This document shows, piece by piece, positions 1-40,762 of a stretch of 40,762 nucleotides of DNA. The position numbers and the translations under genes are program-made. The DNA is taken from NCBI GenBank assembly GCA_030156225.1, contig JASGMW010000005.1, positions 1 to 40,762 on the forward strand, read 5' to 3'. Position 1 is the stretch's first letter, and each line of letters begins with the position of its first letter. The notes beneath the pieces were generated by a model. It did not search any database and had not been told where the DNA came from. It was given only the letters and a program-made list of their open reading frames with translations. The DNA comes from Methanofollis sp. Lineage in GTDB: Archaea > Halobacteriota > Methanomicrobia > Methanomicrobiales > Methanofollaceae.

Positions 1-156
1 TTGTGCCTCTAAATCCTCAATACGTGATTCGAGTTCAGCGATCTTCTCAGCCTGTTTCTGAATGATGTTATATAAGTCCAGGATGAGATCTGTTGCAGCT
101 TCTGGATCGGTCAGAACTAGATGTAATATTTGTTTTCTATCCGGAGGCACATTCAT
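1..156 (-). mobile_element. IS66-family-like transposase, N-terminal part (runs off the left edge)
   Basis: Reverse-strand translation from ATG at 156: MNVPPDRKQILHLVLTDPEAATDLILDLYNIIQKQAEKIAELESRIEDLEAQ, open to base 1; resembles the N-terminal coiled coil of IS66 transposases. Confidence 0.65.
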
Positions 157-400
157 TGAATATTATTGCTGAGCCTTCATATATTGATCTTGCGGTTATT
201 TACCGCTAAAATTAGTTGAGGGGTGAATAGTTACTTTGTTTTTACGTGCGATCCTGGTTACTCGATCCAGGAAAAAAAGATCATTCTGGACAAAGATGCA
301 CGAAAAAAAATGATAGAGTCATGCGTGTTCGGCACGGCACAAACGTTCTACACCCCGCATACGCAGGCATGGAAAAAAAGCGTCCGGGGCTGAGAACCCA

Positions 401-1303
401 TCACTCGGGTTTTTTCAGCACAACATCGATCCCGAACTTTGCGGCGCTGCGATCGGCGATCGCCTGGATTTTGGCGATCTCTTCCACGTTTCTCTCTGGT
501 CTGAAGAGGTGGCGGAAGCGCTTCTGGACCATGAGATACTCCTCGACCGGTTTTCTGTTCACGATCTTCTTCGCCTTCTCCACCTCGCCGTTCACCATCT
601 CGTAGTTCACCCAGAGCCCGGTCTCGACGGCGAGCCTGCCGATCGCCATCGTTTCAGCTCCCTCGAAGCCCCAGCCGGTGGCGCAGGGGGCGTGGATCTG
701 GATATAGTTCGGGCCGGGCGTATTCACCGCACGCTCGATCTTCTTCACCACGTCGTTCGGATAGGCGATCGAAGCGGTGGCGATGTAACTTGCGCCGTGC
801 GCCGCCAGGATCGCCGGAAGATCCTTCTTGGGCCGCTTGTTCCCGGTCGAGCATTTCCCGGCCGGGCTCGTCGTGGTGTCGGCGTCGTACGGCGTCGCAC
901 CCGAACGCTGGATCCCGGTGTTCATGTAGGCCTCGTTGTCATAGCAGATGTAGGTGATATCGTGCCCGCGCTCGAACGCACCGGAGATGCAGAGCATCCC
1001 GATATCGAAGGTGGCGCCGTCGCCGCAGATGCAGACGACGTGCTCGTCGCGTCCCTGTTTTTTGAGGGAGGCCTCCACGCCCGAGGCCACCGCGGCGGCG
1101 TTCTCGAAGAGGGAATGGATCCAGGGCACACCCCATGCGGTCTCGGGATAGGGCGTGGAGAAGACCTCCATACACCCGGTCGAGGCGACGACGATCGTAT
1201 TTTCGCCGGTGCCCTTCAGGATCAGCCGCGCCGCAAGGGCCGGGCCGCAGCCGCCGCAGGCCCGGTGGCCGCACTCGAAGAGTTCACACTCGTGTTCGGC
1301 CAT
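401..1303 (-). CDS. porB: Pyruvate:ferredoxin oxidoreductase beta subunit
   Basis: [65 protein letters not shown] and [12 protein letters not shown] (TPP binding); start set at [13 protein letters not shown] (1303), just after porA. Confidence 0.93.
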
Positions 1304-1304
1304 T

Positions 1305-2459
1305 TCAGAGCACCTCCATGCGCAGACCATAGTACTGATCGCCGATCCCCTTCTCCGCAAGACCGGCGATCGTTCTGATGTCGCTCTTTCTGACGTCACG
1401 CCCGCCCAGCGCGATGATGTAATCGAAGACGTCGATGCCGCTGCCGTACACGGCGTCCTTCACCTCGAGGGCGACCGCACCCTTCTGGCCGAGCGAGACG
1501 TTCTTGTCCAGAACGGCGACTCGTGAGACACCCGAGAGCGCCTTTCGGATCTCCGCAGAGGGGAAGGGGCGGAAGGTGCGGATCTTCAGGAGGCCGACCT
1601 TCATGCCGTCGGCCCGCATCTCGTCGATCGCGTCCTTTACAGTCCCGCACAGAGAGCCCATCGCCACAAAGGCGGTGTCCGCGTCTTCGAGACGGTAGCC
1701 CTCGACGAGTCCGGAGTAGTCGCGGCCGAACTGCCCGGCGAACTCCCTGCCGGCATGGGCGAATGCCTGCTTCGCCCGCTTCATCGCCTCGTCGATCTCG
1801 TACCGGAACTCCATATAGTAGTCGGGCGTGGCGTACATCCCGAGGGACATCGGCTTCTTTGCGTCGAGGGTGTTGTACGGCTTGAACGGCGGGAGAAAAG
1901 CGTCGATCTCCTCCTGCGTCGGGAGATCGACGGGCTCGTAGGTGTGGGTGAGGGTGTAACCGTCGAAGCAGACCATCGCCGGAAGCAGCACGTTGTGATC
2001 TTCGGCCACCCTGTAGGTGATGAAATGCAGGTCGGTCGCCTCCTGGTTGTCCTCGGCATAGCACTGCATCCACCCGGCGTCACGCAGAGAGATCGAGTCC
2101 TGCTGATCGTTCCAGATGTTCAGGGGGGCGCCGAGGGCACGGTTTGCAATCGTCATCACGATCGGCTGGCGCATCCCGGCCACGTTGAAGCAGACCTCGA
2201 ACATCAGGGCAAGGCCCTGCGAGGTCGTGGCCGAGTAGACGCGCGAGCCCGCGGCGCTTGCCCCCAGACAGGAAGAAAGAGCGGAGAACTCGCTTTCCAC
2301 GCAGATATATTCGGCATCGAGCCTGCAGTCGGCGACCATGCTCGCAAGCGCTTCGACGATGTGGGTCTGCGGGGTGATCGGGTATGCGGAGACCACCTGG
2401 GGACGGCAGAGCCTCACGGCTTCGGCGACCGCATGGGAGCCTTCCAGAATTTCCATCAT
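1305..2459 (-). CDS. porA: Pyruvate:ferredoxin oxidoreductase alpha subunit
   Basis: [39 protein letters not shown] typical PorA N-terminus; sits between porD and porB. Confidence 0.93.
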
Positions 2460-2462
2460 GAT

Positions 2463-2723
2463 TTATTTCTCCTCCTGGGCCATTTCGATGTCGTCGGCCG
2501 GACACTCCTCGGCGCAGAGGCCGCAGCCCTTGCAGTAGTCATAATCAGGGTCAAAGTACCCGTCCTCGCGCTCCTTCACGCACCCCTCGGGACAGACGGT
2601 CTCGCAGAGCCCGCATTTCGTGCAGGTCTCGTGTCTGAATGTCGGCTTGAAGACCCGCCACGACCCGGTCCTGTTGTCTCGCGCCCGCCCGGGAGCGGCG
2701 GCGCACCCGACATTGAGCGCCAT
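2463..2723 (-). CDS. porD: Pyruvate:ferredoxin oxidoreductase delta (2x[4Fe-4S] ferredoxin) subunit
   Basis: Two clusters CTKCGLCETVCPEGC and CKGCGLCAEECPADD; por gene order. Confidence 0.93.
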   Translation of the reverse strand: MALNVGCAAAPGRARDNRTGSWRVFKPTFRHETCTKCGLCETVCPEGCVKEREDGYFDPDYDYCKGCGLCAEECPADDIEMAQEEK

Positions 2724-3265
2724 CAGGCCTCACCCCGGATCAGGTCGTAGGAGTGCCTGGCGGCTGCAACGTTTTTCTCCCCGAGTTTGCCGGGGAAACG
2801 GTTCAGAAGGGCTTTCTCGACAGCAGATAAAGATATTTCACCGGTCGCCGCTGCAAAGGCGCCGATCAGTGTCGTATTCGTGATCGGGACGCCGAGTTTT
2901 TCCAGGGCGATCCCGGTGGCGTCGATGGTGATCAACTTCACGCCTTCGGGAACGGCGGCATGAAGGGATTTTTCGGTGTTGACGATGGCGATGCCGCCCG
3001 TCTTCATCCCGCCGAAGACGTCGACGTCCCTGATCAGCGTGCTGTCCTGGACGATGATGTAGTCGGGTTCGTACACCTGGCTCCGCAGACGTATCTTTTC
3101 GTCGCTGAACCGGACAAACGCCTGCACAGGGGCACCGCGCCGTTCGACTCCAAATGCAGGAAAAGCCTGGGAATAAACACCGCCCTCAAACGCAGCAACG
3201 GCGATCAGTTCAGCAGCAGTGACAGAACCCTGTCCCCCTCTGCCGTGGATGCGTAACTCTTTCAA
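2723..3265 (-). CDS. porC: Pyruvate:ferredoxin oxidoreductase gamma subunit (PorC/PorG)
   Basis: [55 protein letters not shown]; first gene of the por cluster. Confidence 0.92.
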
Positions 3266-3507
3266 TCAGAATACCCCGCATAATTTATCATGATGAATCG
3301 TTAAGAACATTGTGTCGAGGACAAAATCAGGAAATTGCCCGGGGATATCAGAGGGTTTTGCATGCTCAGGAAAGGACAGATATCCGACGACAATAATGAA
3401 GCATACGCCTGTGCGGCAGATCGCCGCAACGCCGACAGAAGAGAGCAATCTCTCAGGATAATTTCAGGATCTCGATCCTCTTCTCAGGTGGCGGGGACGT
3501 TCCGGTC

Positions 3508-4380
3508 TCACCGGTCCACGGCGATCCCGAGGATCGACCGGTCGCCGGTGAACACCGCCCGCGCAATCCCGGCAAGCCCCACAGCAGCACACCACTCGTC
3601 GTAGACGGCGACCTTGCGCCGCAACAGGCGCTCCACTTCACCGGCGACGACCGGCGCCTTCGATCCCGCAAGGGCGACCTCTGCCCCGGGGTTCAGCAGG
3701 AGCATGGCGGCGCACTCCATCGCCGCGAACATCGCAATGGTCCGGTCCTGCCCGGAGGGGGGCAGGGTGTGGGTGACCCCCGCGTGGAGGAACGCATCGT
3801 TCGCCGTCTCGACGCCCGCATCGATCCGGCGGATCGCATCCACGTCCAGCGCCCCGTGCTGCGTCCCCGGCGCAAAGATGCAGGCGTCGAAGGCGCCCGC
3901 GATGCTGCCCCCGGAAACGAGCATCGTCACGGTGTTCGAGGAGATGTCCGAGACCACCACGTCCGGACCGAGGTCACGGCAGGCCTCATACGCGATGCCG
4001 ATCTTCTCCGGGCTGGTCTGGTGGGAATATGCCTTGAACCTGGGATCGGTCGGCGAACCCCGGTGAATGCCCGGGATCACCACCGCCGGAAGGCCGCTGC
4101 CTGCGATCTCATCGTATACCTGGGTGCCGCCCCCGATGTGCTTGCCCGCGCCCTCCTGCGAGACGACGCCGCGGTTCTCCACTCTCCTGATATCGGTGAT
4201 CGCCGCGATCCCGTCGCCCATCGAGTAGCAGACCGCAACTCCTTCGATCTCCTCGATCGGGCAGAGGCGTTCGAGGTCGCCGACGACAAACTCCCTGGCG
4301 GCCTCGCGCGAAATTTTGAAATGACCTTCCGCAGACGCAAAGCGCATGGCCGTCGTGCCATGATCGATCCCGATGAACAT
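3508..4380 (-). CDS. Methanogenesis marker protein 12 (ASKHA-fold-like, function unknown)
   Basis: MFIGIDHGTTAMRFASAEGHFKISREAAREFVVGDLERLCPIEEIEGVAVCYSMGDGIAAITDI...GAGKHIGGGTQVYDEI; start trimmed to ATG at 4380. Confidence 0.85.
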   Translation of the reverse strand: MFIGIDHGTTAMRFASAEGHFKISREAAREFVVGDLERLCPIEEIEGVAVCYSMGDGIAAITDIRRVENRGVVSQEGAGKHIGGGTQVYDEIAGSGLPAVVIPGIHRGSPTDPRFKAYSHQTSPEKIGIAYEACRDLGPDVVVSDISSNTVTMLVSGGSIAGAFDACIFAPGTQHGALDVDAIRRIDAGVETANDAFLHAGVTHTLPPSGQDRTIAMFAAMECAAMLLLNPGAEVALAGSKAPVVAGEVERLLRRKVAVYDEWCAAVGLAGIARAVFTGDRSILGIAVDR

Positions 4381-4451
4381 GGTATCTCTCGTACATCTTG
4401 CACCTGCCTGCACAAGTACGTTTTCTGTTCGACCGGAAAAAAAAGGACTGT

Positions 4452-5351
4452 TCAGGCGCTGACGTTCTCGTAGCGCCGTTTTGCGTACTCCACCAGGCCC
4501 ATGGCGATGATGCCGGCGATGAAGAAGAAGGGTCCGCCGTCAAAGAGGACATCACCAGACACAGCGGCCTTATCATAGAGCATCCGGGTCGCTCCGAGCA
4601 TCAGCCCGGTGAGGAAGGCGATCATCATCGTGTGATGGTTCTTCAGGAGATACTTGAGGGCCTTTGTGAAGAGGAGGAGGCCGGTGAGACCTCCAAGAAT
4701 GAAGGTGAAGATCTCAGGGAGGGAGATCGATCCGATCGCCGCAAGCAGGAACTCGTACTGGTTGAGGACGAGGGTTATATAGGCACCCGAGATGCCGGGA
4801 AGGATCATCGCGCAGATCGCCACCATGCCGGTCAGAAAGATCACCGGCAGGGAGTGACCGGGGTCAAGGTGACCGGGGCTGGCCAGCAAAAAACCGACGA
4901 CGGTTCCAGTGAGAAAAAAGGCCAGGCCTGCCACGCCCGGAGAGCGTATCTCCCGGAAGAGGACAACGGCCGAAGCGATGATCAAACCGAGGAAAAAAGA
5001 GTAGGTCTCGACGCCGTGGTACCTGAGGAGGTCCAGGATAACGCCGGACATGGCGAGGAACGACGTGGCGATCCCGGCAAGGAGGACGACCAGGAACAGC
5101 AGATCTATCTTTTCGAGGTCAACCCTGAACGCATCGAGATCGCCGTGCAGCACGTGCTTCAGCGAACCGGGGTCGATGGCGCCGATCGCCCCGATCAGAC
5201 GCTCGTAGATGCCGGTGATGAGGGCGATGGTCCCCCCGGACACACCGGGGATGATGTCACAGGCCCCCATCATCAGACCACGGAGATATGTCCCGGCATT
5301 TTCCCGTATTCCTCTGCGCATGTTCATGATCTCGTGGTGTATGATGTGCAT
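4452..5351 (-). CDS. DUF368 (PopT-like polyprenyl-phosphate translocase family) membrane protein
   Basis: RGLMMGACDIIPGVSGGTIALITGIYERLI and AICAMILPGISGAYITLVLNQYEFLL, hallmark DUF368 motifs; multiple TM segments. Confidence 0.9.
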   Translation of the reverse strand: MHIIHHEIMNMRRGIRENAGTYLRGLMMGACDIIPGVSGGTIALITGIYERLIGAIGAIDPGSLKHVLHGDLDAFRVDLEKIDLLFLVVLLAGIATSFLAMSGVILDLLRYHGVETYSFFLGLIIASAVVLFREIRSPGVAGLAFFLTGTVVGFLLASPGHLDPGHSLPVIFLTGMVAICAMILPGISGAYITLVLNQYEFLLAAIGSISLPEIFTFILGGLTGLLLFTKALKYLLKNHHTMMIAFLTGLMLGATRMLYDKAAVSGDVLFDGGPFFFIAGIIAMGLVEYAKRRYENVSA

Positions 5352-5471
5352 GTGGTTCGTAATTAATAGTTAGGATAGAAGTCCGGCAGGCATGCCGCCA
5401 GGGAGAGGAGCGGAGAGTAAGAACGGGCCGGCCGTCACCCATATCATCTCGCGCTGCCAACAGGATCCTGT

Positions 5472-6410
5472 ATGTTCTCGATCGTCACGGGCGGCGCCGG
5501 GTTTATCGGCTCCCATCTGGTCGATGCCCTGGTGGATCAGGGGGATCGCGTGCTGGTCATCGACAGCCTCCGCACCGGGGACCTTGCTCATATCAAAGGG
5601 CATCTCGACGCCGGAAGAATTGACTACCTCCATGCCGATCTACTCGAAGATGGGTGGCAGGAGAGGTTCACAGGGGTAGACCGGGTTTATCATCTCGCTG
5701 CTGACCCCGATGTCCGGGGGAGCGCCGCCACCCCGACAGACGTATACGAGAACAATGTCTCCGCCACGGTCCGCGTCCTCGAGGCGATGCGGACCCACGG
5801 CGTCAGGGAGATCGTCTTCACCTCCACCTCGACGGTCTACGGTGAGGCGTCGGTCATTCCAACGCCCGAAGACTACAGCCCAATGGAACCGATATCAGTC
5901 TATGCCGGGAGCAAACTGGCTGCCGAGGCGATGATCTCTTCCTATGCCCACACCTATGGCATGAAGGCATGGGTCTTCCGGTTCGCCAACATTATCGGGG
6001 AACGGAGCAACCACGGCGTGATCTGGGACTTTGCCCACAAACTGAAGGCAAACCCGACCGAACTGGAGATCCTCGGGGACGGCAGGCAGATAAAGTCGTA
6101 CCTCCTCGTCTCAGAGTGTGTGGCGGCTCTCCTCCACGCGGTCGCGGCCACGGACGGGCCCTTTGCCTGTTTCAATATCGGATCTGAGGACTGGATCGAC
6201 GTCACGACGATCGCCCGGATCGTCGCCGGCGAGATGGGGATCTCTGATGTGCATTTCCGGTACACCGGAGGGAACCGCGGCTGGGTTGGAGATGTTCCGA
6301 GAATGCAACTCGCCGTCGAAAAACTCAGGGTGACCGGTTGGCGTGCCGGGGCCGGATCTGAGAAGTCAGTGCGGCAGGCGGCACGCGCCCTTGTCAGAGA
6401 GATCTGCTGA
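5472..6410 (+). CDS. NAD-dependent epimerase/dehydratase (UDP-glucose 4-epimerase-like, extended SDR)
   Basis: VTGGAGFIGSHLVDALVDQGDRVLVIDSL (Rossmann), STSTVYGE, YAGSKLAAE catalytic motif, FRFANIIGERSNHGVIWDF. Confidence 0.9.
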   Translation: MFSIVTGGAGFIGSHLVDALVDQGDRVLVIDSLRTGDLAHIKGHLDAGRIDYLHADLLEDGWQERFTGVDRVYHLAADPDVRGSAATPTDVYENNVSATVRVLEAMRTHGVREIVFTSTSTVYGEASVIPTPEDYSPMEPISVYAGSKLAAEAMISSYAHTYGMKAWVFRFANIIGERSNHGVIWDFAHKLKANPTELEILGDGRQIKSYLLVSECVAALLHAVAATDGPFACFNIGSEDWIDVTTIARIVAGEMGISDVHFRYTGGNRGWVGDVPRMQLAVEKLRVTGWRAGAGSEKSVRQAARALVREIC

Positions 6411-6434
6411 AGAGCAGAGAAGAGAGTACTGACC

Positions 6435-7610
6435 ATGAAATACATCGTTGTGCTCGGGGACGGCATGGCCGACGAGCCCCTTGAGGAACTCGGCGGCAAA
6501 ACGCCTCTCGAATATGCAGATACGCCCAGTATGGATCAGGTTGCGCGGGAAGGAGCATGCGGCCTTCTGCGGACGGTGAAAGACATATACGAGCCCGGCA
6601 GCGACGTCGCAAACCTCTCGGTCCTGGGCTACGACCCGGGCACCTGCTATACGGGCAGGGGGCCCCTCGAAGCCGCCAGCATGGGCATCGACCTCACACC
6701 CGCAGACTACGCCTACCGCTTCAATCTGGTCACGATGCACGGCGGCGTGATGGAGGACTTCAACGCCGGGCACATCACGAGCGAGGAGGGGGCCGCCCTC
6801 ATCGCCTCGCTGCAGGGGACGGTCCCGGGCGTCACGTTCCACCCCGGCATCTCGTACCGGAACCTGATGGTGGTCGGAGGCGGGCAGGGCGCAACGACGA
6901 CCCCGCCCCACGATATCGTCGGGCAGGAGACGACGCCGTACCTGCCCGAAGGCCCGGACGCCTCTCTGCTCCGCCGGTGCATGGATGCGGCCGGGACGGC
7001 CTTTGCCGACCACCCGACAAACCGGGCGCGCATCGCCGCAGGGAACCTTCCCGCCACGACGATCTGGCCGTGGAGCGGAGGAAAACGACCGTCCATTCAG
7101 TCGTTCCGCGACCGCTGGGGACGTGACGGGGGGATGATCTCCGCGGTCGACCTCCTCAACGGCATCGCGCGCTACGCCGGCATGGACGTGATCCATGTGC
7201 CCGGGGCCACCGGGTTCCTGGACACCGACTATGGGGCGAAGGCCCGCTACGCTCTCGAAGCGATAAAACGCCTCGACTTCGTCTATGTGCACGTCGAGGC
7301 GCCTGACGAGGCCGGGCATATGGGAAGCGTCAGAGAAAAGGTGCGGGCGATTGAGGGGGTGGACGGCATCGTCGGCACGATCCTCGATCAGTTCGACGGG
7401 ACGGTCGCCGTCCTCCCGGACCATCCGACCCCCATCAGGCTGAAGACCCATACCCGCGAGCCCGTCCCCTTCGCGATCCGCGGCAGAGCGCGGGACGGGA
7501 CCGCCGCGTATTCCGAGCGGGCGGCGGCGAAAGGCGCCTTCGGTCTGGTGGAAGGGCCCGAGTTTCTCCCCCTCCTCTTCGGAAAGAGACCTTTCGACCG
7601 GCAGGAATAA
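6435..7610 (+). CDS. apgM: Archaeal 2,3-bisphosphoglycerate-independent phosphoglycerate mutase
   Basis: MKYIVVLGDGMADEPLEELGGKTPLEYADTPSMDQVAREGACGLLRTV and VEAPDEAGHMGSVREKV...VLPDHPTPI metalloenzyme motifs. Confidence 0.93.
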   Translation: MKYIVVLGDGMADEPLEELGGKTPLEYADTPSMDQVAREGACGLLRTVKDIYEPGSDVANLSVLGYDPGTCYTGRGPLEAASMGIDLTPADYAYRFNLVTMHGGVMEDFNAGHITSEEGAALIASLQGTVPGVTFHPGISYRNLMVVGGGQGATTTPPHDIVGQETTPYLPEGPDASLLRRCMDAAGTAFADHPTNRARIAAGNLPATTIWPWSGGKRPSIQSFRDRWGRDGGMISAVDLLNGIARYAGMDVIHVPGATGFLDTDYGAKARYALEAIKRLDFVYVHVEAPDEAGHMGSVREKVRAIEGVDGIVGTILDQFDGTVAVLPDHPTPIRLKTHTREPVPFAIRGRARDGTAAYSERAAAKGAFGLVEGPEFLPLLFGKRPFDRQE

Positions 7611-7747
7611 AACCCTGCCAACATATTTTTCAACATCAGTGCGGCATCAGCACCCTGCTTCATCACGGATCAGTGGGGGTAACTCTCATCATCTGCCGCC
7701 TGTAGAGTATACTTATAATATCTTCTCTGTGGAATAATGTTCTGACC

Positions 7748-7768
7748 GTCCCGGCCCTGTCGGGACGC
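7748..7768 (+). promoter_or_regulatory. Perfect inverted repeat / hairpin in the 5' leader of the fusion gene at 7787
   Basis: CGTCCCG-gccctgt-CGGGACG (7-bp arms), ending 18 nt before the ATG; TATA-like tatacttataatatc lies upstream near 7707-7722. Confidence 0.5.
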
Positions 7769-7786
7769 ATGACCTATTGAAGACCC

Positions 7787-9322
7787 ATGACATCGTCCAA
7801 CATCACCGGAAAACTCCGGGAACTGGAGAAGGAGGTCGGCGCCCTCTCGCCGATGCAGAAGATCCTCCTCGGCACCGACGGCTCGGTGACCACCCTTCTT
7901 GAGAACGCGCTGGGCTGCGAGGTGACCGTGCACACGCTCTCTCAGGAGGTGGTCTCTGCCGATGAGCACACGGCGGCGTCCCTCGGGATCTGTCCGGGAG
8001 AGCAGGTCAACCACCGTATCGTGACCCTGAACGAGAGCGGGAGCGGGAAGGCGCTCCTGTACGCAGTGTCGGACACCCCGCTCTCCCGGCTTGATCCCTC
8101 GTTCAGAGACGACCTGATGCGGGCCGACATCCCGATCGGACGGATCATGCGGATGCACCGGATCGAGGCGCGCCGTGAGATCGACGACGTGAGGATGTGC
8201 CGGGCCGGCTCCGCCATCAGCGACGTCTTCGGCATTTTCCGCCATGAACCGCTGCTCTCCCGTCGGTACCGGATCATCACCGGCGGAGAACCCCTGATCG
8301 CCATCAGGGAGACCTTCCCGTACTGCAATTTCACCGACGAGGCCGGGGTGATCGTGGAGGCGACGGCACGGATCCACATGGCCCTCATCGACATGAATGG
8401 GAGTTCAGGGCGGGTCGACGGCGGGATCGGCCTCTCGGTCGAGGATCCGGCCGTCGTGGTCGCGGCGAAGCGAAGCGGCGAACTCTCGGTCAGAGGGGAG
8501 GGAGAGAGCGCGGAACGGGTGAAAAAGACGGCGGAAACGATCCTTGCCGCGCTGGGCGTCCGGGGAGGCGCCGAGATCACGGTGCACCGTACCTACCCCG
8601 GGCATATCGGTCTCGGAAGCGGCACCCAGCTCGACCTTGCCATCGCCCGCGCCCTCTGCGAACTCTACCGGCCCATGCCCGTCAGGGAGATCGCGGCGAT
8701 CGCCGGGAGGGGCGGGACGTCGGGGATCGGGACCGCCGTATTCGAGTCGGGCGGCTTCATCCTCGACGGCGGACACAGTTTCGGTCCATCAGGAGAAAAG
8801 TCCGACTTCAGGCCGTCGTCGGCATCGGGCGGGGTGAGGCCCGCGCCGGTGCTCTTCAGACACCCGTTCCCCGAGGACTGGCAGATCCTGCTGGCCACTC
8901 CTGACGTTCAGGCCGGCGCAAGCGGGAGGGCCGAGGCCGACATCTTCAGGCGGCACTGCCCGGTGCCCGTCGGCGACGTGCAGGCACTCTGTCACGCCGT
9001 CCTGATGCAGATGCTGCCGGGGATCGTTGAAAAAGACCTCGACCTCTTCGGGACGGCGGTGAACGCAATCCAGGGTCTCGGGCTCAAACGGGTCGAACAC
9101 AGCCTTCAGCCCCCCCTCATCCGCGACCTCGTCGCCGCCCTGGGGACCACCGATGCCGCAGGCGTCGGACTGAGCTCCTTCGGGCCGACGGTCTACGCGA
9201 TCGGCGACACCGGCATGCAGGACGCCCTCAGTGCCGCAAAGGGGGCGATGGCGGAGACCGGAGGAACGATGGTCCTCACCCGCGCCCGGAACCGCGGGGC
9301 TGAGGTCAGGGCATCTTTCTGA
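7787..9322 (+). CDS. Fusion: N-terminal chorismate-lyase-like (DUF98) domain + C-terminal beta-ribofuranosylaminobenzene 5'-phosphate synthase (GHMP kinase-like)
   Basis: N-term ...LSRRYRIITGGEPLIAIRETFPYCNF resembles the chorismate lyase-like family; C-term VEATARIHMALIDMNGSSGRVDGGIGLSVEDP... GHIGLGSGTQLDLAIARAL ... RGGTSGIGTAVFESGGFILDGGHS is beta-RFAP synthase-like. Confidence 0.85.
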   Translation: MTSSNITGKLRELEKEVGALSPMQKILLGTDGSVTTLLENALGCEVTVHTLSQEVVSADEHTAASLGICPGEQVNHRIVTLNESGSGKALLYAVSDTPLSRLDPSFRDDLMRADIPIGRIMRMHRIEARREIDDVRMCRAGSAISDVFGIFRHEPLLSRRYRIITGGEPLIAIRETFPYCNFTDEAGVIVEATARIHMALIDMNGSSGRVDGGIGLSVEDPAVVVAAKRSGELSVRGEGESAERVKKTAETILAALGVRGGAEITVHRTYPGHIGLGSGTQLDLAIARALCELYRPMPVREIAAIAGRGGTSGIGTAVFESGGFILDGGHSFGPSGEKSDFRPSSASGGVRPAPVLFRHPFPEDWQILLATPDVQAGASGRAEADIFRRHCPVPVGDVQALCHAVLMQMLPGIVEKDLDLFGTAVNAIQGLGLKRVEHSLQPPLIRDLVAALGTTDAAGVGLSSFGPTVYAIGDTGMQDALSAAKGAMAETGGTMVLTRARNRGAEVRASF

Positions 9323-9379
9323 ATCACCGAACACATATACACACATTATAGATACCCTGCACATACTCTAGTGAGTACT

Positions 9380-9952
9380 ATGCCGGCAAAAAAGACCCTT
9401 ACCCTCGGGATCACCGTCAACCTGGACAACTACGAGAACCTCCGCCTGGAAGTGAGCGGGGAGGTCGAATCGAATACGGACGCCGACGAACTCGCAGGCT
9501 TCCTCGACGCCACTCTCTCCCGTCTCGGCAGAGGGGACGAAGCAACCGCAGAACGGGTGGATGCCTACCGAAAGCGTGTTTTTTCAATCAAGACGGCTAA
9601 AAAATCCGCTGAAGCCCGGGAACAGACGGTGCTGACACCTGCGGAAGCAAAAATCCCTCTCGAACCCGTGGCGATGCCCGGCCCTGTACCGGAGGGCGTG
9701 AAGGACGCGTCGGAAACCGCACCGACGGCAGCAGCACCAGAACAGACGATCATATCGGACCCCCTGCCGGCGGCAGCGGCGACGCCCGCACCAGAAACAC
9801 CGGTGAAAAAGGCGCCCGAGCCCGTGACGACACCAATGCTCTGCGAGGAGTGCGGAGCCGACGTGACAAAGACACAGAAGCAGATGAGCCAGCTCTTCCT
9901 GAACCGGACGCTCTGCAAGGCCTGCATGGACCGGCTCACCCACTCGCGCTGA
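9380..9952 (+). CDS. Conserved-looking hypothetical protein with A/P-rich linker and C-terminal treble-clef/zinc-ribbon-like motif
   Basis: ORF with ATG at 9380 about 30 nt downstream of TATA-like ttatagat; C-terminus CEECGADVTKTQKQMSQLFLNRTLCKACMDRL. Confidence 0.7.
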   Translation: MPAKKTLTLGITVNLDNYENLRLEVSGEVESNTDADELAGFLDATLSRLGRGDEATAERVDAYRKRVFSIKTAKKSAEAREQTVLTPAEAKIPLEPVAMPGPVPEGVKDASETAPTAAAPEQTIISDPLPAAAATPAPETPVKKAPEPVTTPMLCEECGADVTKTQKQMSQLFLNRTLCKACMDRLTHSR

Positions 9953-10004
9953 GCGCAAACAGGGATCGGCGACCTATATATAGAGACGGCGCGAGGGATC
10001 ACTG

Positions 10005-11129
10005 ATGAAACGGGATCTGCTCATGTGGGACGAAACGCTGTTTCGAGACCCCGAAGTATTTGAAATCGATTACATCCCGGAGCAGTTCAACTACCGTGAA
10101 ACACAGATCCAGGAACTCGCCTTCCAGATCAAACCCGGTCTCCGGGGCGGTCGTCCCCTGAACACCATCTGCAAAGGACTTCCCGGCACCGGCAAGACGA
10201 CGAGCGTGCGCAAACTCTTCGTCCAGATCGAGGAGTCCACCAGAAAACTGATCCCGGTCTACATCAACTGTCAGATCGACAACACCAAGTTCGCAATCTT
10301 CGCCCAGATCTATCAGAAATTGTCTGGCCATCTCCCGCCAGCCTCAGGCACCTCGTTCAAGCAGATCTTCGACGCCGTCGCCCGCATCCTCCAGAAGGAG
10401 GAGACCGTCCTCCTCGTCGCCCTCGACGACGCCAACTACCTGCTGTACGAGAACGAGATCAACAAGGTCCTCTACGCACTCCTGAGGGCGCACGAGGCCT
10501 ACCCGGGCACGCGGATCGGGGTGATCACCATTATCTCAGATCTGAGCGTCGACCTCTCGCGCGAGGTGGACCCGCGGGTCGCATCGGTCTTTCGGCCGAC
10601 CGAGATCTATTTTTCACCCTATTCCGCCGGGGAAATCAGGCACATCCTCACCGAGCGGGCGCTCGCCGGCCTGTATCCGGGCGTGCTCTCCGATACGATG
10701 CTCGATCTCGTCGTCGAGCAGACGATGAAGAGCGGCGACCTGCGGGTCGGGATCGACCTGCTGAAGCGAGCCACGCTGGACGCCGAAAAGGATGCCCGCC
10801 GGCGGATCGAGGAGGAGGACATCTGCCGCGCATACCAGGTCTCAAAGTACCTTCACCTCACCTTCACCCTGAGAACCCTGAAGACCGAGGAGAAAAACCT
10901 GCTCGGGACGATCGCCGAAATGAGTGCCGGCGGCGAGGAAATGAATGCCGGCGAGGTTTATAAACGGGTAAAACAGAAAGAAAAACTCGGGTACACCCGA
11001 TTCTACGAGATCGTCAAGAAGCTGGACGCAATGCGGCTGATCAACCTCGATTACAGGGAGGGAAAGGGGAGAACGCGCGTGATTACCCTGCGATACGAGC
11101 CGCAGCGCGTCCTCGAACTGCTGACCTGA
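10005..11129 (+). CDS. cdc6: Orc1/Cdc6-type DNA replication initiator (AAA+ with winged helix)
   Basis: NTICKGLPGTGKTTSVRKLF (Walker A), VLLVALDDANYLLYE (Walker B variant), DPRVASVFRPTEIYFSPYSAGEIRHIL, C-terminal winged helix. Confidence 0.92.
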   Translation: MKRDLLMWDETLFRDPEVFEIDYIPEQFNYRETQIQELAFQIKPGLRGGRPLNTICKGLPGTGKTTSVRKLFVQIEESTRKLIPVYINCQIDNTKFAIFAQIYQKLSGHLPPASGTSFKQIFDAVARILQKEETVLLVALDDANYLLYENEINKVLYALLRAHEAYPGTRIGVITIISDLSVDLSREVDPRVASVFRPTEIYFSPYSAGEIRHILTERALAGLYPGVLSDTMLDLVVEQTMKSGDLRVGIDLLKRATLDAEKDARRRIEEEDICRAYQVSKYLHLTFTLRTLKTEEKNLLGTIAEMSAGGEEMNAGEVYKRVKQKEKLGYTRFYEIVKKLDAMRLINLDYREGKGRTRVITLRYEPQRVLELLT

Positions 11130-11191
11130 ACGATCGATTGGCAAGTCTTATCTATTCCCTTTGCGTTGTTTATGTGAATGGTGATATTTCC

Positions 11192-12136
11192 ATGCTGAGC
11201 GTGAATGAACAGGCCCTTGATATATTCAACGACATTTTCGAATATCCAGAAGACTACAATGCTGCCGCCCACGAACTGGACAACGGGGCGCGGATCGTCG
11301 ATGCGGGGGTAAGCGTAAACGGCGGATACCGGGCAGGACGTGTTTTCACGGACATCTGCCTCGGCGGGCTCGCCGAGATCAACTTCACCATGGGGGCGAT
11401 CAAAGGGATCCCGATGCCTTTCATCGAGGTCTCCACCGATTTTCCGGCGATCGCCTGCCTCGGTGCCCAGAAAGCGGGCTGGACCATCAAGGTCGGCAAC
11501 TACTTCGCGATGGGGTCGGGACCGGCACGCGCCCTCTCTCTCAAGCCCAGACACACCTATGAGGTGATCGGCTACGAGGACGAGTGCGATACGGCCGTGA
11601 TCTGCCTGGAGAGCGACCACCTGCCGAACGGCGAGGTCATGCAGACGATCGCAGAGTCCTGCAAGGTGGATGTCGCCAATACCTGCGCCATCGTCGCCCC
11701 GACCTCCTCGATCGTCGGCTCCATCCAGGTCTCAGGCCGCTGCGTCGAGACTGCGGTCTACAAACTCAACGAGTTGGGCTTCGACACCAGAAAGATCATC
11801 GCCGGTTTCGGCACCGCACCAATTCCGCCGGTCCGCGGTTCGAAACTCGCCATGGGCGTCACAAACGACGCCACCATCTATCACGGCCAGATCTCCCTGA
11901 CGATGAAGGCGCCCGAGATCAGGGATTACCTTGAAAAGATTCCGTCCTGCACATCGCAGGGCTATGGCAAGCCCTTCAACGAGATCTTCAAGGAGGCGGG
12001 CTACGACTTCTACAAGATCGACACCTCGCTCTTCTCCCCGGCAGAGGTGATCATCAACGAGCTCTCCGAGGGCGTGGTCTACCGCGTCGGCGAGGTCAGC
12101 GACGATGTGACCCTGAAGTCCTTCGGCCTTCAGTGA
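11192..12136 (+). CDS. mch: Methenyltetrahydromethanopterin cyclohydrolase
   Basis: MLSVNEQALDIFNDIF...INFTMGAIKGIPMPFIEVSTDFPAIACLGAQKAGWTIKVGNYFAMGSGPARALSLKP; start set to ATG 11192. Confidence 0.95.
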   Translation: MLSVNEQALDIFNDIFEYPEDYNAAAHELDNGARIVDAGVSVNGGYRAGRVFTDICLGGLAEINFTMGAIKGIPMPFIEVSTDFPAIACLGAQKAGWTIKVGNYFAMGSGPARALSLKPRHTYEVIGYEDECDTAVICLESDHLPNGEVMQTIAESCKVDVANTCAIVAPTSSIVGSIQVSGRCVETAVYKLNELGFDTRKIIAGFGTAPIPPVRGSKLAMGVTNDATIYHGQISLTMKAPEIRDYLEKIPSCTSQGYGKPFNEIFKEAGYDFYKIDTSLFSPAEVIINELSEGVVYRVGEVSDDVTLKSFGLQ

Positions 12137-12180
12137 ATACTTTTTTTCGGAGAATCGAGAAAGGAAGGAGGTTTCCTTCC
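12137..12180. terminator. Convergent intergenic terminator region (T-run plus short inverted repeat)
   Basis: tactttttttcgg immediately after mch and GGAAGGaggtttCCTTCC arms before the convergent nitroreductase stop. Confidence 0.5.
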
Positions 12181-12185
12181 CGCGA

Positions 12186-12767
12186 TCATCTGACCCAGGC
12201 GATCTCGGGTTCGCGCCGCGGCGGTTTTTCCGGGATCTCCTTCGGGTAGCCGAAGGCGATCGGCGCCACGATCATCCACCCTTCAGGCACCTTCAGTTCT
12301 TTCATCAGCCCGGGGTTGTCGGCGACCGGGCCTATGGATCCGATCCAGCAACTCCCGACCCCCAGCGCATGGGCGGCAAGCATCATGTTCCCGGCGCAGA
12401 GCGTGCAGTCATAGGTGCTGAAATGGCTTTTTTCTTTCCCGAGAACGAGGACGAGCACGGCCGCCCCATAGAAGATGTTGAAATCCTTTGAAGAGAGCAA
12501 TATTTTCTGCTCCACCGCCTCGGGAGTGGTCATATCCTTCAGATTGAGGAGCAGGATCGGCTTGCAGTAGTCGGAGATCCTCTTCATCAGGTCGTGGTCG
12601 CGGACGACGACAAAACGCCACGGCTGAAGACCGAGCGTTGTCGGGGCATGGATCCCCGCATGAATGATCGAGAGCACGGTCTCGTCGTCGAGGTAGCGGT
12701 CCTCATAGGCGCGGATGCTCCGCCGCCCCTGGATGGCGTCCAGGACTTCGTCGGCATGTGGTGACAT
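12186..12767 (-). CDS. Nitroreductase family protein
   Basis: IQGRRSIRAYEDRYLDDETVLSIIHAGIHAPTTLGLQPWRFVVVRD ... MMLAAHALGVGSCWIGS. Start at the second Met (12767) preferred because a TATA-like tatatata (12791-12798) lies about 28 nt upstream. Confidence 0.9.
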   Translation of the reverse strand: MSPHADEVLDAIQGRRSIRAYEDRYLDDETVLSIIHAGIHAPTTLGLQPWRFVVVRDHDLMKRISDYCKPILLLNLKDMTTPEAVEQKILLSSKDFNIFYGAAVLVLVLGKEKSHFSTYDCTLCAGNMMLAAHALGVGSCWIGSIGPVADNPGLMKELKVPEGWMIVAPIAFGYPKEIPEKPPRREPEIAWVR

Positions 12768-12943
12768 AGAAACGCCCTCGTTCATCCAGGTATATATAGG
12801 TTCGTCTGGACCTCGATAGGAAACGCCTGGCGCACCCTATCGCCATCCCACGGTGTGCAGACAGGGAACGGTCGCGAACTGTCCCTGCCGCAACAGATCG
12901 ATAAGAAGGCGGCGGTGAAGACCAGGTGCAGGGGGTAAATGCC

Positions 12944-13355
12944 ATGTCCGAAGAGATTGCCCTCGGGAAGGAGTTCAAACTGGCCATCCTGTTCAGGGCT
13001 TATTATTTCCTTTTCCTCATTGTCGTCGTACTGCTGGTCGACTTTCTGATCCTCACGGCAGCTCTCGCCGGCGCCCCTTTCTGGGTGACGCCCGGAACGG
13101 CACTGGCGACTGCGGCCGAACTCATGGGCATCGAAGACCCGGAGCCACCCGCCGGTGGCGGCAGTGACCGGCGGCACGGAGATATCAGGCGAAGACGGCG
13201 ACGTGCTCACGGAGTTGCAGGCGATCAGGCGTCTGCTCGAAGGGATGGCCGGGGAGAAGTTTGGAGAGTACCCGGACGTTCCGGCACCGGGAAAACAACA
13301 GAGATATATGATCCCGGGTGCAACGATAGACGGTATTTTTGGGCCTGTGGTCTAG
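12944..13355 (+). pseudogene. Small single-TM membrane protein, apparently frameshifted (or two overlapping ORFs), running into tRNA-Val
   Basis: Frame 2 encodes MSEEIALGKEFKLAILFRAYYFLFLIVVVLLVDFLILTAALAGAPFW... then becomes Arg-rich (DIRRRRRRAHGV); frame 3 from about 13155 continues with a normal acidic composition (GGTEISGEDGDVLTELQAIRRLLEGMAGEKFGEYPDVPAPGKQ) to a stop at 13353-13355. Confidence 0.45.
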
Positions 13356-13414
13356 TTGGTTATGACGTCGCCCTTACACGGCGAAGATCTCCGGTTCGAG
13401 TCCGGACAGGCCCA
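13341..13414 (+). tRNA. tRNA-Val (anticodon UAC)
   Basis: Acceptor GGGCCTG/CAGGCCC, anticodon stem TCGCC/GGCGA with loop CTTACAC (UAC), T-arm TCCGG-TTCGAGT-CCGGA; no encoded CCA; upstream TATA-like gatatatga near 13304. Confidence 0.95.
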
Positions 13415-13422
13415 TCGTAATC

Positions 13423-13454
13423 CGGACCCTCTGGTTGGTCGCCAGAGGGGTCCG
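13423..13454 (+). terminator. tRNA 3' trailer hairpin, T-run further downstream (atttttttga near 13481)
   Basis: CGGACCC-TCTGG / CCAGAGGGGTCCG stem with one bulge, loop ttggtcg. Confidence 0.5.
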
Positions 13455-13494
13455 AATAGGAATCCACAGGTTCACGTTCCATTTTTTTGATCCT

Positions 13495-13794
13495 TTATTC
13501 GAGCGATGCAACACGCTCTTCAAGGGCAAGTTGGGCAACTGGTGGGGTAACTCCCTCGGCGCTCATCACAACATAGGCGCGCTGACCCCCATAATCCATT
13601 ACCCCACCCCCGGGAGGTAACGGGAGGATATAGAGCTGCCGATAAAAGGAAATAATCTGGTAAATCCGTTGCCGGCTTACCTGATGGTACTCCGCAAGAT
13701 CATGAACTGATTTTCCTCCTTTCCATTGACGAATGATACCTCGGATATCCCGGTCGGAAAGTTTGCTCACATCGACATATAAGGTTAATGTCAA
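13495..13794 (-). mobile_element. Truncated transposase/integrase remnant, N-terminal HTH only
   Basis: Reverse-strand translation LTLTLYVDVSKLSDRDIRGIIRQWKGGKSVHDLAEYHQVSRQRIYQIISFYRQ resembles the HTH of archaeal integrase-core transposases; no catalytic domain follows; local AT-rich composition. Confidence 0.55.
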
Positions 13795-13994
13795 ATGATT
13801 ACGGGATACTACAGACTCGGAACTCTTACTGCAGAAAACCCGATGATGGATCGAACGGCAATACCCGACGGAAACGTGTGGTATTACGATTGAAGAGGAA
13901 AATACGTGGATGACGCGGATCCGGAATGCGGCGGTAACAAAATAGCATTTTTTGGGGGTCATTGCTCTCAGCACTCAACGAAAAAACTCCCCCC

Positions 13995-15398
13995 TCAAAA
14001 CCCGGCCACCTCCTTCCTGTCCCACTTCGCAACCCCCCTCCGCGCGACCCACCACCCCGCCGCAGGCAGCACCAGCGACATCATCGCATACCAGGGGTTC
14101 ATGAAGGAGAGGGCGATGAAGGCAACGAGCGGGACACCGATGGCAAGGAGATAGAGCACGAACACCCGCGGGTCGTAGAGGAGGACACTCGGGGAGAGAC
14201 CGGTCAGATAGACCGTCACCGCAAGGCCGTAGAAGGAGACCGAGAGGCAGAGCACCAGGGCGGGGAGGAGGTACGCCGCCTCCCCTGCAAGGACGGTGAC
14301 GAGGACTATGAAGGCGGCCGGGATGAGTTGCAGCACCGCAAAACCACAGATCTTGCTCTTCAGCACATCGGCAACGCTGAGGGGCAGGCAGGCGTACGGG
14401 CCGAAACTATCGAACATCGTGAGCCAGATGTACATCGTCGATGCGATCACGCCGGTGAGGACCGCAAAGAGAAGGAGGATGCTGTACCCCGGGAGGAAGG
14501 GGCCGAGCAGGGAGAGGCAGAACCAGATCACCCCGAGAGGGAGGAGAAAGGAGAAGAGGGTCTGGCCGACGGCGCTGCCGCTCCGAAAAAGATCGATGCA
14601 GTCCTTTGCCGCAAGGGCGGGGTATGGGAAGAGAGAAAAACGCCGGGTGAGAGGAGTGAGCATGTCCCTGTGGTGCTTCGCCCTCGCCGCAGACGCAGGC
14701 CGCATCAGGGCGATGGAGAGGGCAGCCAGGACGATGACAAACGCGCACGCCGCAAGGAGCGTCTCCCAGGAAAAGGTGCGGAAGAGCGCCAGCGGGAGGA
14801 AGAGGGCCACCGCGCCTGTCCCTGCAAGGTGTGCCGCCACAGCGGCAGCGGCGATGAACACGCAGACCGCGGCAAACAACCATTTTGAGCGGGTGTAGAC
14901 TATCGAGAGGAAGAACGCGGCCGCAAGTCCGGTGAGGAAGGAGAGAGAGAGTGTGAGCAGGAGAAGCGCCGGCACCGTCAGCGGGATGCCGACGAAGGGT
15001 GCGGCGACCGCGAACCCCGCGACAAAGGGGAGCACCCAGAGCACGAAGTAGTAGACCGTGTCCTTCACCACAAAGTTCAGGAAGATGAAACGCTCAGAGA
15101 GGGGTAGACTCCGTGCGGCATAGGCAAGACTGCTCGACTGCCCGAACCGCCGCTCCATCACCTCGTTCATGAGGAGGCCGAACGCCCCGATCATGAGGCC
15201 GAGCAGGAGAAAGAGGGCGTGCGTGACAAGGGCAAGGTCGCCGAAGGGAAGGATCGGCCTGATCAGAGGGAGGAGAAAAGCGCCCATGAACGCGATGGCG
15301 AAGATCAGCACCGGATAGAGGGCAAAGCTGAGGCTCCCGAACATCGTGGAGTGAATCCGCCACTCCTCCTTCATCATGCTCAGGAAAAACTCAAACAT
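13995..15398 (-). CDS. ABC-2-like transporter permease (multi-TM, 467 aa)
   Basis: Many hydrophobic helices; start overlaps the 3' end of the adjacent ABC ATPase gene. Confidence 0.8.
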   Translation of the reverse strand: MFEFFLSMMKEEWRIHSTMFGSLSFALYPVLIFAIAFMGAFLLPLIRPILPFGDLALVTHALFLLLGLMIGAFGLLMNEVMERRFGQSSSLAYAARSLPLSERFIFLNFVVKDTVYYFVLWVLPFVAGFAVAAPFVGIPLTVPALLLLTLSLSFLTGLAAAFFLSIVYTRSKWLFAAVCVFIAAAAVAAHLAGTGAVALFLPLALFRTFSWETLLAACAFVIVLAALSIALMRPASAARAKHHRDMLTPLTRRFSLFPYPALAAKDCIDLFRSGSAVGQTLFSFLLPLGVIWFCLSLLGPFLPGYSILLLFAVLTGVIASTMYIWLTMFDSFGPYACLPLSVADVLKSKICGFAVLQLIPAAFIVLVTVLAGEAAYLLPALVLCLSVSFYGLAVTVYLTGLSPSVLLYDPRVFVLYLLAIGVPLVAFIALSFMNPWYAMMSLVLPAAGWWVARRGVAKWDRKEVAGF

Positions 15399-16116
15399 GG
15401 CCGCCCTTCCTGATAAGGGAGAGGAAGTACTCGTTGAGGTGCCGGCCCGCTCCCGTGACCTCTGCCACCCTGCCGGTCGAAAGAAGTTTGCCCCTCTGGA
15501 GGATGGCGAAGTCCGAACAGATCTCCTCTGCGATCTCCAGGATGTGCGTGGAGATGAAGATGGTGTTGCCCTTCTTCACGTAGCCGGCCAGGTATTCCTT
15601 CACCGTCTCCTGCATGATGGGATCGAAGTTGATGAGCGGTTCGTCGATCAGGGCGAGCACGGGACAGTGGAGGAACGCCTGGGCAAACATCAGTTTCTGC
15701 CGCGTGCCCCGCGAGAGGTCCTTGCAGAGGACGTCGCGCTTGTCCCCGAACTCCAGGTACTCGAACCACCACGCCATCTGTTCCTCGGTGTCCGGGATCT
15801 TTCTGATCGCCCCGACAAGGCGGAGGTACTCCTCTGCGGTAAGGAAACTCGGGGGCGTCTCCTGCTCAGGTATGATCCCGACCAGCGACCGCACCCCCAC
15901 AGGGTCGGCCGTCACATCAAGGCCAAGCACCGTCGCCGCACCGCCGGAAGGCCGCACCTGCCCGGTCAGGAGTTTGATCATCGTCGTCTTTCCCGATCCG
16001 TTGGGGCCGAGAAGCCCGAAAAGAGCCCCCTGCTCGACGGACATGGTGACGGTATCCAGTGCAGTGGTGTCACCGTAGACCTTCGTGAGATTCTGTACAT
16101 CCACTATGGCGTTCAC
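15391..16116 (-). CDS. ABC transporter ATP-binding protein
   Basis: LLGPNGSGKTTMIKLLTG (Walker A), LSRGTRQKLMFAQAFLHCPVLALIDEPLINFDP (signature/Walker B). Confidence 0.93.
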   Translation of the reverse strand: MNAIVDVQNLTKVYGDTTALDTVTMSVEQGALFGLLGPNGSGKTTMIKLLTGQVRPSGGAATVLGLDVTADPVGVRSLVGIIPEQETPPSFLTAEEYLRLVGAIRKIPDTEEQMAWWFEYLEFGDKRDVLCKDLSRGTRQKLMFAQAFLHCPVLALIDEPLINFDPIMQETVKEYLAGYVKKGNTIFISTHILEIAEEICSDFAILQRGKLLSTGRVAEVTGAGRHLNEYFLSLIRKGGHV

Positions 16117-16261
16117 TTCTTGCGTCTCCAGATCCAGTTGGATCTTTGAGCTTCATCAATTTTTTTAAAAGATCAGGTCCGGACTCATTTTCAGAAATGA
16201 TGGGTTGTGAGCATTTTTTTAGAGAAAAATATCCGGCAACGGGTGAGAACACAATGAGTGA

Positions 16262-16281
16262 GCAGTTACTTATTTAACTGC
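16262..16281. promoter_or_regulatory. Candidate TetR operator: perfect 7-6-7 inverted repeat in the divergent promoter region
   Basis: GCAGTTA-cttatt-TAACTGC, between the ABC ATPase (minus) and tetR (plus), just upstream of a TATA-like taattatt near 16291. Confidence 0.6.
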
Positions 16282-16337
16282 GGGGACGGAATAATTATTG
16301 AATACGTAGCAATACATGGGAAATATGGAGGTATCGT

Positions 16338-16922
16338 TTGAGCAGACATTTATCTGAAGAAAAACGGAAAGCCCTGATGGAGGCGGCCATCGATCTCTTT
16401 TCAACCCAGGGGTTTCATGCCACGCCGACACAACAGATCTCTGACCATGCCGGCGTGTCGGCAGGAACGCTCTTTCGGTACTTCCGGACAAAAGAAGAAC
16501 TGATTGATTCGCTCTATACCTCCATTCACAGAGCACTCGCCGATGCGGTGGACGAAGCAATCCGTCCGGAAACCCCTGTTGAAGAACAGATAAAAAATGT
16601 CAAACGACACGTACTTCAGTGGATGTTTGAAAATCCGAAAAAGACCCTCTTCTTCGAACAGTTCTCCTCCTCGCCCAATATTACGGAACGGGCAAAAGAA
16701 GAAGCAGTCACACGTTTTCCTGCCCTTGACGAGTTGTACCAGAAGGCAGTCTCCCGCGGAATACTAACCGGGATCAACAGGGAGGTATTTCTGGCGAACT
16801 TCTGGTACCCGAACTTTATGCTCGTCCACCTGCATACCTTCGGCAGACTGCAGAGCGGCATCGAAGAAACCATTGATCAGGCGGTTGCGTCGATGTGGTG
16901 TGGAATGGAGCAGAGACCGTGA
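16338..16922 (+). CDS. TetR/AcrR family transcriptional regulator
   Basis: KALMEAAIDLFSTQGFHATPTQQISDHAGVSAGTLFRYFRTKEELIDSLY, canonical TetR HTH; TTG start after ggaggt. Confidence 0.93.
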   Translation: MSRHLSEEKRKALMEAAIDLFSTQGFHATPTQQISDHAGVSAGTLFRYFRTKEELIDSLYTSIHRALADAVDEAIRPETPVEEQIKNVKRHVLQWMFENPKKTLFFEQFSSSPNITERAKEEAVTRFPALDELYQKAVSRGILTGINREVFLANFWYPNFMLVHLHTFGRLQSGIEETIDQAVASMWCGMEQRP

Positions 16923-17089
16923 GAACGGCAGCATCAGGATCTGGAACATGGCGCCACTGATCATCATATGGGGGGACCCCTCGTGGATCTGCCCGCATCG
17001 GCAGGTTTTTCGCGAACAACCCGTGGAAAACCCGGTGCAATCCCAGAGAACAACCTTCCGGACATAACAACTACAGGAACACCACGACG

Positions 17090-17941
17090 ATGGAAAAAAT
17101 ACAGGGTTACCGGAAAATGCTCCGCACGGGAGACTGGATAAAATTTTATCCGTTGTTTCCGATCGCCGGGGCATACCTCGCCGCAGGCCTCTCGATCAAC
17201 ATCCTCACAGTATTTATCCTCTTTTTCTGCGTCACCGGATATGGATTTGTCGTCAACAATCTGTATGACGCAGAAATAGACCGGAACCATGCAAGAAAGA
17301 TCAAACAGGGAAAAAACCCGTTTGCCGACAGAACGGTGTCAAAAGAGGAGACCCTCGTCATGTGTGCAGTACTTGCAGGAATACCGCTCCTGCTTTCTCT
17401 CACGATCTCGGGGGCCGGATTCTTCTTCACCCTTCTCTGCCTGATCGCCCTCACGCTCTATTCGGCGACGCCTGCCAGGCTCAAGGACTGGTTTGCAGCA
17501 GACATCATCTGCCACGGCATGATGTTCGGTGGACTGCCGTTTCTGGCGGGATACGCCCTTGCCGGAGGAGGATTCCCCCCACTGATCTCCCTTCCCGCCG
17601 CCTCTGCGCTGATCTGCACCTTCATCTGTTGCGAGGCGCTGATTGCACATGAGATCCAGGACTATCATGAAGATCTGGTTACCACCGCATGCACCACGGT
17701 TGTCGGCATCGGCCTGAAAAACGGAGTGCTCCTCCTGGGCGCCACTGCCGTACTCTCCGTTGTCGCGCTTGAACTGATGGCATGGTGGTTTGCGGTCGAT
17801 GCTGCCATAAACGCCGTAATATTGTCCTTCCTTCTTGTCTATCCGCTCTACAGTTATCGTGAAGCCCTGATGCCGGCGGCCGGAAGAGGCTGCCGTCTGG
17901 TCATGAACAGCTGTCTATCCCGTATCCGGAGAGCCGTATGA
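17090..17941 (+). CDS. UbiA family prenyltransferase
   Basis: NNLYDAEIDRNHARKIKQGKNPFADR (NxxxDxxxD-type motif), second Asp motif IQDYHEDL, multi-TM. Confidence 0.88.
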   Translation: MEKIQGYRKMLRTGDWIKFYPLFPIAGAYLAAGLSINILTVFILFFCVTGYGFVVNNLYDAEIDRNHARKIKQGKNPFADRTVSKEETLVMCAVLAGIPLLLSLTISGAGFFFTLLCLIALTLYSATPARLKDWFAADIICHGMMFGGLPFLAGYALAGGGFPPLISLPAASALICTFICCEALIAHEIQDYHEDLVTTACTTVVGIGLKNGVLLLGATAVLSVVALELMAWWFAVDAAINAVILSFLLVYPLYSYREALMPAAGRGCRLVMNSCLSRIRRAV

Positions 17942-18744
17942 TATCGATCATCATTCCTGTACTCAATGAAGAAGAGACGATCCTCGACTGTTTGAGGTCA
18001 CTTACAGCCCAGAGCATACCGCGGGACATGTACGAGATCATCGTTGTCGACGGCGATTCTTCGGATCAGACCTGTGCAATCGCCGCAACCCTTGCAGACG
18101 CGGTGATCTCGCAGAAACGGTCCGGCATTGGCGGTGCCCGCGGCGATGGTGCCGTTGCGGCAAAAGGAGATATCCTCGTCTTCACAGACGCAGACACGCA
18201 CCACCCGTCCACCTGGCTGGAAACGATCCAGGAAAAACTCACTCTTGGTGGATATGATGTCTGCACGGGACCGGTCAGGTTTTATAACCGGACTATCTGT
18301 TCGGAGATCATCCGGGGATGGCGATGGCATTATCATCTGCTTCACCCGTTTGGATTTTACTGGCTGATCGGGTCGAATTTTGCAGTGAAAAGAGATGTGT
18401 ATTTCAGGGTAGGCGGCCACCGGGACATATCACTCCTGGAGGACTATGATCTCTCCCTGCGCCTCTCGTCTGCCGATGTCCGTTGCATCTATGATCGCAA
18501 CGCCGTAGTCTTCACCTCTGCACGCCGGATAAAAGGAATCTTCAGGTATACGGGGATTTACCTCGCCGGTTTTTATCACTACTACATCACCGGAAGTAAT
18601 GACGATCTCCTGAAATACCCGCACCAACGTGAGATTACCCCTCAGAAGTTTGCGATATCCGATGATCTAAAAAAGGCCAGGGAGAAGATCATCGCCGCCT
18701 GGAGTAAGATGATCCTGGCCGGGCCCGGAGAGCCCCGCCGGTGA
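17938..18744 (+). CDS. Glycosyltransferase family 2
   Basis: MISIIIPVLNEEETILDCLRSLTAQSIPRDMYEIIVVDGDSSDQT...VFTDADTHHP; 4-bp overlap with the upstream ubiA-like gene. Confidence 0.9.
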   Translation: MISIIIPVLNEEETILDCLRSLTAQSIPRDMYEIIVVDGDSSDQTCAIAATLADAVISQKRSGIGGARGDGAVAAKGDILVFTDADTHHPSTWLETIQEKLTLGGYDVCTGPVRFYNRTICSEIIRGWRWHYHLLHPFGFYWLIGSNFAVKRDVYFRVGGHRDISLLEDYDLSLRLSSADVRCIYDRNAVVFTSARRIKGIFRYTGIYLAGFYHYYITGSNDDLLKYPHQREITPQKFAISDDLKKAREKIIAAWSKMILAGPGEPRR

Positions 18745-19063
18745 TGACGGGGCCACGCGGAGGAGTTTTTTTACTGCGGGCGACGAGTGTGTGGCCGAGG
18801 TTGTAAAAAACTTCTGGGAACTCACAGGCTTTGCTGCAGAACATTGTTGCTCATCCGGGGATCGAGGTGAAGAGCACCCCTCCCCTCCGTCGCATCTCAG
18901 GAGAAGAGGAGGCAGGGGCAAAAACCCCGGTCAGAAAATCCGCCGTCCGCTCCAGTGCGTCAACTCGTGGACCAGAGCCGCAGCGAACCGTTCGATGCCC
19001 GGTGCAGAGGCCGGTTCAGTCCGACGATCTCTTCCGGCCCCGGCCTCCTCAAAAAATTCGGGA

Positions 19064-19657
19064 TCAGATCCGCCGCCAGATATACGCGATCCTCTGAAAG
19101 GCGGTATAGTGGCCGAATATCCCGAAGAACACGAGAATCCAGCCGAGGTACGGGAGACCGAAGACCGGCGCCGCCACGAAGATGTCGAGGAGGCCTGCAA
19201 CGAGCAGGAGAAACAGACGGTCGGCCCTCCCGAGCACCCCGCCGTAGTAGCGGCCGACGCCCAGGGCCTGCGCCTGTGTGCCCATATAGGAGGACATCAG
19301 CACGCCGGTAAGGGCGAAGACCCCGATCTGCCACGGCGCGGCGCCGCCCGCAAAGACGCCGGTGATGATGACGATATCGGCGTACCGGTCTGAGACATGA
19401 TCGATGAAATCGCCGCGGAGGCTTGCGACCTCCAGTTCCCGCGCCAGCGCCCCGTCGATGGCGTCAAACACGGCATTTATCGCGACGAGCAGGACCGCAA
19501 GCCCGATCATCCCCTCGTAAAAGGCGGCGCCGGCGGCAACGGCAGCGACCAGCGCACCGGCCGAATAGAAATTCGGAGTGAGCCCGAGCCTGATCGAGAC
19601 GCGGATCGCCGGGTCAAGCACACCGGCCACATAGGGACGGAAACGGTCGAGGGTCAC
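19064..19657 (-). CDS. CDP-alcohol phosphatidyltransferase (archaetidylinositol phosphate synthase-like)
   Basis: DAIDGALARELEVASLRGDFIDHVSDRYADI matches the CDP-alcohol phosphatidyltransferase D-x2-DG-x2-AR-x-G-x3-D-x3-D type motif; multi-TM. Confidence 0.85.
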   Translation of the reverse strand: MTLDRFRPYVAGVLDPAIRVSIRLGLTPNFYSAGALVAAVAAGAAFYEGMIGLAVLLVAINAVFDAIDGALARELEVASLRGDFIDHVSDRYADIVIITGVFAGGAAPWQIGVFALTGVLMSSYMGTQAQALGVGRYYGGVLGRADRLFLLLVAGLLDIFVAAPVFGLPYLGWILVFFGIFGHYTAFQRIAYIWRRI

Positions 19658-20166
19658 AGACCCTCCATCAGATATGCCGACCAGTCGAAAGAGCCGGAAG
19701 ACGGGGGGACCGTACCCCCGATAAATCCATCGATCAGGTCCGCGGTCTCCGCAGGACTCCGTTCGGTCGTATCGATCTCCAGCACCGTTTCCCGCGGGTG
19801 GACCTCCAGCGTCTCGATCAGGATGACGTCGAGGGCCTCGGCCCCGGCGTTCTCCCTGACCTTCGCCCGGGCATAGCCCCGCGCCGCCAGGCGCTCCTCC
19901 AGGACGTCAGGCCTGCAGCGCAGCACCACCGCACGGTCGGAGGGGAGGAGATGGGCAAGGTGTCCCTCGACGATGCCGTCGACCGGTTCAAAAGAGCGCA
20001 CCCACGCCTCCTCATCGACGACGCGGGTGTCCCGATCCGGGTCGTCCCCCAGAACGAAAGGTCCGACGGTCTCGGCCGCCCGCACGACCCTCCGGCCCCG
20101 CCGCTCCAGTTCGTCGGCCACCGCGCTCTTTCCCGTCCCCGGCGTCCCGGTCACCACCGTCATCAT
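19654..20166 (-). CDS. AK6/Fap7-type adenylate kinase-like NTPase
   Basis: MMTVVTGTPGTGKSAVADELERRG (P-loop), IVEGHLAHLLPSDRAVVLRCRPDVLEERLAARGYARAKVRENAGAEALDVILIE. Confidence 0.87.
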   Translation of the reverse strand: MMTVVTGTPGTGKSAVADELERRGRRVVRAAETVGPFVLGDDPDRDTRVVDEEAWVRSFEPVDGIVEGHLAHLLPSDRAVVLRCRPDVLEERLAARGYARAKVRENAGAEALDVILIETLEVHPRETVLEIDTTERSPAETADLIDGFIGGTVPPSSGSFDWSAYLMEGL

Positions 20167-21221
20167 AGTCTGTTGATCTCTTCGAGAAATACTTCATTCT
20201 CCCGGTCGGAACCGATGCTTACCCTGATATAGTGATCGGCCAGCCCTGAAAAACTTCTGCACGACCTGACGATCACACCCTTCCCGGCGAGCCGCGCCGC
20301 CGCCTCGTCCCCGGTCATCGGCGCCACATCGACGAGAACGAAATTCGCATCCGAAGGCGCGACAGGACGGCTGATCCCGGCGAGGAAGCGCTCCCGCCAT
20401 ACCCGCGCGCGGGCTGCGGTCAGATCGACGTGCCCCTGCTCGGCCAGCGCCGCGCCGACCGCTGCAAGGGCGACGACGTTCACGGCAAAGGGCGTCGCCG
20501 CCCGGTTCAGATACGGCAGCAGCGCTTCCGGGACAAAGGCGTAGCCAAACCTGAGGCCCGCAAGGGAGTAGGCCTTCGACATCGTGCGCCCCTCGATCAG
20601 GGTGTCGTATTCGTCCATCAGCAGGCGGTAGTCGATCCCTGAGAACTCCACATAGGCGTTGTCGAGAAAGAGCAGGCAGTCGATGCCGTCCAGGATCTCC
20701 CTGACCGTCTCCACCGGCAGGGCATTGCCGGTGGGGTTGTTCGGCGAGCAGAGGAATGCGATCTTTGCGCCCCGGCAGGCCTCGACAAAGGCCCGGACAT
20801 CGACCGAGAAGTCCGCCTCCCGCGGCGCGGGGACGACCACGCCTCCCTGCGCCTCTGCGGCAAGACCATAGAACGAGAACGTCGGCGTGGACACGACGAC
20901 GCGGTCGCCGGGATCGACGACCGTTCTGACGACGTTCTCGATCACCCCGTCCATCCCGTTCCCGATGATGAAAGAGTAGTCCCCGTGGCACCGCCGCAGG
21001 GCCGCGATCAGGGCGTCGGGCCGCGCTTCAGGATAGCGGTTCCCCTCGCGAAGCGCCGAAAGACCGGCCTCGACCACGGACGCCGGAGGCGGGAGGGGGT
21101 TCTCGTTGCTCGCAAGACGGCAGAGGCCGGAAAGCCCGTTCAGCCTTGCGATCTCCTCCGGGCTCCTTGCAAAGACGTACCCTCCTTCACCGGTGTAGAC
21201 CTGCCTAACGAAGCGCTTCAT
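20163..21221 (-). CDS. hisC: Histidinol-phosphate aminotransferase
   Basis: MKRFVRQVYTGEGGYVFARSPEEIARLNGLSGLCRLASNENPLPPP...FLCSPNNPTGNALP...TMSKAYSLAGLRFGYAF (PLP Lys). Confidence 0.9.
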   Translation of the reverse strand: MKRFVRQVYTGEGGYVFARSPEEIARLNGLSGLCRLASNENPLPPPASVVEAGLSALREGNRYPEARPDALIAALRRCHGDYSFIIGNGMDGVIENVVRTVVDPGDRVVVSTPTFSFYGLAAEAQGGVVVPAPREADFSVDVRAFVEACRGAKIAFLCSPNNPTGNALPVETVREILDGIDCLLFLDNAYVEFSGIDYRLLMDEYDTLIEGRTMSKAYSLAGLRFGYAFVPEALLPYLNRAATPFAVNVVALAAVGAALAEQGHVDLTAARARVWRERFLAGISRPVAPSDANFVLVDVAPMTGDEAAARLAGKGVIVRSCRSFSGLADHYIRVSIGSDRENEVFLEEINRL

Positions 21222-22341
21222 TGATGACCCCGACGGCAGCGTCGATCTCCTCATCGGCGATCACAAGGGGCGGCACAAGACGGAGGTTGACGCCCGCGGC
21301 GCAGTTCACCAGCACACCGTGCCCGGCACAGTACGCCGCCGCCTCCGCGCACCGCTCGCCGACGGTGACGCCGATCATCAGGCCGCAGACCCGTGGGTTG
21401 TGGGCGGCGAGCCCGGCCCTGAACCGTTCTGCCTTTGCAGGTATGGACGGCAGGAGTGCCTCGATCACCCTGACGGTCGCCAGACCTGCGGCGCAGGCGA
21501 GGGGGCCGCCAGCAAACGTGCTGCCGTGCTCGCTCGTTTTGAACTCCAGCCCCTTGCGGGCGACGAGCGCCCCCATGGGGAAGCCGGACGCGATCCCTTT
21601 CGCCATCGTCACGATATCAGGGGCGACGCCGGCGTGCTGGTAGGCGAACCACCGTCCGGTCCTGCCCATCCCGGTCTGGACCTCGTCGACGATCATCAGA
21701 GCGCCCCGGCGGTCGCAGATCTCCCTGACCTCCTCCAGAAAACCCCCGGGCGCAGGCAAAACGCCGGCCTCGCCCTGGACCGCCTCCACAAACACGCCGG
21801 CGGTGTCGTCGTCCACCGCACGCGTCAGCGCTTCCAGATCCCCGGCATCGACGAACGTGCACTTCGGTTCAAGGGGCTCGAAAGGCTCGCGTATCGCGGG
21901 CTTGTGGGTGACGGCAAGAGATCCCATCGTCCGCCCGTGGAACCCATGGGTAAACGCCACGAATTTTTTCTTCCCGGTGGCGAGGCGGGCGAGTTTGATC
22001 GCGCCCTCGTTCGCCTCGGCGCCTGAGTTCGAAAAGAACGCCTTTCCCCCGGCAAGACCGGAGATTTCGACGATCTTCGCGGCGAACTCGGCCTGGTGGG
22101 GGACATAGTAGAGGTTCGAGCAGTGGATCAGGTCGTGCGCCTGCTCGCAGATCGCCTTCACCACGGCCGGGTGGCAGTGGCCGGTGCTGCAGACGGCGAT
22201 GCCGGCCACGCAATCGATATACTCCCTGCCTTCGGCGTCCCAGACGCGTGCGCCCCTGCCGCGCACGATCTCCATGGTGCGGCTGAACGCGGGCATGTAA
22301 TAACGGGCGTCCAGCGCGCGGTAGTCCTGTGTTAGTTCCAT
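21205..22341 (-). CDS. argD: Acetylornithine aminotransferase (class III)
   Basis: RGRGARVWDAEGREYIDCVAGIAVCSTGHCHPAVV...FSNSGAEANEGAIKLAR...MIVDEVQTGMGRTG. Confidence 0.9.
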   Translation of the reverse strand: MELTQDYRALDARYYMPAFSRTMEIVRGRGARVWDAEGREYIDCVAGIAVCSTGHCHPAVVKAICEQAHDLIHCSNLYYVPHQAEFAAKIVEISGLAGGKAFFSNSGAEANEGAIKLARLATGKKKFVAFTHGFHGRTMGSLAVTHKPAIREPFEPLEPKCTFVDAGDLEALTRAVDDDTAGVFVEAVQGEAGVLPAPGGFLEEVREICDRRGALMIVDEVQTGMGRTGRWFAYQHAGVAPDIVTMAKGIASGFPMGALVARKGLEFKTSEHGSTFAGGPLACAAGLATVRVIEALLPSIPAKAERFRAGLAAHNPRVCGLMIGVTVGERCAEAAAYCAGHGVLVNCAAGVNLRLVPPLVIADEEIDAAVGVINEALR

Positions 22342-22368
22342 TCTGTCATCATCTCAGAGTAAAATCAT

Positions 22369-23286
22369 TTATTCGTACTCAATGGTTGCGGGGGGTTTTG
22401 GCGTGATGTCGTAGACAACCCGTGAGACCTCGGCGATCTCCGAGGTGATCCGCCCGGCGATCCTCTCGAGCACCTCGGGTGGCAGGTTCAGGGGATCAGC
22501 GGTCATGCCGTCGCGGGAGTTCACCGCCCTGACGGCGGCGACCCAGCCGAAACAGCGGATATCGCCCTTGACGCCGGTGCCCCGTCCGAGAAGGGCGGCG
22601 AAGCACTGCCAGGGGCGGTACGCCTCGACGAGTTCCTCCTCGACGATCGCGTTCGCCTCGCGGACAACGGCGATCGCCCCGGGCGTCACCTCGCCGAGCA
22701 CCCTGACCGCAAGGCCGGGGCCAGGGAACGGCATCCGGTGCTGGATCTCAGGCGGCAGCCCGACGCCGCCGGCGACCTCGCGCACCTCGTCTTTGTACAG
22801 GTCGCGGAGGGGCTCGATCACCCGCTCGAACGTCATGTCGATGGGCATCCCGCCGACGTTGTGATGGCTCTTGATCCCGCCCTCGCTCTCGATACGGTCC
22901 GGATAGATCGTCCCCTGGAGAAGAAACTTCGCACCGGTCGCCTTCGCCTCCCGTTCGAATATCCTGATAAACCGCTCGCCGATCACCTTTCGCTTCTCCT
23001 CTGGGTCGACGACGCCCTTCAGCGCAACGAAAAATTCTTCGGCTGCATTGACGCGCTTTACCCCGATATCACAGAAAAGCTGGCAGATCCGTTCGCTCTC
23101 CCCTTTCCGCATCAGCCCGGTGTCGACATAGATGGGAATAAGATTTTTTCCGATCGCACGGGCCGCAAGCATGGCGCAGACCGACGAGTCGACGCCGCCG
23201 GAAAGGGCGACGACGACCTTCTCGCCGCCTGCCTCACCCCTGATCTCCTCGATTGCACTCTCGATGAACCTTTCGACCTTTACCAT
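22369..23286 (-). CDS. guaAB: GMP synthase subunit B (ATP-pyrophosphatase)
   Basis: [24 protein letters not shown] (PP-loop), C-terminal [48 protein letters not shown]. Confidence 0.93.
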
Positions 23287-23293
23287 TCGCTGA

Positions 23294-24883
23294 TCACCCC
23301 TGGTTCCGCCGGTTCCGGTTCTCCCTGCAGGCGTTCACAAAACCGAGATAGGGCGGCGACGGGCGCGTCGGACGGGACCTGAACTCGGGATGGAACTGGG
23401 TCGCAAAGAAGAACGGGTGCCCGGGCAGTTCCAGAATTTCCATTCTGTTGTCATTCTTCCCGGAAAATACGAGACCGGCGGCTTCGAGCTCGGCGAGATA
23501 CTCAGGGTTGACCTCATAACGGTGGCGATGCCGTTCCGCGATCTCGCCCCTGCCGTACAGCTCCCATGCCTTCGTCTCCGGGACCACCTCTATCGGGTAG
23601 CTGCCGAGGCGCATCGTGCCGCCGAGGTCGGTCACCTCTTCCTGTTCGGGCAGGATGGCGATCACGTGGGTTCCCTGACCGAACTCCTCGGATATCGCGT
23701 CTTCATAGCCGAGCACGTCACGCGCGTACTCGACCACCGCCATCTGGAAACCAAGACAGATCCCCAGAAAGGGGATCTGGTGCTCGCGGGCGTACTGGAT
23801 CGCATGGATCTTGCCGGGAATACCTCGCTTCCCGAAACCGCCAGGGATCAGGAGGCCGTCGACCTCGCTGAGATCCGCGATATCATAGGTCTCCGCGTCC
23901 AGCCACCTGATCTGCACCTCGGTGGAGATGGCGCGGCCTGCGTGCTTCAGCGCCTCCTTGATGGAGAGATAGACATCTTCGACCCCGTACTTCGTGATCA
24001 GTCCGATGGTCACCCGGCTCGTGTATTCCGGGGTCACGGTCCGGTACCATTCGGTGTCCACGCCGCGCTTTTCGAGGCCGAGCAGATCGAGGATGACGTT
24101 CGCCGCCCCCTCCTTCTCAAGTTCCATGGGCACCTGATAGATATCCCGGGCATCGGCGGCGCTGACCACCGCGTTGAGCGGCACATCGCAGAACTCTGAG
24201 ATCTTCCTGCGCGAGTGCACCGGCAATACGCGGTCGCTCCGGCAGACGATCATATCTGGCTGCAGACCGAGTTCACGCATGGCCTTGACCGAGTGCTGGG
24301 TCGGTTTCGTCTTGAGGTCGCCCATGGTGTCCGAGGGCACCAGGGTCACGTGAACGAGAGCGGTGTCGTGCCTTGGACACTCGCCCCGCATCTGCCTGAC
24401 GGCCTCCAGGAAGGGCATGCTCTCGATGTCGCCGACCGTCCCGCCGACTTCGACAAGGCAGACCTCGGCCTTATGATCGTTGTTCTCGAACGCCTCCGCC
24501 GTCTTCGCGATGCAGCCCTTGATCTCGTCGGTGATGTGGGGAATGATCTGGACCGTGCTCCCCAGGAAATCGCCCCGCCGCTCTTTATCTATGACACTGC
24601 GATAGATTTTCCCGGTCGTGATGTTGTGGGCCCGGGTGAGATCGATGTCAAGAAACCGCTCATAGTTGCCGAGATCGAGATCGACTTCCCCCCCGTCGCT
24701 GAGAACGAAGACCTCCCCGTGCTGTGCGGGATTCATCGTGCCGGCATCGATGTTGAGGTACGGGTCGATCTTGATCGCCGTGACCTGATAACCACGGTTT
24801 TTGAGGATCCGTCCGATCGAAGCCGCCGTAATCCCCTTGCCAAGACCGCTCATTACCCCGCCAGTAACAAATATATATTTCAA
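23294..24883 (-). CDS. pyrG: CTP synthase
   Basis: [61 protein letters not shown]; glutaminase GICLGFQ. Confidence 0.96.
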
Positions 24884-25025
24884 AACAATTCCCCGCGCAT
24901 CTCGTCTGCTGAAATATATCTCACCGGTGGATTATAGTTGTTCGGGAGGGGGCCGGCAGAGGGGATGACGGTCTGTCCGGATCCTGTCTTTTTCCGGGCA
25001 CCCGTCGCAGGAAAAACCTGATCTC

Positions 25026-25439
25026 CTATCTCTTCGGCTGCAAAATGGTAAACGATGCCGTTGTCCTCGCCAGCACCCGACCGTCGTCGCGGGTGACCTC
25101 TCCCTCTGCAAAGGCGACAGACCTGCCCTTGCGGATCACGCGGCCTGACGCCCGGACCGTCCCGTCCTGTGCGCCCGACAGGAACGACGTCGCCTCCGAG
25201 ATCGTGGCGATACGCTCGTCTGCCCCGAGCAGAGTGGTCAGTGCAAGGGCCATGGCTTCGTCCGCAAGCGCCACATAGATGCCGCCCTGCATCCACCCGC
25301 CGCCGTTCAGCATGTCCGGTCTCACCTGCATCGACAGAACGGCCGTTCCATCGCCGAAGGAGATCGGCTCGATCCCCATCATGACAAAAAAAGGGTTTGC
25401 TTTCTGCCCCTTTGCAGATATTTCCTCCAGATACCCCAT
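25026..25439 (-). CDS. Hotdog-fold thioesterase (PaaI-like)
   Basis: RPDMLNGGGWMQGGIYVALADEAMALALTTLLG...GTVRASGRVIRKGRSVAFAEGEVTRDDGRVLARTTASF. Confidence 0.85.
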   Translation of the reverse strand: MGYLEEISAKGQKANPFFVMMGIEPISFGDGTAVLSMQVRPDMLNGGGWMQGGIYVALADEAMALALTTLLGADERIATISEATSFLSGAQDGTVRASGRVIRKGRSVAFAEGEVTRDDGRVLARTTASFTILQPKR

Positions 25440-25523
25440 GCCATGGTATTACACCCGGTTCGAGATAACCGTTGCTTTCTGCCAGGAGAAACGCCTTTAT
25501 GATCCTGCGTTGTGGTATCCTTC

Positions 25524-25751
25524 ATGGACAATGAAGAACGAGCGATGCTCGAAGACCTCATCTGGCTCAACGCCGTGATCGCGACAGAGCTGATCCAGAT
25601 CACCGAGAACACCTCGCAGATCCTCAGAAAGCAGGCCCCGCCGGCCACCTGTCTTGCCGAACACCGGAGTCTCCGGGAGACCGCACTCGCGATCGCGGAA
25701 AAATACAGACAGAACACCGCACTCGGCCCCCACCTGCAGGGCCACCAGTGA
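25524..25751 (+). CDS. Small helical hypothetical protein
   Basis: MDNEERAMLEDLIWLNAVIATELIQITENTSQILRKQAPPATCLAEHRSLRETALAIAEKYRQNTALGPHLQGHQ; oriented toward the downstream PfpI gene. Confidence 0.55.
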   Translation: MDNEERAMLEDLIWLNAVIATELIQITENTSQILRKQAPPATCLAEHRSLRETALAIAEKYRQNTALGPHLQGHQ

Positions 25752-25788
25752 AGATACCGTTATCCGGCACGGTCGCCCACATACTGCT

Positions 25789-26304
25789 ATGAAACTCCTA
25801 TGTGCCATCGCACCGGACAAATTCCGTGATGAAGAACTGCTGATCCCTCTGGACGTCTTTGCAGATGCCGGCATCGAAACGGCTGTCGCATCGACCCGCG
25901 CCGGCACCTGCGAGGGGATGCTCGGGGCGCAGGTCGAGGCTTCAGCGCCCTTTGCGGCAGTTTTGCCGGACGACTACGACGGCATCGTCATCGCGGGCGG
26001 GATCGGTTCGCAGGACTATCTCTGGGACGACGGCGACCTGATCAACCTTGTCCGGGCCTTCGCCGACGCCGGAAAAGTTGTCGCGGCGATCTGCCTCTCC
26101 CCGGTCGTCCTTGCACGGGCGGGCGTGCTGTCCGGAAAAAAGGCAACGGTCTTTCCAAGCCCGGGGTCCGTCAGGGAACTGAAGCGGGGAGAAGCGATCT
26201 CGGTGGACGACGACGTGGTGACCGACGGGAGAGTCGTAACGGCAAACGGCCCTTCAGCCTCAGAAGCCTTCGCCAAAGCGGTCGTAGAACTCCTCTCCAT
26301 CTGA
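25789..26304 (+). CDS. DJ-1/PfpI family protein
   Basis: MKLLCAIAPDKFRDEELLIPLDVFADAGIETAVAS...DDYDGIVIAGGIGSQDYLWDD...VAAICLSPVVLARAGVLSGKKATVF. Confidence 0.9.
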   Translation: MKLLCAIAPDKFRDEELLIPLDVFADAGIETAVASTRAGTCEGMLGAQVEASAPFAAVLPDDYDGIVIAGGIGSQDYLWDDGDLINLVRAFADAGKVVAAICLSPVVLARAGVLSGKKATVFPSPGSVRELKRGEAISVDDDVVTDGRVVTANGPSASEAFAKAVVELLSI

Positions 26305-26374
26305 TCTTTATTTTTGTCTCCCCGAGCGGCATTCGCTCTCACAGACCGGGAGGCACTCTTTGCCGGGACCATGG

Positions 26375-26407
26375 CAGACAACAGATCTTTAATGGAAGAT
26401 CGGTCTG
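26375..26407. promoter_or_regulatory. Interrupted inverted repeat between pfpI and the hybrid kinase gene
   Basis: CAGAC-aaca-GATCTT-taatgg-AAGATC-g-GTCTG; ends 77 nt upstream of the kinase start. Confidence 0.45.
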
Positions 26408-26484
26408 CTGCGATTCGTGAATATTACATAACAGATATATGTCATACGAGTACGAAACTAAATGAGACAGGGGAGCGATAGGCC

Positions 26485-29400
26485 TTGGAAAGCCCGAAAC
26501 TGAAGCTGCGCAATCAGAATATCGCACGGCTGCGTCAGGCCCGGGGCACGTTCGGCGACGGTGTCCTGCTGATCGATCAGGAGGGTGCGGTCATCTACGT
26601 CAACGAAGTGTTCGGGGAGTGCTGCGGCCTGTCGTCCGACGCGTTGATCGGAAGAGATGCCCTTGAAGTGATCGAGTCATATATCGCTCCCTGGCTCCAG
26701 GACCCCGACGCCTTTATAGAAACGATCAGGGCCATCTATCGGGAAGAACGCGACGCGAGCGGACTGGAGTGGGAGGTCGGGGGAGGAAAAAACCGGCGGA
26801 TCGTCTACTCCAGTGAGAACATCGGGCACGGACCTCTGAAAGATGTCAGAATCGACCTGTTCAAAAATCTGTCCCGGACAAAAGAGACCATAAGCGCCTC
26901 TCGGATGTCCGGACAACGCAACGAAGCCCGCGGCCTTCCCGTGTGCAGGACTGCCCCGGACCTGGCGATCGTCTCTGCGGACGAACCGTTCCGGGGATTG
27001 TTCGGGACCCGGACGGGCACGCGCGCGATCACCGATATCATATCTCCGTCCGTCGCAGAGCATCTCAGAAAAAACCTCGCCACGCTCACCCCTTCAAGCC
27101 CTGAGATCCGCATCCCAGAAAAAAGAGGAGAGTGGAGGGTGCATGGCCTTTTCGACGACGAAAGCGTTCTTTCGGAACTGGAATGGTCGTGGCAGGCCAG
27201 GAGCGGCGGGAACGTCTGCCCTGCAGCGACGGAAAACAGCGCACGGCGCGAGATCGGATGCCTCAGAACGCTGCTGCACCTCCTGCAGGACGACGAAGCA
27301 TCAGAACAGGCGCTCCTCTCCGACGCGGCCGCCATGATCTGCAGAAACGTCCCGTGGATCAGGGGGGTCGAGATTCGGACAGAGGGAGGTGTCGCCGTCT
27401 CGGCGGGCACCGGAGAAGGAGAACAGGTGGCGTTCCCGCTCGAAAATGGGAACCGGTACGGAGAGGTGATCTTCCATGTCGCCGGAGAACCGGGCGATCC
27501 CGACGCGCAGGCCGACTTCCTGAACGCAATCGCCGTGTGTGCGTCAGGATATTTCAGAAGAAAAACCGCAAATGCAGAAACAGAATCTCTGGAACAGTCG
27601 TACCTGACCCTGTTCGAGACCACCGGGACGGTTTCCTTCGTTCTTGATCCCGCCATCAGGGTGATCATGGCAAACCGGGAATTTCAACGATTTTTCAACC
27701 TGAAACACGAAGATCTCCAGGCCGGGATCGAATGGACGACCCTCACCTCAGAAGAAGACCGCTCCAGGATCAGAAGATACCACGAACTCAGGCGTACCGC
27801 ACCCGGCAGCGCCCCTTCAAACTATGAGTGCAGGGTCATCGCCGGGGACGGCACGCCGCGAGACGTGATCGTCAGCGTCTCCCTGATCCCGGGGATCGGC
27901 CGGTCGGTGATCTCTCTGCTCGATATAACGGCGAAAAAAGAGGCAGAATTCGAACTTCGAGAGAGCGAGTTGCGCTACCGTTTGATGACGGAGAATGCGA
28001 CCGACATCATATTCGCCATGGACTCCGACCTCACCTTCACCTATGTCAGCCCTTCCTTCGAACTGCTTACCGGGAGACCCGGGGCAGGCGTGATCGCCCA
28101 CCCGATCACCGAATTCATCAGCCCCGAATCGTCATCCCTCTTTTCAGACGCCGTGCAGGGGGTTTTCGCGCCGCGCAGCCCGGACGAGGCGGCGGCATCG
28201 CTGGCCCTTGAGGTGGAGACGATCCGCGCCGATGGGGAGCGGATCTGGATGGAGGTGCGGATCAACCCCCTCAGGGAAGGGGACGGAACCCGCGTCGGCC
28301 TGATGGGCGTGATGCGCGATATCAGCGAGAGAAAAAGTGCGGAGGAACGGGAGATCCGGTATGTCCGCGAACTTTCCTTCCTGTCCAGCGCCGCCATGGG
28401 CTTTGTCGAGCTCCCGTTCGAAGAGGAGATCTACCGGTTTATCAGCGATCATCTCTGTGATATCCTGGAAGAGACGCTCGTTTTTGTGGCGGATTACGAC
28501 GAGCTGGACGATACCCTCTCCTTGAGGGCGATCTCGGGTCTCGACGAGGACGAAAACCCGCGCCTGTATTCTCTTTCACGGAGCATCACCGGGATAAAAA
28601 TCACTCTCCCGAAAGACGTGATGACCGGGTTGAGAGGGGGAATGCTGATCCCGCTGGAGGAAGAAACGGCGTCCCGCATCCTTGCCGGACCTGCATGGTC
28701 GCTTGCCCGTGCATTTGCCGGAGGCGGCCAGGCGCGGTATGCGGCGATCGGGATCGTGCGGGGCGCATCCCTCTTCGGGTGCGTGATCCTCGTCCAGAAA
28801 AACGACGTCCCGACAGACAACGTCTCAACAATCGAGACCTTTGTCTCCCTCTCTTCGATCGCACTCCAGCGGCGGCAGCTCGAAACCGAACTGGAATCCG
28901 CGCGCGCCCACCTTCAGCACATCCTCTCCTCAAGTCCGGTCGTGATCTACTCCTCAGAGATGCCGCGGGACGGAGAGAGCGGCATGGGCCCGATCACGTT
29001 CACAACCGACAACATCACGGCGCTGCTCGGATATGAGCCGCAGGAGGTGATCTATGACGCCTCGTTCTGGGCGACCAGAATACACCCGTCGGACCGTCAG
29101 CGCATCCTTGAAGAGGAGTTGTCCGCACTCCCTGACCTGGGACGTTTGACACTGGAATACCGGATCCAGCACAAGGACGGGAAGTACCGGTGGCTCCACA
29201 CCGAGGTGAAACTCCTGCGGGACGAGGACAGGAACCCGGTCGAGGTGATCGGTTCTGCGATCGACATCTCGGAAAGGAAGCGGATCGAGGAGGCGCTCAG
29301 GGTGATGGACAGCGCGATCACCTCGTCCATCAACGCGATCATCATTACCGATCTTGATGGCGACCTCGTCTTTGCCAATCATTCTGCCCTGAGGCTCTGG

Positions 29401-31647
29401 AAATACGACGACATCAAAAAAGTGATCGGCAAACCGCTTGATCGCTTCTGGCAACCCAGGAAAACGGTCGTCAGGGTTCTGGAGAGGATCGAACAGGACG
29501 GGAGCTGGATAGGGGAACTCATCGGCAAAAAGAGGGGAGGACGAAAATTCCATGCGAGCGTTGCGGCGAGCATGGTCACCGACGAGGAGAACGATCCCCT
29601 CTGTATCATGTTTTCTTTCGTCGACATCACCGAAAAGGTCGAGATCGAAGAGGAACTGGCGCGGTACCGCGGCCATCTGGAAGAACTGGTGATCGAGCGT
29701 ACTGAGAAACTGACCCGCGCAAATGAGATGCTCAGTGCCGAGGTCGCCGAGCGGAGGCGTGCGGAAGAGGCGATCCGGACCCTCAGCACCTTCAGGGAGA
29801 GTATCATCGAAAACGCCACCATGCTGCTCGCCGTCACTGATATGGACGGTGTTGTGACGGTCTGGAACCGCGCCGCCGAAGAGATCAGCGGGTTCGGCAG
29901 GGATGAGGTGGTAGGCAGCGCCGAGATCTGGAACGCCGTCGAACCTGAAGATGAACGCGGCCAGAATCAGGTGACGGGCTTGCTGGTCGAGCTCCGGAAA
30001 AAAGAGCATATCGAGAACTTCGAGGCGCATATCAGGGCAAAAAACGGCGAGGTCAGGACCCTTCAGTGGGATGCATGCGTCCTCGAGGACGTCGGCGTGG
30101 TCCACATCGCACAGGACGTCACCATCAGAAGACGGATGGAGAAGAGGGTCAGGGAAAGCGAGGCGCGCTACCGCGCCGTCGTCGAGGACCAGACCGAGTG
30201 GATCTGCCGCTTCGGGCCCGACCTGCGGTTGATATTCAGGAACGCTGCGTTCTGTCGGTCTTTGGGTCCCGGACAGATCTCACGGCCAGCGATATCGTTC
30301 AGGGAGATCATACCAGAAGGCTTCGACGACCTGCTGGCCTCGCTTGAGAACGGGTCGCTGCAGGGCAGGCAGAATGTCAGGATCGAAGGGCGTGTCGCAC
30401 GCGACGACCGGAAAGAGCGCTGGCACCAGTGGGACATCCGCGCCATCCCGGCAGCTGACGGTTCGATCGCCGAGTATCAGGCGATCGGAAGAGACATCAC
30501 CGAGATGAGGATAGCGGAAGAAGAGTTTGTCAGGACGGAAAAACTTCTCTCTCTCTCAGAACTTGCCGGCGGCATCGCCCATGACTTCAACAACGCCCTG
30601 ACCTCGATCATGGGCAACCTGAACCTTGCAAAGATGAAAGTTGCGCCGGACGATTTCATTTACCGGCGTCTGAGCGAGGCTGAGGCCGCCACGGCCCGGG
30701 CAGGAGCACTCACAAAGCAACTCTTCAGTTTCTCAGACCGGTCTGCGCCGGAAAAAGAGACGGTCGATATGGCAGATATCATTCATGAGGCGGCCTCCTC
30801 CTCGCTGCGCGGCTCGAAGAGCAAGTGCAGGCTCGATCTCGAAGCCGCGCCGATGCCCGTCCACGTCGACACCACCCGGATCCTCCAGGTGCTCCAGGCC
30901 CTGATCATCAACGCCGATCAGGCGATGCCCGACGGAGGCGTGGTGACGGTCAGGGCGGCATGTATCGAAGTGAGAGGGGACGACCCCGTTCCCCTCCCGG
31001 GAGGTCTGTATGTGAGGGTCACGGTCCACGACCACGGCACCGGCATCCTGCCCGAGCACATGGGCAGGATCTTCGATCCCTACTTCACCACCAGGGAGCA
31101 CGGCACCGGTCTCGGCCTCGCCATGGCCCTGCCGATCATCAAGAACCACGGAGGCTGGCTGGACGCCGCGTCCACGCCGGGAGAGGGGACTGACTTCTTC
31201 CTTTATCTGCCGGCATCGACAAAATCTATAGGTGTGAAGACCGGGCCGGAAACAGCTCCTTCGGTCGGGATGGGAACGATTCTCCTGATGGACGACGAGG
31301 CGGGAATCCTTGACACCACAACAAATATCCTCCAATATCTCGGCTATACGGTCACGACGGCGCAGGACGGTGAAGAGGCGGCGATGCGTTTTGAAGAGAC
31401 GCTGAAAGAGGGAAAACCCTTCGACGCCGTGATCCTCGACCTGACCGTGCCCGGGAAAATGGGAGGGCTCGCCACCCTGGAGCGCCTCAAAGAGATGGAC
31501 CCTCAGGTGAAAGTCGTGGTGTCCAGTGGTTACCTGAACGATCCGATCATCAGGCACCCGGAGAGGTACGGGTTCGCCGCGAGCATCTGCAAACCCTATA
31601 TGGTCCATGAACTGGGCAGGGTGCTCCGTGAAGTGCTCTCCGACTGA
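26485..31647 (+). CDS. Giant multi-PAS (plus GAF-like) hybrid histidine kinase with C-terminal receiver domain (1720 aa)
   Basis: Several PAS/PAC segments (e.g. LRYRLMTENATDIIFAMDSDLTFTYVSPSFELLTG; WLHTEVKLLRDEDRNPVEVIGSAIDISERKRIEE), GAF-like middle, H-box LAGGIAHDFNNALTSIMGN, N-box QALIINADQAMPDGG, G-boxes DHGTGILPEHMGRIFDPYFTT and GTGLGLAM, receiver ILLMDDEAGIL...FDAVILDLTVPGKMGG...ASICKPY. Confidence 0.93.
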   Translation: MESPKLKLRNQNIARLRQARGTFGDGVLLIDQEGAVIYVNEVFGECCGLSSDALIGRDALEVIESYIAPWLQDPDAFIETIRAIYREERDASGLEWEVGGGKNRRIVYSSENIGHGPLKDVRIDLFKNLSRTKETISASRMSGQRNEARGLPVCRTAPDLAIVSADEPFRGLFGTRTGTRAITDIISPSVAEHLRKNLATLTPSSPEIRIPEKRGEWRVHGLFDDESVLSELEWSWQARSGGNVCPAATENSARREIGCLRTLLHLLQDDEASEQALLSDAAAMICRNVPWIRGVEIRTEGGVAVSAGTGEGEQVAFPLENGNRYGEVIFHVAGEPGDPDAQADFLNAIAVCASGYFRRKTANAETESLEQSYLTLFETTGTVSFVLDPAIRVIMANREFQRFFNLKHEDLQAGIEWTTLTSEEDRSRIRRYHELRRTAPGSAPSNYECRVIAGDGTPRDVIVSVSLIPGIGRSVISLLDITAKKEAEFELRESELRYRLMTENATDIIFAMDSDLTFTYVSPSFELLTGRPGAGVIAHPITEFISPESSSLFSDAVQGVFAPRSPDEAAASLALEVETIRADGERIWMEVRINPLREGDGTRVGLMGVMRDISERKSAEEREIRYVRELSFLSSAAMGFVELPFEEEIYRFISDHLCDILEETLVFVADYDELDDTLSLRAISGLDEDENPRLYSLSRSITGIKITLPKDVMTGLRGGMLIPLEEETASRILAGPAWSLARAFAGGGQARYAAIGIVRGASLFGCVILVQKNDVPTDNVSTIETFVSLSSIALQRRQLETELESARAHLQHILSSSPVVIYSSEMPRDGESGMGPITFTTDNITALLGYEPQEVIYDASFWATRIHPSDRQRILEEELSALPDLGRLTLEYRIQHKDGKYRWLHTEVKLLRDEDRNPVEVIGSAIDISERKRIEEALRVMDSAITSSINAIIITDLDGDLVFANHSALRLWKYDDIKKVIGKPLDRFWQPRKTVVRVLERIEQDGSWIGELIGKKRGGRKFHASVAASMVTDEENDPLCIMFSFVDITEKVEIEEELARYRGHLEELVIERTEKLTRANEMLSAEVAERRRAEEAIRTLSTFRESIIENATMLLAVTDMDGVVTVWNRAAEEISGFGRDEVVGSAEIWNAVEPEDERGQNQVTGLLVELRKKEHIENFEAHIRAKNGEVRTLQWDACVLEDVGVVHIAQDVTIRRRMEKRVRESEARYRAVVEDQTEWICRFGPDLRLIFRNAAFCRSLGPGQISRPAISFREIIPEGFDDLLASLENGSLQGRQNVRIEGRVARDDRKERWHQWDIRAIPAADGSIAEYQAIGRDITEMRIAEEEFVRTEKLLSLSELAGGIAHDFNNALTSIMGNLNLAKMKVAPDDFIYRRLSEAEAATARAGALTKQLFSFSDRSAPEKETVDMADIIHEAASSSLRGSKSKCRLDLEAAPMPVHVDTTRILQVLQALIINADQAMPDGGVVTVRAACIEVRGDDPVPLPGGLYVRVTVHDHGTGILPEHMGRIFDPYFTTREHGTGLGLAMALPIIKNHGGWLDAASTPGEGTDFFLYLPASTKSIGVKTGPETAPSVGMGTILLMDDEAGILDTTTNILQYLGYTVTTAQDGEEAAMRFEETLKEGKPFDAVILDLTVPGKMGGLATLERLKEMDPQVKVVVSSGYLNDPIIRHPERYGFAASICKPYMVHELGRVLREVLSD

Positions 31648-31699
31648 ACGTTTTTTCAGTACCCTTATTGTGTCCGGAGGTACACTTCTTCTTGCGCGA

Positions 31700-33481
31700 A
31701 TGACAGAAGTACCATCTGACGATCCCCGGAAAGAGGCGTTTGCTCTGTATGAAGACGGCAGGTACCGGGAGTCGATCGGGGTGTGCGCCCGGATGCCGGA
31801 TGACGCGTCTCTTGCGGTCCTCGTCGCCAAAAACCTCCTGGCGCTCGGCGAGTACGAGGAAGCCGAAGCGCAGGTGCTTGATCTCCTGGTCAAAATGCCG
31901 GAGTCCTCCTATCTTCACAGTTTTCTCGGGCGCGTGCTCGCCGCCAGGGGAGATGACCGGGCGACGGCGGAGTATGCAGAGGCGATCCAGCTCGATCCGA
32001 AAAACGAAGAGGCGCTCCGAGCCTACGCAGCCTATTTCACCGGCCCGGACGACCACCGCTCGGCCATCCCCCTCCTGTACGCACTTGCCCGTCTTTCAAG
32101 AAAGCGCGACGACGCCATCGCCCTGATGCGCCGCCTGATCGAGGCGGGCGAGGGAGAAGAAGCGCTTCTGGTCTACGAAGAACTGCTCGGGAGTGCAGGC
32201 GCAGAGGGGGAATATATCGACGCCCTGCTGGTGGCCGGCCGTCACCGCGAGGCGGCGACGGCGTCCATCCAGGCCTTCCGGGAGAAACGGGACCCTGCTT
32301 TTTTGCGCCAGTACCTGGCCGCCGTGACCGCGTTCGACAGAAAAGGCGCATTGAAACTTTTTCCCCATTTCCTGAAGGACTGCCCTGACGACGACCTCGC
32401 CTTCGATCATGTTCTCCTCCTGAAATCGGAGGGGATGTGCCGGGAAGCCCTTGAAGAGTGCGAAACGCTCATCGCCAGAAACCCGCACCCGATCTACAAA
32501 CTGGTGGCCTGCGAACTGATCGCCGCTGCCGGAAGGAGCGATCTTGCCAGACAGGGGTACGAGGGTCTGATTGCAGAAGAGTTGCATCGGATGGACGATC
32601 CGGAAAGCCTCGGCATGGTGATCGAGGCATACGAAGAATTTTTGCGAAAGACGCTCAGGCCTTCGACCGTCCCGCCGTGCTACCTGACCACGGTCTCGTC
32701 GGACACGAACGTGGTCAGTCTCACCAGGACCGGACTTTTTTATGCCTCGTTCGGGCAGACGACAGAGGCTGCGGAGTGGCTGTACCGTGCATACCGGCTC
32801 GATTACCTTGACGGCGGCATCGAATACGCCCGTTATCTTGCCGGGCAGGGAGAGATGCGGGAGTGCGAGAAGGTGCTCATGCACATCCTCGCCAATATCA
32901 AACAGAGTGCCGACCTGGTGCGGGTGGCCGACGCGGTCATCGATGCCGGCACCGACTGGAAGGGTATGCGCAGGTTGATCGATGCGCTCATCGACCGCTT
33001 CTCCGCCGCCGTCCGAACGCTTGGCCCGGGCGGGATCGAGGTCTTTGCGCGCATCTATCTCTGTGCGGCAGAGGAGGCGTTTTCAATCGGGGATTATGCC
33101 AGGTGCAAGGAGTGCTCTCTCCGCGGCCTCGACATGACGCGGAAGAACCTGAACGAGTTCTTCGACCTGATCAGACGCTGCAAGGAGGCGACCGTCGCCG
33201 AGAGACCGGTGCTGCCCTTCCGGACCGCGGCCTCCGGGCGGCCTGCCGATGCAGAGGCGGAACCTGATCTCGGACTGGACGAGCGGGAAGAGGCGCTCGT
33301 CGCATTTTTACGGCAGCACCGCGAGAGCAACGAGGAGGAACTCCGCAAGGTGCTCGACACGCGCCGGGTAAGCGGGATGATAAACCGTCTGATCAAAAAA
33401 GCCTCAGACGCCGGCGTCTCTCTCATCGAGAAAAAGGGGATGGGAGAGCACGGCGAGGTCTATCTCTACTGTGGGAAGTGA
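31700..33481 (+). CDS. TPR-repeat protein with C-terminal winged-helix-like domain
   Basis: TPR-like repeats (ALYEDGRYRESIGVCARM; ALGEYEEAEAQVLDLLVKMPESSYLHSFLGRVLAARGDDRATAEYAEAIQLDPKNEEAL); C-term LDEREEALVAFLRQHRESNEEELRKVLDTRRVSGMINRLIKKASDAGVSLIEKKGMGEHGEVYLY looks like a wHTH. Confidence 0.8.
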   Translation: MTEVPSDDPRKEAFALYEDGRYRESIGVCARMPDDASLAVLVAKNLLALGEYEEAEAQVLDLLVKMPESSYLHSFLGRVLAARGDDRATAEYAEAIQLDPKNEEALRAYAAYFTGPDDHRSAIPLLYALARLSRKRDDAIALMRRLIEAGEGEEALLVYEELLGSAGAEGEYIDALLVAGRHREAATASIQAFREKRDPAFLRQYLAAVTAFDRKGALKLFPHFLKDCPDDDLAFDHVLLLKSEGMCREALEECETLIARNPHPIYKLVACELIAAAGRSDLARQGYEGLIAEELHRMDDPESLGMVIEAYEEFLRKTLRPSTVPPCYLTTVSSDTNVVSLTRTGLFYASFGQTTEAAEWLYRAYRLDYLDGGIEYARYLAGQGEMRECEKVLMHILANIKQSADLVRVADAVIDAGTDWKGMRRLIDALIDRFSAAVRTLGPGGIEVFARIYLCAAEEAFSIGDYARCKECSLRGLDMTRKNLNEFFDLIRRCKEATVAERPVLPFRTAASGRPADAEAEPDLGLDEREEALVAFLRQHRESNEEELRKVLDTRRVSGMINRLIKKASDAGVSLIEKKGMGEHGEVYLYCGK

Positions 33482-33485
33482 ATGG

Positions 33486-34763
33486 ATGGACGAAAAGAAA
33501 GCAGAAAGCATCGGCATCGTCAACGCCCTCAGGCGTGGAACCGTTCCGGCGTCAGGACTCGAACGACTTGCCGTCGGCCTTGCGGTGGAAGAGCGGGTGA
33601 TCGGCGGGCAGCTCGACTATGCGGCCTCAGGCGGGGCCGACGTGAAGTTTGTCCGCGGCGAATACGGGAGCGGAAAGACATTTCTCGTCGCGCGCGCCCT
33701 TGAGATCGCCAGGAGCAAGGGGTTTGCGACGGCCCACGTGATGATCTCGGCGGACACGCCCCTGCACAAACTCAGCGCCCTCTATTATCGTATCCTCTCC
33801 TCCCTGCAGACGGCAGAGCACGAACACGCCCTCAAGGAGATCGTGGACAACTGGATCTTCTCCATCGAGGAGCGGATCATCGAGGTGGAAGGCGCGTCCG
33901 AGGATGACGGGGCACTCGAGGCCGGGACGGTGGCGCGGATCGAGACGGCGCTCGCCGACATCTCCACGGTGAACCCGGCCCTTGCGGCCGCATTGCGCGT
34001 CTATTATACGGCGAACAACGCCGGAGACTATCCCCTCGCCCAGGCGGCGCTCGGGTGGCTCTCAGGCGAGCCCCATGTCGGCCGCGACTTCAGGCGGGCG
34101 GCCGGCGTGAAGGGGGAGGTGGACGACACATCAGCCTTTGTCTTTCTCCGGGGAATCGTGCGGATCGTCAGGGCGGCGGGCTACGCGGGGATCGCCGTCG
34201 CCCTCGACGAGGTGGAGACGGTGCAGGCGCTGCCCTCGAACCTCCGCGAACGGGGATACAACAACATCCGCCAGATCGTCGACGCCGTCGACCGGGGGGA
34301 GATGCCCCATTGTTATTTCCTCTTCACGGGAACGCCCGCATTCTTCGAGGGCTCGAAAGGGATCAAGTCGCTCCCGCCCCTGTACGATCGCCTGCAGGTC
34401 GTCGGCACCGACGGCGTCGCAAACCCGTTGCAGGCGCAGATCGTGCTCAGGCCCTTCGACATGGACAAACTCGAAGCGGCGGCCCTGAACGTCTCGGGCA
34501 TCTATGCCGACGCCGCCTCGCCGGTGGACAGGAGCCGGATCTCCCATCGGTTCATCAGGTCCATGATCGACCGGATCACCTCGCGGTTCGGCGGGCGCGT
34601 CGACGTCATCCCCAGGGTCTTCCTGCGGGAGTTCGTGGACATCCTGGACAAGTGCGAACTCTATCCTGACTACGATCCGTCCTCGGCCTATGCCTTCGAC
34701 GCCGGAAAGGTGAAGGAAGACCTGCGCGAAGAGGAAGAGGCGTTCCTTGAAGTCGAGTTCTGA
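33486..34763 (+). CDS. BrxD-like P-loop ATPase (BREX-type, DUF2791 family)
   Basis: IVNALRRGTVPASGLERLAVGL, FVRGEYGSGKTFLVARAL (Walker A), GIAVALDEVETVQALPSNLRERGYNNIRQIVDAVDRG (Walker B), YFLFTGTPAFFEGSKGIKSLPPLYDRLQV: characteristic of BrxD/DUF2791 proteins. Confidence 0.85.
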   Translation: MDEKKAESIGIVNALRRGTVPASGLERLAVGLAVEERVIGGQLDYAASGGADVKFVRGEYGSGKTFLVARALEIARSKGFATAHVMISADTPLHKLSALYYRILSSLQTAEHEHALKEIVDNWIFSIEERIIEVEGASEDDGALEAGTVARIETALADISTVNPALAAALRVYYTANNAGDYPLAQAALGWLSGEPHVGRDFRRAAGVKGEVDDTSAFVFLRGIVRIVRAAGYAGIAVALDEVETVQALPSNLRERGYNNIRQIVDAVDRGEMPHCYFLFTGTPAFFEGSKGIKSLPPLYDRLQVVGTDGVANPLQAQIVLRPFDMDKLEAAALNVSGIYADAASPVDRSRISHRFIRSMIDRITSRFGGRVDVIPRVFLREFVDILDKCELYPDYDPSSAYAFDAGKVKEDLREEEEAFLEVEF

Positions 34764-34802
34764 AGGGAGGGCGTTTATAACCCGCAGCCCCCATCTCTTC
34801 TG

Positions 34803-35765
34803 ATGACCGGGGTCGTGAACAAACATACCTATCTTTCCGGGATCGCCGACGGCGACCTGATCGACGATCTCTTTCTTCTCCAGAAACGTGAAGTGAAGCG
34901 GAAGAAGGATGGAAATCCCTATATTTTCGCCGTCGTTGCCGACCGCTCGGGCACCGCCCTCTGCAACGTCTGGGGATCGGGAGCTGCCGGAGAGACGGTG
35001 CCCGAGATCTGCGCCGCGTTCGAGACGGGCCGGGTCTACCGCATCGCAGGCCGGGTTTCACTCTTCAACGGCTCCCTCCAGATCAGCGTGAACGAGGGCG
35101 TCGAATATCTCCGGCAGCCCGTCGCGGAATCAGAACTCGACCCGGCGGAGTTCGTCAGGGCGAACACCGACCCGGCCGATCTGAAATGCGGCATATGGGA
35201 GATGATCGCGGCGATCGGCGATCCCGCGCTCAGAGACGTGGTGCTGGAGGCGATCTCGGGTGCGGACGGATTTTTCGAGAAGCCGGCGGCGAAAGGGCGC
35301 CACCACGAGTACCCCGGTGGCCTTGCCGAGCACACTCTCGAAACGGCCAGGTTCGCGGCGGCCGAGTGCGACGCCCATTATGCAGAGTCGAACCGCGATC
35401 TGGTCGTGGCGGGTGCGCTCCTGCACGATATCGGGAAGGCGTTTGCGTTCGACCGTTCGGGGCTCTGCTTTGCGGCGCGGCCGGAGTACGATCTGATCGG
35501 GCACGTCAGCCTCGGCGTTACCTATCTGGAGCGGTTCAGGGATCGGCTCCCTGCTGATGTCTTCTCCCACCTCCTGCACATCGTCCAGGCGCACCACGGC
35601 CCCCACGGTGAGACGCCCTGCCAGACGCCCGAGGCATGGATGGTGCATATCGCCGACTTCGCAAGCGCCACCCTCAGGGAGGTGGCCGACGATCAGGCCG
35701 CCCTCGAACCGAACACGGGGACGCGAAACGGCAGAAAGTGCGGCGGGCCGGTGTGGCGGTTCTGA
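34803..35765 (+). CDS. OB-fold + HD-domain nuclease, YhaM-like 3'-5' exoribonuclease family
   Basis: N-terminal OB-like (VKRKKDGNPYIFAVVADRSGTALCNVWG), C-terminal HD motifs HEYPGGLAEHTLETARFAA...LVVAGALLHDIGKAFAF...QAHHGPHG; TATA-like tttataa near 34775 gives its own, possibly leaderless, promoter. Confidence 0.85.
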   Translation: MTGVVNKHTYLSGIADGDLIDDLFLLQKREVKRKKDGNPYIFAVVADRSGTALCNVWGSGAAGETVPEICAAFETGRVYRIAGRVSLFNGSLQISVNEGVEYLRQPVAESELDPAEFVRANTDPADLKCGIWEMIAAIGDPALRDVVLEAISGADGFFEKPAAKGRHHEYPGGLAEHTLETARFAAAECDAHYAESNRDLVVAGALLHDIGKAFAFDRSGLCFAARPEYDLIGHVSLGVTYLERFRDRLPADVFSHLLHIVQAHHGPHGETPCQTPEAWMVHIADFASATLREVADDQAALEPNTGTRNGRKCGGPVWRF

Positions 35766-35844
35766 GGAGTTGCGACTCTGCGGCAGGGGGGGGTTCGAAG
35801 CCTACGGCTCCGCATGAAATGACGACGAGCAGAAAAAAGAGGGA

Positions 35845-37101
35845 TCAGATATTTTTCCGCCTGCGGATCCTGACCGATTCGGCATGGGCGTGGAGACCCT
35901 CGGCGGTGGCGAGGGTTTCAACGACCCCCCCGAGCCACTCGAGACCTTCCCTGTTGATCATCTGGACCGACGACGTCTTGCAGAAGTGGTGGACGTCGAG
36001 GCCTGAGAAGACCCGGGCAAACCCTGCGGTGGGAAGGACGTGGTTGGTTCCTGAGGCGTAGTCCCCGAATGCGACGGCGGTATATGGCCCGATGAAGATC
36101 GAACCGGCGTTGTGGACGGCGTTGAGGGCCGCCAGCGGGTCGGCGACCTGGATGGAGAGATGCTCGGGGGCGACGTCGTCCATGGCGGCGATCGCCTCGT
36201 CGAGATCGGCGAGGACGACATACCCCGAATTTCCGAGAGCCGCCTCGATGATCGAGCGGCGCGGGGCGTTTTTCATCTGCCGTTTGATCTCGTTGCCGAC
36301 CTTGCCGGGCAGCGCCGGATCGGTGGTGACGAGAATGCATCCGGCATGGGGATCGTGCTCGGCCTGTGCCAGGATATCCGCGGCGACAAATGCCGGGTCT
36401 GCGGTCCCGTCGGCGAGAACGCCGATCTCCGAGGGGCCGGCCGGAAAGTCGATCTCGGCATGTTCCCTGAGCATCATTTTTGCGGCGGTGACGTACACGT
36501 TGCCGGGTCCGACAATCTTCTGGACCTGATCGATGGTCTCGGTCCCGAGAGCCATCGCTGCAACCGCCTGTGCGCCGCCGACGCGGTAGCACTCGTCCAC
36601 GCCGGCGATATCGAGGGCGACGAGGGTGAGGGGATGGATGGGCGGCGGGGTGCAGACGCAGATCTCCGGGACGCCGGCCACCTGAGCCGGAACGGTGGTC
36701 ATCAGGGCCGTCGAAGGATAGGCCGCACGGCCGCCAGGGACATAGGCGCCGATCCGGTCGAGCGGCGTGGTTTTGACGCCGACGATGACGCCGGGCTCCA
36801 CCTCGTCAAGCCAGAGCGAACGGTTGCGCTGGAGTTCGTGAAACCTCCTGATATGCGCCTCGGCTTCGGTGAGACTTTCGATCAGGGCGTCGTCCACCTC
36901 TTCGTAGGCTCCTTCGAACTCCTCGGGAGCGACGGCAAGGTCGTCGAGATCGATCCGGTCGAACTCCTTCGTGAACCTGTAGAGCGCTCCGTCGCCGTCC
37001 TTCTGCACGCCTTCGATAATCGCAGCGACGGCTGCGCGCACGTCTGCGAGGTCGGAGCGTCGCCGACCTTTCCATTCCTCAATATCCAGCGCCTTCCACA
37101 T
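35845..37101 (-). CDS. hisD: Histidinol dehydrogenase
   Basis: VKTTPLDRIGAYVPGGRAAYPSTALMTTVPAQVAGV...VGPGNVYVTAAKMML...DFPAGPSEIGVLADGTADPAFVAADILAQAEHDPHAGCILVTTD. Confidence 0.95.
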   Translation of the reverse strand: MWKALDIEEWKGRRRSDLADVRAAVAAIIEGVQKDGDGALYRFTKEFDRIDLDDLAVAPEEFEGAYEEVDDALIESLTEAEAHIRRFHELQRNRSLWLDEVEPGVIVGVKTTPLDRIGAYVPGGRAAYPSTALMTTVPAQVAGVPEICVCTPPPIHPLTLVALDIAGVDECYRVGGAQAVAAMALGTETIDQVQKIVGPGNVYVTAAKMMLREHAEIDFPAGPSEIGVLADGTADPAFVAADILAQAEHDPHAGCILVTTDPALPGKVGNEIKRQMKNAPRRSIIEAALGNSGYVVLADLDEAIAAMDDVAPEHLSIQVADPLAALNAVHNAGSIFIGPYTAVAFGDYASGTNHVLPTAGFARVFSGLDVHHFCKTSSVQMINREGLEWLGGVVETLATAEGLHAHAESVRIRRRKNI

Positions 37102-37221
37102 GGTGAAAATAGGTTGGTGGCCGCACCATTAAGGCTTGCCGTAGCCTGAGTTACCCCGTTTTTTCCAACAAAAAACAAAAACAACACGGTTATATTTATT
37201 GAACTCTCTAAGTAGCAATGT

Positions 37222-38274
37222 ATGATACACGAAAAACCTGCTCTTGTCGTAATGCTCATCGTTTGCGCTGCAGTATTCCTGTGCGGCTGCACCACCCAGA
37301 GTGAGACGCCGCCGACAACAACACCGGCTACGACGACCCCCGTCGCTATCAGTGGCGTCGTCACGGTTTTCAACGCGGGCAGCCTCTCCGCGCCCTTCGA
37401 GAAGCTTGAAACACTGTTCGAATCCACCCATCCGAACACCGATGTCCAGCTGGTAGCCGGCGGGTCCACCAAGGTGGTCAAGGACATCACCGAACTCGAC
37501 AAAAGCGCCGACGTCCTCGCTTCAGCGGACTACACGCTCATTCCGAGCCTGATGATGCCGAACTCCACCGACTGGTATGTCACTTTCGCCAAGAACCGGA
37601 TGGTCCTCTGCTACACCAACGCCAGCAAATACGCCGACGAGATCACCGCCGACAACTGGTATGAGATCCTCGAAAAGCCCGACGTCGCCTGGGCCTTTTC
37701 CGACCCCAATCAGGATCCGTGCGGTTACCGCACGCCCATGGTCATGCAGCTGGCCGAAGCATACTACAACGACGATACGATCTTCGATAAGGTCATCGGC
37801 AACAATTCGAACCTCACCGTGACCGAGGACAACGGCGTCTCCACCATCCACGCCACCTCGCCGGAACCGAAGGGCACCCTGCAGATCAGGCCGAAATCGG
37901 TGGAACTCGTGCAAATGCTCGATAGCGGCGGACTGGACTATGCATGGGAGTACCGGTCGGTTGCCGTGCAGAACAACCTGAACTTCCTCGAACTCCCGGA
38001 GGCGATCGACCTCTCAGCCGTGAAGTATGCCGACGACTATGCAACGGTCAGGATCGACACCGAGGGCGGCATGATGACCGGCCAGCCCATCGTATACGGC
38101 GCAACCGTCCCGAACAACGCCGAGAACCCGGACGCGGGCCTGGCATTCATCAAAATGCTTATCGGCCCCGAAGGGCAGCAGATCATGGGCGAACAGGGTC
38201 AGCCCTCGATCGTTCCGGCGGGCGGGTACGGGCATGTCCCGACCGAACTGAAAGACCTGGTATCGACCTCCTGA
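37222..38274 (+). CDS. wtpA: Tungstate/molybdate ABC transporter substrate-binding lipoprotein
   Basis: Lipobox FLCGC, TP-rich linker, VFNAGSLSAPFEKLETLFESTHPNTDVQLVAGGSTKVVKDITEL; followed by wtpB and wtpC. Confidence 0.88.
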   Translation: MIHEKPALVVMLIVCAAVFLCGCTTQSETPPTTTPATTTPVAISGVVTVFNAGSLSAPFEKLETLFESTHPNTDVQLVAGGSTKVVKDITELDKSADVLASADYTLIPSLMMPNSTDWYVTFAKNRMVLCYTNASKYADEITADNWYEILEKPDVAWAFSDPNQDPCGYRTPMVMQLAEAYYNDDTIFDKVIGNNSNLTVTEDNGVSTIHATSPEPKGTLQIRPKSVELVQMLDSGGLDYAWEYRSVAVQNNLNFLELPEAIDLSAVKYADDYATVRIDTEGGMMTGQPIVYGATVPNNAENPDAGLAFIKMLIGPEGQQIMGEQGQPSIVPAGGYGHVPTELKDLVSTS

Positions 38275-38308
38275 CCCCTCCCTTTTTGAGGCATCATACC
38301 GGTGATCC

Positions 38309-39121
38309 ATGGCACAGACCTTAGTACTCCGTGATCGCTGCCTCGTTTCGTTCTCTCTTCTCGGCGGCGTCATTCTGGGTCTCACTGTCCTCGCTCTGCT
38401 GAACCTGACGGTGAAAGAACTCGCCGATATTCCTCACGTGGTGCAGGTCGCCGCCGATGCGAAAGTGATCGACTCGATTGTCCTCACCATGGGGGCCGGC
38501 GCGAACGCCGTCGCGATCCTGATGATCTTCGGGGTCCCGCTCGCATATGTACTTGCCAGGACGAATTTCAGGGGAAAAGGGCTCGTGGAGACCATCGTCG
38601 ACATTCCCCTCATGCTCCCGCATACCGTGGCCGGCCTCCTCGTTTATATGCTCTTCATGAAGCGGGGACTGATCGGCGCTCCCTTCTACAATATCGGCTT
38701 TCACTTCGAGGATGCCTATCCCGGCATCGTCATCGCCATGCTCTTCGTGGCCTCGCCGTACTTTGTCAACTCGGCGCGAGAGGGGTTCGAAAAGGTGCCG
38801 GTTCACCTGGAGAACGTGGCGCGCACCCTCGGAGCAAGCAGGTTTTCCGCCTTCCGCCACATCGTCCTCCCGCTCTCGGCGCGGGACATCTACAACGGAA
38901 TGATCTTTGCGTGGGGGAGGGCGATCGGGGAGTTTGCCGCCATCATCATGATCGCCTACTACCCGATGGTGATCTCGACCCTGATCTACTACCGGTTCAC
39001 GACAAGCGGGATAAAGGAAAGCAGCACTGTGGCGTTCGTCATGATCATCGCCTGCTTCGCCGTGTTCATGACGCTGCGCTACCTGTCGCGCTTTATCGGG
39101 AGGCACGATGATCGGGTTTAG
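38309..39121 (+). CDS. wtpB: Tungstate/molybdate ABC transporter permease
   Basis: VPLAYVLARTNFRGKGLVETIVDIPLMLPHTVAGLLVYMLF...ENVARTLGASRFSAFRHIVLPLSARDIYNGMIFAWGRAIGEFAAIIMIAYYP (EAA-like loop). Confidence 0.9.
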   Translation: MAQTLVLRDRCLVSFSLLGGVILGLTVLALLNLTVKELADIPHVVQVAADAKVIDSIVLTMGAGANAVAILMIFGVPLAYVLARTNFRGKGLVETIVDIPLMLPHTVAGLLVYMLFMKRGLIGAPFYNIGFHFEDAYPGIVIAMLFVASPYFVNSAREGFEKVPVHLENVARTLGASRFSAFRHIVLPLSARDIYNGMIFAWGRAIGEFAAIIMIAYYPMVISTLIYYRFTTSGIKESSTVAFVMIIACFAVFMTLRYLSRFIGRHDDRV

Positions 39122-40178
39122 GCATGTCTCTCTCACGCTCGGGGACTTCGCCCTGCAGGACGTCTCTTTCACGATAAACGAGGGGGATTATTACGTTATC
39201 ATCGGGCCCTCAGGGGCCGGAAAGACCGTGATCCTGGAGATGATCGCCGGGCTCCACCTGCCCGACGAGGGGGAGATCCTCATCCACGGACGGGACGCTT
39301 CCGGTGTTCCACCAGAAAAACGACGGATTGCTCTCGTGTACCAGGACTACTCCCTCTTCCCGCACATGACCGTGGAGAAGAATATCGGTTTCGGTCTTGC
39401 GATGCAGAAACGCCCGAAAGAAGAGATCGACAGGCGGATCAGGGAACTGCTCCGGACGTTTGGGCTAGAATCTTTCAGAGATCGTTTCCCGGGCACAATG
39501 AGCGGCGGAGAACAGCAACGGGTAGCGATCGCCCGCGCCCTCGCGTCCGAGCCCGAGATCCTCCTCCTTGACGAACCGTTCGCCGCTCTCGATCCGATCA
39601 CGCGGGAACGCCTGATAGCCGACCTCCGGCGGGTCCACCGGGAAACCGGCCTCACGATCGTTCAGGTGACCCACGCGCGAGAAGAACTCCTGCGCATGGC
39701 AACCAGATGCGCCGTAGTCCTCGACGGCAGGCTCGTCCAGGAGGGGCCGGCCAATCAGGTATTCGAGACGCCGGAGAGCACGGCGGTCGCACGGTTCGTC
39801 GGCATGGAGAACATCCTTAACGGGGTCGTCGCCGCCAATGCAGACGGGCTCGCTTCGATCGACATACAGGGGAGGAGCATTGTCGCTGTCTCAGATGCCT
39901 GCCCGGGCACCGCCGCGGATGTCGTCTTCAGGGCCGCCGACGTGACGCTCCATGTCAGGGATGGGGAGGAGAGCACCGCAAGGAACCGTTTCGGGGCCGT
40001 GATCACCGCGGTTGTCTCGTTCGGCGGCCCCCTCACCGAGGTGTATCTGAACGCTGGCTTCCCGATCGTGGCACTCGTCACCAGGCAGTCGGCCGAAGAC
40101 TGCGATCTCGCCCCGGGTATGAGTGTTCTGGCGTCGATCAAGGCGAGTGCGATCCGTGTCATTCCGGAGAGCGCCTGA
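39108..40178 (+). CDS. wtpC: Tungstate/molybdate ABC transporter ATP-binding protein
   Basis: IIGPSGAGKTVILEMIAGL, MSGGEQQRVAIARALASEPEILLLDEPFAALDPITRERL, C-terminal TOBE-like region; 14-bp overlap with wtpB. Confidence 0.9.
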   Translation: MIGFRHVSLTLGDFALQDVSFTINEGDYYVIIGPSGAGKTVILEMIAGLHLPDEGEILIHGRDASGVPPEKRRIALVYQDYSLFPHMTVEKNIGFGLAMQKRPKEEIDRRIRELLRTFGLESFRDRFPGTMSGGEQQRVAIARALASEPEILLLDEPFAALDPITRERLIADLRRVHRETGLTIVQVTHAREELLRMATRCAVVLDGRLVQEGPANQVFETPESTAVARFVGMENILNGVVAANADGLASIDIQGRSIVAVSDACPGTAADVVFRAADVTLHVRDGEESTARNRFGAVITAVVSFGGPLTEVYLNAGFPIVALVTRQSAEDCDLAPGMSVLASIKASAIRVIPESA

Positions 40179-40352
40179 ACGCTTATCCCCTTATCCCTGT
40201 CTGAACGATGTTAGATCATGGATCAGGAAAACCCGTTTTCAGGACGGACAGGTGTCTGGCGCATATATGTCGTTACATCAAAAGGGGTTCCGCTTTTATC
40301 CCCGACTGAAGGCCAGGGTCTTCTCGCTCCACCCCTTTACCCCGCAAGATCA

Positions 40353-40556
40353 TCACTCCTGCCAGAACCAGAGGATGTGGCCGCAGTACTCGCAGATATA
40401 ATTGTCCGCGTTTCGGTTCGCCCAGTCGAGGCCGAAGAGGGTCGCTCCGCTCGTGTTCATCTGGGTCATTCTCGTTCAGAAACGGTTCCTGCCGCAGATA
40501 GGGCAGACGAGGGGAATGCCCTTCACTTCATATTCCCGTGATTCATGAGCAGCCAT
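40353..40556 (-). pseudogene. Small zinc-ribbon protein gene interrupted by an in-frame TGA
   Basis: Reverse strand: MAAHESREYEVKGIPLVCPICGRNRF-[TGA at 40476-40478]-TRMTQMNTSGATLFGLDWANRNADNYICEYCGHILWFWQE*, CPIC...CEYC pair split by one stop in the same frame. Confidence 0.65.
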
Positions 40557-40579
40557 CTGCTCAACATGGGAAGAGAGGT

Positions 40580-40612
40580 GTGAACTACCCCGGCCTGAAG
40601 GACGGGGCTTCC
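40580..40612 (-). ncRNA. IS605 right-end hairpin, putative scaffold part of omega (reRNA) guide RNA
   Basis: gaactaCCCCGgcctgaaggaCGGGGcttcc, hairpin typical of IS200/IS605 right ends, overlapping the 3' end of tnpB. RNA not demonstrated. Confidence 0.5.
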
Positions 40613-40762
40613 TGCTTCATGGACAGCACGTGCATCACAGCGATGTGATGGAGAGGTATCGTTTCCACAGGCTCAAAGGGCTGTTCCATCCCCACGCGGT
40701 GAATATTCACCGCAGCGTTGTAATCTCTCTCGGCAACAAACCCACAGTATGGACATGCGTGG
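40585..40762 (-). mobile_element. tnpB: IS200/IS605-family TnpB (OrfB) C-terminus, runs off the right edge
   Basis: Reverse-strand HACPYCGFVAERDYNAAVNIHRVGMEQPFEPVETIPLHHIAVMHVLSMKQEAPSFRPG*: last zinc-ribbon CxxC and the RuvC-III RDYNAAVNI motif; stop codon abuts the right-end hairpin. Confidence 0.88.

What the first reader, a model, noticed from the sequence alone, without database searches (positions are those of the whole stretch)
31700..35765. Orphan BrxD-like ATPase in a TPR/wHTH - BrxD - YhaM-like nuclease gene set with no BREX partners
Seen: three consecutive + strand genes encode a TPR protein ending in a winged-helix-like domain, a BrxD/DUF2791 P-loop ATPase (GEYGSGKT, ALDEVET) 4 nt downstream, and an OB+HD YhaM-like 3'-5' exonuclease 39 nt later. 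Known: BrxD is normally encoded in type 2-like BREX (Pgl) loci with PglX/PglZ/PglW/BrxHI; none is visible here. Inference: the BrxD-type ATPase may form a standalone module with the TPR/wHTH protein as sensor/adaptor and possibly the nuclease as effector, either defence-related or a domesticated housekeeping role in Methanomicrobia. Caveat: yhaM has its own TATA-like element near 34775, so it may be only a neighbour.
Basis: partly seen in the sequence, partly recalled or inferred. Interest (0 to 1): 0.75.

Follow-up and report, generated by a model that had tools for sequence, protein, structure and literature searches.

The report
Methanogen TPR–BrxD–helicase machine, BREX-related
Three families of methane-making archaea carry, as ordinary chromosomal genes, an ATPase and a helicase of the kinds otherwise found in the BREX antiviral system, with the usual nuclease partner replaced by a repeat protein; this suggests that part of a defence machine became, or has a sibling that is, a standing cell machine.

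Summary
In detail: 33486-34763 encodes a true BrxD-family ATPase (NCBIfam BREX_BrxD 424.6 bits, cut-off 350), 4 nt behind a TPR solenoid ending in a winged helix, with a YhaM-like gene 39 nt further on. The own genome has no other PF10923 gene and no PglZ. The TPR-BrxD pair is a fixed, vertically inherited operon in three families (98 of 159 genomes of the order), at the same chromosomal spot, with clean empty sites in relatives. YhaM is only a neighbour: absent where the pair is universal, present where the pair is absent. So this is a set related to BREX-2 PglZ-BrxD-BrxHI, with the PglZ body replaced by TPRs and without PglX, PglZ or BrxC. Best reading: a DNA-acting AAA+ loader/helicase machine, more likely housekeeping than mobile defence. 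Function untested.

The parts
31700..33481 (+). TPR alpha-solenoid protein with C-terminal winged helix (593 aa), first gene of the pair
   Evidence: TPR_19; A2 alignment; structure model
33266..33478 (+). C-terminal winged-helix domain, homologous to the C-terminal wHTH of a type-2-like BREX PglZ (L122:4713-7244)
   Evidence: HMM E 3e-9, hhalign prob 97.8, E 7e-13, alignment A3
33486..34763 (+). BrxD-family (DUF2791/PF10923) ORC/Cdc6-like AAA+ ATPase, 425 aa
33657..33680 (+). Walker A, GEYGSGKT
   Evidence: translation; core residues invariant in 17 orthologs
34200..34220 (+). Walker B region, ALDEVET
   Evidence: translation; D and E invariant in 17 orthologs
34803..35765 (+). OB-fold + HD YhaM-like nuclease candidate: ancestral neighbour, not a partner
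   Evidence: dissociated from the pair in both directions; empty-site synteny

Best explanation
The pair encodes two parts of a three-part DNA-acting machine whose third part, a BrxHI-family SF2 helicase, is encoded elsewhere in the same genome (G000 contig 66, 9168-11276, minus strand). Proposed mechanism: the TPR solenoid with its winged helix acts as DNA-binding adaptor or sensor and recruits the BrxD ATPase, taking the place of PglZ, whose C-terminal winged helix it shares. BrxD, an ORC/Cdc6-like AAA+ ATPase, then uses ATP to load or activate the BrxHI-family helicase on DNA. With no methyltransferase, no PglZ nuclease and no BrxC, the machine probably remodels or surveys DNA (repair, replication or transcription conflicts, silencing of foreign DNA) instead of cutting it. 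Shown: families, operon, helicase co-occurrence, wHTH homology, vertical inheritance, purifying selection. Inferred: physical complex, helicase loading, housekeeping role.
For: BrxD family membership. TPR gene directly upstream of brxD in every ortholog locus with sequence there. Helicase and pair mark the same genomes: 31/31 versus 0/30 with the independent L122 BrxHI query, 60/60 versus 0/334 in the phylum sample; in the order 95 of 99 genomes with either gene have both, the four exceptions being draft genomes. Joint loss: complete genome G383 lacks pair and helicase, with GT2 and hisD 24 bp apart, while six genus-mates keep both. The helicase is BrxHI-family (532 bits versus SngC 382) and separate from archaeal Lhr. 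BrxD's best fold matches are ORC/Cdc6, with BrxC also listed. BREX-2 loci have the same order PglZ-BrxD-BrxHI; one PglZ wHTH matches the TPR protein's wHTH. dN/dS of BrxD 0.06-0.11, like hisD 0.08-0.12. No plasmid copy of the TPR gene, while BREX-type brxD does occur on plasmids. The suggestion that BrxD loads BrxHI is from PMC12839542.
Against: No direct evidence of interaction or activity; complexes could not be modelled. The co-occurrence rests on few evolutionary events: the pair-bearing families could be one clade (AU p 0.57), so essentially one gain (or a few losses) plus one joint loss. The close wHTH match comes from one bacterial locus; the bulk of BREX-2 PglZ winged helices are not detectably similar. 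Helicase and pair were not adjacent in any locus read. The helicase's place relative to BrxHI and SngC in the tree is unresolved. Mirror-tree correlations are no stronger than with the control purF.
Confidence: 0.55

Rival explanations
1. A resident minimal antiviral system: TPR-wHTH senses invader DNA or protein and, through BrxD, fires the helicase against invading DNA, as in Shango (TerB-ATPase-helicase), but fixed in the core genome.
For: The other full-length DUF2791 ATPase loci read here are BREX, Shango or other ATPase-helicase cassettes; BrxD and BrxHI are defence families.
Against: Universal in whole families at a constant locus among pyrG, guaA, hisC and hisD, not in a defence island, no plasmid copy of the TPR gene and no phage copy of BrxD, conservation like hisD; defence genes usually come and go.
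Confidence: 0.27
2. A split STAND-like regulator: BrxD is a signalling ATPase controlling the TPR-wHTH protein as a transcription factor; the helicase is an independent core gene whose presence coincides by common descent.
For: Separate polypeptides with ATPase, TPR and winged helix recall ATPase-TPR-HTH regulators (own knowledge); the wHTH gives a weak match to the Sta1 regulator family (E 0.005); co-occurrence reflects few events.
Against: BrxD relatives are consistently linked to SF2 helicases; joint loss of pair and helicase in G383.
Confidence: 0.12
3. The first reader's model with the YhaM-like nuclease as effector of the module.
For: Adjacent in the genus and near the pair in f6.
Against: YhaM absent from all f5 genomes sampled though the pair is universal there; present in f2 and f4 without the pair; the order GT2-YhaM without the pair is seen in f2 and f4.
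Confidence: 0.03

Closest known systems
Type-2 BREX (Pgl) PglZ-BrxD-BrxHI cassette
   Same: BrxD of the same family (38-43% identity to most, 48% to the Anaerolineales one), a BrxHI-family helicase, and an upstream partner of BrxD ending in a winged helix that is homologous in at least one BREX locus (L122).
   Different: No PglX, PglZ, PglW or BrxC nearby; PglZ body replaced by a TPR solenoid; helicase unlinked; core-genome, vertical. Type-2 BREX was not found in archaea in PMC12839542.
Shango (SngA TerB, SngB ATPase, SngC helicase)
   Same: Same logic: upstream partner, DUF2791 ATPase, SF2 helicase.
   Different: No TerB domains here; the ATPase scores 429 bits as BrxD and 160 as SngB; the helicase scores higher as BrxHI than as SngC; Shango ATPases form a separate clade. 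True Shango loci occur separately in some relatives.
Archaeal Lhr helicase
   Same: Related SF2 helicase with a WH_Lhr-like domain.
   Different: Lhr (about 900-1000 aa) is a separate gene present in the same genomes and falls outside the BrxD-associated helicases.

Membership tests
BrxD (NF033438/PF10923) | Score above the equivalog cut-off, intact Walker A and B | tested here: met
   424.6 bits versus cut-off 350; motifs conserved
BrxD (NF033438/PF10923) | ORC/Cdc6-like AAA+ fold | tested here: inconclusive
   Best Foldseek PDB matches are ORC/Cdc6 chains, BrxC also listed, but no E below 0.001 and TM about 0.35; model pLDDT 81
Type-2 BREX | PglZ encoded in the locus or genome | tested here: not met
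   No PF08665 in the own genome; sporadic and unrelated to the pair in relatives
Type-2 BREX | PglX methyltransferase, BrxC/PglY and PglW near brxD | tested here: not met
   Window ORFs and flanks of the ortholog loci show other, mostly metabolic genes; BrxC would also have shown as PF10923; PglX and PglW not searched by profile genome-wide
Type-2 BREX | BrxHI helicase linked to brxD | tested here: not met
   BrxHI-family helicase present but on another contig (C66 versus C46); far apart in complete relatives too, such as G002 and G020
BrxHI helicase family | Best PADLOC match BrxHI over full length | tested here: met
   532 bits, positions 5-682 of 698; SngC 382
Shango | SngA with TerB domains next to SngB and SngC | tested here: not met
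   Upstream partner is TPR-wHTH without TerB match; no adjacent helicase
YhaM 3'-5' exoribonuclease | Score above equivalog cut-off | tested here: not met
   82.9 bits versus cut-off 460
Any antiviral defence system | Experimental protection against viruses or plasmids | not testable with these tools
   Needs genetics

The most novel reading that the evidence does not exclude
A BREX-2-type cassette (PglZ-wHTH, BrxD, BrxHI) was captured once by an ancestor of these methanogens, its nuclease body exchanged for a TPR solenoid on the same winged-helix adaptor, and the result fixed as a chromosomal AAA+/helicase machine for DNA maintenance: a defence-to-housekeeping conversion, or else the housekeeping sibling from which the defence cassette arose.
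Probability: 0.35. Interest if true: 0.82.

Novelty: new variant of a known kind. Interest (0 to 1): 0.62.

Why it matters
The role of BrxD and BrxHI in BREX is unknown. A stripped version without methyltransferase, PglZ or BrxC, kept by purifying selection in whole families, isolates that ATPase-helicase core and makes its function testable. The exchange between PglZ and TPRs on a shared winged helix suggests that the winged helix is the joint between BrxD and its partner. It also warns that automatic annotation of these genes as 'BREX system ATP-binding protein' is misleading for these methanogens.

Tried and rejected
YhaM as partner: rejected by distribution. A BREX locus elsewhere in the genome: no PglZ. 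Shango membership: rejected. Homology of the wHTH to the TerB-C end of SngA: no support (hhalign E 0.29). Homology of the wHTH to the bulk of BREX-2 PglZ C-termini: no significant match (E 0.086), a partial one with the Virgibacillus PglZ-position protein (prob 62). Mirror-tree test: not informative beyond vertical descent. PDB sequence search with BrxD: nothing useful. TPR model in Foldseek: only generic TPR superhelices such as Ski3, NatA and OGT at low TM. Literature: no paper found that describes this set; PMC12839542 does not mention TPR partners, but only open-licence papers were searchable.

Full report
Observation. BrxD passes the NCBIfam equivalog cut-off (424.6 versus 350) and scores 434 bits with PF10923 and 429 with PADLOC BrxD, against 160 for SngB. 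The TPR protein is modelled as an alpha-solenoid (residues 9-497), a low-confidence linker (505-520) and a winged helix (528-590), mean pLDDT 86.7. The YhaM-like protein has HD and OB domains but is well below the YhaM cut-off.

Distribution of the pair. The own genome (100 contigs, 88% complete) has only this PF10923 gene. Among 60 relatives, all 11 genus-mates and all sampled members of families f5 (Methanoregulaceae, by records identical to named ones) and f6 (Methanocorpusculum, Methanocalculus) have the ortholog; f2, f3 and f4 do not (names). In all 159 genomes of the order at 85% completeness or more, 98 have it. The TPR gene lies directly upstream in every ortholog locus that holds the sequence, and its winged helix was found in the phylum sample only in the 60 pair-bearing genomes, apart from three weak hits (sets compared). 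The named scan of prokaryotes returned Methanomicrobiales first, then one Anaerolineales locus at 48%, then bacterial BREX-type BrxD at 38-43%. The window's genus is not named by the tools; Methanofollis is my guess by exclusion.

Locus history. In all six families the gene order CDP-alcohol transferase, small kinase, hisC, argD, guaA, pyrG, thioesterase is kept, followed in most by PfpI and GT2 and then, sooner or later, hisD. The pair sits directly after GT2 in f5 and f6, and at the same place in the own genus, where a multi-PAS histidine kinase stands in for GT2. In f2 and f4 GT2 is followed directly by YhaM. In the complete genome G383 (f5) GT2 and hisD are 24 bp apart, while its genus-mate G364 has the pair between them. 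So the pair is a clean two-gene unit, inherited vertically. A tree of four flanking proteins does not reject a single clade of pair-bearing families (AU p 0.57), so one gain, or a few losses, explains the pattern.

YhaM. Present in f1, f4, f6 and most of f2; absent from all ten f5 genomes sampled. It is dissociated from the pair both ways and evolves faster (dN/dS 0.16-0.28 against 0.06-0.11 for BrxD). It is a neighbour.

The missing helicase. In BREX-2 and Shango the DUF2791 ATPase is followed by an SF2 helicase; here none is adjacent. A search with the BrxHI of the Anaerolineales locus found, in exactly the 31 pair-bearing relatives, an unlinked helicase of about 700-780 aa at 299-392 bits; the 30 pair-less relatives had only Lhr-type helicases at 250 bits or less, or a Shango helicase in one (277). 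With a model of the methanogen helicase, the 60 pair-bearing genomes of the phylum sample score 562 bits or more and all 334 others 514 or less, the closest being two f12 genomes with their own BrxD-helicase cassette. In the order, 95 genomes have both, 3 incomplete drafts only BrxD, and 1 draft only the helicase. G383 lacks both. The own-genome copy (contig 66, 9168-11276, minus) has intact helicase motifs, scores 532 bits as PADLOC BrxHI over its full length and 382 as SngC, forms one clade with the other methanogen copies and is distinct from Lhr. It too lies among conserved housekeeping genes such as purF. The Fisher value should not be taken at face value, since genomes are related: the independent events are about two.

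The winged helix. In the Anaerolineales locus L122 the order is PglX-like fragment (by position and eye), BrxC/PglY-like, PglZ, NERD-BrxD fusion, BrxHI. PglZ (BREX_PglZ_2 177.8 bits, cut-off 200; PF08665 above cut-off) ends in a winged helix that matches the TPR protein's: HMM E 3e-9, hhalign probability 97.8 and E 7e-13, with the shared stretch LGTRRVSG. PMC12839542 states that type-2 PglZ carries a C-terminal three-stranded wHTH. Thus the methanogen TPR protein stands in the position of PglZ and shares its winged helix but has another body. The direction of this exchange is not shown. The BrxD tree puts the methanogen clade (support 99) beside BREX-2 BrxD plus L122, with the Virgibacillus BREX-like BrxD outside, which fits descent from a BREX-like cassette, though long branches are flagged.

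Mechanism. BrxD's best fold matches are ORC/Cdc6 proteins, with BrxC also listed (weak E-values); it keeps Walker motifs and an invariant arginine (R302 of P0001) that may be the arginine finger PMC12839542 describes for BrxD (my assignment). That paper suggests that BrxD loads BrxHI. I propose the same here, with TPR-wHTH as DNA-binding adaptor. With no PglZ, PglX or BrxC at hand the outcome is more likely remodelling or surveillance of DNA than restriction. Core-genome residence, constant locus and conservation equal to hisD favour housekeeping; family membership favours defence. Sequence alone cannot settle this.

Verdict. The finding is real and better than stated: a conserved, scattered three-gene set related to the type-2 BREX PglZ-BrxD-BrxHI cassette; it is not a BREX system, not Shango, and does not include YhaM.

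Noticed in passing
L031, L032, L033, L034, L168, L175, L177 (relatives): Shango-type loci (TerB-domain protein, DUF2791 ATPase, SngC-type helicase) occur sporadically in the same families and elsewhere in the phylum, separate from the core pair.
   Followed up: partly
L122:1-11402: Type-2-like BREX locus in an Anaerolineales MAG with a NERD-like domain fused to the N-terminus of BrxD (7254-9266) and a PglZ with a distinctive winged helix.
   Followed up: yes
L166:167-4322 (minus strand), L167:349-4517: Cassette of an unnamed 258-aa protein (no Pfam match), DUF2791 ATPase and SF2 helicase in family f12 of the phylum; possibly an undescribed system.
   Followed up: no
L171:8148-12884, L172:8278-15432, L173:6448-11483, L174:859-3917: Archaeal cassette with a protein of about 290 aa, two DUF2791-like ATPases in tandem and (where the contig reaches) an SF2 helicase; looks like another BrxD-type system.
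   Followed up: no
window 26485-31647: 1720-aa multi-PAS histidine kinase with receiver domain, found before the pair in the own genus, where other families have a GT2 glycosyltransferase.
   Followed up: partly
L111, L120: MAGs labelled Methanospirillum that carry the pair; the labels may be wrong, or the pair extends there.
   Followed up: no
L220:8557-10635 (G383): Clean loss of the pair in one complete genome whose genus-mates keep it; the helicase is gone too.
   Followed up: yes
window 10005-11129: A 374-aa Cdc6/ORC-like ATPase gene (by eye), not part of the finding.
   Followed up: no
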